Shown here in pieces: positions 1 through 64,000 of a stretch of 64,000 nt of DNA. Within the stretch, counting starts at the first letter, position 1, and each line of letters opens with the position of its first letter. Position numbers and translations under genes: made by a program. This DNA is from Gammaproteobacteria bacterium (GTDB lineage Bacteria; Pseudomonadota; Gammaproteobacteria; Enterobacterales; Alteromonadaceae). The notes beneath the pieces were generated by a model. It did no database searches. It worked only from the letters and a program-made list of their open reading frames with translations, and was not told the origin of the DNA. The DNA is taken from contig JAHJZX010000021.1 in assembly GCA_018826295.1 (NCBI GenBank), positions 124,001 through 188,000 on the forward strand, written 5' to 3'.

Positions 1-567
1 CGCTCAGATTTAATGTATGTGCGCCACGGTGAGCGCAGCCAGGCGGCGATGGCGCTGCTACGTTTAGAAGCCGGCCAGCACAAATGGGTATCTGCCGATA
101 ATGCGCTGCTGATTATGCAGCAGGGCCGTATAGTGCGTACTGTTGGCTTTAGTAACGACTTACTGTATTTAACCAATACACAGGCTGATCAGCTTCGCCA
201 GCCTGAGGCAATTAATCCTGCTATCGAATGGCTGCGCCTGGCCGATTGGCAAAACGGCGAATACGGCTATGCGCTTAGCTCGCGTTTTAGTGTGCAGCCA
301 AATCAGCCACTGCGTTATTTTGGCCATAGCTTTAATACTACCCAGATTACCGAACAGGTTAGCTACGTCAGCCCGGCCAACTACCTGCGTTTAGATAAGC
401 AGTGGCAAAACACCTTTTGGTTTGATAGCCAAACCGGTACTTTGCTTAAAAGCGTGCAGCAACTGGCCCCCTTTGCCGAGCGATTTGAAATGACCTATAT
501 CAGCCGTATTGCCCGCTTGATCCCGGCTGACGCTGTAACCGCTGACGCAGGAGGTGATAGTGAATAA
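1..567 (+). CDS. yjbF: YjbF/GfcB-family lipoprotein (5' truncated)
   Basis: The reading frame is open at base 1 (R-S-D-L before the first Met), so the N terminus, with the expected lipoprotein signal, lies outside the window. The visible 188 codons match the YjbF/GfcB (YmcC) family: a start near YVRHGERSQAAM, a W-x-S-x-D block, and a GRIVRTVGF block. Members are outer-membrane lipoproteins tied to extracellular polysaccharide production. The stop overlaps the next gene by eight bases and yjbH follows, which is the yjbFGH order. The family call is firm; the exact polymer is unknown. Confidence 0.82.
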   Translation, partial: RSDLMYVRHGERSQAAMALLRLEAGQHKWVSADNALLIMQQGRIVRTVGFSNDLLYLTNTQADQLRQPEAINPAIEWLRLADWQNGEYGYALSSRFSVQPNQPLRYFGHSFNTTQITEQVSYVSPANYLRLDKQWQNTFWFDSQTGTLLKSVQQLAPFAERFEMTYISRIARLIPADAVTADAGGDSE

Positions 568-1291
568 GCCTTTATTGTTCACACTTGGCCTGTTGTTTTG
601 CAGCAACCTGAGCCTGGCAAAAGTAACTGTTGATGTAAACGGTGAGCGCCGGCAATACAGCGAAGCACCACGTCTGGCTGAGGTGTTACAGCCTTATGCC
701 TTAAAACAGCAATGGTATTGGCCAGCAGCCGCGCTGTATCGTACCGATAGTCAGTATGCGCATAGCTTGCGTCGTGAGCTGATTAGTCTGGCCGCTGAAA
801 TTGCCCAGCAAACCGATGATAAGTCACTTAGCGACGCCCTGGCGTTAATGCAGGCACAGGTAAATCAATGGCAGCTGGCTGAGCGCATTGCGATGCCGCT
901 GGACTACGATGCGGCGACGGTGCAGGCAGCGCTTAACCCGCGGTTTGATGCTGGCGACTACCGTATTGTGTTAGGCCGCCGCCCTGGTGTGGTGCATATC
1001 GCCGGTGCCGTAAAGCGGGCACTTAGCGTGCCGCACAACAGTGCCAGCCATGTCGCTGTTTATGCCCAGCCAGATCATTTTAGTTATGCCGCTGATAGCA
1101 GCAAGCTGGCGGTGGTACAACCGGATGGCCGCATTGTTATTGCCGGCATCAGCAGCTGGAACAGTCAGCATGTGGAAGCTATGCCCGGTGCTCAGCTTCT
1201 GGTGCTGTTTACCGAGCCGTTACTGGACAAACGCTTTGCAAGATTAAATACCTTGCTGCAACAACTGGCTGTTCACAGGATTTTGCCATGA
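560..1291 (+). CDS. yjbG: YjbG/GfcC-family periplasmic polysaccharide protein
   Basis: This 243-residue protein has an N-terminal signal peptide (hydrophobic LLFTLGLLF, probable cleavage after SLA) and a GfcC-like periplasmic body. GTG at 560 is preferred over GTG at 554 because an AGGAGG at 549-554 lies five bases upstream of 560. The 5' end overlaps yjbF and the stop overlaps the yjbH start as ATGA, so the three genes are probably translationally coupled. The family acts in capsule or exopolysaccharide export, but its biochemical role is not settled. Confidence 0.8.
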   Translation: MNKPLLFTLGLLFCSNLSLAKVTVDVNGERRQYSEAPRLAEVLQPYALKQQWYWPAAALYRTDSQYAHSLRRELISLAAEIAQQTDDKSLSDALALMQAQVNQWQLAERIAMPLDYDAATVQAALNPRFDAGDYRIVLGRRPGVVHIAGAVKRALSVPHNSASHVAVYAQPDHFSYAADSSKLAVVQPDGRIVIAGISSWNSQHVEAMPGAQLLVLFTEPLLDKRFARLNTLLQQLAVHRILP

Positions 1292-3393
1292 CGCTGTTTC
1301 GTTTACCTTTTCGCTTATCGATACTATCACTGTTGTTAATGCCTGCTGCAGTCTGTGCCAGCGACCTTAGCAATTGGCAATTGCCGCCTGCAGGGGCATC
1401 ACAAATGGCACATGGTGGTGTGGGTCTGATCCAGACGCCAACCGCCCGCATGGCGCCGGCCGGTGATTTGAGTATGAACTATACCGACAACGAAGAATAC
1501 CGGCTGTGGTCGGTAAGTATTCAGTTGTTTGACTGGATGGAGTCGACCATTCGTTATACTGATGTGCGCACCAGGCTGTACAGCGACGATCCAAGTTTCA
1601 GCGGTGATCAAACCTATAAAGATAAAGGCATAGATGTTAAGTTTCGTCTGCTGCAAGAAAGCAGCTACCTGCCGCAAGTGTCTTTAGGTATTCGCGATTT
1701 TGGCGGTACCGGTTTATTTGAAAGTGAATATCTGACGCTGAGTAAAAAATGGCATAATCTGGATTTTCACCTTGGCATAGGCTGGGGCTACCTGGGGCAG
1801 GACGGTAATATCACAAACCCGTTTTGTCAGCTGCGTGACAGTTTTTGCAACCGGCCAGAGGGTTACGGCGGCCGGGGCGGTAAGGTAGATTACGATCAGT
1901 TTTTTAAAGGCCCGGCGTCGCTGTTTGGCGGTATAGAATACCAGACACCCTGGCAGCCACTGCGGCTAAAACTGGAGTACGAAGGCAATAATTATCAGCA
2001 GGATTTTGCCGGTAACCTAACGCAGGATTCAAACTGGAACTTTGGTGCGGTATACCGTTGGGGTAATTTTAACTTTGATCTGAACTATCAGCGAGGTAAT
2101 ACACTGGGTTTTGGTGTGCACTATGCACTTAATTTACACAGTGTCAGCCAGTACAAGGTCAAACCCGCGCTACGGCCAGTGCCGGCACAGTTAAACCGCA
2201 CTGAAATTAGCGACCGAGATGCTTTACCGCGTGCCTTGTTGCAGGAAGCCGGTTTCGCGCTGCAAACTGCGCATATGACCGATGACGAGTTTGTTATTTA
2301 TGGCTATCAGATGGGCTATCGCGATCATGATGAGGCAGTTGAGCGTATTGGCCGGATATTGGCAACTGAAGTGCCGGCTCATATACAGCGCTACCGTATC
2401 GTAAATTACGCTGGTAATCTGGCGGCGGTAGAGACCGTGATAGAGGCTGCGCCTTTTATAGCTGCGGTGCGCTACGAGTCGTTACATAACCGCGTTAAGT
2501 CCAGCTATGTACGCCAGCAACCGGCGGCGCAAACTCTGGCTTATCGCGATATACCGTCGCAAAATGGCTTTTTTGCCGGCTCTGAGGTGTTTTTTATTCA
2601 GACCTTTGGTAACCCGGAAGCCTTTTACATGTATCAAGCCGGTCTGTTTGCTAATGCCGGTTATCGTCTTAGCAATAACCTGATGCTAAACAGCACAGCC
2701 AAAATTACCGTGCTGGAAAACTTCGATAAATTTAACTACACCGTTGATGCCGAACAGACACCGCTACCCCGAGTGCGTACCTATATGCGTGAGTATGTTA
2801 CCGGCAGTGTGGTGTCAATGGAGAACTTGTATCTGCAATGGCAGGATCAGATAGCGCCAAACTGGTTTGCTCAGGCGTATGGTGGTTATCTGGAAACCAT
2901 GTACGGCGGCGTTGGAACCGAGCTGCTGTACCGGCCGGTAGATTCTAATATCGCTGTCGGGTTTGATTTAAACTATGTACGCCAGCGCTCTTATGACAAT
3001 GAGTTTGACTTTTTTGACTATAAAACCTTTACCGGCCATATCAATGTGTACTGGAAGCCTGAGTTTTTGCCGGATACGCAGCTAACCTTTAATATTGGCC
3101 AGTTTTTGGCAAAGGACAAAGGTGTCAATGTTGATTTTGCCAAGCGCTTTAACAGCGGCATTGTAGTAGGGGCTTATGCCGCCTTTACCAATGTGTCGGC
3201 TGAAGAATACGGCGAAGGCAGCTTTACCAAAGGCTTTTATTTGTCTATTCCGTTTGATTTGTTCTCGTTGCGCCCGGCAAAAGGCCGTGGCCGCCTGCCA
3301 TGGGTGCCCATTGCGCGCGATGGTGGCCAGCCACTTAACCGGCCGGCAACGCTGATTGATATGACAGAGCAGCGTTCACCGTTTTACGATTAA
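1288..3393 (+). CDS. yjbH: YjbH/GfcD outer-membrane beta-barrel protein
   Basis: The 701-residue product begins with a signal peptide (LLLMPAAVCA, cleavage near residue 24). It continues with G-G-x-G-L-I-Q-T-P-T-A-R and many alternating aromatic strands typical of the YjbH/GfcD family. The C terminus has the family's proline-rich block RLPWVPIARDGG followed by a final strand ending in an aromatic residue. Length is normal for the family. It is the last gene of the yjbFGH operon, overlaps yjbG by four bases and is followed by a strong terminator. The likely role is passage or anchoring of an exopolysaccharide at the outer membrane. Confidence 0.88.
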   Translation: MTLFRLPFRLSILSLLLMPAAVCASDLSNWQLPPAGASQMAHGGVGLIQTPTARMAPAGDLSMNYTDNEEYRLWSVSIQLFDWMESTIRYTDVRTRLYSDDPSFSGDQTYKDKGIDVKFRLLQESSYLPQVSLGIRDFGGTGLFESEYLTLSKKWHNLDFHLGIGWGYLGQDGNITNPFCQLRDSFCNRPEGYGGRGGKVDYDQFFKGPASLFGGIEYQTPWQPLRLKLEYEGNNYQQDFAGNLTQDSNWNFGAVYRWGNFNFDLNYQRGNTLGFGVHYALNLHSVSQYKVKPALRPVPAQLNRTEISDRDALPRALLQEAGFALQTAHMTDDEFVIYGYQMGYRDHDEAVERIGRILATEVPAHIQRYRIVNYAGNLAAVETVIEAAPFIAAVRYESLHNRVKSSYVRQQPAAQTLAYRDIPSQNGFFAGSEVFFIQTFGNPEAFYMYQAGLFANAGYRLSNNLMLNSTAKITVLENFDKFNYTVDAEQTPLPRVRTYMREYVTGSVVSMENLYLQWQDQIAPNWFAQAYGGYLETMYGGVGTELLYRPVDSNIAVGFDLNYVRQRSYDNEFDFFDYKTFTGHINVYWKPEFLPDTQLTFNIGQFLAKDKGVNVDFAKRFNSGIVVGAYAAFTNVSAEEYGEGSFTKGFYLSIPFDLFSLRPAKGRGRLPWVPIARDGGQPLNRPATLIDMTEQRSPFYD

Positions 3394-3398
3394 AGCAG

Positions 3399-3424
3399 AA
3401 GGGTAGCGCAGCTACCCTTTTTTA
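3399..3424 (+). terminator. Rho-independent terminator after yjbH
   Basis: AAGGGTAGC and GCTACCCTT form a 9-bp perfect stem with a GCA loop, followed by a run of T. It closes the yjbFGH operon. On the other strand the trailing bases are not T-rich, so it probably does not serve the convergent cyclase gene. Confidence 0.85.
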
Positions 3425-3429
3425 TTCTG

Positions 3430-4950
3430 TCAGCTTGTTACAACATCACTGAGGTGATAAATGCTGTTACGCCCGGCTGCTTTGGCCTGATACAAGGCTT
3501 TGTCTGCTTTGGCAATCAGTCTGTCAGCGCTATGATCCTGGGTGGGCCAAATACTGCTAAAGCCTACACTTAGCGTCAATAGTGAGCTGACTGCGGATTG
3601 TTGATGCATTATGGCCAGGGCTTTGAGGTCGCGCTGGATACGCTTTGCAATAGTGTGGCATTCTTTTTCACCGGCACCCGGTAAAATAATGGCAAATTCT
3701 TCGCCGCCATAACGCGCTGCCAGCTCGCCCTGACGGCGGCATTGCTGTTGCAGCAGTTGGGCAACCTGCTGCAGGGCCTGATCACCAGCCTGATGGCCGT
3801 AGTGGTCGTTGTAAGCTTTAAAGAAGTCGATATCCAGCATCAGTAATGCAAGTTGTTGTTGATGGCGGCTGGCGCGTTGCAGCTCCTGCTCCAGGTGCTG
3901 ATCAAAATGGCGCCGGTTGGCAATGCCGGTCAATCCATCCTGATGTGCCTGTTGCTGCAGTTGAGCATTGGCCTGTTGCAGTTGTTCAGTAACTTGTTGC
4001 AGCGACTGGCGGTAGCGGACATTCTGCAGGGCATTGGCCAGCATATCACCTACCAGTTTCATGCGGCGTAAGTCATTACTGGTCCAGTTGCGCTGACGTG
4101 CCACCATATCGCAGCCGACAAAACCCAGCAACTTGTCTTCGGCCTGCATAGCGCAGCACAACACCGATTGAATGTCTTCTGCTTCAAATTCTTGTTTTTC
4201 TGCGCTGGCTTGCGGCGGCAGTTTAGCCACTTCATCAACGGCAAATACCAAATCCTGTTTAATAATATTAAAAAAATACGGCAGTGCCGGCTGCGGAATT
4301 TGTTGCAGGTTGTCTTTGTGTGCGCGTATACCTTCGCGCACCCATTCATGGGTATTGCTCATCATGCTGCCGTCGCTATTAAAAAGAAAAATATAGCTGC
4401 GATCAGCATGACAAAATTCACCTACCGCTGCCAATGCATCCTCGATATGTTGGTCCAGCTTGCTGGCTTTGACATTAATCAGTTCAGTAGAGATAAGTGA
4501 AATTAACTTGTCAAACGCCAACGCCTCCTGCAGCTCAGCCAGCAGTTGGTTACTGTTTGACGCCGCAGGTAAACGTTGCTGTGTCAGGCTACTGCTGCAT
4601 AAACTGATCACTACGCTGCTGTGCAAGGTAAACGATAAGGAGATAACCTTGCTTTGTAACATCAGTTTTTGCCCGGCAATGCTAAGCGGCTGACACAGCT
4701 CGGTGCCACTAAGCGCCAGCAATAACGGGTTTTGCAGTAAGCTAAAGGGCTGATCGCTATCGGCAGAATTTAACGGTAACTGCTGAATATCACTAAGTGA
4801 TAACAGGTTTTGTTGCGCCGGTAAGCCAAATAGCCTGAGCGCGGCCTGATTGGCGAAAACGGCTTTTCTGGCCTGCTCTTTGTAAAGCACGGCCAAAGGC
4901 AGTACATCAATTAGTGCCCAGAAGTGCGGGGCAGAGGTTTGTTCAGTCAT
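3430..4950 (-). CDS. GAF-GGDEF diguanylate cyclase
   Basis: This 506-residue cytoplasmic signalling protein would make c-di-GMP from two GTP. Its order is a PAS-like N terminus (about 5-110), a GAF domain (about 155-310, C-H-A-D-R-S-Y-I-F), a short glutamine-rich coiled coil (about 315-337) and a C-terminal GGDEF domain. The catalytic motif is RYGGEEF, with GGEEF at 415-419, and substrate-site residues such as DIDFFKAYND are present. The usual inhibitory RxxD upstream reads R-Q-G-E, so product inhibition may be weak. ATG at 4950 is chosen over an upstream TTG at 4956; neither has a strong ribosome site. It stands alone, convergent to yjbH. Confidence 0.88.
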   Translation of the reverse strand: MTEQTSAPHFWALIDVLPLAVLYKEQARKAVFANQAALRLFGLPAQQNLLSLSDIQQLPLNSADSDQPFSLLQNPLLLALSGTELCQPLSIAGQKLMLQSKVISLSFTLHSSVVISLCSSSLTQQRLPAASNSNQLLAELQEALAFDKLISLISTELINVKASKLDQHIEDALAAVGEFCHADRSYIFLFNSDGSMMSNTHEWVREGIRAHKDNLQQIPQPALPYFFNIIKQDLVFAVDEVAKLPPQASAEKQEFEAEDIQSVLCCAMQAEDKLLGFVGCDMVARQRNWTSNDLRRMKLVGDMLANALQNVRYRQSLQQVTEQLQQANAQLQQQAHQDGLTGIANRRHFDQHLEQELQRASRHQQQLALLMLDIDFFKAYNDHYGHQAGDQALQQVAQLLQQQCRRQGELAARYGGEEFAIILPGAGEKECHTIAKRIQRDLKALAIMHQQSAVSSLLTLSVGFSSIWPTQDHSADRLIAKADKALYQAKAAGRNSIYHLSDVVTS

Positions 4951-5030
4951 AGCCAACCCGAAAGCAATTATGGTTTAACTATAACGGGTTTAACTGGCTT
5001 GGCAAAATGTAGCTGGCAAAGTAGGAAAAT

Positions 5031-6047
5031 TTAGCGCCACAGCTTTTGGCTTAATGTGCTGACATCGGTATTGCAGCCAGCAAGTAACCAGTCACAGATA
5101 GCGCTGGCAACGTTGGGATATTGCACCTGGTTTAGTGAATGTGGCTGCAGTAGCCACTGCGCTATCACTTCAGTGCTCAGCTGCTCTGTGCTTAGCGCCA
5201 ACTTAAGCTGTGTCAGCGCCAGCGCGTTAGACTGTTGTTCCATCTGGCCTTGCAGCGGTTTAACCATAATGGTTTTGCCCAACTGCAGGGCTTCGCTTAT
5301 CAGCTCAAAACCTGCATTGCTCAGCACATAGCTGCAGCTGGCTAAATCGGCTTTAAATGGCGCTAACGCCGGCGGATGTGTGCTGATATGGCCGCAGCTA
5401 TCTATGGCTAAGCCAGGGCCATAAACGCAGAATTGGTAGCCGGTTAACGGCTTTAGCAACTTAAGCACCTGCTGTTGATCTTCAAAGGGTAAATAAACCA
5501 GCACCTGTTGTGGTTGTATCGCCACATCCAGCGGTTCTTCGTCGATTATAGGCGGCAATATCGGTTGGTTAAAATGATGCCAATGCAGGCCAAGTTGCAT
5601 CTGTGCCGGCGCAAAATGTTTAAACACCATCTGGGTAACAAAGTTATTGTGGCACTGTGGAATAGCATGCAAAAAAGCATATTGATGGCCAATGGCAACG
5701 CTGCGCTTGCCGGCACGACGGGCAGCATGGGCGGTTATCGGCTCAAAGTCGGTTAGAACTAAATCATAGCTACTAACATCCAGGCTGTTGATATCCTGGC
5801 GTAACTCTCGCAATGAGGCTTGTTGCACACTTTGCCAGTAATTTACCCGGCCGGCTTCAGTAACAAAGGTCAGGCCGCGCTTTACCTGAAACTGGCCAAA
5901 CTGCTGCATATCAAACAGCTGTGCAGCGTCGCGGCCGGAAAACAAATAATCTACCTGCACTGCGGCTTTTGCCAGATACTTCCCCATGGCGCGGGCCCGA
6001 CTGATATGGCCATTACCTGTCGCCTGCACACCATAGAGAATTTTCAT
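5031..6047 (-). CDS. MJ1255/VC2487-family glycosyltransferase
   Basis: The 338-residue protein starts MKILYGVQATGNGHISRA, the glycine-rich N-terminal loop of GT-B glycosyltransferases of the MJ1255/VC2487 family. A second hallmark is the C-terminal donor-site region with Y-V-L-S-N-A-G-F-E-L-I-S-E-A-L and a Q-G-Q-x-E-Q block, as in undecaprenyl-GlcNAc (MurG-like) enzymes. Acceptor and donor cannot be read from sequence. It follows tdk on the same strand with a three-base gap, so the two are probably co-transcribed. Confidence 0.8.
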   Translation of the reverse strand: MKILYGVQATGNGHISRARAMGKYLAKAAVQVDYLFSGRDAAQLFDMQQFGQFQVKRGLTFVTEAGRVNYWQSVQQASLRELRQDINSLDVSSYDLVLTDFEPITAHAARRAGKRSVAIGHQYAFLHAIPQCHNNFVTQMVFKHFAPAQMQLGLHWHHFNQPILPPIIDEEPLDVAIQPQQVLVYLPFEDQQQVLKLLKPLTGYQFCVYGPGLAIDSCGHISTHPPALAPFKADLASCSYVLSNAGFELISEALQLGKTIMVKPLQGQMEQQSNALALTQLKLALSTEQLSTEVIAQWLLQPHSLNQVQYPNVASAICDWLLAGCNTDVSTLSQKLWR

Positions 6048-6050
6048 CGT

Positions 6051-6644
6051 TTATTCCTTGTTAGTATCCTGCCACACCAGGGCTTTAAAATGCGCCCGGC
6101 ACATAGAGACATAGCTTTCATTACCGCCAATCTGCACTTGTGAGCCGGCGGTAGCGGCTTTACCTTGCGCATCCAACCGTACAACAAAATTGGCCTTGCG
6201 GCCGCAATGACAAATGGTTTTCAGCTCTATCAGTTTGTCTGCCCAGGCCAGCAGTGCTTCACTGCCGGCAAAGGTTTCGCCTAAAAAGTCGGTACGCAGG
6301 CCAAACGCCAGCACCGGTATATTCAGCTCATCAACAATATTGGTAAGCTGGCGTACCTGGGCTTTGGATAAAAACTGCGCTTCGTCTATCAGCACACAAT
6401 CCAGCTTCCCTTGTGCTTTTAGCTGCTGCACGTGGCCGACAAAGTCAAATTCGGCGTTAAAGACGTGCGCGTCCATGGCCAAACCAATGCGCGAGCTCAC
6501 TTTGCCCAGGCCATATCTGTTATCTAATGCAGCGGTGTAAATAGCCACTGTCATGCCTCTTTCCTGATAGTTATAAGCACTTTGCAGTAAAGAGGTCGAT
6601 TTACCGGCGTTCATCGCCGAGTAGTAAAAATATAATTGCGCCAT
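6051..6644 (-). CDS. tdk: Thymidine kinase
   Basis: This 197-residue type II thymidine kinase phosphorylates thymidine with ATP in the salvage pathway. The P-loop is AMNAGKST at residues 10-17, the Walker B-like block is DEAQFL, and a C-terminal lasso holds the substrate (Q-I-G-G-N-E-S-Y). Zinc ligands are represented by C-H-C-G and C-R-A-H, as in bacterial Tdk. Length is typical. The start has good family agreement ([16 protein letters not shown]). It is the promoter-proximal gene of a two-gene unit with the downstream glycosyltransferase. Confidence 0.95.
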
Positions 6645-6783
6645 GGCGTCACCTTAGAAAAAAGACCACGCAGTATAGCAACAACAACGGATAAAATATA
6701 AAGGCCCAAGATGACAGAATTAAGACGCTGGTAACTTTATTGCAGCTGCATTAAGCTCTGCAGCAATTAATAAGGAGCCTGAT

Positions 6784-7203
6784 ATGGAAAAATTTATTTT
6801 ACTGCCGGTGTTCGTGCAGGTATTGCTAACCAGCGTGGTAATGGTGTTGATGGGGCGGCGGCGCATTGCGGCGGCAAAAAACAAAGAAATCTCGATGTCG
6901 GCATTTCGCACCATGAATTTAACCGGCGCCAACGAGCAGGTTATTGCCACCAGCCGCAATTTCGATAACCAGTTTCAAATGCCGATGCTGTATTTTTTCA
7001 GCGTGCTATTTACCCTGCAGTTGGGTGTAGCCGATGTGATCTATGTTGGCTTAGGTGCTGCCTTTGTGCTGTTACGGGTAGTGCATACCCTGGTGCATGT
7101 TGGCAGTAACAAGGTGCGGCTGCGCTTTAATGTATTTTTGCTTGGCTGCGCAGTGCTGTGGGCGATATGGCTGCGGCTGGTATGGCAGGTGCTGGCGGCG
7201 TAA
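6784..7203 (+). CDS. MAPEG-family membrane protein
   Basis: The 139-residue protein has four hydrophobic segments and the central motif E-I-S-M-S-A-F-R followed by A-x-R-N-F-D-N-Q-F-E/Q-M-P-M-L-Y. This is the MAPEG (membrane-associated eicosanoid/glutathione metabolism) pattern. Bacterial members are small inner-membrane proteins, some with glutathione-dependent activity; the substrate is unknown here. AAGGAG at 6770-6775 supports the ATG at 6784. The next gene begins 10 bases after its stop, suggesting an operon with the YqaA-like protein. Confidence 0.8.
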   Translation: MEKFILLPVFVQVLLTSVVMVLMGRRRIAAAKNKEISMSAFRTMNLTGANEQVIATSRNFDNQFQMPMLYFFSVLFTLQLGVADVIYVGLGAAFVLLRVVHTLVHVGSNKVRLRFNVFLLGCAVLWAIWLRLVWQVLAA

Positions 7204-7213
7204 GCGCTAACTG

Positions 7214-7642
7214 ATGCTGGCGTATTTGTCGCTGTTTGGCAGCGGCTTTATTGCTGCTACCTTGTTTCCGGCCTCCAGTGAGGCATTGCTGTTAGCCCTG
7301 ATGGCGCAAGGCTATACGCCGCTGTGGTTGTTTGTTGCCGCTACCGCCGGCAATACATTGGGCTCTTGCGTTAACTGGTATTTAGGCTTACGGCTGCTTG
7401 ATTTTCAGCATAGGCGCTGGTTTCCGGTGTCAGCGCAGGCAATAGCGGCGGCGCAGCAGCACTTCGGCCGCTTTGGTAAGCTAAGTTTGTTATTTGCCTG
7501 GCTGCCTGTGGTGGGAGACCCGTTAACTCTGGTGGCCGGCGTAATGAAAATCCCTTTTATACCGTTCTTGTTGCTGGTGCTGTTGGGTAAAGCGGTACGT
7601 TATGCCTTGTTAATCTGGCTGGGAAATGCCGCTCTGACATAA
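7214..7642 (+). CDS. YqaA-family (DedA-like) inner-membrane protein
   Basis: This 142-residue protein has a short SNARE-associated/VTT-like core: F-P-A-S-S-E-A near residue 18, then A-T-A-G-N-T-L-G-S and a C-terminal W-L-P-V-V-G-D-P-L-T-L-V-A-G motif. This matches the YqaA branch of the DedA superfamily, with several membrane helices. DedA-type proteins affect membrane lipid handling and proton-motive force, but the exact role of YqaA is unknown. The ATG at 7214 has only a weak ribosome site; coupling to the MAPEG gene 10 bases upstream is likely. Confidence 0.8.
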   Translation: MLAYLSLFGSGFIAATLFPASSEALLLALMAQGYTPLWLFVAATAGNTLGSCVNWYLGLRLLDFQHRRWFPVSAQAIAAAQQHFGRFGKLSLLFAWLPVVGDPLTLVAGVMKIPFIPFLLLVLLGKAVRYALLIWLGNAALT

Positions 7643-7713
7643 TTAGCATTGGTAAAAACGCCGCAGATCCGTCATCATTAGCCGCATTATCGGCCGCATA
7701 ACAGGACTATTTT

Positions 7714-8106
7714 ATGGAATACCAATTAACCGCTGAAGAACTTAACCGCATTACCACTTTAGACGCCGAACAGCGTTACGCTTACTTTGTGCAAGCGGTG
7801 GCCGATCTGGAGAAAATCTGGATTTTGGTAGATGATGATGGCTTCGTACTGGTAAGCGCAGAAGACGAGCGTTGTATTCCGGTTTGGCCACATGCCGAGC
7901 TGGCCGAGCAGTGGATTGAAGGCGAATGGTCACACTGTACTGCGCAAGCGGTAGATGTGGATACCTGGCTGGACAAGTGGACTTCAGGCTTAAACGGCGA
8001 CGAACTGGCGATTGCGGTATTGCCAGACACAGACGGCCCAGGCGTAGTAGTACTGCCGGACGAGCTGGCCGAAACCTTGATTAACGAAATGCAAGACGAC
8101 GCATAA
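7714..8106 (+). CDS. DUF2750 family protein
   Basis: The 130-residue acidic protein matches DUF2750 throughout. Family features are R-Y-A-Y-F-V-Q-A-V-A-D near residue 22, W-I-L-V-D-D-D-G, a P-V-W-P-H-A block and a W-x-D-K-W-T-x-G-L segment. It is soluble, with no signal peptide or membrane helix. No function is known for the family. It is monocistronic and separated from serA by a shared bidirectional terminator. Confidence 0.8.
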   Translation: MEYQLTAEELNRITTLDAEQRYAYFVQAVADLEKIWILVDDDGFVLVSAEDERCIPVWPHAELAEQWIEGEWSHCTAQAVDVDTWLDKWTSGLNGDELAIAVLPDTDGPGVVVLPDELAETLINEMQDDA

Positions 8107-8110
8107 GTAA

Positions 8111-8136
8111 AAAAGCCCGCATCAGCGGGCTTTTTG
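8111..8136. terminator. Bidirectional terminator between the DUF2750 gene and serA
   Basis: AAAAGCCCGC and GCGGGCTTTTT form a strong GC stem with a short loop (ATCA). It is flanked by A-rich sequence on the left and T-rich sequence on the right, so it can end transcription from both convergent genes. Confidence 0.85.
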
Positions 8137-8152
8137 CTTTATTGGTACTAGC

Positions 8153-9379
8153 TTAGTGCAGTACACGGGCGCGTAACGTGCCCGGAATGGCTTTTAACTC
8201 GTTTAGTGCCTGTTCAACATCGTCTGAGTCGATATCAATTACCACATAACCTATATCGGCATTGGTTTGCAGGTACTGACCGGCAATGTTGATATTATGC
8301 TTGGCAAAGGCTTCGTTGATCTTGGTCAGCACGCCAGGCTGGTTTTTATGAATATGCAGCAAACGTGAGCGGTCTTTATGTTCAGGCAGCGACACTTCCG
8401 GAAAGTTAACTGCTGACAACGTGGAACCGTTGTCGCTGTATTTCACCAATTTACCGGCAACTTCAAAGCCGATATTTTCCTGCGCTTCCTGGGTTGAGCC
8501 GCCAATGTGCGGCGTTAAAATAACATTGTCGAACTCACGCAGTGGCGAAATAAACTCTTCATCGTTGCCTTTGGGCTCGACCGGAAACACGTCAATTGCC
8601 GCACCGGCCAGTTTTTTGCCGCGCAGCGCGTCGGTTAATGCATCAATATCAACTACAGTACCGCGGGAGGCATTAATTAAAATGCTGCCGGGTTTCATCA
8701 GCTCCAGCTCAGCTTCGCCAATCATATTTTTGGTTTGCGCTGTTTCCGGCACGTGCAGGCTGATCACATCTGAGGTTTTTAGCAGAGTGCCAAAATTTAC
8801 CTGGGTGGCGTTGCCTAATACCAACTTGTCTTCGATGTCATAAAATTGCACCCGCATACCGATATTCTCGGCCATGATGCTTAACTGAGTGCCGATATGG
8901 CCATAACCGATAATGCCAAGGGTTTTACCGCGGGCCTCAAACGAATTGTTGGCGGTTTTTTGCCATTCGCCGCGATGGGCCGCAGCATTGCGCTGTGGGA
9001 TACCCCGCAGCAACATGATAATTTGCCCCAGCACCAGTTCTGCTACCGAGCGGGTATTAGAAAATGGCGCATTAAATACCGGAATGGCGCGTTTTAATGC
9101 CGCAGTTAAGTCAACCTGATTGGTGCCAATGCAAAAACAGCCGATAGCGACCAGTTTACCGGCTGCATCCAATACTTTTTCTGTCAGTTGGGTGCGTGAG
9201 CGGATGCCGATAAAGTGCACGTCTTTAATCCGCTCTATCAGTTCCTCTTCCGGCAGTGAGGTTTTTAAATATTCAATATTGCTGTAGCCCTGGTTTTTAA
9301 AACTTTGCACAGCACTTTGGTGCAAGCCTTCCAGTAGCAATATTTTTATCTTGTCTTTGGCCAGCGAAAATTTTTCCAT
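8153..9379 (-). CDS. serA: D-3-phosphoglycerate dehydrogenase
   Basis: The 408-residue protein catalyses the first step of serine synthesis: oxidation of 3-phosphoglycerate with NAD. The Rossmann motif is G-I-I-G-Y-G-H-I-G-T-Q, the catalytic region contains the N-A-S-R-G-T-V-V-D block and the H-I-G-G-S-T motif. A C-terminal ACT domain (about 335-408, H-K-N-Q-P-G-V-L) is the serine-feedback site. Length equals the E. coli enzyme (about 410). It lies just downstream of rpiA on the same strand, separated by a 90-base AT-rich gap that could carry its own promoter. Confidence 0.96.
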   Translation of the reverse strand: MEKFSLAKDKIKILLLEGLHQSAVQSFKNQGYSNIEYLKTSLPEEELIERIKDVHFIGIRSRTQLTEKVLDAAGKLVAIGCFCIGTNQVDLTAALKRAIPVFNAPFSNTRSVAELVLGQIIMLLRGIPQRNAAAHRGEWQKTANNSFEARGKTLGIIGYGHIGTQLSIMAENIGMRVQFYDIEDKLVLGNATQVNFGTLLKTSDVISLHVPETAQTKNMIGEAELELMKPGSILINASRGTVVDIDALTDALRGKKLAGAAIDVFPVEPKGNDEEFISPLREFDNVILTPHIGGSTQEAQENIGFEVAGKLVKYSDNGSTLSAVNFPEVSLPEHKDRSRLLHIHKNQPGVLTKINEAFAKHNINIAGQYLQTNADIGYVVIDIDSDDVEQALNELKAIPGTLRARVLH

Positions 9380-9469
9380 GTCACTCTCTTCATTAAATTA
9401 AAAAAAATCATTCGGTTATTATTATTTTTATTATATTTTCGTGGGCCCTGCTGTTGTGTAGATAAGCTG

Positions 9470-10126
9470 TTATTTTATCACCTGGGTACCGGCGCTGGTG
9501 CCAACCAGCACCATATCGGCAGCACGCTGCGCAAAAATGCCGTTGGTTACCACACCGACAATATTATTAATGTGCTGTTCCAGTTTTAGCGGGTGGCTAA
9601 TGGCTAAATCATGCACATCCAGAATGACGTTACCATTGTCGGTGGTAACCCCATCCCGCAGCACCGGCCGGCCGCCCAGTTTTGTCAGCTCGCGCGCAAC
9701 ATAACTGCTGGCCATTGGGATAACTTCCACCGGCAACGGAAATTTACCCAGCACGTCGACCTGTTTGCTTTGGTCTACGATACAGATAAACGTATCGGCG
9801 ACGGCGGCAACAATTTTTTCCCGGGTAAGGGCGGCACCACCGCCTTTTATCATATGTTTTTCTGCGTTAATTTCATCGGCACCATCAACGTACACACTAA
9901 AGCTGTCGATACTGTTTAAATCCAGCACCTCTATACCCAGCGCTTTGAGCTTTGCTGTCGATTGTACCGAGCTGGACACGGCGCCTTTAATCTCGTGCTT
10001 AATGCTGGCCAGCGCATCGATAAAATGATTGACGGTCGAACCGGTGCCAACACCTACAACAGTGTGGCGTGGTACATATTCTAAAGCGGCCCAGGCAGCG
10101 TTTTTTTTCATTTCATCTTGTGTCAT
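9470..10126 (-). CDS. rpiA: Ribose-5-phosphate isomerase A
   Basis: This 218-residue enzyme interconverts ribose 5-phosphate and ribulose 5-phosphate in the pentose phosphate pathway. Family motifs are V-G-V-G-T-G-S-T-V near residue 24, S-S-x-x-[10 protein letters not shown] and the [12 protein letters not shown] catalytic block. Length is normal. The rpiA-serA neighbourhood with ygfA/6S RNA and ubiH/I nearby is the common gammaproteobacterial arrangement. Confidence 0.96.
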
Positions 10127-10440
10127 TGCAGATCCAAAGTCATTTAGCCATACAGACGGATATTATATCGAAAGGCCTTGCCGACAAAAGGGCAAAAGCA
10201 GAAAAAGGCGAAAACTGTTGCTGGTTTTAAATTGCACATTATTGAGGAGGCCAGAAACGCGATCTGGTCGGCACAGAGTGTCTGAGCCCTGCCGCAGGCT
10301 TTAGGGCGACAAATTCGTCAGGAACGAATTTGAACAGCTTTGCTGGCCTGAAAGGGCGTGGGCATGACGCTCACGCTAGTTGCTGTGCCGAGCCAGAGCG
10401 GGTATTGTGGCCGGATTTTATACTATGAGCTTTGAGAAAC
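10127..10440. other. rpiA-ygfA intergenic region with structured element
   Basis: This 314-base gap holds no convincing gene. The rpiA start lies at the left edge, and its promoter must lie within roughly 10130-10230. The right half is taken up by the inverted-repeat-bounded element listed separately (10248-10412). Confidence 0.6.
10248..10412. repeat. Structured, inverted-repeat-bounded intergenic element
   Basis: An imperfect inverted repeat of roughly 28 bases (10248-10275 against 10383-10412) encloses several nested hairpins. These are CCTGC-C-GCAGG (10288-10298), a perfect 9-bp CAAATTCGT/ACGAATTTG hairpin (10310-10332), CAGC-TTT-GCTG (10335-10345) and GCGTG/CACGC (10356-10376). It is not coding. 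The architecture resembles a MITE or a BIME-like dispersed repeat. No second copy was seen in this window, so its repetitive nature is inferred. Confidence 0.5.
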
Positions 10441-11031
10441 TTAAAACTTTAACACTTGCTCCGGCGTAATAATCTGCTGTAACGGAATATCCCAGCTTTC
10501 GCAGGGCAATTCGTCAACTTGCTGGCAGGCGTGCGCCAGGCCAATAAGCTGGCAATGGCTGTCGGTTGGCAATTGCGCCAGAGTGCGATCATAAAAGCCG
10601 CCGCCCATACCAAGGCGATTGCCGGCTGCGTCAAAGGCGACCAGCGGTGTGAAAATCATATCCAGTTGCTTAACGGGCGCCAGGCGGTGGCATTCAGGTA
10701 AAGGTTCAGCAATACCAAACTTATTAGGATACAGCCGTGTGTGCTGCTGATATTGCACAAATACAAGATAACCGGCGGCAAACGGATGTAACACCGGCAG
10801 GTACAGGGTTTTGCCCAGTTGCCACAGCGCCTGAATCAGCGGCAAGGTATCCAGCTCACCATCATTGGCTAAATACAGCGCTATATGCTGGCAGGTGGCC
10901 AATTGCGGTAACGCCAGCACCTGTGTGGCTAAAGCTGTGGCGGCTTGCTGCTGCACAGCCGGGCTGAGTTGTTGCCGTAATTGACGAATGTGCTGGCGTA
11001 ATAGTTTGCGTTGTTCGGTTTTAGTTGGCAC
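10441..11031 (-). CDS. ygfA: 5-formyltetrahydrofolate cyclo-ligase
   Basis: The 196-residue protein converts 5-formyl-THF to 5,10-methenyl-THF with ATP. The family motif G-M-G-G-G-F-Y-D-R near residue 135, the N-terminal basic K-x-x-x-R-Q-x-I-R segment and A-L-Y-L-A-N-D-G-E-L-D-T are present. It sits 65 bases downstream of 6S RNA on the same strand, the conserved ssrS-ygfA arrangement in which both are made from one transcript. Proximity to the glycine cleavage genes fits one-carbon metabolism. Confidence 0.94.
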   Translation of the reverse strand: MPTKTEQRKLLRQHIRQLRQQLSPAVQQQAATALATQVLALPQLATCQHIALYLANDGELDTLPLIQALWQLGKTLYLPVLHPFAAGYLVFVQYQQHTRLYPNKFGIAEPLPECHRLAPVKQLDMIFTPLVAFDAAGNRLGMGGGFYDRTLAQLPTDSHCQLIGLAHACQQVDELPCESWDIPLQQIITPEQVLKF

Positions 11032-11096
11032 GGCAATGGCAATGATTACAAGAGAAAGTACCGGCTAGTATGCCCGAAGCCGGGCAGAAGAAAAGA

Positions 11097-11280
11097 GGTT
11101 CTCCAAATTGCCGTGTCTGATATTAGCCCTTGAACCATAGGTTCAAGGCGGGAGTCAGATGACTGCCTCAGGCTTCCCGGTACGGGCCGGGCTTGCACAC
11201 TGGCAGTGCAGAAGAATCCCTGGGTAAAAACAATTATCGGCTCAGGGACATCTATCTGATCACTAACAACTCAGAGAACA
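11097..11280 (-). ncRNA. ssrS: 6S RNA
   Basis: The minus strand shows the conserved 6S blocks: CTGAGCCGATAATT in the 5' half, the CCTTGAACC...GGTTCAAGG hairpin near the 3' end, and closing 5'/3' strands GTTCTC with GAGAAC. It is about 184 nt, normal for 6S RNA. 6S RNA mimics an open promoter and sequesters sigma-70 RNA polymerase in stationary phase. It lies directly upstream of ygfA, as in Enterobacteria. Ends are set by the closing helix and the -10 box and may be off by several bases. Confidence 0.92.
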
Positions 11281-11286
11281 GGCCTA

Positions 11287-11292
11287 AGTATA
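11287..11292 (-). promoter_or_regulatory. -10 element of the 6S RNA promoter
   Basis: On the minus strand a TATACT box lies seven bases before the inferred 5' end of 6S RNA. A TATACA 16 bases further upstream is only a weak -35 candidate. Confidence 0.55.
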
Positions 11293-11475
11293 ACACTGCG
11301 TTGCTCGCTGTATATGTCTATCCATCGCAGTTTTACGGCGATTAGTGCTAGTTGCATGGTTTTACAGCAACTTTTGTTTACGCTTTGTGCTGTATCAGCT
11401 TTTGTGCTGCTAAAGTTGGCGCAACTCGCTGCTGGTGGTAGCATTAAAGTAATTTTAGAACGGGCGTGTTTAGGT

Positions 11476-12057
11476 ATGGGCGGCGAGACTTTACTGACTT
11501 ATGATGAATGGAGCCACAGGCTTGAGCAAGCTTTTGTGCTGGCCTCTGCAGCTGAGGTGCATGGCCTGATCGCAGGCTTGCTAAGTGCCGGGGTTGAGCC
11601 GGCTGGCGAGCAAATGTTGCCGGTGTTGCACGACTTTTTAAATGACGGCCAGGCATTGCCGCAGTCGGTAAAAGCGGATGTGCTGGAACTGATAGAGCAC
11701 ACCAATAAAGAACTGAAGCAAAATGATTTTAGTTTTGCCTTGCTGCTGCCAGGCGATGACGACAGCCTGCCCGAGCGGCTGGAGGCCATGATTGAGTGGA
11801 CTCAGGCGTTTCTGGTCGGCTTTGCCATAGTACAAACCGATTTATCGCTGGTGTCAGCTGATGTGCGCGAGGCACTGGAACAGCTGACCGATGTCACCAA
11901 AATAGATATTTACACCACTGACGATGGCAGCGCTGACGAAAATGACGAAGCGTATTTTCTGGTGCTTGAGCATATCCGTATTATGGTATTGGCCTGTTTT
12001 ACCGAGGTAGGGCAAAAGTTTAGCGCCCGTCCTGTTAGTAATAAGACCTTGCATTGA
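11476..12057 (+). CDS. ygfB: YgfB (UPF0149) family protein
   Basis: This 193-residue protein has the UPF0149 features: an early L-x-x-A-F-x-L-A-S-A-A-E-V-H-G-L-I-A-G block, a W-T-Q-A-F-L-V-G-F segment and a C-terminal D-E-A-Y-F-L-V-L-E-H-I-R. An open frame extends upstream to 11314, but those 54 codons are hydrophobic, unlike YgfB, and run back towards the 6S promoter, so ATG at 11476 is chosen. Its ribosome site is weak. The stop overlaps the ubiH start. No pepP is present between ygfB and ubiH, unlike E. coli. In Pseudomonas a YgfB homologue affects antitermination; the role here is unknown. Confidence 0.85.
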   Translation: MGGETLLTYDEWSHRLEQAFVLASAAEVHGLIAGLLSAGVEPAGEQMLPVLHDFLNDGQALPQSVKADVLELIEHTNKELKQNDFSFALLLPGDDDSLPERLEAMIEWTQAFLVGFAIVQTDLSLVSADVREALEQLTDVTKIDIYTTDDGSADENDEAYFLVLEHIRIMVLACFTEVGQKFSARPVSNKTLH

Positions 12058-13232
12058 TGACGACTAACCAGTTTGATTTGGTGATTGCCGGTGGCGGTAT
12101 GGCCGGCAGTACTCTGGCACACGCCTTGGCGCAGGCCTTACCCAGCCTGAGTATTGCTATTATTGAGCAGCAAGCCGAACCGGTAAGCCAGGTTAGTTTT
12201 GATAGCCGCAGCATTGCCCTGGCTGCAGCCAGCTGCCAATTGCTGGCGCAGTGGCAACTGTGGCCCGAATTAAAAGCCAAAGCCTGCGCTATTAAGCAAA
12301 TACTGGTGTCGGATCGGGGCCATGCTGGCAAAACCAGCTTAAGCGCTGCCGAGTATCAGCTGGATGCACTGGGCTATGTGTTAGAAGTTGAGCATTTAGG
12401 CGCATTACTAACGCAGAAGCTGGCGCAAAAGCAGCAAATTACACATTTTGCGCCCAATGTTATCAGCCGCTTAGATGCGGCGGCTGATGTTCAGCATATT
12501 GGCCTGAATGACGGCACTGAGCTTAGCGCAAAACTGCTGGTCATTGCCGAAGGTGGGTTATCGCCAAGCCGTAGCCTGGCAGGATTTACGGTTACCGAGC
12601 GTCAGTATGGCCAGCATGCCATTATTGCTAATCTGGCGTTAAGTGAGCCGCACCGGCAGCGGGCCTTTGAACGTTTTACTGAGCATGGCCCTATAGCCTT
12701 GCTGCCACTTACTGAACAGCGCTACTCACTGGTGTATACCGCAACCGATAACGATGCTTCAACGTTAATGCAGTTAGACGACGCCGCTTTTTTAGCCCGG
12801 GTGCAGCAGGCGTTTGGTTATCGTGCCGGCCTTTTTACCGGCGTTGGCAAGCGGGCCTGTTATCCGCTTAGTTTAAGGTTAAGCGGCGATATAGTGCGCC
12901 ATCGCGTGGCGCTGCTTGGCAACAGCTTACATAATTTACACCCGATAGCCGGCCAGGGCTTTAATCTGGCGCTGCGTGATATAGCCCAGCTGGTGGCGCA
13001 GCTGCAGGCGCAGCCCGATGCCATTGGCAGTTACGCTATGCTGCGGGCGTATCAGCAGCAGCGTAGTCAGGATATTGCCACTGTCAGCACGGCAACAGAC
13101 GCGTTGGTGCGGCTGTTTTCTAACCGCTCACGCCTGGTGGCACTGGCGCGCAATGCCGGCCTGGTCGCCATGAGTTTATGTGATGAGTTGAAACGGCCTC
13201 TGGCCGAACAGGCAATGGGGTTTCGCAGCTAA
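12057..13232 (+). CDS. ubiH: 2-octaprenyl-6-methoxyphenol hydroxylase
   Basis: The 391-residue FAD monooxygenase hydroxylates the ubiquinone ring. The dinucleotide motif G-G-G-M-A-G-S-T near residue 14 and the second FAD motif with H-P-I-A-G-Q-G-F-N-L-A-L near 300 are characteristic. ATG at 12057 overlaps the ygfB stop by one base; an upstream TTG at 12054 is also possible. ubiI follows immediately. Assignment as UbiH rather than UbiI rests on gene order (ygfB-ubiH-ubiI) and the GQGFNLALRD form of the motif. Confidence 0.9.
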   Translation: MTTNQFDLVIAGGGMAGSTLAHALAQALPSLSIAIIEQQAEPVSQVSFDSRSIALAAASCQLLAQWQLWPELKAKACAIKQILVSDRGHAGKTSLSAAEYQLDALGYVLEVEHLGALLTQKLAQKQQITHFAPNVISRLDAAADVQHIGLNDGTELSAKLLVIAEGGLSPSRSLAGFTVTERQYGQHAIIANLALSEPHRQRAFERFTEHGPIALLPLTEQRYSLVYTATDNDASTLMQLDDAAFLARVQQAFGYRAGLFTGVGKRACYPLSLRLSGDIVRHRVALLGNSLHNLHPIAGQGFNLALRDIAQLVAQLQAQPDAIGSYAMLRAYQQQRSQDIATVSTATDALVRLFSNRSRLVALARNAGLVAMSLCDELKRPLAEQAMGFRS

Positions 13233-14456
13233 ATGCAAAATGTTGATATAACCATAGTTGGCGCCGGCAGCGCCGGTTTAACGCTGGCGGCACTGTTGGC
13301 GCCGTTAAACCTGAGCATAGTCGTGCTGGAGCAGGGCAGTGCGCCGGATCTTAGCAAAGTAAGCCATCAACGTGTCAGTGCACTTAACCTGGCCAGCCAG
13401 CGTTTGCTTAGCCACCTTGGCGCCTGGGAACCCATTGCAGCGTCTGCCGCACCCTATACACAGATGCAGGTGTGGGACAGCGACAGCTTTGCCCGCATAG
13501 CCTTTGATGCAAGCAGCGAAGGCGTAGCCGCGCTGGGGTATATTTGCGACAACGAACAAATTCGCCTGGCGTTGTATCAACAACTGCACAAACTGCCGAA
13601 TGTTAAGTTTGAATTTAACTGCAGCATTAACAGTCTGGTGCAGAGCGAGCGCGACGTGCTGGTAAACATAAACCAGCAGCAATTATTGCTAAGCCGGCTG
13701 CTGGTAGGAGCTGATGGCGTAAATTCTATGGTGCGCAGCGCCATGCAATTACCGCTGGCGCACTGGGATTACGAGCAACAAGCCATAGTTGCCACTATTA
13801 ATACTGCCGAAGCGCACAATAATGTGGCGCGGCAGGTGTTTTTACCCGACGGGCCACTGGCCTTGCTGCCGCTGCCACAAGCTAAGCAGTGCTCAATTGT
13901 CTGGAGTTGTAAACCAGAGCGTGCCGCTCAGCTGCTGGCACTGGACGAGCAGGGCTTTAATCAGGCATTGACGGCAGCCAGTAACAGCGTGCTGGGAGTG
14001 TTGCAACGGCATAACCAGCCAAAAGCTTTTGCTTTAACCATGCGTTATGCCAGCAGCTGGCTGCGGGGCCGCACGGTACTGGTTGCCGATGCCGCACACA
14101 GCATACACCCGTTAGCCGGCCAGGGTATGAATTTGGGCCTGATGGATGTTGCTGCATTAGCAGAACTAATAACGCAAGCCATTGAAGACGGCCAGGACTT
14201 TTGCGATCAGCGGCTGCTGCGCCAATACGAGCGCTGGCGCAAGGCGGAAGCACAAACGCTGATCGCGGCCATGGAAGTGTTCAAACGTGGTTTCAGTAAT
14301 TCGCAGCCATTACTAAAGCTGGTAAGAGCTGTTGGTATGGCCGGCATGAACAAATTGCCCTGGCTGAAAAGCCAGATCATCGCGCAAGCCCTTGGCAACA
14401 GTGGCGACTTGCCGAAATTGGCGCGGCCGGCATCCCGATATAAGGTATCAGTCTGA
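13233..14456 (+). CDS. ubiI: Ubiquinone C5-hydroxylase (VisC family)
   Basis: This 407-residue flavin monooxygenase is a paralogue of ubiH and follows it with no gap. It has G-A-G-S-A-G-L-T near residue 10, the Q-R-V-S-A-L-N block, and V-A-D-A-A-H-S-I-H-P-L-A-G-Q-G-M-N-L-G-L-M-D, which is the UbiI/VisC signature. It hydroxylates C5 of the aerobic ubiquinone precursor. The ygfB-ubiH-ubiI cluster ends here; gcvT follows after about 185 bases with its own promoter. Confidence 0.92.
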   Translation: MQNVDITIVGAGSAGLTLAALLAPLNLSIVVLEQGSAPDLSKVSHQRVSALNLASQRLLSHLGAWEPIAASAAPYTQMQVWDSDSFARIAFDASSEGVAALGYICDNEQIRLALYQQLHKLPNVKFEFNCSINSLVQSERDVLVNINQQQLLLSRLLVGADGVNSMVRSAMQLPLAHWDYEQQAIVATINTAEAHNNVARQVFLPDGPLALLPLPQAKQCSIVWSCKPERAAQLLALDEQGFNQALTAASNSVLGVLQRHNQPKAFALTMRYASSWLRGRTVLVADAAHSIHPLAGQGMNLGLMDVAALAELITQAIEDGQDFCDQRLLRQYERWRKAEAQTLIAAMEVFKRGFSNSQPLLKLVRAVGMAGMNKLPWLKSQIIAQALGNSGDLPKLARPASRYKVSV

Positions 14457-14535
14457 GTTAGTTTTTTTAGTTATTGTTGTTGTCGCATTACAAAAACTAA
14501 TCAATCAGGGGCTGTTTGCTGACATCACCTTGCGT

Positions 14536-14541
14536 TATAAT
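14536..14541 (+). promoter_or_regulatory. Candidate -10 element for gcvTHP
   Basis: A perfect TATAAT lies about 100 bases upstream of gcvT, with only poor -35 matches (TGTTTG at 17-bp spacing). The ~95-base leader has neither the twin-aptamer glycine riboswitch consensus nor an obvious GcvA box. Confidence 0.45.
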
Positions 14542-14640
14542 CCGGTCGCCTTTTTATCCGCCAACACTGCATAAGCTGTTAAAAAGCAGGCTGTGGCGCT
14601 GTACAGCGCAGGCGGGCCTTACATTAAGCAGGATATAACA

Positions 14641-15720
14641 ATGGCTAATCAAACTGCGTTACATGGCAAGCACCTGGAAGCCGGTGCCAAAATGGTCGAC
14701 TTCTTTGGCTGGGATATGCCGATCAACTACGGCTCTCAAATTGAAGAGCATCATGCCGTGCGCCGTGACGCCGGTATGTTCGATGTATCTCACATGACAA
14801 TTGTTGACTTAAAAGGCGCCCAAACCCGCGCCTTTTTGCGTTATTTACTGGCCAATGACGTCGCTAAGCTGACTGTGCCGGGTAAAGCGCTGTACAGCGG
14901 CATGCTAAATGAAGCCGGCGGCGTAATTGATGATTTAATTGTGTATTTCCTGCAGGAAGATTTCTTCCGTCTGGTGGTAAATTCCGCCACCCGTGAAAAA
15001 GATTTAGCTCACATCAATAAAGAAGCAGCGGCCTTTAACGTAACGGTTACCGAACGGCCGGAGTTTGCCATGATTGCGGTACAGGGCCCCAATGCCAAAG
15101 CCAAGGTGGCGACCTTGTTAAGCGACGAGCAGCAAGCCGCCGTTGCTGGTATGAAGCCGTTTTTTGGCGTACAGGCCGGCGATTTATTTATTGCCACTAC
15201 CGGTTACACCGGTGAAGACGGCTACGAGATTGCCTTACCCAACGAGCAGGCCGCTGATTTTTGGCAAAAACTGCTGGACGCCGGTGTAGCGCCTTCTGGA
15301 TTAGGCGCCCGCGATACGCTGCGTTTAGAAGCCGGTATGAATTTATACGGCCAGGATATGGACGAAACTGTATCGCCGTTAGCCGCCAATATGGGCTGGA
15401 CCATTGCCTGGGCGCCGGAAGAGCGCAACTTTATCGGCCGCAAAGCGTTAGAGCAGCATAAAGCTCAGGGTACCGCTAAGCTGGTGGGTTTGGTGATGGA
15501 AGCCAAAGGCGTATTACGTCACGGCCAGCGCGTAGTAGTAGAGGGCGGTGAGGGTGAAATTACCTCAGGCACTTTCTCGCCAACGCTGGGCTTTAGTATC
15601 GCCATGGCTCGGGTGCCAGCGACAGTAGGTGACACTGCTGAAGTCGATATCCGCGGTAAGATGGTAGCGGTAAAAGTGGTAAAACCGGCTTTTGTGCGCA
15701 TGGGCAAAAAAGTCATCTAA
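14641..15720 (+). CDS. gcvT: Glycine cleavage system T protein (aminomethyltransferase)
   Basis: The 359-residue T protein transfers the methylene group from the aminomethyl-lipoyl H protein to tetrahydrofolate and releases ammonia. It begins with the family pattern [12 protein letters not shown] and has M-F-D-V-S-H-M near residue 46 and the folate-site [12 protein letters not shown] block. ATG at 14641, behind AGCAGGA, is chosen over an upstream in-frame GTG at 14593 because the family N terminus starts here. It is the first gene of gcvT-gcvH-gcvP. Confidence 0.95.
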
Positions 15721-15776
15721 ACTGTTTTAATGTTTAAAAACTAAACTAATTAAGAACGCCAGCTAAGGATTAAACA

Positions 15777-16163
15777 ATGAGCTCAATTCCTAACACGTTA
15801 AAATACGCCAGCAGCCACGAGTGGGCACGCGATGAAGGTAACGGTGTTTTCACCGTCGGTATCACTGAGCATGCACAGGGCCTGTTGGGCGATATGGTGT
15901 TTGTTGAACTGCCGGAAGTCGGCGCTGCAGTTACCCAGGGCGATGACTGTGCCGTAGCTGAGTCGGTAAAGGCGGCTTCTGATATTTATGCTCCGCTGTC
16001 GGGCGAAATTGTTGAAGTAAACGAAGCCTTAACGGATTCGCCAGAGCTGGTTAACAGCAGCCCGTACGAAGATGGCTGGATGTTTAAAATTAAGGTGTCT
16101 GACGAAGCTGAGCTGTCAGCCCTGTTAGACGCCGAAGGCTATAAAAACTCTATCGACGAGTAA
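15777..16163 (+). CDS. gcvH: Glycine cleavage system H protein
   Basis: This 128-residue lipoyl carrier shuttles the aminomethyl intermediate between P, T and L proteins. The lipoylation motif is E-S-V-K-A with the modified lysine at 65. The N-terminal S-H-E-W and the N-S-x-P-Y-x-x-G-W-x-x-K-I-K block complete the fold. TAAGGA upstream provides the ribosome site. It lies 56 bases after gcvT. Confidence 0.96.
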
Positions 16164-16183
16164 GCCCGCTTCCAAAAGTCCGT

Positions 16184-16230
16184 TTAAGCCCCGTGCCCGT
16201 ACAAATTAGTTACCAAGCCACGGGGCTTAA
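16184..16230 (+). promoter_or_regulatory. Perfect 12-bp hairpin between gcvH and gcvP
   Basis: TTAAGCCCCGTG (16184-16195) and CACGGGGCTTAA (16219-16230) are perfect complements separated by 23 bases. The sequence after the stem (CTTTAGT) is not a good T tract. It could therefore act as a partial terminator, a processing site or an mRNA-stability element tuning gcvP relative to gcvTH. Its function is inferred from structure only. Confidence 0.6.
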
Positions 16231-16268
16231 CTTTAGTAACAACTAAACCTTATCAGGACATTCAAGGC

Positions 16269-19160
16269 ATGACCAACTCCGCTGTGAAAACCCTGTCGCA
16301 ACTTGCGAACCACGAAGAATTTATTCAGCGCCATATTGGCCCTGACGCTGCCGAAACCGCCGCTATGTTAAGCGAGCTGGGCGTTGACAGCATGGAAACG
16401 CTGATTGCACAAACCATTCCGGCGGATATCCGCCTGCCTAAGCCATTGTCGACAGGCCAGGCCCGCTCTGAAGCCGATGCACTGGCCCACTTAAAACAAG
16501 TGGCCAGCAAGAACAAGATGTTTAAATCTTACATTGGTATGGGCTATCACCCAACGTTAACGCCAAATGTTATTTTGCGTAATGTGCTGGAAAACCCGGG
16601 TTGGTATACGGCTTATACACCGTATCAGCCAGAAATTGCCCAGGGCCGCTTAGAAGCCTTGTTAAACTTCCAAACGCTGACACTGGATTTAACCGGTATG
16701 GAGCTGGCCAGCGCCTCGTTGCTGGATGAAGCGACTGCTGCTGCCGAAGCCATGGCACTGGCCAAACGGGTAACCAAAAGCAAATCTAACCTGTATTTTA
16801 TTGCCGACGATGTGCATCCACAAACTATCGACGTGGTAAAAACCCGGGCAGAAATGTTTGGTTTTGACATCGTAGTGGGTAAGGCGGCAGAAGCCGACAG
16901 CCATGATGTGTTTGGTGCCTTAATTCAGTACCCAACCACCAACGGCGATATTCGTAACGACAGCGCCTTAATTGCTGCGCTGCAGGCGAAAAAAGCTATC
17001 GTTGCCGTGGCAACCGATCCGATGGCTCTGATGCTGTTAAAATCTCCTGGTCAGTTAGGTGCCGACGTGGTGCTGGGCTCGGCGCAGCGCTTTGGCGTAC
17101 CTATGGCCTTTGGTGGCCCACACGCTGCGTTTTTTGCTACCCGCGATGCCTATAAGCGTTCTATGCCGGGCCGTATTATCGGGGTATCCAAAGATCGCCG
17201 TGGTAACAGCGCCCTGCGTATGGCGATGCAAACCCGCGAGCAGCATATCCGCCGCGAAAAAGCCAACTCTAACATCTGTACTGCCCAGGTTTTACTGGCC
17301 AACATCGCTTCGTTCTACGCCGTATACCACGGTCCGCAAGGCCTGAAAAACATCGCTCAGCGTATTCACCGCAGTGCTGATATTTTCGCAGCCGGTTTAA
17401 CGGCTAAAGGCGTTAAACTGCAAAACCAACACTGGTTTGATACGGTAAGCTTTAGTGTGGCTGATCGCGCTGCTGTTATCAGCCGTGCTTTAGCTGCCGG
17501 TGTAAACCTGCGCACCGATATGGCCGACTGTCTGGCCGTTAGCTTTAACGAAGCCAGCAACAGTGCGGATATTGCCCAGTTGTTTGATATCGTGCTGGGT
17601 ACCGGGCATGGCTTAAGCGTCGATGCACTGGACAGTGCTATTGTAGCCAACGGCAGCAAGTCTATTCCGGCTGATTTAGCCCGTACCGACAGCGTGCTGG
17701 GCCACCCGGTGTTTAACCAGTATCACAGTGAAACTGAGATGCTGCGTTATATCAAGAAGCTGGAAAACAAAGACTTAGCCTTAAACCATTCGATGATCTC
17801 GTTAGGTTCATGCACCATGAAGCTAAACGCCACCGCCGAGATGATCCCGATCACCTGGCCGGAATTTGCCAGCTTGCACCCGTTCGTGCCGCGTGATCAG
17901 GCTGATGGTTACTACGAAATGATTACCGAGCTGGGCGACTGGCTGGTAAACATCACCGGCTATGACAATATCTCTATGCAGCCAAACTCGGGTGCACAGG
18001 GCGAATACGCCGGTTTAGTGGCAATCCGTAAGTATCATGAAAGCCGTGGCGATGCGCACCGTAATATCTGCTTAATTCCGGTATCGGCGCACGGTACTAA
18101 CCCGGCAACAGCAGCGATGGCCAGCTTTGACGTGGTACTGGTAGAGTGCGACAAGCGCGGCAATATCGATATGAGCGATCTAAAAGCCAAAGCGGCTGAG
18201 GTCGGCGATCGCTTAGCGGCTATCATGGTTACCTATCCGTCAACCCACGGTGTATTTGAAGAAAGTATCCGTGAGCTGTGCGACGTCGTACACAGCTATG
18301 GCGGCCAGGTGTACATGGACGGCGCCAACATGAACGCGCAGGTAGGGGTAACCTCACCTGGCTTTATCGGCTCAGACGTTTCGCACTTAAACCTGCACAA
18401 AACCTTCTGTATTCCACACGGCGGCGGCGGCCCGGGCATGGGTCCTATTGGCGTGAAAAGCCATTTAGCGCCATTCCTGCCCAACCATGCTGTGGTTAAA
18501 ATTGACGGCACCGGCGCAAGCAACGGTGCTGTATCGGCCGCGCCTTTTGGCAGCGCCGGCATTTTGCCAATCAGCTGGATGTATATTGCCATGATGGGCG
18601 CTGACGGCTTAAAACAAGCTACCGAATACGCCATTTTAAATGCTAACTATATGGCGAAAAAACTCGACCCGTTATTCCCGGTACTGTACCGCGGCACTAA
18701 CGGCTGGGTAGCGCACGAATGTATTATCGACATTCGTCCGTTAAAAGAAGCCAGCGGCATTACCGAGATGGACATTGCCAAGCGTTTAATGGACTTTGGT
18801 TACCACTCGCCAACAATGAGCTTCCCGGTAGCCGGCACCCTGATGATTGAGCCAACAGAATCAGAAAGCAAAGCCGAGCTGGATAAGTTTATTGAAGCGA
18901 TGAGCACCATCCGTGCCGAAATTGCTAAGGTGCAATCTGGTGAGTGGACAGTGGACAACAACCCACTGGCGTTCGCACCTCACACCATGCAAGATATTTT
19001 CGACCCGGCATGGGATCGCGCCTACGAGCGCCAGTACGCTGCCTTCCCGGTAGCCTACGTGGCAGAGAACAAGTTCTGGCCAACCGTCAGCCGTATTGAC
19101 GATGTTTACGGTGACCGTAACCTGATCTGCGCCTGCCCAAGCCCGGAAGCGTATCGCTAA
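16269..19160 (+). CDS. gcvP: Glycine dehydrogenase (decarboxylating), P protein
   Basis: The 963-residue PLP enzyme decarboxylates glycine and loads the H protein lipoyl arm. Both fused halves are present. The PLP lysine is K711 in the L-N-L-H-K-T-F block, followed by the glycine-rich [10 protein letters not shown] loop. Length matches E. coli GcvP (957). The last 46 codons and the terminator are duplicated, in diverged form, 1,229 bases downstream, on the far side of a Tae4/Tai4 pair. AGGACA precedes the start. Confidence 0.96.
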
Positions 19161-19217
19161 GCGAGTAGCGTTTAAGTAGTAACAAACAAAACCCCGGTCA
19201 GCGCGCCGGGGTTTTTT
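19023..19217 (+). repeat. gcvP 3'-end direct repeat, copy 1 (within intact gcvP)
   Basis: These 195 bases, the last 45 codons of gcvP plus stop and terminator, align without gaps to 20252-20446. The best-matching core begins at 19063. The copies differ mostly at synonymous or conservative sites towards the 3' end and more strongly at the left edge. Confidence 0.85.
19189..19217 (+). terminator. Terminator of gcvTHP
   Basis: ACCCCGG and CCGGGGT form a GC-rich stem around TCAGCGCG, followed by a T run. A diverged copy of this terminator follows the second gcvP tail at 20417-20446. Confidence 0.88.
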
Positions 19218-19334
19218 ATCAGCCGGCCTTAAAACCTGCCAATGTTTTATGTATAAATAATGTGAATTAAAGGTTTTAATTACGATGCCGATAGGGCAGA
19301 ATTTCCTATGATGTTTATCAGCTAGAGCCTTCGT

Positions 19335-19724
19335 ATGCAATTTCGCCTATTTGTAGTTACAACCTCCTTGTTTAGTGCGCTGGTAAGCTGCGCTGCATTG
19401 GGTACTGCAGAGCATAGTGCCAGAGTGCCGCTCGATCGTCTGCAAGCCTTAGCAAACGGCAACCCTGTTACACCTTTACCACCGGCATTTTCAGCGCAGG
19501 CAAAAAAAGGTATCGCCAGTGATCAGCTTGCCATGTATCTGGCAGGTGTTATCGACAGTGGCGAAGGGCAAAGCTGGTGCGTAGCGGCATCTGGTTTGCC
19601 ACCTCATGAAGTTAATCAGCAGCTGTTGGCGGAGATACAACGTGATTTGGAACAGAAGAAATCTACCGCTAACTCCGCAGTATTGCTGGCCAGCAAACTG
19701 AAAACTTTATTTCCGTGTAACTAA
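19335..19724 (+). CDS. Rap1a/Tai-family T6SS amidase immunity protein
   Basis: The 129-residue protein has a signal peptide and a Rap1a/Tai-like domain: A-M-Y-L-A-G-V-I-D near residue 66, W-C-V (C82), a P-x-x-V-x-x-Q block, and a C-terminal L-F-P-C (C128), the usual disulfide pair. The leader ends L-V-S-C (C19), which fits a lipobox, so it may be lipidated rather than freely periplasmic. It sits 18 bases upstream of a Tae4-like amidase and would neutralise that enzyme in the periplasm. The ribosome site is weak. No T6SS structural gene is in the window. Confidence 0.78.
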   Translation: MQFRLFVVTTSLFSALVSCAALGTAEHSARVPLDRLQALANGNPVTPLPPAFSAQAKKGIASDQLAMYLAGVIDSGEGQSWCVAASGLPPHEVNQQLLAEIQRDLEQKKSTANSAVLLASKLKTLFPCN

Positions 19725-19742
19725 CTTCAGTAAGGATACGTT

Positions 19743-20216
19743 ATGTCAGTTATCAAATACCAAGCCGTTGCAGATGCGTACGAAAAATACAATGTTTATA
19801 GCACCAGCGAACTTTATCAATTACTTGGCTGGGATGATCTAATCGGCCGGCCAGAGTGGGCTAATACTTGTGCCGTAAGAATGAGCCTGGCACTGATTGA
19901 GGCCGGCATGACAGTATCTGGCCGCGTACAGGTTAAGAAAGGTGATCTTAAAGGAAAATGGATCGAGCCGGGACAAAACCGTTTATCAGACTGGCTGATC
20001 CGCCACCTTGGCGAGCCGGAGGTTTTTCCTTTTGATACTAGCAGCGCTGCAGGCCCACAATCGCTGTACGGCAAAAAGGGCATAGTGTCGTTTATGCGTA
20101 TTCCCAGTTACTCGGGTGGCCATATCGACTTGCTGCAACCCTCCAACGACTACCTAACTTGCAGCCGCAGTTGTTATTTCACCGCTGATGAAGTGCGGTT
20201 TTGGCAGCTAAACTAG
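19743..20216 (+). CDS. Tae4-family type VI secretion amidase effector
   Basis: This 157-residue protein fits the Tae4 family, DL-endopeptidase-type amidases that cut peptidoglycan stem peptides in rival cells. The catalytic cysteine is C43 in N-T-C-A-V-R-M-S, the histidine is H127 in G-G-H-I-D-L, with D129 beside it. C140 and C144 resemble the family's C-terminal disulfide. The K-K-G-I-V-S-F block precedes the histidine as in Salmonella Tae4. There is no signal peptide, as expected for a T6SS cargo. GTAAGGAT supports the start. It is paired with the immunity gene just upstream, and both are flanked by the gcvP tail duplication. Confidence 0.85.
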
Positions 20217-20251
20217 AGGCGTATTTATAACGCCCTTTGACTTTGATTATT

Positions 20252-20446
20252 CACGAGCGCCGTATGCCACCTTCCCCAGTAACCTTCGAGACAGAGAACA
20301 AGTTCTGGCCAACGGTAAGCTGTGTCGACGACGTGTACGGTGACCGTAACCTTAACTGCGCCTGCCCAAGCCCGGAAGCGTATCGCTAAACGGTTAGTTT
20401 TTATGCAGTAACAATAAAACCCCGGCCAGCGTGCCGGAGTTTTTTT
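20252..20446 (+). pseudogene. gcvP 3'-end fragment, copy 2, with its terminator
   Basis: Reading from 20252 to the TAA at 20387-20389, 32 of 45 codons match the gcvP C terminus, including E-N-K-F-W-P-T-V-S and the final [10 protein letters not shown]. It has no start of its own. A diverged terminator follows at the same distance as in copy 1 (57 bases after the stop), so the repeat includes the transcription end. It marks the right boundary of the Tae4/Tai4 insertion. The divergence implies an old event or import of a foreign gcvP end. Confidence 0.9.
20417..20446 (+). terminator. Terminator after the gcvP tail copy
   Basis: AACCCCGG and CCGGAGTT pair around CCAGCGTG, with one mismatch, followed by a run of seven T. 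It is the diverged counterpart of the gcvP terminator and would end tai4-tae4 transcription. Confidence 0.75.
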
Positions 20447-20493
20447 ATCGCTTAAATTGGCAATTGCGGTGTGTATTCTTTAAGGCTATGCTT

Positions 20494-20523
20494 TTGTCAT
20501 TACTGGCAATGACATCATATAAG
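20494..20523 (+). promoter_or_regulatory. Promoter with palindromic operator for the PIN/RHH toxin-antitoxin pair
   Basis: TTGTCA (20494-20499) and TATAAG (20518-20523) are separated by 18 bases. A dyad TGTCATT-N6-AATGACA (20495-20514) overlaps the -35 box and spacer. This is where an autorepressing ribbon-helix-helix antitoxin would bind. The -10 box ends 10 bases before the toxin ATG, so the transcript may be nearly leaderless. Confidence 0.6.
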
Positions 20524-20533
20524 CTATCATTTA

Positions 20534-20956
20534 ATGAAAGTTGTGGTAGATACCAATGTGCTGATCGCCGCTTTACTCGGTGGGAAAGGGCCTAATAGAG
20601 CAGTTATCCGATACTGTTTAACGGGTCGGTTGCTGCCTCAGTTAGCTGCAGCGTTGTATTTTGAATATGAAGATGTGTTTGAGCGGCAGACTGTATTAAC
20701 GCTATGTAAGTTGAACAGTGAGCAACGGCAGCTGTTTTTAGATGCCTTTTTATCTGTGTGTCAGTGGAATCAGCTTTATTTTCGCTGGCGTCCTAATTTG
20801 CGGGATGAAGGCGATAATCACCTGGTTGAACTTGCTGTAGCAAGTAATGCCAGATATTTGATAACGAACAACTTCAAAGACTTTCGTTTTGCTGAGTTAC
20901 GGTTTCCGGCTTTAGAAGTGATTAAGCCTGAACAGATTTTGGAGGTACTAAGATGA
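20534..20956 (+). CDS. PIN-domain toxin (putative ribonuclease)
   Basis: The 140-residue protein has the PIN layout of the COG1569 type: V-V-V-D-T-N-V-L-I-A-A-L at the N terminus (metal-binding Asp), an acidic E at the F-E-Y-E-D helix, D-E-G-D-N-H-L-V-E-L-A in the middle and a C-terminal L-I-T-N-N-x-K-D-F. PIN toxins cleave RNA, but the target is unknown. There is no clear ribosome site before the ATG, consistent with a leaderless message. The stop overlaps the antitoxin start as ATGA. The toxin gene precedes the antitoxin gene. Confidence 0.85.
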   Translation: MKVVVDTNVLIAALLGGKGPNRAVIRYCLTGRLLPQLAAALYFEYEDVFERQTVLTLCKLNSEQRQLFLDAFLSVCQWNQLYFRWRPNLRDEGDNHLVELAVASNARYLITNNFKDFRFAELRFPALEVIKPEQILEVLR

Positions 20957-21177
20957 CAACTCTTACAATCAGAATGCCGGACGACAAAGCCAGCAGGCTT
21001 AAAGCTCTGGCGCAAAGCCGCAATATCAGTGTTAATAAGCTTATAGAAGAGCTCTCTACCATTGCACTGACCGAATATGATGCCCAAGTCAGGTTTGAGG
21101 TACGTGCAGCGCGAGCTAACGCAACTCAGGGGCTGGCGCTGCTAGATGAGTTAGAAAAGGTGGAGTTGGCTGATTAA
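20953..21177 (+). CDS. Ribbon-helix-helix (CopG/Arc-like) antitoxin
   Basis: This 74-residue protein has the ribbon T-L-T-I-R-M-P-D at its N terminus, then two short helices with S-R-N-I-S-V-N-K-L-I-E-E-L, followed by an acidic tail likely to wrap the PIN toxin. GGAGG at 20941-20945 gives it a far better ribosome site than the toxin, which fits excess antitoxin. It overlaps the toxin by four bases and probably represses the palindromic promoter upstream. Confidence 0.85.
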   Translation: MTTLTIRMPDDKASRLKALAQSRNISVNKLIEELSTIALTEYDAQVRFEVRAARANATQGLALLDELEKVELAD

Positions 21178-21200
21178 GCGTTCGGCGAGTGCTAATCAAG

Positions 21201-21251
21201 CAGTGTTTAAAGCTGCCGCAGGTTTCTTTGCTGGAGTAGGGCAGATGCATC
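21201..21251 (-). pseudogene. creA 3'-end fragment (second copy)
   Basis: These 51 bases match 44 of 51 in the 3' part of the intact creA at 21608-21658. Read on the minus strand they give P-Y-S-S-K-E-T-C-G-S-F-K-H, against S-Y-S-T-K-E-T-S-G-S-F-K-H in creA. There is no start or complete reading frame. It lies just past the decayed yhaV, so prlF-yhaV remains are bracketed by creA tails, as the Tae4 pair is by gcvP tails. Confidence 0.78.
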
Positions 21252-21264
21252 GCGGAGTAGTTTT

Positions 21265-21473
21265 CTAACGCGGGAGTTTTGCGCCTCTTGCTGCTGTTAG
21301 CAGCGCATCCCAATCATCCGGCGGATTGCCCGACTTAAGCATCTTTGCAAAAACTTTGTAAGCGCCGGTTTTACTGGCAAATGCCCGCTTATAAGTATCT
21401 GATACTGCTGTGCTAAAAGTGGATGGCTATACCGCGTCCAGCCGTTAACGACTACCGGAACTTGATCAGCCAA
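21265..21473 (-). pseudogene. yhaV: Decayed YhaV-type toxin gene
   Basis: On the minus strand a frame from TTG at 21473 gives V-V-V-N-G-W-T-R-Y-S-H-P-L, like the YhaV N terminus. After a frame change near 21413 another frame gives Y-K-V-F-A-K-M-L-K-S-G-N-P-P-D-D-W-D-A-L, like the YhaV C terminus, ending in TAG at 21265. The middle of the family, about 80 residues, is missing. This is therefore a deleted and frameshifted remnant of the PrlF-YhaV RNase toxin. Confidence 0.75.
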
Positions 21474-21475
21474 GT

Positions 21476-21557
21476 TTATTCATCCTTAGCGGATAACGGT
21501 GTATTCAAATCAATATCAACATCTGCAACCAGGGAAGCTTCGCTTCGCTGCAACCGT
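21476..21557 (-). pseudogene. prlF: Remnant of a PrlF-type antitoxin
   Basis: Directly upstream of the yhaV remnant on the minus strand, a short frame ends S-L-V-A-D-V-D-I-D-L-N-T-P-L-S-A-K-D-E with TAA at 21476-21478. It resembles the acidic C terminus of PrlF (SohA), whose gene normally precedes and nearly overlaps yhaV. The DNA-binding AbrB-like part is absent and the fragment abuts the creA stop. The match is short; the call leans on its position next to yhaV. Confidence 0.55.
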
Positions 21558-21558
21558 T

Positions 21559-22011
21559 TCAGCGCGCTACATAAGCCTCTGTTCCCCACAGTGGCACGGT
21601 AGATAAGCTGTGTTTAAAGCTACCAGAGGTTTCTTTGGTGGAGTAGGACAGATACATCAGGGTTTGGTTTTCGGCATCAAAAATACGGCGTATTTTCATT
21701 GTTTTAAAAAAGATGCTTTTTGATTTGCTAAACAGCACTTCACCGTTTTTGCTTTTGTCTATGCTGGCAATCATTGCTGCAGTAATGGGGCCGGTTTGGC
21801 GGCAGGCGATAGAGCTGTCGGATGGATCAGAGAAGTCCAGATTGGCTTCGATACTGGATACATGGCAGGTAACGCCTGTTACCACCGGGTCGACCATAGC
21901 ATCGAGCTTGATATCCTTGGTAGTAAACACGCCCAGCGATACATCACCAACTTCGTTTTTATTACAGCCGCTAAGCATCAGTAGTAGTAATACAGCGTAA
22001 ATTGGGCGCAT
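21559..22011 (-). CDS. creA: CreA-family lipoprotein
   Basis: The 150-residue protein has CreA motifs: V-T-C-H-V-S near residue 47, S-I-A-C-R-Q-T-G-P-I, G-E-V-L-F and a C-terminal R-I-F-D-A-E-N-Q-T-L-M-Y-L-S-Y-S. The N terminus L-M-L-S-G-C-N is a lipobox, so it is probably lipidated, unlike the plain signal peptide of E. coli CreA. ATG at 22011 has AAAGGAG six bases upstream; an open frame back to 22191 is rejected. The last residues (G-T-E-A-Y-V-A-R) are unusual and may result from the toxin-antitoxin insertion beside the stop. Function is unknown. Confidence 0.85.
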   Translation of the reverse strand: MRPIYAVLLLLMLSGCNKNEVGDVSLGVFTTKDIKLDAMVDPVVTGVTCHVSSIEANLDFSDPSDSSIACRQTGPITAAMIASIDKSKNGEVLFSKSKSIFFKTMKIRRIFDAENQTLMYLSYSTKETSGSFKHSLSTVPLWGTEAYVAR

Positions 22012-22215
22012 GGTGGGGGCTCCTTTGGTTAAGTCTGTCGGTACAACTAATAACGCCATACTGCCATGTTGTGTGCTGACAAAAAAGCCAAACCACAATA
22101 GCGCAGACTTTATTTTTGATGCTGGCTTGTTTATTGTCTGGATTTGAATGGGATAAGTAACTTTGTGCAGTAAAAGCCTGATAAGATTCAACTATCTGCA
22201 CAGATAAGGTAAACA

Positions 22216-22527
22216 ATGAAAATAATCCGCAGTAAAGATTTTACCGCCAGCCGCGCCTGGGGCGCGTTGGATATTGCCAGTATGAATGGTATCACTACCC
22301 GGTTGCACTGGACTGATCAACCGTATAAATGGCATATCAATGACGGCGAAGAGGTATTTGTCGTGCTGGATGGCATAGTCGATATGCATTATCGCGAGGC
22401 TGGCACCGAGCAGGTTAGCCGTTTAGTTGCCGGTGATATTTTTTACGCCGGTATCGGTTGCGAGCATGTGGCCCACCCGGTAGGTGAAGCACGCATTTTA
22501 GTGGTAGAAACGGCTGGTAGTGTATAA
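22216..22527 (+). CDS. Cupin-domain protein
   Basis: This 103-residue protein is a single small beta-barrel. Cupin motif 1 is represented by W-H-I-N-D-G-E-E-V-F-V-V-L-D-G and motif 2 by A-G-D-I-F-Y-A-G-I-G-C-E-H. The histidines and glutamate fit a metal site. There is no signal peptide. Substrate and role cannot be inferred. It is divergent from creA and 54 bases upstream of a histidine phosphatase gene. Confidence 0.8.
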   Translation: MKIIRSKDFTASRAWGALDIASMNGITTRLHWTDQPYKWHINDGEEVFVVLDGIVDMHYREAGTEQVSRLVAGDIFYAGIGCEHVAHPVGEARILVVETAGSV

Positions 22528-22581
22528 CTGCTGTGCTAAAAAGCCGGCCTACTCAGGCGGCAACAGGGGATAAAGGAGACT

Positions 22582-23097
22582 ATGAAAAATATACCTAAAC
22601 TGCTGCTATCGTTGGCTGGCGCGTGCTTAATACTGGCTGGCCAGGTTAATGCCAGTACGGTTTATCTGGTACGGCATGCCGAAAAGTTGCCCGACGGCAA
22701 AGACCCGGCGCTGAGCCAGTGCGGCCTGGCCCGAGCAAAGGCGTTGGCAGACTATTTTTCTGATAAAGCACTTAATGCGGTTTATGCCACGCCGTACCAG
22801 CGTACACAGCAAACCGCCTCGCCGGTTGCGGCGGCTAAGCAACTTAGTGTAACCGCTTACGATCCGCGTGAGCCAAAGCAATTGCTTACGCAGCTAAGTG
22901 CACTTAGCCAGCCGGTTTTGATAGTCGGACATAGCAATACGGTACCGCAACTGGTTAGCTTATTAAGTGGGATAGAGATGGCGGCGCTAACAGAGCAGGA
23001 TTACAACTTGTTGTATCGGGTTGATTTGGCGGATCAGCCCAGCGTTACACTGATGCGACAAGCTTTTATCTGTGATGCACAAGCCGGTAAACCCTAA
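22582..23097 (+). CDS. Secreted histidine phosphatase (SixA/PGM-like)
   Basis: The 171-residue protein has a signal peptide (LLLSLAGACLILAGQVNA) and a histidine-phosphatase core. The catalytic motif is L-V-R-H-A-E-K (R31, H32). A second catalytic histidine is in V-G-H-S-N-T, and T-P-Y-Q-R-T-Q-Q-T is the conserved arginine block. A likely periplasmic phosphomonoesterase; the substrate is unknown. AAAGGAG supports the start. Confidence 0.85.
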   Translation: MKNIPKLLLSLAGACLILAGQVNASTVYLVRHAEKLPDGKDPALSQCGLARAKALADYFSDKALNAVYATPYQRTQQTASPVAAAKQLSVTAYDPREPKQLLTQLSALSQPVLIVGHSNTVPQLVSLLSGIEMAALTEQDYNLLYRVDLADQPSVTLMRQAFICDAQAGKP

Positions 23098-23128
23098 AAA
23101 AGCGCTGCTCCGCCAAAGGAGCAGCGCT
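23094..23128 (-). terminator. Terminator downstream of katG
   Basis: AGCGCTGCTCC and GGAGCAGCGCT form an 11-bp perfect stem around a six-base loop. On the minus strand a run of T follows, so it ends the katG transcript; on the plus strand no T tract follows. Confidence 0.85.
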
Positions 23129-23150
23129 ATTGGCGACTTAGCTTAGCCCG

Positions 23151-25403
<2,253 letters not shown>

Positions 25404-25678
25404 TATTGGCTTCCTTTAAGTTAAGGTGTCTTGATTGCATACAGTAAGGTCCTGATACTTATCAAAACTGCCTGCCAGCGCTTACAATATGCAGTGGCGT
25501 AGCAGCGTTTTTTCCAGGCAGATTTAGCAGGGCCTTATCCGCTTAGGAAAATGACAACAAAAAGAGTATAGTAAGACGCTGATTGTTTTATGCGAATTAA
25601 AGCGATTGCCTTAATCTATAATATCGATGTGTAACACGGGGCGGTTTCAGGTGCCGCCGAACTACAGGAAGTTTTGTA

Positions 25679-26239
25679 ATGCTAAAGGTTGCTACAACAG
25701 AAAGATTAAGCTTCTCCCTGCTGTCAGAGCAGGATGCAGAGCTGTTATTTGAAGTCGATCAGGATGAAGAAGTGATGCGCCACCTCAGTGGTGGTAAGTT
25801 AACCACGATGCAGGCCATTACCGATATATTTCTGCCGCGCATGGCACAGTACCGCAACCCGGAGCAAGGTTACGGCATTTGGCAGGTGCGCCGCTTAGCA
25901 GATAACGCTTATCTGGGCTGGGTACTGATCCGCCCTATGGGTTTTAATACTGCCAACCCAAGCCGTGATGATGTTGAGCTTGGCTGGCGTTTTAAGCGTG
26001 CGTTCTGGCGCCAGGGCTTTGCCAGTGAAGCCGCGGCAGCGGTTGCTGAAGCGGTGTTGGCAAACAATCGCAATGTGCAGTTTTTATCAGCTATTACCGT
26101 ACCCGATAACGCCGGCTCTATTGGTGTTATGCGTAAATTGGGCATGCAGTTTGTAAAACGGTATATGCACCAGGATGCGCTGGGTGAAGTAGACGCCGTG
26201 CTGTACCGCAAGGCAGTATCTATTGCTGAAGCCAGCTAA
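25679..26239 (+). CDS. GNAT-family N-acetyltransferase (RimJ/RimL-like)
   Basis: The 186-residue protein has the GNAT order: T-E-R-L-S-F at the N terminus, V-E-L-G-W-R-F and R-Q-G-F-A-S-E-A-A acetyl-CoA loop near 115-123, then N-A-G-S-I-G-V-M-R-K-L-G-M. It resembles RimJ/RimL-type enzymes that acetylate protein or small-molecule amines; the acceptor is unknown. It stands alone, about 105 bases upstream of the RNase J-like gene on the same strand. Confidence 0.85.
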   Translation: MLKVATTERLSFSLLSEQDAELLFEVDQDEEVMRHLSGGKLTTMQAITDIFLPRMAQYRNPEQGYGIWQVRRLADNAYLGWVLIRPMGFNTANPSRDDVELGWRFKRAFWRQGFASEAAAAVAEAVLANNRNVQFLSAITVPDNAGSIGVMRKLGMQFVKRYMHQDALGEVDAVLYRKAVSIAEAS

Positions 26240-26344
26240 GTAGCCTGATATTGCGCTGGTGGACAATCAAATTTGGTTGCCTGACGACGCTTTGGTATAT
26301 TAGCGGTTTGACGTATTGTAAAGACTAAGCAGCAGGTAGTTAAA

Positions 26345-27715
26345 TTGACTGCACCCGTACCGGAGCACCTGACGCCCGGACCAAACGATCTATGGTTTTT
26401 GCCCTTGGGTGGTTGCGGCGAAATAGGCATGAACCTGAACCTGTATGGCCATGCTGGTCAATGGCTGATGGTCGACTGTGGCGTGACCTTTTATAACCCG
26501 CTGCAGCCAACCCCCAGCCCGATAACCGCCGAAGTGCAGGCCGCCGATCCGGCCTTTATCAGCCAGCGCCGCGAGCAACTGTGCGGCATTATCATTACCC
26601 ACGCCCATGAAGACCATATTGGCGCTTTGCCATTTTTATGGCCGCGTTTTAACTGTCCGGTGTATTGCACGCCTTTTACCGCAGAGATTTTGCGGCGTAA
26701 ACTGGCACGCAGTGGTACATCACAGACTATGCCGATCATTGAAATTGCACCGGGTGGTACCTGCAATATAGGGCCGTTTTTAATTAACTGGCTTAATATT
26801 ACCCATTCGATACCCGAGCCGCAGGCACTGTTAATCAGTACCGCTGCCGGTAAGGTATTTCACACCGCCGACTGGAAGATGGATGCTGCACCCATTACCG
26901 GCCGGGCCTTTAAAAGTCAAGTATTTAAGCGTCTGGCAAAGCAGGGCATTACGGCGATGGTGTGTGATTCTACCAATGCCTTAAAGAGCGGCTTTTCGCT
27001 ATCAGAAACCGCCTGCTATCAGGCATTGTATGAGGTGATTTGTCAGGAAAAACAGCGCGTGGTGGTGAGTGGCTTTAGCAGTAACATCGGTCGGTTAATT
27101 AGCCTTGGCCGAATAGCCCAACGTACCGGGCGATATCTGGCGTTATTTGGTCGCGCCATGGAAAACATGGTTGGCGCGGCCCGGGTTTGCGGCTACTGGC
27201 CGGATGATATACCGCTGATTGACGCCAGCCATGTTGGTTACCTGCCGGCTGAAGAAGTGCTGGTTGCCGCCACTGGCAGCCAGGGGGAGCCCAAAGCGGC
27301 ATTAAGCCGGCTGGCCGAGCAGCGCCATCCACATTTATTGTTGCAAGAGCAAGACTTGGTGCTGTTTAGTGCCAATCTGATCCCGGGCAATGACATGCTG
27401 GTCAGCCGTTTGCTGGATAAACTTAAATTGCTAAAAGTGCGCACCCTGCAACCGGCGGACAGCTTATTACCTATTCATGTGTCGGGCCATCCAAATCAGG
27501 GCGAGCTGGACTTACTGTACCGCTATGTTAAGCCTGCTATCGCGGTACCTGTGCATGGCGAAGCCGGGCATATGCAGGCCAACGCTGCTGTTGCCCGCGC
27601 CGCTGGCGTGCCGGTGCAATTAACCGGGCAAAATGGTGATATTTTTGTGCTGGCGCCAAAGGCGCGGATCTGGCCTCAGGCTGTAACTACCGGCCGCATT
27701 GCAGCCGGGCACTAA
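26345..27715 (+). CDS. RNase J-like metallo-beta-lactamase-fold ribonuclease
   Basis: The 456-residue protein has the MBL zinc motif T-H-A-H-E-D-H-I-G-A-L-P near residue 87, a later F-H-T-A-D-W metal ligand, S-G-F-S-S-N-I-G and the RNase J/beta-CASP H-P-N-Q-G-E-L-D-L-L and V-P-V-H-G-E motifs. RNase J enzymes are 5' exo/endoribonucleases. The protein is shorter than typical RNase J (about 550), lacking most of a C-terminal domain. The start is TTG at 26345, without a strong ribosome site. It is monocistronic. RNase J-like genes are uncommon in enteric gammaproteobacteria. Confidence 0.8.
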   Translation: MTAPVPEHLTPGPNDLWFLPLGGCGEIGMNLNLYGHAGQWLMVDCGVTFYNPLQPTPSPITAEVQAADPAFISQRREQLCGIIITHAHEDHIGALPFLWPRFNCPVYCTPFTAEILRRKLARSGTSQTMPIIEIAPGGTCNIGPFLINWLNITHSIPEPQALLISTAAGKVFHTADWKMDAAPITGRAFKSQVFKRLAKQGITAMVCDSTNALKSGFSLSETACYQALYEVICQEKQRVVVSGFSSNIGRLISLGRIAQRTGRYLALFGRAMENMVGAARVCGYWPDDIPLIDASHVGYLPAEEVLVAATGSQGEPKAALSRLAEQRHPHLLLQEQDLVLFSANLIPGNDMLVSRLLDKLKLLKVRTLQPADSLLPIHVSGHPNQGELDLLYRYVKPAIAVPVHGEAGHMQANAAVARAAGVPVQLTGQNGDIFVLAPKARIWPQAVTTGRIAAGH

Positions 27716-27722
27716 TGGCTGT

Positions 27723-28922
27723 TCAGCCTGATTGGCTATCATTTAGGTAGAGTAGCGCCTGCTTGCTGGTTAATGCGCTAAATTGCGGTAAACAGGCAGA
27801 GTAGGGCCGATCCATATCCAGCGCGCTGTGTAAGGGTAAGGTGGCAATGCCACTGATGGCAATGTCGTAAACATTCGGCGTTTTAATCATGCGGGGTACA
27901 TCACGACTGCCAAACTGTGCGATAGACGGAATAAGTGGCCGCAGTCTGGCGATAAACAGATCAAGTAATTCTGTCGTGACGTCGCCACCAAAAATAATGG
28001 TCTGGCTGTTAAATACCGATTCCAGCATATGAATAGCAATGCGCATGGGCTCGGCGGCGTGTTCCAGCCATTTATCGATAAGCTGTGGTTGTTGCTGCAT
28101 CAGGCTTGTCAGGCTATCTAAATCCAGTTCGCTTTGCCGGCTTAACTGTTGCAGCGCACTTAGCGAGGCAAAATCATTTAACCGGCCCAGTTCGCCATCT
28201 TTGCTGCTGGTTTCAGCAGAAACGAAAATTTCGCCTAAATGCCCACTTAACTGGTTGTGGCCCAGCATAATGCGCCGGCCAAATACTACGGTAGATTCGA
28301 TTTGCCGGCCAAGATGCACATAAACAAAGCTGTTAAGGCCTTTGGCCTCGCCATAGAGCATATGGCAGGCGGCACAGGCTGAGGCGGTTGTTTCGAGCGT
28401 TACCGGTTGGCCACTGGTGTTGGCCAGCTGTTGCACAAAATCCAGCCTGGCCTGATGGTTGGGATAGTGCTGATCGGCCTGATCGGCAAAACTTAAGCCG
28501 ATACCTAATAAGGAAGCAATAGATAGCTGGTGCTGGCTAAGTAAAGTGATAACGGCCTGGTTAAGCGCCTGTGGCAAATCGTCGCTGCGCGCAATGCGAC
28601 TTTGCGCCAGTTTTTGGTTGGTCAGGTTAAAGAGCGCCAGTACGCAGTAATGCTCGAAAACTCTGATGCCAACGCTATAAGTACCGCTGGCGCATAATGC
28701 CAGCATCTTTGATGGCTTGCCAACGACACCGTCTTTTTTTACACCCACTTCAGTTACTAAGGCTGCCGCTAACAACTCATCGACCATATTGGTGATGGTT
28801 TGCTTGGTTAAACCGCTGATCCTGGCGATCTCGGCACGGGATATCGGGCTGAGTGTGGCGATGTATGACAATACCAGTCGTAAATTCAGAGCTTTGTTTT
28901 GTTTGGAATTCGATGCCAGCAA
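27723..28922 (-). CDS. ROK-family transcriptional regulator
   Basis: This 399-residue protein has an N-terminal winged helix (S-R-A-E-I-A-R-I-S-G-L-T-K-Q-T-I-T near residue 28-44) and a ROK sugar-binding domain (G-I-G-L-S-F-A-D-Q, G-H-L-G-E-I). The usual C-x-C-G-x-x-G-C-L-E zinc loop is replaced by E-T-S-S-K-D-G-E-L-G with no cysteine, so the zinc site is lost. It is divergent from the ABC-importer genes across about 160 bases and is the likely local repressor responding to the imported sugar. Confidence 0.85.
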   Translation of the reverse strand: MLASNSKQNKALNLRLVLSYIATLSPISRAEIARISGLTKQTITNMVDELLAAALVTEVGVKKDGVVGKPSKMLALCASGTYSVGIRVFEHYCVLALFNLTNQKLAQSRIARSDDLPQALNQAVITLLSQHQLSIASLLGIGLSFADQADQHYPNHQARLDFVQQLANTSGQPVTLETTASACAACHMLYGEAKGLNSFVYVHLGRQIESTVVFGRRIMLGHNQLSGHLGEIFVSAETSSKDGELGRLNDFASLSALQQLSRQSELDLDSLTSLMQQQPQLIDKWLEHAAEPMRIAIHMLESVFNSQTIIFGGDVTTELLDLFIARLRPLIPSIAQFGSRDVPRMIKTPNVYDIAISGIATLPLHSALDMDRPYSACLPQFSALTSKQALLYLNDSQSG

Positions 28923-29080
28923 GTCAGCATGCCCCCGTATTTATTCTGCGAAGATATTGTACGTAATATCCGAATGGTCGTCAGTTTTATTCTCCTTGTC
29001 AGTTAAGTAAAAATGATTGACATATAAAATCTAACCCCTACACTAAGTTGAAATGCCAACATAGAATAGTAGGGTTTTTG

Positions 29081-30136
29081 ATGTCAATACACTGTTATGC
29101 AATGATTTTTTCTATCATGTTGCTGTGTGTGCCGGCCCGGGCGGATAACGCCTTTGTTAACCAGTTGGCCTCTGCCAGCCATGCGTCAGCTGTGCAGTTA
29201 AGCGCAGCACAAGCCGGGCAACTCAAGAACATGCAGTTAACTGCAGCCCTGGCATGGCACGGTGCCAGCCCCTGGATAAATGCGGTAAATCGCGGTGCGC
29301 GTGACACCTTTGAGCGCTATGGCGTAAAAGTGTTGGTTAGCACCGATGCCCAGTATGATCCGGTAAAGCAAGTTGCCGATATCGAGAATATTCAGGCGCT
29401 TAAACCAGATATGCTGTTATCGCTGATTATCGATGGCATAAGTGCCAAAGCGGCATTGCAAAAAGCGACCCGGCAAGGAACTAAGCTGGTGTTGCTAAGT
29501 AATCCGGTGCCTGGCTTTGAGCATGGCAAGGATTTTTTTGGCATTGTCACCGACGATATGCAAGGCATGGGCAAGCAAGCGGCAGAAGCGGTATTTCAGC
29601 ACCTTGGTGGCAAAGGTAAGGTGGGCTTAATAGTGCACGATGCCAACTATTTTATTACCAATACCCGCGACAATGCGTTTATCACAGCGCTGAAAGCCTA
29701 TAGCGGTATTGAAGTGGTGGCGCAAAGCGGCTTTGTTAAAGAGCATGATACCAGTGCTATTGCCTCGGCCATGTTGTTGCGTCACCCGGAGTTGCAGCTG
29801 ATTTATGTGTCCTGGGATACTGCTGCCGAGGGCGTGGTGCAAGCGCTGCGCAGCGATGGCTATAGCGCGGTGCGGGTTGTCTCCCACGACTTGGGCATAA
29901 ATAACCTGCTGAATATGGCCCAGAACGGCAATATGCTGGCGTCGGTGTCAGACCGGCCGTACGAAATTGGTGCGGCCATGGCCCGCATCGCCCTGTTGGC
30001 AGAGCTGGGGCAGGACACACCAGTTTTTACGCTGGTACCGTTTGAGCTGGTAACAAAACACAATATCAGTGACGTATGGCAGCAAGCTTATCGTACTGAA
30101 TTACCCCGTATTATTTCTATTGCGCTCGGAGACTAA
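29081..30136 (+). CDS. Periplasmic sugar-binding protein of a CUT2 ABC importer
   Basis: The 351-residue protein is a type I periplasmic binding protein (RbsB-like): a signal peptide, then repeated Rossmann-like lobes with D-I-E-N-I-Q-A-L-K-P-D and S-D-R-P-Y-E-I-G. ATG at 29081 behind AGTAGGG is preferred over TTG at 29048 because it sits directly before the signal peptide. It is followed by permease, ATPase, GH3 and TonB receptor genes. The ligand is unknown. Confidence 0.85.
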   Translation: MSIHCYAMIFSIMLLCVPARADNAFVNQLASASHASAVQLSAAQAGQLKNMQLTAALAWHGASPWINAVNRGARDTFERYGVKVLVSTDAQYDPVKQVADIENIQALKPDMLLSLIIDGISAKAALQKATRQGTKLVLLSNPVPGFEHGKDFFGIVTDDMQGMGKQAAEAVFQHLGGKGKVGLIVHDANYFITNTRDNAFITALKAYSGIEVVAQSGFVKEHDTSAIASAMLLRHPELQLIYVSWDTAAEGVVQALRSDGYSAVRVVSHDLGINNLLNMAQNGNMLASVSDRPYEIGAAMARIALLAELGQDTPVFTLVPFELVTKHNISDVWQQAYRTELPRIISIALGD

Positions 30137-30140
30137 CGAT

Positions 30141-31115
30141 ATGTCCGCTATAACATCGGCGCCACTGCGCGCGCCCTGGAAAAGCCGCTTACTGCAACGG
30201 CAATACTTTATTTACTACATGTTTATATTGGTGCTGGCCGCCTTTAGCATTTTTTTGCACGATACCGGCTTTTTTAGCCTTGCCAATTTTATGAACATTG
30301 TCCGTCAGACGGCGCCTATCACCGTGATGGCGGTAGGTTTAAGCTTTGCACTGGCGGTAGGCCATATCGATTTATCTATAGGTGCTGTGGTTGCGCTTAG
30401 CGCCATAGTGGCAGCGCTATTATTGCAATATACCTCGGTGCCGCTGGCGGTTGCCGGCGCCTTATTAAGCGGTGTGCTGGTTGGTCTGGTTAACGGTGTG
30501 CTGATAGAGCGCCTCAGAGTGTCGTCGCTGCTGGTCACTCTGGGCACTATGGGCGTCATCACCGGCCTGGCGCGGCAGATTAGCGGCCTGGAATCTATAC
30601 CGATCATTGCTCCCCTGTTTTTAATGCTGTTTGGCGCGGGCGAGTTTTTATCTGTGCCGGGGTTGCTGTGCTGGACCCTGCTGTTTGCGTTGCTTGGCTA
30701 TCTGGTCATGAACAAACTGGTTTTTGGCCGGCATTTACTGGCCGTCGGCGGTAACGCTGAGGCGGCAAGGGCCATGGGAATAAACATCAGCAAGGTGCGT
30801 ATTCAGGCTCTGGTTTTGTGTTCAGTGTGTGCTGCCATTGCCGGTTTGCTATACGCCGGCAGGCTGGCGGGGGCGCGTTACACCCTGGGCGAAGCCGATC
30901 TTTTGACCGTGATTGCTGCTGTTGCCATCGGCGGTGCCAGCCTGTTTGGCGGCCGCGTCAGTATCATAGGGGCCGTTATAGGCTCCTGGCTGATGGGGAT
31001 GATTAACAATGGTTTGATCTTGTCCGGTTTTTCAACCGATGAGCAAATGATCACCCGCGGCGTTATTTTGATCAGCGCTGTAGCAATAGGAGCAAGGGAG
31101 GCGCGTCATGGTTAG
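30141..31115 (+). CDS. CUT2-type ABC sugar permease
   Basis: This 324-residue inner-membrane protein has about eight to ten helices and the RbsC-like family pattern: G-L-S-F-A-L-A-V-G-H-I-D-L-S-I-G-A near residue 65 and the cytoplasmic V-G-G-N-A-E-A-A-R-A-M-G-I coupling loop. It forms the channel with the adjacent ATPase. ATG at 30141 is chosen behind GGAG; an open frame reaching back to 30069 overlaps the binding protein and is rejected. It overlaps the ATPase start by eight bases. Confidence 0.9.
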   Translation: MSAITSAPLRAPWKSRLLQRQYFIYYMFILVLAAFSIFLHDTGFFSLANFMNIVRQTAPITVMAVGLSFALAVGHIDLSIGAVVALSAIVAALLLQYTSVPLAVAGALLSGVLVGLVNGVLIERLRVSSLLVTLGTMGVITGLARQISGLESIPIIAPLFLMLFGAGEFLSVPGLLCWTLLFALLGYLVMNKLVFGRHLLAVGGNAEAARAMGINISKVRIQALVLCSVCAAIAGLLYAGRLAGARYTLGEADLLTVIAAVAIGGASLFGGRVSIIGAVIGSWLMGMINNGLILSGFSTDEQMITRGVILISAVAIGAREARHG

Positions 31116-31896
31116 AACGGCATTAAGTCAGACCATTCTGGAAGTAAAAAACATCACCAAGCGGTTTGGCGGCGTAGAAGCCCTGCGCGGCGTAAGCTTC
31201 AGTGTAAAAAAGGGCGAAGTAGTAGGGTTACTGGGCGACAATGGCGCGGGCAAATCTACCCTGGTGCGCTGTATTTCCGGTATTCATAGCCCGGATGAGG
31301 GCGAAATTTTAATTGCCGGCAAGGCCGTTAAGCTGGATTCACCAATGCAGGCCAGAAACGCCGGCATTGAAACCGTGTTTCAGGATCTGGCAATTATTCC
31401 AGAATTTGATGTGGTACAAAACCTGTACCTAAACCGCGAGATCCGTTCGGCCAATCCAATTTTGCGCTGGCTCGGCTGGCTTGACAGTAAAGCCATGGCG
31501 AAACGCAGCCAAAAATCGCTGAACCGGTTAAACAGCCGTATTCCCAGCTTAACGGAGAAGATCAGCAACTTATCGGGTGGCCAGCGTCAGGCCGTGGCCA
31601 TTGCCAGAGCGGTAAGCTGGGGCGCAGAAATTGTCATTATGGATGAACCGACCGCTGCGCTTGGTGTAGAGCAAAGTGCCCAGGTAAATGAGTTAATCCG
31701 TCTTATCAGCTCGCAAGGCGTGGCAGTGGTATTGATTAGCCACAATATGCAGCACGTTATCGATACCTGTGACAGAGCCGTCGTTTTGTATCAGGGGCGC
31801 TGCAATGCCGATGTGGCTATTGGCGACGTTGATAAAAATACCCTGGTGGCCTTAATTACCGGCGCGGCGGATATGACGCTGGCGCAACCGGCTTAA
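31108..31896 (+). CDS. Sugar ABC transporter ATPase (single domain)
   Basis: The 262-residue ATPase has Walker A G-D-N-G-A-G-K-S-T near residue 45, the signature L-S-G-G-Q-R-Q and Walker B V-I-M-D-E-P-T-A-A-L. It holds one nucleotide-binding domain, unlike RbsA/XylG with two, so it should act as a homodimer (FrcA-like). It overlaps the permease and is 10 bases before the GH3 gene. Confidence 0.92.
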   Translation: MVRTALSQTILEVKNITKRFGGVEALRGVSFSVKKGEVVGLLGDNGAGKSTLVRCISGIHSPDEGEILIAGKAVKLDSPMQARNAGIETVFQDLAIIPEFDVVQNLYLNREIRSANPILRWLGWLDSKAMAKRSQKSLNRLNSRIPSLTEKISNLSGGQRQAVAIARAVSWGAEIVIMDEPTAALGVEQSAQVNELIRLISSQGVAVVLISHNMQHVIDTCDRAVVLYQGRCNADVAIGDVDKNTLVALITGAADMTLAQPA

Positions 31897-31906
31897 GGAG
31901 GCCGCC

Positions 31907-33544
31907 ATGCAAAAAAATATTATGCAGCTGCTGTCGGCGATGACAATAGAGCAAAAAGTGGGTCAGCTGTTTGTACTGGCTTTTGCCGGCCAGGATGTAG
32001 AATACGCCCGTTATCTGGTGCGGGAGCGCCATATTGGTGGCTTTTACCTGACCGATGATAACGCTGCCACACCACAACAGGCACAGCAACTGACAGCTGC
32101 GTTGCAACATCAGGCCAGTTTAAATCTGTGCGATGCGCCACTGTTACTGGCGGTTGACCAGGAAGGCGCCTGGGGTATTTTAACCCGTTACCTGGATCTG
32201 GGGCCGGGCAATCTGGCGCTGGGGCAGGTAGATGATACGGCGTTAACGCAGGCGATGTATCAGATGTTTGCCGAGCAGGTCGGCAACCTGGGGTATAACT
32301 GCATCCTCGGGCCCTGTGCCGACGTTAACGCCAATCCGGACAACCCTATTATCGGCCAGCGCAGCTTTGGCGCTTGCCCGCAACTGGTATCACGCCATGT
32401 TGTTGCCGCCTGTCGGGGTATACAGCAGGCTGGCTTACTGGCTTGTGCCAAGCATTTTCCCGGCCATGGCGATACCGCTAAAGACAGCCACCAGACATTA
32501 CCTGTGGTAGATAAATCGCTGGCACAGCTGCTGCAGCAGGATTTATTGCCATTTACCGCAGCGGCCAGAGCTGGCGTTGATCTGATGATGACCAGCCATA
32601 TTTGCTACCCCCAGCTGGACCCCAAACTGCCGGCAACCTTGTCAGCGCCTATTCTGACGCAGCTGTTAGCGCAGCAGCTTGGCTTTGACGGCCTGGTGAT
32701 CAGTGACAGTATGAATATGTGGGCTATGCGCAAGCAGTTTGATCCGGTGGACGCCGTCTTGCTGGCGCTGGAAGCCGGTGCCCATTTAATTATGTTATCG
32801 GAAGAGCACTATGAAAATCAGACCACCGATTATAAAGCGCTGCAGCAATTAACGCTGGATGGTGTTATTGCTGCGGTGCGCCAGGGCCGGCTGAGTGAAA
32901 GTTTGCTGGATCAGCGTTTGAGTAAAGTGCTGGCACTGCGTTATCTGAAGCTGCAACACAGCCGCCGTCATAGCAGCAAGCCGGAACATCAGACATTAGC
33001 GCGTGATGCGGCGCAGCGCGCTGTGCGGGTGCTCCGTGATGATAACAAGCTGTTGCCGCTGCGCCAGGATGCCTATTTTATTTCGCTGGCGCAGCCATCC
33101 AACCGCTTAAAGCTGGTTAACAGCCGCGGTATTGGCCCCAATGACCCCAGAGCAGCAGATACCGAACTGCTGTTAGCACTGCAACAACAACCATTTGTGC
33201 TGGAAGAGGTTAGTTTTGCCCGCTTAGAGCGCTTTTTACAGCAACCGGACCAGTGCTTTGCTGATAAACCGATAGTGGCAGTGTGGCAGGATTATCCGTT
33301 ACCCGGTGAAAACTTTGACCCACAACAACGACAGCGGCTGCAGGTTTTGTTGCAACATTATCCGGCGAATGTGCTGCTGCTATGTCTGGGGCCGGACTAT
33401 TTAGCCGCAGCAATAACACCAGCCGCTAACAGCTGTGTATGTAGCTATTCCAGCCGCTGGGTAGCAGCCCAGGCGCTGGCCGACGTTATTTGTAAAACGC
33501 CGAAAAAAAATTTAGTAGTTGACATTAGTAAAAATGATGGATAA
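31907..33544 (+). CDS. Cytoplasmic GH3 glycosidase (NagZ-like)
   Basis: The 545-residue GH3 enzyme lacks a signal peptide and so acts on imported sugars. The motif K-H-F-P-G-H-G-D-T-A-K-D-S-H near residue 186 is the Asp-His catalytic dyad of NagZ-type beta-N-acetylhexosaminidases, and V-I-S-D-S-M-N-M carries the Asp nucleophile. A C-terminal domain makes it longer than E. coli NagZ (341). The sugar-binding E-G-G-R-V-x-R of NagZ reads E-G-A-W-G-I-L-T-R, so specificity may differ. GGAGG precedes it. The locus suggests hydrolysis of a short beta-linked, perhaps GlcNAc-containing, oligosaccharide. Confidence 0.82.
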   Translation: MQKNIMQLLSAMTIEQKVGQLFVLAFAGQDVEYARYLVRERHIGGFYLTDDNAATPQQAQQLTAALQHQASLNLCDAPLLLAVDQEGAWGILTRYLDLGPGNLALGQVDDTALTQAMYQMFAEQVGNLGYNCILGPCADVNANPDNPIIGQRSFGACPQLVSRHVVAACRGIQQAGLLACAKHFPGHGDTAKDSHQTLPVVDKSLAQLLQQDLLPFTAAARAGVDLMMTSHICYPQLDPKLPATLSAPILTQLLAQQLGFDGLVISDSMNMWAMRKQFDPVDAVLLALEAGAHLIMLSEEHYENQTTDYKALQQLTLDGVIAAVRQGRLSESLLDQRLSKVLALRYLKLQHSRRHSSKPEHQTLARDAAQRAVRVLRDDNKLLPLRQDAYFISLAQPSNRLKLVNSRGIGPNDPRAADTELLLALQQQPFVLEEVSFARLERFLQQPDQCFADKPIVAVWQDYPLPGENFDPQQRQRLQVLLQHYPANVLLLCLGPDYLAAAITPAANSCVCSYSSRWVAAQALADVICKTPKKNLVVDISKNDG

Positions 33545-33611
33545 ATAATAAGTAAAAACAAAAGACATAATAATTTGTCAGTGACACCTAATAAATCAAC
33601 AGGAGAAGAAC

Positions 33612-36170
33612 ATGCATGTATCACTTAGTCGTTTAGCCATTGCTGTGCTGGCAGGCTGCTGCACGGCCCCCGTTGCGGCACAATCCACCCAGGTGCAACC
33701 GTCGGCCGATAACACCGAGATTATCCAGGTGCGCGGTATTCGTGGCAGCCTGAGCAAGTCACTGGCAACTAAACGTATTGCCGACTCAGTGCAGGACAGT
33801 GTGTCGGCGGAAGACATTGGCGATTTTCCCGATAAAAATATCGGTGATGCACTGCAGCGTATTCCTGGTATTACCGTATCCAGAACGTATGGCGAAGTGG
33901 ATGGCGTCAATATACGTGGTACGGCACCTGAGCACAGCCTGTTGCTGCTAAATGGCCAGAACGTGGCGACGGTAGGTTGGTTTGATAATGATCCTTTTAC
34001 CCGCAGCTTTAATTTTGAAATGGTGTCGGCCGAGCAAATAGCCGGCATGGACGTGTATAAATCTAACGAAGCCCAGATCAACGAAGGTGCGATGGGCGGT
34101 ACTATTAATCTGAAAACCCGCAAGCCGTTAGAGCTGGATGCCAATACGCTGTTTGGTTCAGTTGAGGCCAGCCATAACACGAATACCAATGGCTGGAAAC
34201 CGAGCCTGTCCGGTTTGTACAGTTGGAAAGATAGCGCAGCGCGCTTTGGCGTGCTGCTGGCCCATTCGGTCGAAAAAAATAAAGTGGCCCGGGAAACACA
34301 AAGCACCTTTGGTGGTGCTATTCGCTGGGATGGCATCAACAAGCCTGAAGTACCGGATACCGAAGGTAATCATCCGGTTATGCCGTTGGGGCTGGCCAGC
34401 ATCTTGTTTGATGAACAGCGTAAAAGGACCAGCTCGCAGCTGTCTGTGCAGTTTCAGGCCAGCGATAAGTTGCTGCTGTCAGCCGATTACAACCGCTTTG
34501 AATTAGCCAACCCGCATGTAAATACTGCCATTTTTAATTTTATGCATGTTAACGGCATTGTTGATGCTGAGTCGGCGGTATATAACGATCAGGGCGTGTT
34601 GGTGGCGGCGCACAGCCGTAGCCGCGATCCGGATGCCTATGGTGTGCCGTTGTTTAATAACACTGTGGTCAGAACGCCTAAAATGGTGTCAGATGTGCTT
34701 AATCTGCAGCTGGATTATCAGGCCGACGACTGGGAGTTAAGCGCCATTGCCGGTCGCTCCGGTGCGACATCGCGTGGCAAACAATCCAGTGTCTGGTTTG
34801 GCGATACGGCAGATAAATCCAGTTCTGGCGTAAGCTGGGATATACGCGGTACGCACAAATTTATGCCGGATAATGCCGACATTTTGCTCGACCATACCAA
34901 GATGAAACTCTTTATGGAGTTCAGCTACCTGGACAACATCCGTGACAATGACATCGACTACTATCAGGCCGACTACAAATACCATCTGGACAGTTTTGGT
35001 TTTAGCAGCATTGAAGGCGGTGTGAAGTATCAGCAACAGAGTTTTAGTGCATCACAATTTGTCAGGGATGATGGCCTGCTGGCCAAAGCCGAAGCAGCCG
35101 GCCTGTCAATGCAGACATTTAACGGTGGTACGGTAACGGGTATTTTAAGTGAATTACCGGCCAATACCGCCCTGACAGACTTTGCCGTGATTAACAGCAG
35201 TGTGCTGGCGTACGCCGAAGCGAACAAAGCCACTGGTGTAAGTACAAACTACTTTGCTATCGATGAAGATATCAGCGCGGCCTATGTTAAAGCTAACTTT
35301 AATACCGAGCGTTTGCGCGGTAATGTTGGCCTGCGCTGGGTTGATACCGAGGTGACGTCAAGCAATGATAGCCTGCGCCAGAGCATTAGCTATAGCAATC
35401 TGCTGCCAAGTTTAAACCTGGTGTATGACATACAGCAGGATCTGTTGCTACGCTTTGCTGCCAGTAAATCGGTAGCGCGGCCACAGTATGAACAAATGAA
35501 GATGGCCAGCAATATTGAAGTGCACCAAAAAACCGCCAGTATTGGTAACCCGGATATTACGCCTTATCGTTCTAATCAGTTTGATCTTGGGCTGGAGTGG
35601 TATTTCAATGCCTCATCTTTATTAAGTGCGACGCTATTTCGCAAAGACATCAGCGATTACATAGAGTCAACCAGCGAGCTAGAGTCAATTGACGGCTGCA
35701 GCGGTTGTATCGTTACCCGCTACCGTAATGCCGGTAAGGCGTCAGTAAATGGCATAGAGTTGCAGTTTCAACAGGACTTTGGAAACGGTTTTGGCGTACT
35801 GGCAAATTACACCTACACCGACAGCGAACTAAACAGCATTACAACAGGTAAAGGCCCTTTGTATGGGGTATCGGAGAACTCTTATAACCTGTCAGCGTAT
35901 TACGAGAACGAGCTGTTAAGTGCACGTCTGGCCTATAACGCGCGGGATGAGTGGCGGCAAATTTATAATGATCAGGCCGGCACAGCCCAACCGTTTAAGT
36001 CGCTGGATGCGTCTTTTGTCTGGCATATGACCGACAACATCGATATTTCGCTGGAAGCGGTGAATATTCTGAACGAAGTTCGGCGTATTAACCGGCCAGA
36101 ATATGGTTATACCCACTCTGTTGATCAATTTGGCGCCCGTTACTTTATCGGCGTCAGCTTTAAATTGTAA
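33612..36170 (+). CDS. TonB-dependent receptor for a carbohydrate
   Basis: This 852-residue receptor starts with a signal peptide, then the plug motif I-I-Q-V-R-G-I-R-G-S and I-P-G-I-T-V-S-R, followed by a 22-strand barrel ending Y-F-I-G-V-S-F-K-L. It belongs to the TIGR01782-like receptors often tied to sugar loci. AGGAGAA supports the start. It is the last gene after the ABC importer and GH3 enzyme and would bring the substrate through the outer membrane by the TonB system. A terminator follows. Confidence 0.9.
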   Translation: MHVSLSRLAIAVLAGCCTAPVAAQSTQVQPSADNTEIIQVRGIRGSLSKSLATKRIADSVQDSVSAEDIGDFPDKNIGDALQRIPGITVSRTYGEVDGVNIRGTAPEHSLLLLNGQNVATVGWFDNDPFTRSFNFEMVSAEQIAGMDVYKSNEAQINEGAMGGTINLKTRKPLELDANTLFGSVEASHNTNTNGWKPSLSGLYSWKDSAARFGVLLAHSVEKNKVARETQSTFGGAIRWDGINKPEVPDTEGNHPVMPLGLASILFDEQRKRTSSQLSVQFQASDKLLLSADYNRFELANPHVNTAIFNFMHVNGIVDAESAVYNDQGVLVAAHSRSRDPDAYGVPLFNNTVVRTPKMVSDVLNLQLDYQADDWELSAIAGRSGATSRGKQSSVWFGDTADKSSSGVSWDIRGTHKFMPDNADILLDHTKMKLFMEFSYLDNIRDNDIDYYQADYKYHLDSFGFSSIEGGVKYQQQSFSASQFVRDDGLLAKAEAAGLSMQTFNGGTVTGILSELPANTALTDFAVINSSVLAYAEANKATGVSTNYFAIDEDISAAYVKANFNTERLRGNVGLRWVDTEVTSSNDSLRQSISYSNLLPSLNLVYDIQQDLLLRFAASKSVARPQYEQMKMASNIEVHQKTASIGNPDITPYRSNQFDLGLEWYFNASSLLSATLFRKDISDYIESTSELESIDGCSGCIVTRYRNAGKASVNGIELQFQQDFGNGFGVLANYTYTDSELNSITTGKGPLYGVSENSYNLSAYYENELLSARLAYNARDEWRQIYNDQAGTAQPFKSLDASFVWHMTDNIDISLEAVNILNEVRRINRPEYGYTHSVDQFGARYFIGVSFKL

Positions 36171-36193
36171 CCGACTGCTGCTCCCGGCAGGTT

Positions 36194-36237
36194 GCAGAGG
36201 GTAGGGCTTCAGGTTGTACCTTACCCTCTGTCTTTTT
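36194..36237 (+). terminator. Terminator after the TonB receptor gene
   Basis: CAGAGGGTA and TACCCTCTG form a perfect 9-bp stem with extra pairing towards the loop, followed by TCTTTTT. It closes the sugar-uptake operon. Confidence 0.85.
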
Positions 36238-36291
36238 CTGCTGACAGAGGCGTTTCACTCTTTGGCCGCCAGCCTCAACGGTTGGCCGCCA

Positions 36292-37044
36292 TCATTTACC
36301 ACGCTTGATACAGGCAAATAAAGCATTGCCTGCTTTTTGATCCCAGGGCGCTATGCTGTCATAGTTATGCGCCAATATATGCACGTCAAAATACGGCAAT
36401 AACAGCGCTTGCAACTGGGCAAAGCTGATAGCGACCATTGCATGCTCATCCTGCCACAACTGGCGCTGACCAGCGCTGGTTTTTATGATCTGCAGCTTTA
36501 AGCTTTGCTGCTCACCGTCGCCGCTATAATGCCAGCCCGATTCAAACTGAAAATGACTATCGTGCAGCATAGTGCTGTGGCGTACTCTGCTGTTGTTGCA
36601 GATGGTAACCTTATCAACGGCGTTAAAACACAGCATGCCACCAGGCGTTAAAGCGGCGTGCGCACTGGCAATGCATTGCGTAAGCGTAGCTATGTTCTGG
36701 TTGTAATGAATAGAGTATAAAAAGCAGGTGATTAAATCGACCGGCTTATCCAGTGTAAAGCTGGACATATTCTGCAGTATAAAATGTGCTTGTGGGCAGC
36801 GGGCTTTGGCTAAATCTAACATCGGTTGGTTAATATCCAGTCCGCTGCACTGATAACCATAATCAATGAAATGGCGGATATGCGGCGCACTGCCGCAGGC
36901 CAGATCAAGATGGTTTTTGCCGCCGTTACCTAGCAGTTGCTGCAACCGGTGCACAGTATTGCTTTGTGCCGGGTAGTTGATGTCGCAACACATTAAATCA
37001 TAGTAGCCGGACAAGTCGGTGTATAACGCATTGGATGACAGCAT
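36292..37044 (-). CDS. Class I SAM-dependent methyltransferase
   Basis: The 250-residue protein has the SAM motif L-D-L-A-C-G-S-A near residue 46, S-G-L-D-I-N-Q-P-M-L-D-L-A, and a later L-T-P-G-G-M-L-C-F-N. The fold is methyltransferase class I. The substrate is unknown. It is convergent with the TonB receptor and followed upstream by the membrane glutaredoxin gene on the same strand. Confidence 0.8.
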   Translation of the reverse strand: MLSSNALYTDLSGYYDLMCCDINYPAQSNTVHRLQQLLGNGGKNHLDLACGSAPHIRHFIDYGYQCSGLDINQPMLDLAKARCPQAHFILQNMSSFTLDKPVDLITCFLYSIHYNQNIATLTQCIASAHAALTPGGMLCFNAVDKVTICNNSRVRHSTMLHDSHFQFESGWHYSGDGEQQSLKLQIIKTSAGQRQLWQDEHAMVAISFAQLQALLLPYFDVHILAHNYDSIAPWDQKAGNALFACIKRGK

Positions 37045-37151
37045 CGCTGCATACTGCTCAGGCGAAATTTGGGTGGCGCATTTTATAGCAGTTGCGGCGT
37101 TTTGCGAAGCAGGATTTTTAACCGCCGTTGCGATTAAACCGCGGCCGGGTT

Positions 37152-37538
37152 TTAGGCAAAACGTTGCTGCAAATAAGCGATAATATCGGCAGATTCATAT
37201 AACCATTGTACCTCGCCGGTTGCTGTTTCAATGCGCAGGCAGGGGACTTTCACTTTGCCGCCACTTTGTTCCAGCTCGCTACGGTGCTGTTGATTGTGCT
37301 GTGCATCACGCTTTTCAATGTTAAGCCCCAGCCGTGCTACCTGCTTGCGCACTTTGATACAAAACGGGCAGGCACTAAACTGATACAGGGCTAACTGACT
37401 GCAAGCGGCATCGACAGTGGTTTGCTCGGCAGCACTGCGCACCAGGGCTTTAGGGGTTGACAGTTTTTCAGCCAGCAGCATAAAAGGCGTTAAGATAAGA
37501 CGAACTAAGCGGAAAAATAAACGAATAAACACACGCAT
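37152..37538 (-). CDS. Membrane-anchored glutaredoxin-like protein
   Basis: This 128-residue protein begins with a basic-hydrophobic segment (about 1-24) followed by a thioredoxin-fold domain with C-P-F-C near residue 57, a V-P-C-L-R-I block (cis-proline) and a C-terminal Y-E-S-A-D-I-I-A-Y-L as in GST N-terminal domains. It is probably tethered to the inner face of the membrane and uses glutathione. The substrate is unknown. Confidence 0.75.
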   Translation of the reverse strand: MRVFIRLFFRLVRLILTPFMLLAEKLSTPKALVRSAAEQTTVDAACSQLALYQFSACPFCIKVRKQVARLGLNIEKRDAQHNQQHRSELEQSGGKVKVPCLRIETATGEVQWLYESADIIAYLQQRFA

Positions 37539-37667
37539 ATACGACTCTGTTGGTTGGGTGATATCGGATGGTTGACTAATAAGGTGCTAGTGTAACATTG
37601 CCGTCCCTGTTATGCCTATGCTGCGGTCAGCCATAATTGCTTAACCGCAGCACTCTGCTTTAGCCGC

Positions 37668-38072
37668 TCAGCGATGATAAGCGCCAGCGCGTTCAGGCTG
37701 GTATAGCAGCTCTTCAACTGTAATTGTCGACATGTCGCCGCCCGGTAATGGCCAGTTAATCGTATCGCCGGTTTTCAGGCCGAGTAAGGCGCAACCTACC
37801 GGTGCCAGCACCGAAATAGTATTGCCGTTTTGGCTGACATCTTTCGGGTACACCAGAGTTAGGGTGCTGGTTTTACCGTTACCCAGACGAAAACGTACAC
37901 TGGAGTTCATACTGATCACGTTGGCCGGAAGTTGCTCTGGTGCCACCACACTGGCGCGCTCCAGTTCCTGGCTTAAGGTGTCATAACCCATGCTGTCCGC
38001 ACTCAGGTTGCCAAGCAAGGCATCCAGCCGGTCATAATCGGTAGTGGACAGGACGATATCGGGGGTTTTCAT
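37668..38072 (-). CDS. rnk: Rnk, GreA/B-like regulator of nucleoside diphosphate kinase
   Basis: The 134-residue protein matches Rnk: short N-terminal coiled part (residues 8-45) and a GreA/GreB C-terminal domain with V-R-F-R-L-G-N, S-V-L-A-P-V-G-C-A-L-L-G and I-N-W-P-L-P-G-G. Rnk affects nucleoside diphosphate kinase and binds RNA polymerase. ATG at 38072 has AAGGAGC six bases upstream. The same frame is open upstream to 38507, carrying a second Gre-like domain, so this may be the shorter of two products. Confidence 0.88.
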   Translation of the reverse strand: MKTPDIVLSTTDYDRLDALLGNLSADSMGYDTLSQELERASVVAPEQLPANVISMNSSVRFRLGNGKTSTLTLVYPKDVSQNGNTISVLAPVGCALLGLKTGDTINWPLPGGDMSTITVEELLYQPERAGAYHR

Positions 38073-38507
38073 TTTTAGCTCCTTCATTTTAGACATGTTT
38101 AGTGTGTCGTGTTTAACAGAGTGCTGTACATACAGCACAGTGAGAATGCGAAAGCGCAAGACGCAACCTAACAGTTGCAGCGAGATAACCATATCAGCCG
38201 TTTTACCCGGCAAGACACAGCCCAGCGGCGATAACAACGAAATGCGGCCTTGACGATAATCCGCTTGTGCCGGATTAACCAGTTGCAGCCAGCCACGCTC
38301 GCCGGTATCAAGGTTTTGCAGTTCAACCGTACTGCCCGGACGGATGCAGCCGCTGCAGTTAAGCCGGCTTTGATTTTTGCTGTCGGCAATAGCATGCACC
38401 ATGCAGCTTAGTTGCTGCGCGGTTAGCGGAAATAATTGCCGACAGGCTAATCTGGCAATAACACAGGCAACAATCTGGTTGGATAGTTTGGGGTAGCAAA
38501 AATACAT
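37668..38507 (-). CDS. Upstream Gre-like domain in frame with rnk (279-residue fusion)
   Basis: From ATG at 38507 (CGGAGC just upstream) 145 codons run without a stop into rnk. They encode an N-terminal segment and a GreA/GreB C-terminal-like domain: I-R-P-G-S-T-V-E-L-Q-N-L-D-T-G-E-R, I-S-L-L-S-P-L-G-C-V-L-P-G. The terminal V-x-W-P-L-P-G-G of Rnk is missing. If translated, the protein has two Gre-like domains; because rnk has its own good start, both long and short products are plausible. A lost stop between two tandem paralogues is the other reading. Confidence 0.6.
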   Translation of the reverse strand: MYFCYPKLSNQIVACVIARLACRQLFPLTAQQLSCMVHAIADSKNQSRLNCSGCIRPGSTVELQNLDTGERGWLQLVNPAQADYRQGRISLLSPLGCVLPGKTADMVISLQLLGCVLRFRILTVLYVQHSVKHDTLNMSKMKELKMKTPDIVLSTTDYDRLDALLGNLSADSMGYDTLSQELERASVVAPEQLPANVISMNSSVRFRLGNGKTSTLTLVYPKDVSQNGNTISVLAPVGCALLGLKTGDTINWPLPGGDMSTITVEELLYQPERAGAYHR

Positions 38508-38822
38508 TACAGCTCCGCTTTACAGAGACAAAATGGATTGGGTGATAAGCAAGTATTTAGCCGGTTTCGCCCAAGGCAAAACCGGCCTAAGAATGGAAGG
38601 CGATAGCGATATGGTGTGGGCAATAAACGTTGTCGTTTAGCGCCGAGTGTTGTTTGTATCTTTGCATCGGGTAACCATAATGCATTAGCGGTACAACTGC
38701 AATCTCCCTGGCAGCTGTTAACCGCTCATCATTGCACAATCTGCATTTATGGGCGATATTTAGGCTGTTAACAAATCCATACTGGTGCTCTGTTGTGGAT
38801 ATTTAGTACAGGGTTGTAGTAA
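38508..38822. other. Intergenic region upstream of the binding-protein gene
   Basis: No gene is supported in this 315-base divergent gap. A hairpin, GCCGGTTT and AAACCGGC around an 11-base loop (38560-38586), lacks a T tract. Promoters for rnk and for the binding-protein gene must lie here. Confidence 0.5.
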
Positions 38823-39554
38823 ATGAGGCTGTTGTGGAGTGGTTTATTGTTATGTCTGAGTACAACGCTTAGCAGTGCTGAATTAACAGCGCTGCGTGTA
38901 GCAATACCGGACTACCCGCCTTATACCGTGCTGGCGCAGGGGGAGTTCAGTGGCCCGGGCTACGATGCCTTTATCAGCATTATGACCGAAGCCGGTCTGC
39001 AGTATCAGCTGATCCCCGTACCCAATTTTGGCCGCGCCTTAATTGATATGCAAAATAAGCAGATTGACATGTTTTTTCTGGCCACAGAAAACGCAGAACG
39101 CAGCCATGTGGCGCAGTTTTCTCTGCCGGTTATCACTACAGACTGGAGTTGGGTGTGGCTGAAAGCACGCAAAGATGTGGCGCCGGGGAGCGAGCAGTTC
39201 AGACAAGATGCGCTGGTGTCGGCGCAAATGAACAGCAATATCTTTTCCTGGTTACAGCAGCATAAGTACAAAATTACCGCTGGCACCAATAACATTCATG
39301 GCTTGTTTAAGTTGCTGGATTTTAACCGGGTGGATGCCATTATGCTGCCATCCGACGTGGCAACAGCGCTTATCGCCAAGCAGCAACTGGATGCGTCGCG
39401 CTACAATATGCAGCAGGAATTAACATTGCCGTTTGGTTTTTACGTCAGCAATAATTACTTATCTTTGCAGCCGGACTTTTTGCAGCGCTTAAATGCCGCC
39501 ATTAGCCGCTATCATGATAATGCCGCCAGAGCTGAACCAGCGCCTAACCAGTAA
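38823..39554 (+). CDS. Periplasmic solute-binding-domain protein (SBP family 3-like)
   Basis: The 243-residue protein has a signal peptide (residues 1-19) and a family 3 binding-protein fold: L-R-V-A-I-P-D-Y-P-P-Y, G-P-G-Y-D-A-F and R-A-L-I-D-M-Q-N-K-Q-I-D-M-F-F-L-A. No permease or ATPase is adjacent. Such orphan proteins are common in this group and may sense or scavenge amino acids. The 3' end converges on a related gene with seven bases between. Confidence 0.72.
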   Translation: MRLLWSGLLLCLSTTLSSAELTALRVAIPDYPPYTVLAQGEFSGPGYDAFISIMTEAGLQYQLIPVPNFGRALIDMQNKQIDMFFLATENAERSHVAQFSLPVITTDWSWVWLKARKDVAPGSEQFRQDALVSAQMNSNIFSWLQQHKYKITAGTNNIHGLFKLLDFNRVDAIMLPSDVATALIAKQQLDASRYNMQQELTLPFGFYVSNNYLSLQPDFLQRLNAAISRYHDNAARAEPAPNQ

Positions 39555-39561
39555 GCTGGCG

Positions 39562-40455
39562 CTAGTTATCTTCGGATTGCATAGCCTGACGATATTGTTG
39601 CAGGTATTGTTGCTGCTGCCCGACGGCGACTGCAGCCAGATGAATGTCAAGGTAGGCGGGTAAAAAGCGTTTTGTCTGTATTTCCCTGTTAATCTGTTGA
39701 AGTATTGCTTGCCCATGCGGGCTGTTGTTGCAGGCAATATAGGCTGTTTCAACTGCCGGTGCTTCAGTCAGCTGTTGGCTGACTGTCTGTGCCGGCAGAA
39801 GATCTGGCTGCATAAAAGGGTATTCGAGAATCACATCTACCCGGCCTTCTGCCAGCATGCGCCACAGCTCTCCAATCTGAGCGCCACTTTGGCGGAACAA
39901 AATATTTCGCTGCAACGCCGGTTCACGCAAAATAGTATCCAGCGCCTGCCCATAAGAGCGATCCTGATCAACACCGATCAACAAAGTGCGATGTTGCATT
40001 AATAATGAGCTCAGGCTAACGGTGCCGGCAGCGTTTTGCTGTTGCGCTACTACTGCGGCAAAACGGTTGTCGGTATTGATATACAGCCTTATGCCCTGAA
40101 CGGCAGTGAATGGCAGACTGAAGCTAAATTGTTGCCGGCGTTGGGGTAAATCCAGCACACCAGCCAGGCAACCGGAAGGATCCTGGCTGGTAAGGCGTTC
40201 CGCTCTGCTGTGGCTTACCTGCACAAAGTGGGGGTTAAGGTTGTCGTTGTCCTGCAATAGCAAACGCAATGCCTGATAGCTAAGCCGTTCATTTGGTGTT
40301 GGTTGGCTGTTTAACCAGTCGGCAGACATCTTGCTATAAAAGGCTACCGGCAACCCGGCCTCTGTTGCCAAAGCATATTTTACACAACAGCACAGTGACA
40401 GCAGACTGATAACTAAGGCAAATTTGTGGCTAACGTATGGCCTGGCCTGCAGCAT
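39562..40455 (-). CDS. TIGR02285-like periplasmic binding-fold protein
   Basis: This 297-residue protein has a long N-terminal region with a signal segment (ALVISLLSLCCCVKYALA) and a type II binding-protein-like body with R-A-E-R-L, L-L-I-G-V-D-Q-D-R-S-Y-G and E-G-R-V-D-V-I-L-E-Y. It resembles the TIGR02285 group of uncharacterised proteins. No transporter partner is seen. It is convergent with the neighbouring binding-domain gene. Confidence 0.6.
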   Translation of the reverse strand: MLQARPYVSHKFALVISLLSLCCCVKYALATEAGLPVAFYSKMSADWLNSQPTPNERLSYQALRLLLQDNDNLNPHFVQVSHSRAERLTSQDPSGCLAGVLDLPQRRQQFSFSLPFTAVQGIRLYINTDNRFAAVVAQQQNAAGTVSLSSLLMQHRTLLIGVDQDRSYGQALDTILREPALQRNILFRQSGAQIGELWRMLAEGRVDVILEYPFMQPDLLPAQTVSQQLTEAPAVETAYIACNNSPHGQAILQQINREIQTKRFLPAYLDIHLAAVAVGQQQQYLQQYRQAMQSEDN

Positions 40456-40659
40456 ATAAACTCCTCTGTGCTATACCGGCGCTTAACCGACATCAGTTTT
40501 AGCATAGGCGAGAATTACTGCATAACCCAGAGTTTTTTTAATCATTTAAGATTACAAAATATCAGCGTATTTTTATTTAATGTTAATGTGTGGGTTTATT
40601 AATCTGGCTTGCTCCGGTAAAATTCGCCCAGTTATTTAACACTAACCCGGAGTGCCATC

Positions 40660-41205
40660 TTGCCAACATTATCTTTGCCAACATCATCGTTTATTGCCGC
40701 AGTATTCGCGGCGCTGTTAACAACGGGCTGTGTTAGTACAGCAAAGGATAGCCCAGACACTGCTCAGGCAGAGGTGAATAGCAACGGGCAGGCTGGTAGG
40801 TTATTTAACACCAGATTGCAGGCAGTCGATGGTGTGCAGACTACCGCAGTTGCTGATAATAGTGTCAAAGTTGCCTTTAGCGGTAACACCATGTTTGCGC
40901 GTGACGGCACTGGTTTAAGCGCCAGTTCGCAACAACTGTTATTGCAGGTCGCAGTTGCGTTAAAAGAATCCAATTACAGCACGGCGCTGGTGCTTGGACA
41001 CACAGACAGCTCGGGTCAATTAGCCTATAACAATACTTTGTCGCAGCAACGGGCTGATCAGGTAAGAGCTTTTCTACTACAACAAGGTGTATCGCCAGAG
41101 CAGCTTACTGCACAGGGCCGCGGGCCAGCCGAGCCGATTGCCGATAACAACACCGCTCAGGGCAGGGCGGCGAACCGCCGGGTTGAGCTGATTGTCGTGT
41201 TTTGA
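40660..41205 (+). CDS. OmpA-like domain lipoprotein
   Basis: The 181-residue protein has a lipobox L-T-T-G-C (C24) and a C-terminal OmpA domain: F-S-G-N-T-M-F, V-L-G-H-T-D-S-S-G, L-S-Q-Q-R-A-D-Q-V and N-R-R-V-E-L. It would anchor to the outer membrane and bind peptidoglycan. TTG at 40660 is the only start in the right place; CGGAGTG lies just upstream. Its expression context is unclear. Confidence 0.82.
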   Translation: MPTLSLPTSSFIAAVFAALLTTGCVSTAKDSPDTAQAEVNSNGQAGRLFNTRLQAVDGVQTTAVADNSVKVAFSGNTMFARDGTGLSASSQQLLLQVAVALKESNYSTALVLGHTDSSGQLAYNNTLSQQRADQVRAFLLQQGVSPEQLTAQGRGPAEPIADNNTAQGRAANRRVELIVVF

Positions 41206-41494
41206 GCTATCTGCAGAACAGCATCCAACAACACTGCAAAGTCTTAATACATAAGGCTTAGTTTATGCAATCGGCGGCCGCTACGCAGAAGCCGAACCTC
41301 TGATCCTGTGCCAATTCACATCAGCGCAGCAGATATTGGGATCACAACATCCTGATACGCTGCGCTCAAAGCACAATTTGGCTTACACTGATACAGCAAT
41401 AACATGTCTATGGTGCAGCTTAAAGCTGTCACAGACGTTGAGGCTTGGTATGATGCTGACTTACGCCAACTTATAACAACGCTAAAGGAAAGCA
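41206..41494. other. Intergenic region without recognised feature
   Basis: This 289-base gap between two plus-strand genes shows no convincing gene, hairpin terminator or repeat. A weak promoter for the aldo/keto reductase presumably lies in its right part. Confidence 0.4.
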
Positions 41495-42547
41495 ATGCAA
41501 TTTTCTCAACTTGGTAGCAGTGGCTTAGCGGTATCTCGGGTATGTTTGGGCACGATGACCTGGGGCTGTCAGAATACTCAGGCCGAGGCCGATGCGCAGC
41601 TTAATTATGCGCTGGCGCAGGGCGTTAATTTTATCGATACCGCCGAGATGTATGCTATACCACCGACGGCGGATACCTACGGCGCTACCGAAGGTATTAT
41701 CGGTAACTGGTTAAACCGCAATCGCAGCCAGCGCAGCAATATTGTACTGGCAACAAAAATGGCTGGCAGTGGTTTGGCTTATATCCGCGGCGGCGGCGAT
41801 ATGACACCGGCAACCTTGCTGCAAGCGGTGGATGATTCTTTAGTTCGGCTGCAAACCGATTATATCGACCTTTACCAATTACACTGGCCTAACCGGGTGT
41901 CGCCACACTTTGGTAAACATCACCCTGGCCGCATGGCGTTTTCACATGTTGATGCTGCAGAACACATTGAACAAATGCTGGGCTTGTTGCAGGCGCTGGA
42001 CAGCTGCGTAAAAGCCGGCAAAATCCGCTTTTGCGGCCTGTCTAATGAAACACCCTGGGGTATAAGCCAATATCTGCAGTTAAGCCGGCAGCACAAGGTG
42101 CCGCGCATGGTGTCTATTCAAAATGAATTTAGTCTGCTGCATAGCAAAGACTGGCCCTATTTAATTGAACAATGTCAGCACGAGAATATTGCGTATTTAC
42201 CCTGGTCCCCGTTGGCCACAGGTGCCTTAACGGGTAAATATCTTGGCGGCGCCCGCCCAGCCGGCACGCGCTGGAGTATGTTACAACGCCATGGTTTGTT
42301 TCGTGATACGCCGCAGTCGCAGCAAGCCATAGCGGCCTTTGTTGAACTGGCTGCTGCGCATGGAGTTGCACCGGCGCAATTGGCGCTGGCCTGGGTTAAT
42401 CAGGTCGACGGTGTCAGCGCTACCATTATCGGTGCCACCAGTATGGCGCAACTGCAGCAAAATATTGCGGCTTTTTCACTGCAGCTAACCCCGGCGATGC
42501 TGGATGACATTGGCCAGTTTTTGCAGCAGTATCCGGCACCGTTTTAA
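41495..42547 (+). CDS. tas: Tas-family aldo/keto reductase
   Basis: This 350-residue NADP(H)-dependent oxidoreductase has the AKR pattern: G-L-A-V-S-R-V-C-L-G-T-M-T-W-G near the start, N-F-I-D-T-A-E-M-Y (catalytic Asp/Tyr), and Y-I-D-L-Y-Q-L-H-W. The Tas-like insertion Y-A-I-P-P-T-A-D-T-Y-G follows the catalytic tyrosine. Length matches E. coli Tas (346). The physiological substrate is not known. GGAAAGC is a fair ribosome site. It is convergent with the MATE transporter. Confidence 0.85.
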   Translation: MQFSQLGSSGLAVSRVCLGTMTWGCQNTQAEADAQLNYALAQGVNFIDTAEMYAIPPTADTYGATEGIIGNWLNRNRSQRSNIVLATKMAGSGLAYIRGGGDMTPATLLQAVDDSLVRLQTDYIDLYQLHWPNRVSPHFGKHHPGRMAFSHVDAAEHIEQMLGLLQALDSCVKAGKIRFCGLSNETPWGISQYLQLSRQHKVPRMVSIQNEFSLLHSKDWPYLIEQCQHENIAYLPWSPLATGALTGKYLGGARPAGTRWSMLQRHGLFRDTPQSQQAIAAFVELAAAHGVAPAQLALAWVNQVDGVSATIIGATSMAQLQQNIAAFSLQLTPAMLDDIGQFLQQYPAPF

Positions 42548-42582
42548 GCAAAAATGCACCGGCCATGCCATAGCCCTGCAGA

Positions 42583-43902
42583 TTAATTAAACAACACTGC
42601 CGCTGTACGTCGCAGCGGCCAGGCCAGGCTAAGGCCGCGGAGCAACATAAAAATACACAGCGCCAGCCACAACGCATGGTTAGCTAGATTGTCAGTGATG
42701 ACATAACACAGCGCAAAGCCAGCGAATGACAATAACATGCTGTTACGCATGGCCCGCGCCTGGGTAGCGCCAATGTAAATGCCATCAAGCAGATAGCTCC
42801 AAACCGACAGCAGGGGCAGGGCAATAAGCCAGGGCAAGTAAATTGCTGCTGTTTGCTGTACTTCGTTTATAGATGTAAGCATGCCAATCAATGCCGGGCC
42901 ACCAAGCCAAAACAGCAGGCTAAATAAAAGCCCTAACACCAAGCCCCACTGCGCCAGTATGGCAAACAGCTGTTTTAATTCTCGCTGATCTTTGGCACCA
43001 ACGGCCTTACCGGTAATGGCTTCAGCGGCATAAGCAAAGCCATCCAACGCATAAGACACCAGCATCAGGAAGCTAAGTAAAACAGCATTGGCAGCCACCA
43101 CCGTATCGCCAAAGCCGGCGCCGCGAAAGGCGATAAACACAAACACCAGTTGCAGGCACAGGCTGCGGATAAAAATATCGCGATTAAGCGCAAACAGCCG
43201 GCCATAGCCGCTAAGTTGCTTTAGAATTAACCGGCTTAGCGGACCAAGCTGCTGGTGCTGCCATAGTCGCCGCACCAGAATTATACCCAGTAGCAAAGTA
43301 CTGTAATCAGCGATCACTGATGCTGCTGCCACACCGGCGACTTTCCAGCCAAACCCCAGCACAAAGACAATATCCAGCACGATATTCAGGCTCTGGCTCA
43401 TCAGCAACAACCACATCGGGTAACGGGCATTGTGCAGGCCTAAAAACCAGCCCAGTAACACCATATTTAGCAGCGCAGCCGGTGCGCTCCAAATTCGGAT
43501 CTGAAAATAAATGCCGGTTTGTTCCAGCACCGCGTTACTGGCAGCACTAAACAGAGGTACCAGTGGCATCACAAACGGATGCAGCAGTAACAACAGTGCG
43601 GCCAGCAATAATGCAACCAGGCCGCCCTGCAACAGGCTGTTGCGGATGGCTACAGTATTTTTTGCACCAAACGCCTGCGCTGTCAGGCCGGTGGTGCTCA
43701 TCCGCAAAAAACCAAGCAGTAAAAACAGCAGGCTGATAAGGCTGCTACCCAGCGCTACACCAGCCAAATACCAGGGGTGTTCAAGGTGACCCACCACTGC
43801 AGTATCCACCAGAGACAGCAGTGGTATTGTCAGGTTAGAGGCGATCATCGGCAGCGCAATGGCCAGCACCTGCTGTTGTTTCGGTCGGAAAAAATTCAGC
43901 AA
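42583..43902 (-). CDS. MATE-family efflux transporter (DinF-like)
   Basis: The 439-residue membrane protein has about 12 helices in two repeats. Characteristic segments are A-L-P-M-I-A-S-N-L-T-I-P, D-T-A-V-V-G-H-L near residue 33 and A-Y-A-A-E-A-I-T-G-K-A-V-G in the second half, close to DinF. It likely exports cationic compounds using a sodium or proton gradient. It stands alone. Confidence 0.88.
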   Translation of the reverse strand: MLNFFRPKQQQVLAIALPMIASNLTIPLLSLVDTAVVGHLEHPWYLAGVALGSSLISLLFLLLGFLRMSTTGLTAQAFGAKNTVAIRNSLLQGGLVALLLAALLLLLHPFVMPLVPLFSAASNAVLEQTGIYFQIRIWSAPAALLNMVLLGWFLGLHNARYPMWLLLMSQSLNIVLDIVFVLGFGWKVAGVAAASVIADYSTLLLGIILVRRLWQHQQLGPLSRLILKQLSGYGRLFALNRDIFIRSLCLQLVFVFIAFRGAGFGDTVVAANAVLLSFLMLVSYALDGFAYAAEAITGKAVGAKDQRELKQLFAILAQWGLVLGLLFSLLFWLGGPALIGMLTSINEVQQTAAIYLPWLIALPLLSVWSYLLDGIYIGATQARAMRNSMLLSFAGFALCYVITDNLANHALWLALCIFMLLRGLSLAWPLRRTAAVLFN

Positions 43903-43979
43903 AGTGTAAGAATCTTCAACCCGTTACTAATGGCGGTCATACTAACACAACCTGATTAAGCCAATTAACCTGCTATTGC

Positions 43980-44777
43980 TCAGGCAACTTTCATTTTGCC
44001 TTGCAGCACCGTGACGGCCTGGCCGGACAGTTTAACTGCGCCACTATGCAACAGCTCAACCTCAACAAAACCACCACGGCGTGAGCATTGAAACGCTGTC
44101 ATCCGGGTTTTGTTTAGTTTTTCTGCCCAGTACACTGCCAACGCACAATGCGCCGAGCCGGTTACCGGATCTTCATTCACGCCGACCCAGGGAGCAAAAT
44201 AGCGCGATACCACATCGACCTTTGCCGCTTTAGCGCTTACCAGCACGCCGCGGCCAGCAAGCTTGGCCATGCCGCTAAAATCCGGCTTAAGCTGCATCAG
44301 CTGTTCTTCACTATCAATCACGATGAGTTGTTTGGTATCAAAGCTGGCGTAATCGACAATATGCTCTGGCGCTATGCCAAGCAGGCGCAGCAGTTCGGGG
44401 TTGATTTCGGCTGTCATATTCAGCTCAGGCGCCGGCAGGGTGATATGAATACAATGGCTATCTAATTCTGCAGTTAACACCCCGGATAAGGTATGAAAAG
44501 CAATGCTGTCGCCGTAGCGGTAATGCCCCAACTGCTGCAAAATATGCGCAGCCGCTAAAGTGCCGTGGCCGCACAGTCGCACTTCTACTTCCGGCGTAAA
44601 CCAGCGTAACTGCATGCTATCCAGCGCCAAAAATGCCGTTTCAGACACTGCCATTTCAGCGGCAATCGCCAGCATCATAGTCTCGTCAAGGCCTTGCTCT
44701 GTAATACACACGCCGGCAGGGTTGCCTTTAAACACTTGATTGGTAAAGGCGTCAACCTGATAAATATTTACGTCCAT
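43980..44777 (-). CDS. PhzF-family isomerase-like protein
   Basis: This 265-residue protein has the PhzF pattern: V-D-A-F-T-N-Q-V-F-K-G-N-P-A-G-V near residue 8, S-E-T-A-F-L (catalytic Glu), R-L-C-G-H-G-T-L-A-A-A and E-D-P-V-T-G-S-A-H-C-A. Such proteins are epimerase-fold isomerases; only a few act in phenazine synthesis, and no other phenazine gene is nearby. Function is unknown. Confidence 0.88.
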   Translation of the reverse strand: MDVNIYQVDAFTNQVFKGNPAGVCITEQGLDETMMLAIAAEMAVSETAFLALDSMQLRWFTPEVEVRLCGHGTLAAAHILQQLGHYRYGDSIAFHTLSGVLTAELDSHCIHITLPAPELNMTAEINPELLRLLGIAPEHIVDYASFDTKQLIVIDSEEQLMQLKPDFSGMAKLAGRGVLVSAKAAKVDVVSRYFAPWVGVNEDPVTGSAHCALAVYWAEKLNKTRMTAFQCSRRGGFVEVELLHSGAVKLSGQAVTVLQGKMKVA

Positions 44778-45038
44778 TAATGCTTCCTGATTTAAAATGG
44801 TCCAAGCCTAAGAGTATCAGGAATTTGGCGACGACCGCCACAGAGCCTCGGTAAGCAATGCGTTCAGCCGGACGGAAATGCTGGTAGACGAACTGGCAGA
44901 TAGAGCTTTAGCAGCATCATCAGAGCCGGTGGCTGTTAATGAGTAACGCTATGCTGGTGCCAGCCGATATCAAGTGCGCAGATAACGCGGCAGCTAAGTT
45001 GCCGCTAGTAGCTTGACCAGCCTGGACAACTTGCAATG

Positions 45039-45461
45039 TTAATTGCCGTTGTAACCAGGTGCTATTTTTAACAAGTGTTTGTGTTTCGTGTCGTAATCAG
45101 CGTAAAACGCTAAGACTTCATTATCGTCTAAGCCATCGACAACGGAATCAAACCAGATCGAATACTCAGTGCTTTCAGATTTTGTGCCTTCAAGTTCTTG
45201 ACTGAAGTAGGATTCAAAACCATCAGCCAGTAAACCGACGCTTGAGTTGTCTTTAGCCCAAACGACCTCATCTTCGGTTCTAATACTTCCTGTTGTAATA
45301 CATCTAGGGGATGGCCACTTTCCATCTATAAGATGCCCGATCTGAAATCGCCAGTTCATTCCACTGGCAGACATCCCGGGATAAAGATATAACGACGTAT
45401 AACCGCGCCTGTGAAGCTCAATCACCATTTTAGTTATTCTTATCGCAAGATTTTCAGTCAT
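45039..45461 (-). CDS. Hypothetical protein (AT-rich orphan)
   Basis: The 140-residue soluble protein has no recognised domain. Features are an N-terminal helix, an aromatic segment (Y-T-S-L-Y-L-Y-P-G), W-R-F-Q-I-G and a C-terminal L-A-F-Y-A-D-Y-D-T-K-H-K-H-L-L. Base composition is more AT-rich than its neighbours. It lies with a second orphan between phzF and the LysR gene, suggesting acquired DNA. Single small domain and context resemble immunity-like orphans, but no function can be assigned. Confidence 0.6.
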   Translation of the reverse strand: MTENLAIRITKMVIELHRRGYTSLYLYPGMSASGMNWRFQIGHLIDGKWPSPRCITTGSIRTEDEVVWAKDNSSVGLLADGFESYFSQELEGTKSESTEYSIWFDSVVDGLDDNEVLAFYADYDTKHKHLLKIAPGYNGN

Positions 45462-45566
45462 TCAATAATCCTTATTTAAAAGTTTTTATCTATAAAGGTC
45501 TGGTAATTCAATGTTGGCGCGTAAAATTGATTTTATTCATAAGAAGCTACGTTAAAAGTGACGTAG

Positions 45567-45860
45567 TTAATCCTGTTTTAATTTAAGTCTTTTGAAAAAT
45601 AGTTTCACTAGCGAATAAGCCGAAATGCAAGTTGCAAAAAGACAAATAATAATGGCAACTGAATACCCACCTAAATTTCCATGGACACCCTGAATGTTTG
45701 TGGCGGCAAGTAATAATCCCATGCCGGATAAAGGCATACACACTAACCCAGTAATACCACTGTAAAATGCGGCTTTCTCATTTGTGCTTGAATAACTTCG
45801 AAAGTAATAAATAGCACAAACATTTATAAAAACTATAAGGCAAAATATTGTCTGAATCAT
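45567..45860 (-). CDS. Small membrane protein, hypothetical
   Basis: This 97-residue protein has three hydrophobic segments (about 1-20, 32-53, 65-85) and a basic C terminus (F-F-K-R-L-K-L-K). No family is recognised. GGAGGTT upstream of the ATG gives a good ribosome site, which argues it is expressed. It is in the AT-rich pair beside the 140-residue orphan. Confidence 0.55.
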   Translation of the reverse strand: MIQTIFCLIVFINVCAIYYFRSYSSTNEKAAFYSGITGLVCMPLSGMGLLLAATNIQGVHGNLGGYSVAIIICLFATCISAYSLVKLFFKRLKLKQD

Positions 45861-45983
45861 TTCTAACCTCCTTATTTGGGCCGCTGTGGTGAAAATTTAA
45901 TTTTGCTGACACTTCATTGTGCATGCTCGATTTGTTATCTGGCGAAAACAAGTATGCCTTATATTTAGGTGGCAAGCCGTTGT

Positions 45984-46880
45984 TTACACCTGCTGCTGAT
46001 ACTGCTGTAAAAAGTCGACAAAAGCGCTGACCCGTGCAGGGCGAAAGCGCCCAGGTGGATACACCGCATAGATACCGCCGCTGCTTAACGACCAATCGGG
46101 CAACACCCTTATCAACGCGCCTTGCTGCACAAGCTGCTGTGCGCTGTAATCGGGTAATACGCCCATACCGGCACCCGCCAGCATGAGCGCGGTAATGGTT
46201 TGCGTAGAGCTGCTTTTATACGCTGCAGTTAGCTGCACCTCTACCTTCTCAGTGTTTTGATACAGCTGCCAGTTTAAAGGCTGGCGCAGTGCGGTAAAGG
46301 CGATAAATTCGTGCTGGCGTAGCTGCGAAGGAGTAGTGGGAGTGCCAGCTTGTTGCAGGTAGGCAGGTGCTGCCAGCAGCCACTGTTTAAAGTCAGCCAG
46401 TTTACGTGCTGTCTGGCTGGAGTCACGCAGCCAGCCAATGCGTATTGATAAATCTATGTTTTCCTTTACAGCGTCTTTTACCTGATCACTGCTGCGAAAC
46501 TCAAACTCCAGCGCTGGGTGCAGCTGGCGAAACGCTACTGCTGCCGGTGCCAGTTTTCGGTTGGTGTAATCTTCCGGCGCGCTGACAACCAGTTTACCCT
46601 GCAGCACTTTATCGCCACTTTGCACATTTTGCAGCGCTTGTTGCAGCTGTTCCAGCAGCGGCATGCAGTTTTGCAGCAGTTGCTCGCCGGCGCGGGTTAA
46701 GCTGAGCTGGCGCGTGGTGCGGCGAAACAGTGCCGTGCCAAGCTGTTGCTCCAGGGCTTTTAGCTGCAGGCTGATGGTCGTTTTACTGCAGCCCAATTGC
46801 TCGGCGGCGGCAGTAAAACTGCCGGCCTGCGCCAGGCGTTGCACCAGTTGCAGGTTATTTAAATCGGCTTGCTTTAGCAT
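45984..46880 (-). CDS. LysR-family transcriptional regulator
   Basis: The 298-residue regulator has an N-terminal winged helix (F-T-A-A-A-E-Q-L-G-C-S-K-T-T-I-S-L-Q near residue 22-39) and a C-terminal effector domain, close to the AaeR/DsdC-like group of LysR proteins. It is divergent from an NAD(P)-binding oxidoreductase, whose expression it probably controls. The 117-base gap holds the shared operator. Confidence 0.88.
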   Translation of the reverse strand: MLKQADLNNLQLVQRLAQAGSFTAAAEQLGCSKTTISLQLKALEQQLGTALFRRTTRQLSLTRAGEQLLQNCMPLLEQLQQALQNVQSGDKVLQGKLVVSAPEDYTNRKLAPAAVAFRQLHPALEFEFRSSDQVKDAVKENIDLSIRIGWLRDSSQTARKLADFKQWLLAAPAYLQQAGTPTTPSQLRQHEFIAFTALRQPLNWQLYQNTEKVEVQLTAAYKSSSTQTITALMLAGAGMGVLPDYSAQQLVQQGALIRVLPDWSLSSGGIYAVYPPGRFRPARVSAFVDFLQQYQQQV

Positions 46881-46997
46881 GATTGTTTTAATTTATTAAA
46901 CAGTGATTTTAATATTAAGCTATTTTTCTGTGTTAATCGAGCCGCGATAATGCCGTCACATTAATTGTTCAGACAACAACCTTGTGAGGAAAATAGT

Positions 46998-47636
46998 ATG
47001 GAATTAGTTATTTTAGGTGCATCTGGTTTTATTGGTTCGGCCATTACTGCTGAGGCATTAAGCCGTGGGCATCAGGTCACCGCCGTGGTAAGCCGGCCTG
47101 AGCGTATTGTGGCGCAAGCTGGCTTAACCGTAGTGGGGCTGGATATTAACGACAGCGCCGCACTCACCAGGGTGCTGAATGGCAAGGCGGTTGTTATCAG
47201 CGCCTTTAGCGGCCATGCGCAGCAGGATGTAAAGGGCTACTATTTAACGGCGTTTAACTCGGTATTGTCTGCAGCAACGGCAGGCAAGGTTGGCCGCTTA
47301 TTGGTAGTCGGTGGCGCAGCAAGCTTATTGCTACCCGATGGCAGCCGCTTGCTCGACAGCCCGGGCTTTCCGGCAGCATATCGCCCGACTGCCGAAGGTG
47401 CCGCTGCAGTACTGCAGCAACTGCGTGAGCAAAGCGCGCTAAGCTGGAGCTTTTTATCACCGGCAGCGGAGATTTTCCCTGGCGATAAAACAGGGCAGTA
47501 CCGCTTAGGGCTGGATCATTTGTTGACCGACGCCGCAGGTAAAAGCCGTATTTCTACCGGTGATTATGCCGTTGCCATGCTGGAGGAAGCCGAACAGCCT
47601 CAGCATGTAAACCAGCGTTTTAGCATAGCCTACTAA
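46998..47636 (+). CDS. NAD(P)-binding oxidoreductase (atypical SDR/NmrA-like)
   Basis: This 212-residue protein begins with the Rossmann motif V-I-L-G-A-S-G-F-I-G-S-A (residues 4-15), then V-S-R-P-E-R. It resembles YwnB/YesF-type NAD(P)H-binding proteins. ATG at 46998 behind GAGGA is used; an upstream in-frame start at 46965 is rejected. It is divergent from a LysR gene, which suggests it is the regulated target. A terminator follows. Confidence 0.82.
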   Translation: MELVILGASGFIGSAITAEALSRGHQVTAVVSRPERIVAQAGLTVVGLDINDSAALTRVLNGKAVVISAFSGHAQQDVKGYYLTAFNSVLSAATAGKVGRLLVVGGAASLLLPDGSRLLDSPGFPAAYRPTAEGAAAVLQQLREQSALSWSFLSPAAEIFPGDKTGQYRLGLDHLLTDAAGKSRISTGDYAVAMLEEAEQPQHVNQRFSIAY

Positions 47637-47648
47637 ATTGGGTATTAT

Positions 47649-47693
47649 GCAGCCAGTACGGCCGGTTATCAGCTGTACTGGTTGCTTCTCTTT
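47649..47693 (+). terminator. Terminator after the SDR-like gene
   Basis: GCAGCCAGTAC and GTACTGGTTGC pair over 11 bp with one G-U, followed by TTCTCTTT. It separates this gene from the convergent copper receptor. Confidence 0.75.
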
Positions 47694-47706
47694 ACACAAG
47701 CCTGGG

Positions 47707-49809
47707 CTAGAAACTATAACGAATACCGGCATTTAACGAGCGGCCGGCACCTTTTAGCTGGCTAAAACCATTACTGTTGTCCTGGCGGTATTCGGCGATA
47801 TTTACGCCGCCAAGTGGTAGTTCATAGTCTTTATCCAACAGGTTGCTGATGCCAAAATTCAGTGTTAGCTGATTATGTTGCCATTGGCTATTCAGATCCA
47901 ATAAGGCGTAGCTGGCGGTTGGGTTTTCCAGCCGGCGACTGTCCAGCCGGCTTTTGCCATCCTGCCATTGCCATTTTAGTGCGGTTTGCAGCTTACCCAG
48001 CTGATGTTGCAGCTGAACTGAGGTATTAAATGGCCTTTGCTGGTAAAGCGGCTCGTTGCTATTGTCGCGCGTACCCCGGTTTACTTTAGCCTCTGCTTGC
48101 AACTGCCACTGACCCAGGCGGGCGTCTGACGCTAACAGCCATTGGCCACTGGCTTCAATGCCATATAAAGTGGCGTCTAAATTAACAAACTGCAGCCGGT
48201 GACGCAGGTTAGCGCCACTGTTAAAGCTGCCGGCGATGTCGACGTCAATAAAATCGCTTACCCGGGTGTAAAACGGTCTTATTTGCAGCAAGGCGTTATC
48301 GCTGTTGTACAGATACGCAATGCTCAGGGTGCGCGCGGTTTCAGGTTTAAGGTTGATATCGCCGATATAGCCATTGCCGTCACCAAACCAGCCGATCATG
48401 CTAATGGCCATTTGCCCCTGACCCCAGCTGTACCGTTCATATAGGTTAGGCGCGCGGTTTTTTTGCGCCAGGCCAAATTGGACTTGCTGGCTATCGTCCA
48501 GCTGATAACTTGCAGAAACGCTGATATCTGTCAGTGTATCGCGCTGCTTACGCTGTTGCTGATTAAACGCCTGAGCCGCCAATGCATCGGCTGCCATCAT
48601 ACCCATCATCATGTTGCTGTAGGCCTGCACCTCACCAGTATTGGTAGTAACGTGTTCCAGGCGCAGGCCATAGTTAAGGGTTAACTTTGCCGATAACTGC
48701 TGATTAAGCTCGGCAAATATTGCCAGCCGTTGGCGTTTGCCATCATTGATATTGATATAATCGTTCGGGCCCATCATCATCGAGCCGGGCACGGCGGGCC
48801 ATATATCGTTTAAGGTAAACTGATAAAACTCCTGGCCGATAATCAGTGAAGTGGTGTCTGATAGCGCGGTTTGCCAGTGCAGTTGATAGCTGTAATCGTC
48901 ACTGTCGGTCAGCATTGGCATGGTGCCGGGTTTTTCCTCGGTAAAAAAGCCCATTTCATGCTCTATGCTTTGCCAGTTAAGCCGGGCCAATAAATTACCT
49001 TCTGCCAATGGGCGCTGGTACTGTAATGTCGCGCCAACGCTCTGGTTTTCTGTCATGTCCATGTATTGGTTGGCAAAGCCCTGAAACGGAATGTACTGGT
49101 GGCTAAGTTTAACTGCAAGTTGCTCAGCGCCATTTTTCCAGGCACCTACCAGCTGATGATTTTGCGCTCTGTACAGGGTGTCCGGGACTTCTTCGTCGTT
49201 GCCGTCGCGGTAACTGTTGGCATCGCTGTAAGCGCCATCATATTTCAGGCTAATGTTTTTGCTGGACAGCTCAGTACCGGCAATCAGCTTTAATACATCG
49301 CCATTACTCTGATAGTGGCTACCAAGGTAGCTACGCTGATGCGACAGTGTGTCGCTGTCAGTAAAAGTAGGGTTAATGCTACTGACGCTGATAACGCCGG
49401 CGATGTTATCGCCACCCATACTAACCGGTGACACCCCTGCGAATACTGCAACATCATGTATTTGATTGGCAGAGATATAAGATAGCGGCGGGTTCATCTC
49501 GTTGGCGCAGGCTGCACCGATATCATTGCCGTCTATCAACACTTTAATGCGGTTGCCCATCATGCCATTTAATAGCGGCAGTGCCGACACACCGCCGGCG
49601 GCAGAAAAGTCTGCGCCTTTGCTGCGCAATAGCTGCTCGTAATCGGTTTGACTGGCATTAAAGTTAACCCCTTTAACTTCAATGATTTCCAATACAGAAC
49701 TTGAGGTTTCTGATAGCACATTGCCGCTAGCGAGCAGCAACAGGCTAAGCACAGAGTAACGAAAAGCAGGGTGGTAACGGCCTTTACCGGCGCCGGCGAG
49801 GTGTAACAT
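47707..49809 (-). CDS. OprC/NosA-like TonB-dependent copper receptor
   Basis: This 700-residue receptor has a signal peptide (L-S-L-L-L-L-A-S-G-N-V-L-S), a plug with I-E-V-K-G and V-L-I-D-G-N-D-I-G-A-A-C-A-N-E-M, and a barrel ending N-A-G-I-R-Y-S-F. The CxxxM element is C101/M105, and an H-E-M element at H284/M286 matches the CxxxM-HxM copper site known in OprC. A methionine-rich segment (M-M-M-G-M-M) is in an extracellular loop. Copper sensing and export genes (cueR-copA) lie 1.6 kb away. The likely role is copper uptake, for example for cuproenzymes. Confidence 0.87.
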   Translation of the reverse strand: MLHLAGAGKGRYHPAFRYSVLSLLLLASGNVLSETSSSVLEIIEVKGVNFNASQTDYEQLLRSKGADFSAAGGVSALPLLNGMMGNRIKVLIDGNDIGAACANEMNPPLSYISANQIHDVAVFAGVSPVSMGGDNIAGVISVSSINPTFTDSDTLSHQRSYLGSHYQSNGDVLKLIAGTELSSKNISLKYDGAYSDANSYRDGNDEEVPDTLYRAQNHQLVGAWKNGAEQLAVKLSHQYIPFQGFANQYMDMTENQSVGATLQYQRPLAEGNLLARLNWQSIEHEMGFFTEEKPGTMPMLTDSDDYSYQLHWQTALSDTTSLIIGQEFYQFTLNDIWPAVPGSMMMGPNDYININDGKRQRLAIFAELNQQLSAKLTLNYGLRLEHVTTNTGEVQAYSNMMMGMMAADALAAQAFNQQQRKQRDTLTDISVSASYQLDDSQQVQFGLAQKNRAPNLYERYSWGQGQMAISMIGWFGDGNGYIGDINLKPETARTLSIAYLYNSDNALLQIRPFYTRVSDFIDVDIAGSFNSGANLRHRLQFVNLDATLYGIEASGQWLLASDARLGQWQLQAEAKVNRGTRDNSNEPLYQQRPFNTSVQLQHQLGKLQTALKWQWQDGKSRLDSRRLENPTASYALLDLNSQWQHNQLTLNFGISNLLDKDYELPLGGVNIAEYRQDNSNGFSQLKGAGRSLNAGIRYSF

Positions 49810-49923
49810 AAAGCGGTCCTTAACTAAGTGTATTCGACCGCTAGTGTAATAAATTCATCAGCTTAACAGGGTGTGACATATTGTCGCAGTAAGCCGGTAT
49901 TGCCAACATTGCTCGGCGTAACA

Positions 49924-50253
49924 TTATAAGTTCGGTACTAAAACAGCCTGGCGTTCGTCTTCGGTTAAAATGCCCACCAACACCGTGCGTCGGCGTAATT
50001 TACGCATGCGCTCGCTGTCGTCCAGCAGGGCGCTGCGAAACAGTTTTGGCTCATTAATACAGTCTAAAATGCTATACCAATGAATATAGCCACTATGGCG
50101 CAATAATCCCGCCTGATAACGTTGCTCGAGTGTCTGCAATACTTGTGTTACCAGCTCTGGCTGCGCCAGTAACTTGTCTGCCATGGCACTGTGCAGGCGC
50201 AAAATTTGGCAATCAGTAGCCGCATTTTGTTTGGTTAGCGTGCGTCGGCGCAT
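49924..50253 (-). CDS. Hypothetical protein, small basic, copper-region
   Basis: The 109-residue protein is predominantly helical and has no recognised domain or signal peptide. Notable blocks are D-C-Q-I-L-R-L-H-S-A-M-A-D-K-L-L-A-Q and R-K-L-R-R-R-T-V-L-V-G-I-L-T-E-D-E-R. ATG at 50253 is used. It follows a 42-codon cysteine-containing ORF on the same strand with two bases between. The related C-terminal pattern occurs in small uncharacterised proteins; no function can be given. Confidence 0.6.
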   Translation of the reverse strand: MRRRTLTKQNAATDCQILRLHSAMADKLLAQPELVTQVLQTLEQRYQAGLLRHSGYIHWYSILDCINEPKLFRSALLDDSERMRKLRRRTVLVGILTEDERQAVLVPNL

Positions 50254-50255
50254 AG

Positions 50256-50384
50256 TTATACCGCACAAGCACTGTTGCTACAGCTAGTGCGTTTTGCGGC
50301 CCGGTAGGTATAGGCCTTTTTTGCCAGCCAGGTTATGTCACATTTACACAGCCTGCCGCTGCCGTCAAAAAGCAGTTTTTGCAT
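50256..50384 (-). CDS. Small four-cysteine protein (42 residues)
   Basis: From ATG at 50384 the frame runs 42 codons to TAA at 50256-50258. Cysteines fall at 13, 15, 35 and 40 (C-K-C and C-S-N-S-A-C), which could bind a metal. It is immediately upstream of the hypothetical 109-residue gene and lies in a copper-related neighbourhood. The ribosome site (GGAAC) is modest. It is too short for standard gene callers and could be chance. Confidence 0.35.
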   Translation of the reverse strand: MQKLLFDGSGRLCKCDITWLAKKAYTYRAAKRTSCSNSACAV

Positions 50385-50542
50385 GTTAGGTTCCGCCAGA
50401 AAATACCTTAGCTATTACGTTAATCGCTGCGTTAGGATCAGCCCTGAGCGCAAGCTTGCCGCTGGCGTTCAATACGGATTTTATCGATAACACCAAAAAC
50501 GGCCATAGCGGCCGATTTTGGTTGTGTTGTTAAAGCAGAGGC

Positions 50543-50995
50543 TTAGTGGCGGGTTGACTGTTTTAGTGCCCGCATTTCGTCATGACACTCTTGCATGGTC
50601 GCCAGCGACTGCAGCAAGGCTGCTTCATATTGCGGCCGTTGATTCTCAGTCAGCGCTGACCTTATCTCCTCCAGCGTTTTGTCTTCTACTTCTTCGAGCT
50701 GACTGATATAGGTATGGGCTTTGTCAGATGACACTGCACCTATTACTTTGGTGTATACCTTTCTGGCTTCTACCGACAGTGCTGAACCTTCTTCGCGTTT
50801 ACCGTCGTCTTGCACGGCAAAAGGTTGCAACTGCTCTTTCACCAGGCGGCGTGCGCTGAGCATGCGGTCAAAAAACTGCTCCAGCTGCTTGTCATCGACC
50901 TTGTCTTTTGCATCGCGGTAAAAATCAATGCCGCTGTTTAATACCTGAATAATATCAGATACATGCTTCATTTCAGGGGTATTTAAATTTGCCAT
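50543..50995 (-). CDS. PA2169-family four-helix-bundle protein (DUF2383)
   Basis: The 150-residue protein fits the PA2169/TIGR02284 family, a helical bundle related to ferritin-like folds. It has H-V-S-D-I-I-Q-V-L-N-S-G-I-D-F-Y near the start and repeated acidic helices. It is cytoplasmic, stress-associated in other bacteria, and of unknown activity. It is monocistronic. Confidence 0.8.
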   Translation of the reverse strand: MANLNTPEMKHVSDIIQVLNSGIDFYRDAKDKVDDKQLEQFFDRMLSARRLVKEQLQPFAVQDDGKREEGSALSVEARKVYTKVIGAVSSDKAHTYISQLEEVEDKTLEEIRSALTENQRPQYEAALLQSLATMQECHDEMRALKQSTRH

Positions 50996-51322
50996 AATTT
51001 GGGTTCTCCGTGTTGAAAAGTTATCGGTGATAATTTATCAGCACGCGCCACCGGTAATACCACCGTATGACGGTACACCTAAGGTAGCTGCAGTTTGCAC
51101 GCCAGATAGCACAGCGCAGGGAATAATAGCGGATTATTTTATTTAACTTATTGAATACTATATTTTTTGTCGGTTACTCGTTTAGTTTATTTAGCTTTGC
51201 GCTGAGTTGCTATTGTCTATCTGGCTCTGCATTAACTTCACAGTCTTATTAACATGTCGGTAATTTTTACCAGCAACAGCAAATAAACACAGCCGTTATG
51301 ATGATTTAAGCACGGTTGGCGC
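50996..51322. other. AT-rich intergenic region before cueR
   Basis: No gene is supported here. The middle (about 51125-51260) is noticeably AT-rich. The right edge leads into the CueR-type promoter. Confidence 0.4.
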
Positions 51323-51353
51323 TTGACCTTGCCATATGGGTAAGGTTCATACT
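51323..51353 (+). promoter_or_regulatory. CueR-type promoter of cueR-copA
   Basis: TTGACC (-35, 51323-51328) and CATACT (-10, 51348-51353) are 19 bases apart, the long spacer of MerR-family promoters. The spacer holds the dyad CCTTGCC-N4-GGTAAGG (within 51327-51345), the CueR operator. Copper-loaded CueR would untwist the spacer and activate cueR-copA. Confidence 0.75.
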
Positions 51354-51383
51354 GTTATCACAGTGATACTGCAGGAGTCTGTG

Positions 51384-51785
51384 ATGAATATTGGTCAGGC
51401 CGCCGCGGCAAGTGGCCTTAGCGCAAAAATGATCCGTCACTATGAGCAAAGTGGGCTGGTACAGCCAACCTCACGCAGCACTGCCGGTTACCGGCAATAT
51501 CAGAGCAAAGATATTGAAATACTTAAGTTTATTAAGCGGGCACGTTTGCTCGGTTTTCCATTGGCCGATATTGCCGGCCTGTTGGCGTTATGGCAAAACC
51601 CCAGGCGCTCTAACACTGTGGTAAAGCAGGTGGCGCAGCAGCATCTGCAACAAGTTGAACTGAAACTGCAAGAGCTACAGGCGATGAAACGTACACTGCA
51701 ACAAACCATCGCGCAATGTGCCGGTGATGGTGGCGCAAACTGTGCCATTTTGCAGCGCTTAACAGACGATAGCACAAAGGCCTGA
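51384..51785 (+). CDS. cueR: Copper-responsive MerR-family regulator CueR
   Basis: This 133-residue regulator starts M-N-I-G-Q-A-A and has a MerR helix-turn-helix, a long dimerisation helix and copper-binding cysteines C112 and C120, the positions used in E. coli CueR. GCAGGAG supports ATG at 51384; an upstream in-frame start at 51336 is rejected because it lies inside the promoter. It is co-directional with copA, two bases apart. It should activate copA in response to Cu(I). Confidence 0.92.
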   Translation: MNIGQAAAASGLSAKMIRHYEQSGLVQPTSRSTAGYRQYQSKDIEILKFIKRARLLGFPLADIAGLLALWQNPRRSNTVVKQVAQQHLQQVELKLQELQAMKRTLQQTIAQCAGDGGANCAILQRLTDDSTKA

Positions 51786-51787
51786 TT

Positions 51788-54025
51788 ATGAACCAAATAA
51801 CCCTTAGTATCAGTGGCATGCACTGCGGCTCTTGCGTTGGCAAAGTTGAGAAAATCTTACAGGCCGTGCCGGGTGTAAGCACGGCAACCGTTAACCTGGC
51901 AACAGAGCAGGCGCAGGTTGAGGGCAGCGCCGCGACGGCAGAGTTGTTGGCTGCACTGCAGCGTGGCGGTTATCAGGCGCAGGCATTAACGGCAAAAGCC
52001 GATAACCAGGCGGTGATGCAGCATAAAACAGCCGAAAAACAGACAGAGCAGGCGCTGTTGCTGCGTGATCTGTGGCTGGCCGCGGTATTAACCTTACCGG
52101 TATTTGTGCTGGAAATGGGTGCTCACCTCATACCGGCCTTTCACCATTGGTTAATGGCTGCTTTGGGCCAAAGCCTGAACTGGCAGCTTCAGGCGCTGCT
52201 AACCACGCTGGTGTTGCTCGGGCCGGGCAGACGCTTTATTACAACCGGTATTCCGCTACTGTTAAAAGGCCAACCTGAGATGAATTCGTTAGTGGCACTG
52301 GGCACCTTATCGGCCTGGGGCTTTTCGCTGTTGGCTACCTTTATGCCGCAGCTGCTGCCGCAAGGTACAGCGCAAGTGTATTTTGAAGCCGCCGCAGTAA
52401 TTGTTACGCTGATTTTGCTAGGGCGTTATCTGGAAGCGCGCGCCAAAGGCCAAACCGGCGCGGCGATACAGCAATTATTAAGTTTGCAGCCGGTGACGGC
52501 AACACTGTTAAAAGATGGTGTGCAGCTTAAGGTTGCGCTGGCGAAAATAATGCCCGGCGATCTGTTATTAGTGCACGCAGGTGAACGTATTGCACTGGAT
52601 GCTGTGGTGGTGCAGGGCACATCTTATATCGACGAGTCGATGCTTACCGGCGAGCCGGTAGCAAAAGCTAAACAACCAGATGATGCCGTGTATGCCGGTA
52701 CGGTAAATAAACAAGGTGTATTGCAGCTGCGAGTCAGTAAAGCCGCCGGCGATACGGTGCTGGCGCAAATTATTAACCTGGTGCAGCAGGCGCAAAGCGG
52801 CAAATTGCCGATCCAGGCGCTGGTAGATAAAGTAACCGCCATCTTTGTGCCGCTGGTGATTGTGCTGGCGCTAATCACGTTTTCGGCATGGATCTGGTTT
52901 AGTTCATCACTGAGCCTGGCACTGGTCAATGCGGTTGCTGTGCTGATTATTGCCTGCCCCTGCGCCATGGGGCTGGCGACACCGACCTCCATTATGGTTG
53001 GCACCGGCCGCGCGGCGCAACTGGGCATTTTGTTTCGCAAAGGCAGTGCGCTGCAAACGCTGCAGGATTGTAAGGTAATAGCGCTGGATAAAACCGGTAC
53101 CCTTACGCTGGGTAAGCCGCAACTAACGGACACACTGGTTGAAACCGGCTTTAGCGCAGAGCATGTTCTGGCACTGGCCGCTGCGCTGGAGCAACAATCT
53201 GAGCATCCGCTGGCTGAAGCCTTGGTTAGCGCTGCAGCGGCGCAGCAGCTGGATTTGCCGGCGGTAAACGACGTTAAAGTATACAGCGGCATGGGGCTAA
53301 GCGGCATGGTGAATGCCCAACACGTCGCCATTGGTGCCGACCGCTTTATGCAGCAGCTTAAACTGGATGTCAGCGCAAAAGCAGCGCAAGCCGATGCGCT
53401 GTCGGCCAGCGGTAAAACGGTGTTGTATCTGGCGGTAGATCACCAGCTGGCGGCAATGCTGGCGGTGGCCGACACCCTTAAACCCGGCTCGCTCGATGCG
53501 ATAGCGGCGATGCACCGGCTGGGCCTAAAAGTGGCGATGGTCAGCGGTGATAACCGCCATACCGCTAATGCCATAGCACAGCAGTTAAATATCGACACCG
53601 TGGTGGCTGAAGTTTTGCCACAGGGTAAAGTGGATGCGGTAAAACAGCTGCGCCAGCAATATGGTGCGCTGGCCTTTGTCGGTGACGGTATTAACGATGC
53701 GCCGGCGCTGGCAGAGGCTGATATTGGCTTAGCAGTAGGTAACGGCACGGATATCGCGATAGAGGCGGCCGATGTGGTGTTAATGCATACCGATGTTATG
53801 GCGGTGCTTAGTGCTTTAAGTATCAGCCGCGCGACACTGCGTAATATCCGCCAGAATTTGTTCTGGGCCTTTGGCTATAACGCGCTGCTATTACCGGTTG
53901 CGGCCGGGGTGTTGTACCCGGCCTTTGGCATATTGTTATCACCTATGCTGGCCGCCGGTGCTATGGCGTTATCCAGTGTGTTTGTGGTTACAAATGCGTT
54001 GCGGCTACGCGGCTTAGCGCCGTAG
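51788..54025 (+). CDS. copA: Cu(I)-exporting P1B-type ATPase CopA
   Basis: The 745-residue pump exports cytoplasmic Cu(I). It has one N-terminal HMA domain with G-M-H-C-G-S-C (C13, C16), eight membrane helices, the transmembrane CPC motif (C390-P-C392), phosphorylation site D434 in D-K-T-G-T-L-T, and G-D-G-I-N-D-A-P-A-L. It has one HMA domain instead of the two of E. coli CopA. It follows cueR by two bases. Confidence 0.95.
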   Translation: MNQITLSISGMHCGSCVGKVEKILQAVPGVSTATVNLATEQAQVEGSAATAELLAALQRGGYQAQALTAKADNQAVMQHKTAEKQTEQALLLRDLWLAAVLTLPVFVLEMGAHLIPAFHHWLMAALGQSLNWQLQALLTTLVLLGPGRRFITTGIPLLLKGQPEMNSLVALGTLSAWGFSLLATFMPQLLPQGTAQVYFEAAAVIVTLILLGRYLEARAKGQTGAAIQQLLSLQPVTATLLKDGVQLKVALAKIMPGDLLLVHAGERIALDAVVVQGTSYIDESMLTGEPVAKAKQPDDAVYAGTVNKQGVLQLRVSKAAGDTVLAQIINLVQQAQSGKLPIQALVDKVTAIFVPLVIVLALITFSAWIWFSSSLSLALVNAVAVLIIACPCAMGLATPTSIMVGTGRAAQLGILFRKGSALQTLQDCKVIALDKTGTLTLGKPQLTDTLVETGFSAEHVLALAAALEQQSEHPLAEALVSAAAAQQLDLPAVNDVKVYSGMGLSGMVNAQHVAIGADRFMQQLKLDVSAKAAQADALSASGKTVLYLAVDHQLAAMLAVADTLKPGSLDAIAAMHRLGLKVAMVSGDNRHTANAIAQQLNIDTVVAEVLPQGKVDAVKQLRQQYGALAFVGDGINDAPALAEADIGLAVGNGTDIAIEAADVVLMHTDVMAVLSALSISRATLRNIRQNLFWAFGYNALLLPVAAGVLYPAFGILLSPMLAAGAMALSSVFVVTNALRLRGLAP

Positions 54026-54049
54026 TTCGCCCGCTTTAATCTGCCTGCT

Positions 54050-54985
54050 TTAAGTTGTCAGTGCCATAATCCAGCTTAAATACAATGGCACACCAAACAG
54101 CACGTTAAGCGGGAAGGTAATACCCAGTGCAGCTAACAGGGCCAATCCAATGTCTGCATCCGGTATCGCAGCGCGGATAGCCGCCGGGGCGGCGATATAG
54201 GAGGCGCTAGCCATTAATGTTGCCAGTACCAGTATGCTGCCACTGCTAAGACCGAGCAGAAAACCCAGCGCTATGCCAAACCAGGCCAGGATCAGAGGGG
54301 TGATCAGGGCAAACAGCATCAGCCGCCATTGTTTAAAGGGCAGAGGTGAGCACACTTTGGCAGTACACAGGCCCATTTCCAGCAGAAACAGCGCTAGAAG
54401 TGTACTAAAGCCGCCCATTAACACTGGTGTAATGCCGGATAAGCCTGCAGGGCCATACAACCAGCCAATCAGCAAGCCACCGCCGAGCAGCAACACGCCA
54501 CGGCTGGTTAAGGCTTCATGCAGGATAGCCAGGGAGCTGGCTTTACTGCCATTAACATAGCGGTATAACCACAGCATGGTGACAATGGCCGGTAACTCCA
54601 GCAGCACCAGATACAGTGTGGTTTGTGGCGCCATCGGCAGCTCTTGCTGTATTGCCAGCGCCATTACCACCGCAAAGGTACCTGCACTGACCGAGCCGTA
54701 ATGCGCAGCCACACTGGCGGCGTTGGCGCTACTTAACCGAACAACTTTACGCAGCAGCGGATATAGCAATAACGGCAAGGCTACGCCGGTGGCAGCAATC
54801 AGGCCAAGCTCAGGCAGTATTGGCGCCAGCGGCACACCATGCAGCGCCATACCGCCTTTTAAGCCCAGGGTTAGCATCAGTAAAATTGACAGGGTTTCGT
54901 ATATTGGCAGCGGGACTTTTAAATCTGACTTTACCAGCCCGGCCAGCAGCCCCAGGGCGAAAAACGCTATTACTACATCAGGCAT
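54050..54985 (-). CDS. SbtA-like sodium-dependent bicarbonate permease
   Basis: The 311-residue membrane protein has about ten helices and the SbtA (DUF897) pattern: G-L-K-G-G-M-A-L near residue 41, A-A-H-Y-G-S-V-S-A-G-T-F near 92, and E-L-P-A-I-V in the next helix. SbtA imports bicarbonate with sodium. No adjacent carbonic anhydrase or SbtB is present. It is divergent from a LysR regulator across 129 bases. Confidence 0.85.
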   Translation of the reverse strand: MPDVVIAFFALGLLAGLVKSDLKVPLPIYETLSILLMLTLGLKGGMALHGVPLAPILPELGLIAATGVALPLLLYPLLRKVVRLSSANAASVAAHYGSVSAGTFAVVMALAIQQELPMAPQTTLYLVLLELPAIVTMLWLYRYVNGSKASSLAILHEALTSRGVLLLGGGLLIGWLYGPAGLSGITPVLMGGFSTLLALFLLEMGLCTAKVCSPLPFKQWRLMLFALITPLILAWFGIALGFLLGLSSGSILVLATLMASASYIAAPAAIRAAIPDADIGLALLAALGITFPLNVLFGVPLYLSWIMALTT

Positions 54986-55114
54986 TGCAGCTCTCCGTGA
55001 ATTAAAACCGGCGCAGTGTGCCGAATAAAATTCTTATTGCCTAATTAATAATATAGGTGTTTTATATAGATAATTATCTATGGGTGTTAGCTAAAGCTGG
55101 CTAAAAGAGGCGCA

Positions 55115-56047
55115 ATGGACGTACGGCAACTCAGTTTTCGCCTGTTGCAGGTGTATATCAGGGTAGTGCAGCTGGGCAGTATTTCCGCCGCAGCACGGGC
55201 GCTGCATTTAACCCAGCCGACGGTATCGCTGCAGCTGAAAAAACTGTCTGATGTCTTAAACGAGCCGTTACTGCACAGCCACGCCGGTGCCCTGCAGCCT
55301 ACCGCAGCCGGCCAGGCGCTGTATCAGGCGGCTTGTGATGTGCTTAGCCGGTTTGATGATTTAGCTGGTGAAATCAGCGAACTGCACGCCGGGCGACGCG
55401 GCAGCCTAAGCATAGCGGTGGTGAATACTGCGCAATATTTAATGCCGCGCATCCTGGCAGCGTTTTACCGCCGTTTTCCGCAAATTGAAGTGACCTTACA
55501 TATTGGCAACCGGGCGCATATTTTAAGCCGCTTTGAACAGCAACAAGATGATATTTACCTGTTTAGCCACCCGCCGGGTGGCGAGCATGTGGTGGCGACG
55601 CCGATAGTAAAAAACCCGCTGCAGCTGATTGCGCCTTTAGAGCATTGGGCGGTAGAACAACGACAACTGAGCTTTAACCAGCTGAAACAAGAGCGGTTTT
55701 TACTACGTGAACCCGGCAGTGCCACCAGAATGATGTTTGAAGCCTGGCTTAGCAGCCAGGGCATACAACTTAGCCACAGCATGCAAATTGAAAGTAATGA
55801 AGCGATACGGCTTAGCGTAGCGGCAGGATTGGGACTGGCACTGATCTCCGGCCATACCCTGCTGGAAGGGCGGGAAAAACTGGCGGTGCTGAACGTGGCA
55901 GGCTTTCCGCTGAACAGTCATTGGTATCTGGTACGTAATGCCGATAAACGCTTATCTTATGCTGCAGAGTCGCTAACCGGTTTTATTGCCGCACACTTGC
56001 CAGACTGTATCGAACCGGAATGGTTGTTAGACAAGGTTACACTGTAA
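55115..56047 (+). CDS. LysR-family regulator divergent from the bicarbonate permease
   Basis: The 310-residue protein has an N-terminal winged helix (G-S-I-S-A-A-A-R-A-L-H-L-T-Q-P-T-V-S) and a CbbR/CmpR-like effector domain (N-T-A-Q-Y-L-M-P-R, V-A-A-G-L-G-L-A-L-I-S). CbbR-type regulators respond to carbon status in other bacteria, and the divergent sbtA-like gene fits such a role. That link is inferred from position. Ribosome site is AGAGG. Confidence 0.85.
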   Translation: MDVRQLSFRLLQVYIRVVQLGSISAAARALHLTQPTVSLQLKKLSDVLNEPLLHSHAGALQPTAAGQALYQAACDVLSRFDDLAGEISELHAGRRGSLSIAVVNTAQYLMPRILAAFYRRFPQIEVTLHIGNRAHILSRFEQQQDDIYLFSHPPGGEHVVATPIVKNPLQLIAPLEHWAVEQRQLSFNQLKQERFLLREPGSATRMMFEAWLSSQGIQLSHSMQIESNEAIRLSVAAGLGLALISGHTLLEGREKLAVLNVAGFPLNSHWYLVRNADKRLSYAAESLTGFIAAHLPDCIEPEWLLDKVTL

Positions 56048-56087
56048 CTGCGCTGCCGCCGGTTAAGACGACAGCGCTGCTTAGGTG

Positions 56088-57926
56088 TTATTTTAACATC
56101 TCATCCACAGAGCCCTGCGCCAGCGGGTGGTAGCCAGGACGGGCTTTTTGGTAAACGGCACGGGCAAAGGCCAGGCCTTCTGGCGTGCTGGCTAGCTGTT
56201 TGTACAGCGGGATAATCAGCTTACGCCGGCCGATATTAATCAGATATTGCTCCAGCGCGGCAGCAATGTCCTGATAACCGGTTTTTAGTGCCAGTAAATA
56301 CCAGGCATGGGCAATTTCGCTGTTGCTCGATTGTGTCAGGTTAAAGGTGCTGTCCAGCTCGGCCAGTTGCTGAGGTGTAATGGTCAGCGGCAGATTGTTA
56401 ATAAAGTACAGCCATTCGTGCACCGTCCAGTTGGCTGTTGGCAGGCTGCTTAACGCACTGGTACCGGCCAGCCAGCTGGCGGCATGCTGTTGCACTTTAT
56501 CAAACGCATCCGATTGTGGCTGAGGCGTGGTAGCAGGCAAACCCGGTTGATAAATCCAGCTGTTCGCTTCATCCAGCGACACTATACCAGGGTATTTTTG
56601 CAGTAAGTGGGTGTTTAAGTACTTTACAAAGCGCGCGGTATCCAGGCTTTGAAAGGCATGATCGTCAAAGTACTGCCGTACAAAGGGGTCGAATTTGTCG
56701 CGGCCAAACTTTTGCTCCAGGTACATTAAAAACAGCTGGCCCTTGGTGTAAGGCACGCCGCTAAAGGCGTCATCCGGATCGCGGCCCTGTAAATCGATAT
56801 GCAAAATACTGTCGGCAGGCGCTAATTCTGCCAGCTCATCTTTTAAACCCTGCACAGATAAAGCTTGCTCCATTACGGCGCGATCGGTACCGAATACCTG
56901 CTCCATAATGCGGTTTTCGACATAAGAGGTAAAACCTTCATTCAGCCACAGATCGCGCCAGCTGGCATTAGTTACCAAATTGCCGGACCAGGAGTGCGCC
57001 AGCTCGTGGGCAATTAAATTTACCAGGCTGCCATCTCCGGCCACGACAGTGGGCGTAATAAAGCTCAGCACCGGGTTTTCCATCCCACCAAACGGAAAGC
57101 TCGGCGGTAAAATCAGCAAGTCATAACGGCCCCAGCGATAGTCGCCGTACAGCTGCTCGGTTGCATCGATCATCGCCTGAGTACTGGCAAATTCTTCTGC
57201 CGAAGCCTGCAAAATATAAGGCTCGGCATAGACACCGGTTTGCTCGCTCATGGCTTTAAACTGTAAATCACCGGCGGCAATGGCAATTAAATAAGCCGGA
57301 ATAGCCTTGGGCATAACAAACTGATAATCGCCGTCGCGGCTCATGCCAGGTTCATTATTGGCGCTCATAATAGCCAGAACATCGTCGCGGGTTTGAATAC
57401 GGGCGCTGTAGGTCATGCGCACGGCCGGTGTGTCCTGAATCGGCATCCAGCTGCGGGCATGAATGGCCTGATTCTGGCTAAACATAAACGGCGTGGTTTT
57501 ACCGGCGGTTTGCTCTGGTGTTAACCACTGCAGACCAGAGGCTTTATCGGTAGAGCTGTAATAAATGCGCAGGGTCTGTGCCTGAAACGATGGGCTTACC
57601 GTTAGCTTGCTGCCGAGCACCGCATCACGCAGCCCCAGGCTAAACGGCACTTTTTGCCAGTTACCGTCGGCTCTTTTGGCGTAAATGCGCTCGATAACCA
57701 GATCGCGGCTGTCCAGATACACCGTGTTGTCGCTGCTGTTTAGCCAGTTAAGTTGTAAATCGGCAAAGCCGGTTAAGGCTTTTTGCTCAAAGTTAACGGC
57801 TAAATCCAGATGCAGGTGTTTTACTGTTACCGCATCAAAGTTGGCGTAAGTGTAGGCATCGGAAGCGGCAAAAGCGTAACTGCTGCAGAGCAAAGCAGTG
57901 CCAAGAGTAAGCAGGCGTGCAGACAT
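56088..57926 (-). CDS. M1-family metallopeptidase (LTA4H/aminopeptidase-like)
   Basis: This 612-residue enzyme has a signal peptide, the substrate-recognition G-G-M-E-N (280-284), the zinc motif H-E-L-A-H-S-W (307-313) and the third ligand E330 in W-L-N-E-G-F. A C-terminal helical domain resembles leukotriene-A4 hydrolase-type aminopeptidases. It is likely a periplasmic or secreted aminopeptidase that trims peptides. It is divergent from the SIMPL gene. Confidence 0.93.
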
Positions 57927-58062
57927 GGTGTTTCCTTAAAAGCGAATGAAAGCAGAGTGTAAGGGCAAACTCAGGCCAAATACAACTCTACAAATAATGA
58001 CAACTTAACGGCAGCAGTTTTGCTGTAATAGACATTAAATCCTGTTCAATAACGAGGTGTAT

Positions 58063-58800
58063 ATGAAGTTAACTATTTTAGCCACGGCTTTAACCACTGC
58101 TTTAAGCCTGGGCCTGAGCGGCGCTGTACAGGCCAGCCCGTTACCGGATTTTCCGTTTATTAGCGTCAGCGGTGAAGCCAAGCTGGAGGTGGCACCCGAC
58201 AAAGCACGTATTCAGTTTGTGATCCGCCACACTGCAGCTAAAGCCGATGCAGCTACACAAGCCGTGTACAAGCAGGGCCGCGATTTAATGCAGTTTCTGG
58301 CGGCACAAGGGGTGACAGAGGCGGATATCGATGCGGCGCAAATAAATAAAGAAGCGCTGTATAAAGACTACAACGACAGAACCATTACCGGCTACGAAAC
58401 CAGCCAGCCGATCACGGTAACGTTGAACCAGCTGGCCAACTATGTGGCAGTAATGGATTACCTGTTTAAACAACCGCATATTTTCTCTATTCACGGCAGT
58501 TTTGACAGCAGCCAGCGCGAACAGCTTGAATTAAAGCTGAGCCAGCAGGCCGGTGCCGATGCCCGTCGTCGTGCCGATCAACTGGCTGGTGCACAGGGCG
58601 TAAAAATTTCCTCGGTATTTGCCATTACCGAAGCGGGCGGCTGGGGCCAACTGGCTGGCGATTTTGGCTTTAGCGGTAGCGCAGTAAGCTTTAGTGCTAT
58701 GCGTAAGCCCGAAATGGCTGACAGTAGCGCCAACCTGGTGTTACCTCGGCATATTACGTTGCAAAAATCGGTCAATGTGATTTACAAAATTAAACCCTGA
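58063..58800 (+). CDS. SIMPL-domain (DUF541) periplasmic protein
   Basis: The 245-residue protein has a signal peptide (cleavage near residue 22, V-Q-A-S) and a SIMPL domain: I-S-V-S-G-E-A-K-L-E-V-A-P-D-K-A near residue 32. SIMPL/YggE-like proteins reduce oxidative stress in E. coli, by an unknown mechanism. ATG at 58063 with CGAGG upstream is used instead of GTG at 58057. The M28 peptidase gene follows after 87 bases. Confidence 0.88.
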   Translation: MKLTILATALTTALSLGLSGAVQASPLPDFPFISVSGEAKLEVAPDKARIQFVIRHTAAKADAATQAVYKQGRDLMQFLAAQGVTEADIDAAQINKEALYKDYNDRTITGYETSQPITVTLNQLANYVAVMDYLFKQPHIFSIHGSFDSSQREQLELKLSQQAGADARRRADQLAGAQGVKISSVFAITEAGGWGQLAGDFGFSGSAVSFSAMRKPEMADSSANLVLPRHITLQKSVNVIYKIKP

Positions 58801-58887
58801 TCCGGGTTGTTTGTCTCAATGCTGTCGTGTCAGCGCCGTGAATGGGCTAAGGTAAGTGTTTATCTTAGCGGTATTTAAGGAAACCTG

Positions 58888-60555
58888 ATGACACAGCAGT
58901 TCACCCCTTTGTTGCTCGCTGCGGCTAGCGCCAGCCTGTTACTGGTGTCGTGTTCCAACCAGAACACGACATCGCCGGCAGAGCAATCCTTGTTGCAAAC
59001 CAGTTTTAATGCCAATTTCGCCGGCTATTTTCAGAAAATTGCTTCAGATGACATGCAAGGCCGCGCCCCGGCAACAAAAGGTGAGGAAAACACCGTGCAG
59101 TATCTGGAGCAGCAGTTTTCCCGCCTTGGGTTAACCCCGTACAGCGCTGACAGCTATCGTCAGAGCGTACCTGTGGTGCAAATAGACCCGGTTAAGGTAT
59201 CGGCTTTAACGCTAACCGATAACCGCGGTGGCAATACTAGCTTGAGCTATAAAACCGATATGATGGCCTGGTCTACCCGCATGCTGCAACAGATTGATGT
59301 TACTGACAGCCAGGTGGTGTTTGTCGGCTATGGCATAGTTGCGCCGGAATATAACTGGAATGACTACGCCGGTTTGGATGTAAAAGGCAAAACCGTGGTA
59401 ATGCTGGTTAATGACCCCGGCTATGCCACTCAGGACCCGACCTTGTTTACCGGCAATGCTATGACGTACTACGGCCGCTGGACCTACAAATACGAAGAAG
59501 CCGCCCGCCAGGGCGCTGCTATGGCGCTGATTGTGCACGAAACCGATGCCGCCAGCTACGGCTGGAATGTGGTAGCGGGTACCTCGCCAATTCGGTTTGA
59601 GCTGGCAAACGACAACAAAAACCTGCACAAAGCCCCGGTAGAAGGCTGGTTGTCGCTCGACGCGGCGGAAAAGCTGTTCGCCGCCAATGGCACCTCGTTA
59701 AAACAGCTGCGTGAGCAGGCGCTAAGCAAAGCGTTTAAGCCGGTACCACTTAACGCTAAAGCCAGTTTAAGCATTAGCAATAATTTACGAGAGCTTAACT
59801 CCAGCAATGTTATTGGTTATATCGAAGGTAGCGAAAAGCCCGACGAAGCCATTATTTATATGGCGCATTGGGATCATTTCGGTCTGGATTTTAGCCGCCC
59901 TGATGACAAAGTGTTTAACGGTGCCCAGGACAACGCCGGTGGCGTTGCTGCCTTACTGGCATTGGCTGAGCAGTTTAAAGCCGGCCCGCCACCTAAACGC
60001 TCGGTAGCTTTTTTAGCGGTAACGGTAGAAGAGCGAGGCCTGTTGGGTTCGGCCTGGTATGCCAGTAACCCTTTATTTGCGTTAAATAAAACGGTTGCCG
60101 GGATCAATATGGACGTGATTAACGTCTATGGCCCAATGCGTGATGTGATGGTGTTTGGCTATGGCAGCTCTGAGCTGGAGCCAATCCTGGAGAAATACGC
60201 CCGCGCGCAAAACCGCTATATAGCGCCTGAGCCTACGCCGCAGGACGGTTTTTACTACCGCTCTGATCACTTTAACCTGGCCAAAAAAGGCGTGCCTATG
60301 TTGTATGCCCGTGGCGGGGTAGACAGTTTTATTCATGGTAAAGACTGGGGCTTAAAGCAGCGACGCCTATATGTGCGCGATTACTACCACAAAGTAAATG
60401 ACGAATTTGATGCCAATTGGGATTTACGTGGTGCCCAGCAGGATTTACACCTGTATTACCAGGTAGGGCACGAGTTAGCCAACAGCGACAGCTGGCCAAA
60501 CTGGTATCAGGGCAAAGAGTTCCGCGCCGTGCGTGCTGCGTCTTTAGCGCAGTAG
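58888..60555 (+). CDS. M28-family zinc peptidase lipoprotein
   Basis: This 555-residue protein has a lipobox L-V-S-C (C22) and an M28 core. Metal ligands lie in A-H-W-D-H-F-G, Q-D-N-A-G-G-V-A, E-E-R-G-L-L-G-S and S-D-H-F-N-L, with a PA-like insert around 120-250. It is a probable outer-membrane-anchored aminopeptidase that degrades peptides. Together with the M1 enzyme it suggests a peptide-scavenging neighbourhood. A terminator follows. Confidence 0.92.
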   Translation: MTQQFTPLLLAAASASLLLVSCSNQNTTSPAEQSLLQTSFNANFAGYFQKIASDDMQGRAPATKGEENTVQYLEQQFSRLGLTPYSADSYRQSVPVVQIDPVKVSALTLTDNRGGNTSLSYKTDMMAWSTRMLQQIDVTDSQVVFVGYGIVAPEYNWNDYAGLDVKGKTVVMLVNDPGYATQDPTLFTGNAMTYYGRWTYKYEEAARQGAAMALIVHETDAASYGWNVVAGTSPIRFELANDNKNLHKAPVEGWLSLDAAEKLFAANGTSLKQLREQALSKAFKPVPLNAKASLSISNNLRELNSSNVIGYIEGSEKPDEAIIYMAHWDHFGLDFSRPDDKVFNGAQDNAGGVAALLALAEQFKAGPPPKRSVAFLAVTVEERGLLGSAWYASNPLFALNKTVAGINMDVINVYGPMRDVMVFGYGSSELEPILEKYARAQNRYIAPEPTPQDGFYYRSDHFNLAKKGVPMLYARGGVDSFIHGKDWGLKQRRLYVRDYYHKVNDEFDANWDLRGAQQDLHLYYQVGHELANSDSWPNWYQGKEFRAVRAASLAQ

Positions 60556-60567
60556 CTGTGCTCATTG

Positions 60568-60603
60568 CACCCGCAGCAAACAGGCCTGCGGGTGTCGGTT
60601 TTT
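60568..60603 (+). terminator. Terminator after the M28 peptidase gene
   Basis: CACCCGCAG and CTGCGGGTG form a 9-bp perfect stem, followed after four bases by TTTTT. Confidence 0.7.
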
Positions 60604-60633
60604 AACAGGCATCGCCTGGAGACTAAGGGCTGA

Positions 60634-61887
60634 ATGATGGTATCCAAATGGGGTTGGCAGTTATTGCAGTTAAGCCGTAAGCTGTGGGTGCGCACGGTAG
60701 CCTTTGCCGTGCTGGCCTTGCTATCCGCACTGGTTGCTGTGCTGTTGCAAGACCTGATCCCGCCAGCATTGGCCGACATTATTGGTGCCGGCGCTGCGGA
60801 GAAAATCCTCACTATTCTGGCCTCCAGCATGCTGGCGGTAACCACCTTTTCACTCAGCATTATGATTGCCGCCTTTAGTGCCTCTACCAATAGTGTATCG
60901 CCGCGGGCTACACGCCTGCTAATGGAAGACAGCACAACGCACAATGCGCTGGCCACCTTTGTTGGTTCGTTTTTGTACAGTATTGTCAGCATTATATTGC
61001 TTAACACCCAACTGTATAACGAGCGCGGCGAAGTGGTGTTGTTTTTAACCACTATTGTCGTGACTACACTGATTGTTATTACCATCCTGGTATGGATTAA
61101 CCATTTATCCGGCCTGGGCCGGGTGGGCGAAACGGCTAACCGGGTAGAAGACAAAGCCTATGCTGCGCTAATAGCAACGGTTAAACAGCCCTGGCTTGGT
61201 GCCAACCCGTTGCATTCATTGGCCGATGTGCCAACGCGGGCTAAAGCCTTTTTAACCCAAACTATAGGCTATATTCAGCATGTGGATGTAAAAGCGCTTA
61301 ATAGCTGGGCTGAGGCGAATGACTGCAGAGTATTTATCGTTGCCCGTGCCGGTGTCTTTATTGATCCGAGCCGGCCATTGTTGTGGATAGACGGCGAGCT
61401 GCCAGACAATACCGACAGTTTAAACAAGGCGTTTAGCATTGATGATTTTCGTAGCTTCGATCAGGACCCGCGCTTTGGCTTACTGGTATTGGCAGAGATT
61501 GCCTCTAAAGCGTTATCGCCAGCAGTAAATGACCCGGGAACTGCGATAGAAATTATTGGCCGTGGTATGCGAGTGCTGAGTAACTGGCACATGCCTGAAC
61601 CGTCCGAAGCGGCAATCACTTATCCAAAGGTATGGCAATTGGGGCTTGAACTGACCGATTTATTCGATGATTTTTTTACGCCGATAGCGCGTGATGGTGC
61701 CACGCTGGTTGAGATCCATATCCGCTTGCAAAAAAGCTTTATAGCTCTGGCAAACATTAATACTCAGTTACGGTTACAGGCCCGGCGTCATTCTGAAGCG
61801 GCACTGCAGAGGGCCGAACAGGCACTAAGCAATGCCAGTGATCTTGCCCGGCTTAAAGCTTTACACCGTAAGTTGATGGACTCTTAA
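60634..61887 (+). CDS. DUF2254 family membrane protein
   Basis: The 417-residue protein has about four N-terminal membrane helices (to residue 160) and a conserved soluble region with G-Y-I-Q-H-V-D, D-P-R-F-G-L-L-V-L-A-E-I-A-S-K-A-L-S-P-A-V-N-D-P-G-T-A, the hallmark of DUF2254. Function is unknown. It is convergent with the TetR gene, with overlapping stop codons. Confidence 0.85.
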   Translation: MMVSKWGWQLLQLSRKLWVRTVAFAVLALLSALVAVLLQDLIPPALADIIGAGAAEKILTILASSMLAVTTFSLSIMIAAFSASTNSVSPRATRLLMEDSTTHNALATFVGSFLYSIVSIILLNTQLYNERGEVVLFLTTIVVTTLIVITILVWINHLSGLGRVGETANRVEDKAYAALIATVKQPWLGANPLHSLADVPTRAKAFLTQTIGYIQHVDVKALNSWAEANDCRVFIVARAGVFIDPSRPLLWIDGELPDNTDSLNKAFSIDDFRSFDQDPRFGLLVLAEIASKALSPAVNDPGTAIEIIGRGMRVLSNWHMPEPSEAAITYPKVWQLGLELTDLFDDFFTPIARDGATLVEIHIRLQKSFIALANINTQLRLQARRHSEAALQRAEQALSNASDLARLKALHRKLMDS

Positions 61888-62432
61888 TGCCATAAATTAA
61901 CCGCTGCCCCAAGTGCCAGTTTGCGCTGCAATAATTGCAGGCTGCATTGCTGCTGTGCGGTAGTGTCATTTAGCCAGCAAATAAACACTGCAACAAACAT
62001 TGTGCTCAGTGCCAGCTCCTGGCCAATACGTGCCACGCCACTGGCCTGTAAATGCGACGCTTCGCGCAGCCATTGTACGGTGCGGCTAATGCGCAAAATA
62101 CCGCCTAACTGCAAATGAATATGGCCCGGTTCCAGTTTATACAACAGCATCTGGCCGGTAACTTTATGGTAGGGTGCCAGCGCTGACAGCCAGAGCTGTA
62201 TTGCCTGTTGTAGCCTGGCGCTGGCCGGTAATTCTGCGCTTATGTGCGTGCTTAGCAGTGCCAAATCGGCGCGGTCAAACCAGGCATCAACTAACTCATC
62301 TTTGGTGCGGTAATGGCAGTAAATATCGGCCAGGCTGATCTGCATCGTGCTGGCAAGTTGCTGCAGCGTTAGCTGCTCCCAGCTGGTTTGGACCGCCAAT
62401 TGTAGTGCGGTATCGAGGATCTGCTGTTGCAT
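61884..62432 (-). CDS. TetR-family transcriptional regulator
   Basis: The 182-residue protein has an N-terminal helix-turn-helix (T-L-Q-Q-L-A-S-T-M-Q-I-S-L-A-D-I-Y-C-H-Y near residue 21-40) and a helical ligand domain. ATG at 62432 has AGGGGG upstream; a longer open frame from 62552 is rejected. It is divergent from a DMT exporter gene, a possible target. Confidence 0.85.
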   Translation of the reverse strand: MQQQILDTALQLAVQTSWEQLTLQQLASTMQISLADIYCHYRTKDELVDAWFDRADLALLSTHISAELPASARLQQAIQLWLSALAPYHKVTGQMLLYKLEPGHIHLQLGGILRISRTVQWLREASHLQASGVARIGQELALSTMFVAVFICWLNDTTAQQQCSLQLLQRKLALGAAVNLWH

Positions 62433-62598
62433 GAGGGCCCCCTGGATTGCGCAGGCCTTAAGTATAGATAGCTCCGGGTAAACCGCTGGCAATACATATT
62501 TATTTGGCGGCGATGCAGCAAAAAAATAACTTAGGCTACTGCCGTTTTGCACTTAGCTGGCGCTACAATAGCGCCCTGTCTAATCTGGTGTTTTTTCA

Positions 62599-63474
62599 AT
62601 GTCTGCTGCTTCTGTATCTAACGTCGATAACCCGCTGCGCGGGATTTTATGCATGCTTGTTGCCGTGGCGCTGTTTGCTGCGATGGATGCGGCAATGAAA
62701 TCGCTGACGCCTTATTACAGCGCGATGCAGATAGCCTGCTTGCGCGGGGCTTTGGCCTGGCCATTGGTGGTGCTGTGGCTGGTTAGTAGCGGGCGGCATA
62801 AAACACTGTTAAAAACCCGCTGGAGTCTGCATATGTTGCGGGCTGTACTGGGCGTTGTCATGTTGTGGGCCTTTGTGTTTAGCCTGCAAACACTGGCGCT
62901 GGCCGAAGCCTATAGTATCTTTTTTACCGCGCCGCTGCTCATTACTGCTATGTCGGCATTCTGGCTAAAAGAATATGTCGCGCCCCGGCACTGGATCGCC
63001 ATAGCTATTGGCCTTGTCAGCGTGTTGTTTATGCTAAAGCCGGATGGCGAAAAATTAATTAGCTTTGGTGCGTTAATGGCGCTGCTGGCGGCATTTTGCT
63101 ATGCAGTTTCAGCCATTACGGTACGTATTCTCGGCCGTACCGAAGGCACTGGCAATATGGTGTTCTGGTTAATGACGCTGTTATCACTCGGCGCCGGCAT
63201 CTTAGCCTGGCCCGACTGGCAGCCGCTGACAAGCGAGCTGTGGCTGAGTTTTGTTTTGCTTGGCGTTACCGGCTTCGGCGGACAAATTGCCATTACCCAG
63301 GCGTTTAAGGTGGCACCGGCGGCTTTGGTTGCGCCGTTTGAATATACCGCGCTGTTATGGGGTATAGGTTTTGATATTGTACTGTGGCAGCTGTACCCGG
63401 CGTTTTCAATGCTGGCCGGCGCGGCGGTAATAATGCTAAGCGGCCTTTATCTGCTGTGGCAGCACCGTCGCTGA
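62599..63474 (+). CDS. EamA/DMT-family transporter
   Basis: The 291-residue membrane protein has ten hydrophobic helices in two EamA repeats (residues about 15-145 and 158-288). It resembles RhaT/YdcZ-like metabolite exporters. Substrate is unknown. It is divergent from a TetR gene by 166 bases, which may regulate it. Confidence 0.85.
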   Translation: MSAASVSNVDNPLRGILCMLVAVALFAAMDAAMKSLTPYYSAMQIACLRGALAWPLVVLWLVSSGRHKTLLKTRWSLHMLRAVLGVVMLWAFVFSLQTLALAEAYSIFFTAPLLITAMSAFWLKEYVAPRHWIAIAIGLVSVLFMLKPDGEKLISFGALMALLAAFCYAVSAITVRILGRTEGTGNMVFWLMTLLSLGAGILAWPDWQPLTSELWLSFVLLGVTGFGGQIAITQAFKVAPAALVAPFEYTALLWGIGFDIVLWQLYPAFSMLAGAAVIMLSGLYLLWQHRR

Positions 63475-63504
63475 TCGGTTGCTACTGCAGTAAAAGCGTA
63501 CCGG

Positions 63505-63538
63505 CCTGGCAATGCCGCTCAGTTAGCCTGAGCGGCAT
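63505..63538. terminator. Inverted repeat between the DMT and DUF885 genes
   Basis: AATGCCGCTCAG and CTGAGCGGCATT form a strong stem. Neither side has a good T tract, so it is a weak or Rho-assisted terminator for the two convergent genes. Confidence 0.5.
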
Positions 63539-63545
63539 TTCCGGT

Positions 63546-64000
63546 TTATCGTTGGCTTGCAATCCACTCCAGTGTTAGCTCTTGCAGTAAATCCAGCGGC
63601 AGGCTGCCAGAGCTTAAAATGTGGTCGTGAAAAGCGCGGATATCAAATTTAGCGCCCAGTTGTTGTTCGGCCTGTTGGCGCAACTGGCGGATCTTAATTT
63701 CACCAATTTTGTAGGATAACGCCTGTGCCGGCCAGGTTATGTAACGGTCTATTTGCGCTGTTACTTCCGCCATGGTCAGTGCAGTATTGGCGGCCAGATA
63801 GTCAATCGCCTGCTGGCGGCTCCAGCCCATAGCATGCATACCGGTATCAACCACTAAACGGCAGGCACGCCAGGCTTCATAGGTTAAGCGGCCAAAGTCG
63901 CTGTAAGGGTCCTGATAAAAACCCATTTCTTTACCCAGACTTTCGGCATACAAACCCCAGCCCTCGCCGTAAGCGCTGTGATACAAGGTTTTACGAAATT
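63546..64000 (-). CDS. DUF885 family protein (5' end beyond window)
   Basis: The 3' 151 codons of a minus-strand gene are visible; the frame is open at base 64000. It has the family motif Y-H-S-A-Y-G-E-G-W-G-L-Y-A-E-S-L and a later S-Y-K-I-G-E-I-K-I, matching DUF885 zinc peptidase-like proteins. The E-G-W glutamate corresponds to a metal region. The full length cannot be judged. Confidence 0.85.
   Translation of the reverse strand, partial: FRKTLYHSAYGEGWGLYAESLGKEMGFYQDPYSDFGRLTYEAWRACRLVVDTGMHAMGWSRQQAIDYLAANTALTMAEVTAQIDRYITWPAQALSYKIGEIKIRQLRQQAEQQLGAKFDIRAFHDHILSSGSLPLDLLQELTLEWIASQR

Follow-up and report, generated by a model that had tools for sequence, protein, structure and literature searches.

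How small genes for weapons and antidotes spread and accumulate behind core genes, where no integrase or transposase is visible, is poorly explained. The question arises at the interval between gcvP and creA in a 64,000-nucleotide stretch of DNA from a Gammaproteobacteria bacterium (contig JAHJZX010000021.1, positions 124,001 to 188,000), the whole of which is called the window here. A preliminary description of this DNA had noted an effector-immunity pair between two copies of the gcvP 3' end and had proposed an insertion that rebuilt the end of the gene. We analyzed how the pair came to lie there.

An effector-immunity pair between two gcvP tails

The interval is bracketed on the left by the 3' end of an intact gcvP gene (16269..19160, plus strand, 963 aa; open reading frame with Pfam GDC-P and GcvP2_C). 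Repeat search and alignment delimited its native last 45 codons, stop, and terminator as copy 1 (19023..19217, plus strand). As had been described, this end recurs 1,229 bases downstream as copy 2 (20252..20446, plus strand): 147 of 195 bases agree when the two are aligned ungapped, and the translated tails share 32 of 45 residues (33 of 46 with the stop). The direct-repeat search returned 19046-19194 and 20275-20423 (149 nt, 84%, spacing 1,229) and the terminator part of the repeat (88%). The copies can thus be aligned without gaps, as first reported, but are not strictly gap-free, because the terminator spacing is 1,228 and one base is shifted ahead of the terminator. BLAST of the genome with the gcvP tail also recovered copy 2 (84%, query 165-358, E 2.5e-52). 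A terminator-like hairpin is present in both copies; the hairpin scan listed that of copy 1 on the minus strand alone and that of copy 2 on both strands, the plus strand of copy 1 being CCCCGG...CCGGGGTTTTTT. Five codon-shuffled control sets gave no match to the gcvP tail and reversed sequence gave none to the gcvP tail profile, which further excludes a chance origin of the repeat. A scan of the whole window with 12-nt seeds revealed only two direct-repeat families of at least 45 nt lying no more than 15 kb apart, namely the gcvP tail and, inside the same interval, the creA 3' end (21198-21265 and 21605-21672, 82%).

Behind the gcvP terminator, a leader (19218..19334, plus strand) aligns with those behind native gcvP in genomes G015, G021, and G028. 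It is followed by the immunity gene (19335..19724, plus strand), which adjoins the effector gene and encodes a Rap1a/Tai4-like protein of 129 aa with a hydrophobic N-terminus. In the Pfam scan, this protein matched Rap1a (PF18602, 37 bits, cut-off 27.7) without a match to any Tai4 model; its best sequence matches in the PDB were Tai4 entries (6ijf, E 4e-6), followed by Rap1a (4bi8, E 0.0014). The effector gene (19743..20216, plus strand) encodes a putative amidase of the Tae4/Ssp1 family (157 aa), matching the Tae4 model (PF14113, 55.2 bits, cut-off 27) and Ssp1 in the PDB (4bi3, E 1.6e-32). Residues C43 and H127 are conserved in NTCAVRMS and GGHIDL contexts; C43 corresponds in the alignment to Ssp1 C50, which is altered in 4bi4, and we take H127 to correspond to the catalytic histidine of the family. 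The earlier label of a Tae4/Tai-like pair is therefore right for the effector, whereas the immunity protein is Rap1a by Pfam and nearest to Tai4 in the PDB. Judged from these matches, the pair is a predicted type VI secretion system (T6SS) effector-immunity cassette of putative amidase and antidote. A T6SS sheath gene (PF05943) is present in the genome of the window, in all 8 genus genomes with a Tae4 match, and in 21 of 31 overall. Open reading frames and Pfam revealed neither an integrase nor a transposase in the window insert, where only the pair is encoded between the gcvP tails, in agreement with the initial remark that no integrase is visible.

A hairpin directly 3' of the effector stop (20218..20234, plus strand; hairpin scan and sequence) is possibly the effector's own terminator, and copy 2 starts just past it. 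The repeats and the relatives suggest that copy 2 is the displaced old gcvP tail with its terminator. Next come a toxin-like PIN_3 domain protein (20534..20956, plus strand; PF13470), part of an older resident module, and its ribbon-helix-helix antitoxin-like partner (20953..21177, plus strand; Pfam matches under the cut-offs, and relatives), a homologue of which lies next behind native gcvP in G002, G007, and G008. A creA 3'-end fragment (21196..21289, minus strand; nhmmer E 4.6e-13 at region coordinates 3797-3890, and repeat search) is a scar of the same kind as the gcvP tail, derived from the opposite flank. The variable interval ends at the convergent flanking gene creA (21559..22191, minus strand; PF05981, 147 bits, cut-off 25).

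Occupied and empty sites in related genomes

We compared 31 genomes of the genus group, among them Rheinheimera and Arsukibacterium; G015 is R. baltica and G012 is R. nanhaiensis. G002 and G007 have a single gcvP tail and no tail piece besides the native one. About 50 nt past the copy 2 terminator in the window reappear past the native gcvP terminator of G002, G007, and G008, and also follow the tail copy in R. baltica and in G014, which has other cargo. At positions +50..+130, copy 2 matches G007, G008, and G002 at 0.855-0.895, with all other natives at 0.75 or below. G002 and G007 are thus empty sites with a single tail, in which the stretch behind the native terminator is the one behind copy 2, and they support an insertion by which the end of gcvP was rebuilt, as had been proposed. 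In G008 the native junction is the same, but the pair lies further on, and the site is for this reason not a clean empty one.

The effector-to-tail joint of R. nanhaiensis is the same as in the window; there, the module behind the tail copy consists of a HigB-like toxin with an HTH partner and is found behind native gcvP in G011 and G009. One common joint is hence found in G000, G015, and G012 with different downstream sequences. A related pair without a tail copy, which had been named beforehand as evidence against insertion, was encountered in part: in G028, the pair lies directly behind gcvP with no adjacent copy. This is compatible with a donor-like arrangement and does not prove one. The G028 interval also contains an IS200-like transposase gene.

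Recurrence at other host genes

A profile of native tails detected extra gcvP-tail pieces in 10 of the 31 genomes, accompanied by at least five cargos, and 16 creA-tail pieces in 9 genomes (none on reversed sequence). The window repeat is therefore one case of a recurrent pattern and not a single event. In relatives, duplicated tails of lpdA, lysS, mazG, and an integrase gene bracket Tae4 pairs, and those of lpdA also enclose a toxin-antitoxin pair. Filled and empty sites were observed at lpdA as well: the stretch past the G008 lpdA tail copy lies behind native lpdA in G010 (947 nt, 89%), a match found in 1 of 29 relatives with 1.5 kb of each tested. The post-copy sequences of lysS and mazG had no match in 29 relatives each. 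At both gcvP and lpdA, the resident flank is kept, with a new joint on one side and a homologous gene end on the other. The lpdA units of G008 and G028 have a common cargo and different genes behind the copy. At one locus (L108), an integrase-family gene (PF00589) adjoins the Tae4 pair.

Tae4 was found at 15 places in the genus (14 matches and a relic in R. baltica). The rule that every Tae4 pair is bracketed was rejected, since 9 of the 15 are bracketed on both sides and 6 are not. The bracketed places comprise G000, G012:C54 (over two contigs), G015, G001 (whose left bracket is a terminator piece of 47 bits only), G012:C55, G008:C3, G028:C4 (78% over about 80 nt), G028:C5, and G022:C13. Those lacking brackets are G007:C10, G012:C44, G028:C18, G008:C18 (where the contig ends), G026:C7, and G022:C2 (a fragment judged by coordinates only). 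In a scan of 28 Tae4 loci, from which gcvP-linked places, G138, and G022:C2 were left out, a bracketing repeat of any kind occurred at 9 loci compared with 13 of 166 control ORFs from 20-kb windows of two genomes; no p-value is given because the control differs in kind. The nine comprise four gene tails (lysS, lpdA, mazG, and integrase), a repeat immediately downstream of a peptidase gene (L188), tandem Tae4 copies (L182 and L184), repeats of unclear nature lying far apart (L187), and, in a different family, repeats that we read as attC-like (L191). A further bracketed pair at lpdA in G028 (L176) lies outside this count. A long self-repeat occurred in 4 of 20 control windows; judged by their ORFs, these four seem to be an integron, a short tandem repeat, and repeats within single genes or shared by similar ones, and none looks like a housekeeping tail around a cassette.

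We also searched 394 genomes of the order with a 64-aa gcvP tail query. The tail was matched in 263, window genus included, and at least two matches were found in 11 genomes besides that of the window. Of these 11, five were looked at more closely (G413, G043, G121, G177, and G208), and the gcvP end was repeated in all five. A second frame of about 955-966 aa in G075, G095, G129, G185, and G198 points to a second gcvP.

Extent and origin of the tail copies

Five gcvP segments from -1750 to -300 gave no copies, while the last 300 nt (-300..0) gave 10 places and the segment 0..+70 gave 11, one of which (G023) is a native terminator that slipped the filter. The tail copies thus come from no more than about the final 250 nt of the gene. 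With none of the upstream segments copied, a whole second gcvP that later decayed was rejected, and this alternative of the preliminary description finds no support. Neither does its suggestion of a gcvP end from a foreign genus: the highest scores of copy 2 were those with its own native (157 bits) and with other members of the genus, compared with at most 84 bits for 27 genomes of other genera. The tail tree, which contains genus rows only, is weak. In its coding part, copy 2 resembles its own native most in G000 (90%) and G012 (96.7%), whereas in G015 it is 84% identical to its own native and 96% to others. Likeness to the own native also allows local duplication or gene conversion. The tail copies are 75-97% identical to their natives (about 3-25% differing), as expected if one copy came from another strain or species. 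Segment-by-segment identity gave no clear signal of a gcvP donor segment or crossover. Matches near the native tail were dropped (those ending before base 1900, or 1850 in the segment-copy count), a filter that hides very close copies and, in the segment-copy count, also the G012b copy.

The copies begin at about -136, -141, -71 to -75, and -248 in gcvP, at -114 in lysS, at -78 in mazG, and at -87 in the integrase gene. The gcvP edges form one cluster at -135 to -141, in two different cargo lineages (G000/G012/G015 and G001/G028), and another at -243 to -248, in two further ones (G014 and G003/G016). The clusters could reflect a preferred site, or only the positions where erosion leaves a detectable edge.

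Discussion

These findings suggest that the pair was probably acquired horizontally and that homology-anchored recombination placed it behind gcvP as an addition. The incoming DNA would stem from a relative and contain a gcvP 3' end followed by Rap1a-Tae4. Its left side would pair with the resident gcvP by homology, and its right side, just past the effector hairpin, would join the resident gcvP about 137 nt ahead of the stop, so that one-sided homologous recombination would be combined with illegitimate joining. gcvP would keep a complete 3' end, donor-type or chimaeric, and the old resident tail, terminator, and PIN/antitoxin module would be pushed behind the added cargo. Because the illegitimate join would fall near the gene end, cargo would be added rather than swapped. 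The second tail of such a tail-cargo-tail unit could then act as a short homology arm, and the cassette could therefore be placed before a different resident module without deletion, as in R. nanhaiensis. Natural transformation would be a likely route; ComEC, found in all 31 genus genomes, is present in E. coli too and does not demonstrate competence. Later shuffling would presumably depend on RecA. The same process at creA, lpdA, lysS, mazG, and other 3' ends would line up effector-immunity and toxin-antitoxin modules one behind the other.

Gene 3' ends could also be rebuilt with a carried tail by a site-specific integrase that acts in trans or has since disappeared. The outcome, a rebuilt 3' end and a displaced tail, would be alike, and the partly clustered gcvP edges, the integrase-family gene at L108, and a Pfam scan that covered 40 of the 121 listed interval representatives leave room for such an enzyme. 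However, the window insert encodes nothing but the pair, related pairs lie behind five unrelated genes, edges within gcvP vary by more than 150 nt, the copies are diverged stretches rather than a fixed short core, and the gene at L108 is itself the duplicated host gene. We therefore regard an integrase as unlikely; because of the clustered edges and the unclean site in G008, it keeps some weight and homology-anchored addition is put no higher than probable. Somewhat less likely again is that homologous recombination among bracketed units did most of the work, each unit having formed once by a rare accident, with later illegitimate joining minor. The single joint in G000, G015, and G012 and the shared cargo of the two lpdA units fit this idea, but separate founding joins are required for no fewer than five combinations of cargo and joint at gcvP and for four other host genes. 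It shifts the emphasis of homology-anchored addition rather than contradicting it.

Tandem duplication of the gcvP end or the whole gene, followed by insertion and decay, would account for a copy 2 most like its own native in G000 and G012; it is very improbable, given that no region has a gcvP copy from upstream of about -250 and that in G002 and G007 the downstream flank adjoins the only tail present. Target duplications made by transposable elements are short and identical at birth, whereas the repeats here are about 70-240 nt long, diverged, and gene 3' ends. With no transposase in the window insert, an insertion sequence or other transposable element is the most far-fetched of these explanations, despite the transposase gene in the G028 interval.

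A broader reading can be offered tentatively, in which housekeeping 3' ends serve as cassette slots without an integrase and effector-immunity and toxin-antitoxin modules travel bracketed by diverged tails that act as portable homology arms. Modules would then be added by ordinary recombination at many places in the chromosome, giving rows that resemble integrons. The gene-tail scars are a readable footprint of insertions and their joints, and any genome can be screened for them. They predict that new effector-immunity and toxin-antitoxin modules will turn up where the tail of a housekeeping gene occurs twice, in the stretch between the copies, and with them the proposed route can be put to the test in a transformable laboratory strain. 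Among the papers listed in our literature searches, we noticed none that describes housekeeping-tail scars around effector-immunity pairs.

The locus shares features with several known systems. Prophage e14 and phage 21 replace the 3' end of icd, about 50 codons, with a diverged copy that they carry and displace the old tail, a process that depends on an integrase acting at one fixed site. The outcome at gcvP would be similar, a replaced 3' end and a displaced diverged tail, but the window insert does not encode an integrase. Integron gene cassettes form a series of short cargo units that extends from a fixed point, and the modules here are arranged in the same manner; unlike in integrons, the joint at gcvP is the coding tail of a housekeeping gene with its terminator, and the insert lacks an integron integrase. 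The pair resembles Ssp1-Rap1a and Tae4-Tai4 in sequence family, conserved cysteine and histidine, and neighbouring immunity gene, and differs in lying between gcvP tails, its activity being a prediction. According to passages of Kirchberger et al. (2017, PMC5361080), effector-immunity modules of the V. cholerae T6SS are added by recombination without specific sites, possibly through homology-facilitated illegitimate recombination, and older genes are pushed downstream and retained. Site-free addition and the keeping of older genes downstream would be common to those arrays, as the passages (PMC5361080) present them, and to the loci described here. In V. cholerae, the same passages (PMC5361080) place the events inside T6SS clusters, where effector genes are displaced, whereas here they lie behind housekeeping genes, leave duplicated housekeeping tails as scars, and carry toxin-antitoxin modules too.

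Duplicated tails of gcvP and creA in the interval

The genome that holds the window (G000; G-numbers denote genomes, L-numbers loci and C-numbers contigs) is a 4.57-Mb draft of 89 contigs. The last 45 codons, stop and terminator of its intact gcvP (16269-19160) recurred as a second copy at 20252-20446. In an ungapped comparison, 147 of 195 bases and 32 of 45 residues were identical, plus the stop. The repeat reported in the preliminary description was thus confirmed, but not its strict gaplessness, as a single base is shifted ahead of the terminator. Enclosed by the two copies are genes for a Rap1a-like immunity protein and a Tae4/Ssp1-like amidase; a PIN-domain protein, a ribbon-helix-helix partner and convergent creA lie 3' of copy 2. 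The sole other direct repeat of at least 45 nt within 15 kb in the window was a creA 3'-end fragment (21196-21289), so that both flanking genes have duplicated tails inside the interval.

Searches of the 31 genomes of the genus group with profiles of native tails revealed extra gcvP-tail pieces in 10 (G000, G001, G003, G012, G014, G015, G016, G027, G028 and G029) and 16 creA-tail pieces spread over 9, while reversed sequence gave zero matches with either profile. The creA fragments were scattered through the interval in the window, G002, G007, G013, G014, G017, G024, G027 and G029, with a maximum of four in G013. In the fetched region of G007 (L059; 9818-9991 as oriented), creA was found as its first part alone (58 query residues), with two separate tail fragments near; in this species, the gene may be disrupted or split. 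BLAST additionally detected terminator-only gcvP pieces in G008, G013 and G026. On examining gcvP by segments, numbered from the stop, we found 10 copied places for -300 to 0 and 11 for 0 to +70, one of the latter being a native terminator, whereas -1750 to -300 gave 0 places. Five codon-shuffled controls also gave 0. Copying is limited to the gene end, which argues against the decay of a whole second gcvP.

Empty and filled sites behind gcvP

We compared up to 20 kb behind gcvP in all 31 genomes, several contigs stopping early (G022, G008, G015, G004 and others). The content of this interval varied across most genomes. Besides the Rap1a-Tae4 pair of the window, cargos preceding a tail copy included the following: G001 has a Tae4 of a second lineage together with a small membrane protein, G027 and G029 share a set of regulator, cyclophilin and hydrolase, G003 and G016 carry a symporter, and the proteins in G014 are unknown. 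Other interval genes encode parts of toxin-antitoxin systems (YhaV, ParD) as well as Cap4-like and AAA/OLD-type proteins (40 of 121 listed representatives scanned).

In G002, G007 and G008, the native gcvP terminator is followed by some 50 nt, after which comes an antitoxin gene. The same stretch stands behind copy 2 in the window and in Rheinheimera baltica (G015), with the PIN gene intervening, and behind the tail copy of G014, though the G014 cargo differs. From +50 to +130 after the stop, identity of copy 2 to native tails was 0.895 (G007), 0.887 (G008) and 0.855 (G002), and at most 0.75 to every other; the G014 copy reached 0.975, 0.969 and 0.95 to G007, G008 and G002, respectively, and 0.77 to others. 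G002 and G007 had no extra gcvP-tail piece in the fetched region. The empty sites with a single tail that had been proposed as a check on insertion therefore exist in these two genomes, and their flank is the stretch behind copy 2. G008 is not a clean site of this kind, since a terminator piece and the pair are found farther along. The PIN gene was missing behind gcvP from all three genomes, indicating that the resident module has been altered since.

R. nanhaiensis (G012) harbors the pair with the effector-to-tail joint of the window. Behind its tail copy, however, stands a HigB-like toxin with an HTH partner; these two come after the native gene in G011 and, judged by sequence, in G009, and post-tail identity was highest to G009 (0.87; second 0.78). 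Its gcvP and pair are on separate contigs. Since the end of C19 and the start of C54 (L024, L052) both lie inside the same gcvP terminator with apparent inverted element ends, we infer that the gap is an insertion sequence. Because the contig stops within the native 3' untranslated stretch, the low identity of that stretch to copy 2 is uninformative.

Tail copies of other host genes and in other genera

Tail copies also surrounded Tae4 pairs at lysS (R. nanhaiensis; 168 nt, 80%), lpdA (the Arsukibacterium assemblies G008, 141 nt, 89%, and G028, ~80 nt, 78%), mazG (G022; 70 nt, 96%) and an integrase-family gene (G028; 85 nt, 88%). By our count, 9 of 15 Tae4 places in the genus were bracketed by tail or terminator copies. 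Native lysS, lpdA and mazG tails were present in 31 of 31 genomes each; excluding short terminator-like matches, long second copies occurred in one genome each for lysS and mazG and in G029, G008 and G028 for lpdA, for which G006 also had a 65-nt piece at a distance of 8 kb. In G029, the cargo enclosed by lpdA tails (181 nt, 87%) is a YafO toxin with a Phd/YefM-like antitoxin, and G028 has comparable genes after its own lpdA tail copy. The sequence after the G008 copy matched that after native lpdA in G010 (947 nt, 89%), one of 29 relatives compared over 1.5 kb each. Thus lpdA repeats the gcvP logic: cargo was added, the flank was kept, and similar cargo precedes different flanks. Sequence after the lysS and mazG copies had no match in 29 relatives.

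L108 (14710-15678) and L128 (15547-16512) carry genes resembling integron integrases, that of L108 matching PF00589. At L108, a Tae4 pair lies between the integrase-like gene end and a copy of that gene's tail. In another family, the Rap1a-Tae4 pair of L191 (G090) lies between attC-like repeats (589-681 and 1760-1845) and is therefore probably a true integron cassette.

Outside the genus, the gcvP end was repeated in all five genomes taken from eleven with two or more matches, at 0.3-18 kb from gcvP (L107, L110, L111, L112 and L113; other genera or families). Similar small lipoprotein-like genes, as judged by eye, lie between gcvP ends in G208 and G043; the larger neighbour in G208 had a weak pesticin-like match below cut-off (E 0.022).

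Function of the pair

The effector retains the Ssp1 Cys and His context. A T6SS sheath gene was found in 21 of 31 genomes, including all eight of those with a Tae4 match; none was found in R. baltica (L058), where the immunity gene is kept and the effector is without about residues 46-135. The immunity gene also occurs in G021 and G006, neither of which gave a Tae4 match. This pattern, noticed rather than predicted in a small sample, fits a T6SS pair whose antidote persists after weapon loss.

Proposed mechanism of insertion

Sequence comparison led us to infer an insertion mechanism that leaves tail scars. One-sided homology, in which incoming DNA is anchored in a housekeeping gene, would account for the copied gene ends, for the cargo being added with the flank kept, for the divergence of the tail copies and for the host genes being conserved ones. 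Against it, copy 2 is nearest its own native tail in G000 and G012. Neither a donor segment nor a crossover was visible in the gcvP segment comparison. The gcvP tail edges partly cluster, two cargo lineages falling at -135 to -141 and a further two at -243 to -248, a pattern that could also stem from an integrase or from erosion. The comparison covered one genome per species, draft contigs and short tails, and its tree was weak and limited to genus rows. If one-sided homology operates, the joints shared before different neighbours suggest that illegitimate joining would be needed once per unit, the tail copies then acting as homology arms. Kirchberger et al. (PMC5361080) have proposed homology-facilitated illegitimate recombination, which they describe as rare, as the way in which effector-immunity modules insert into the T6SS clusters of Vibrio.
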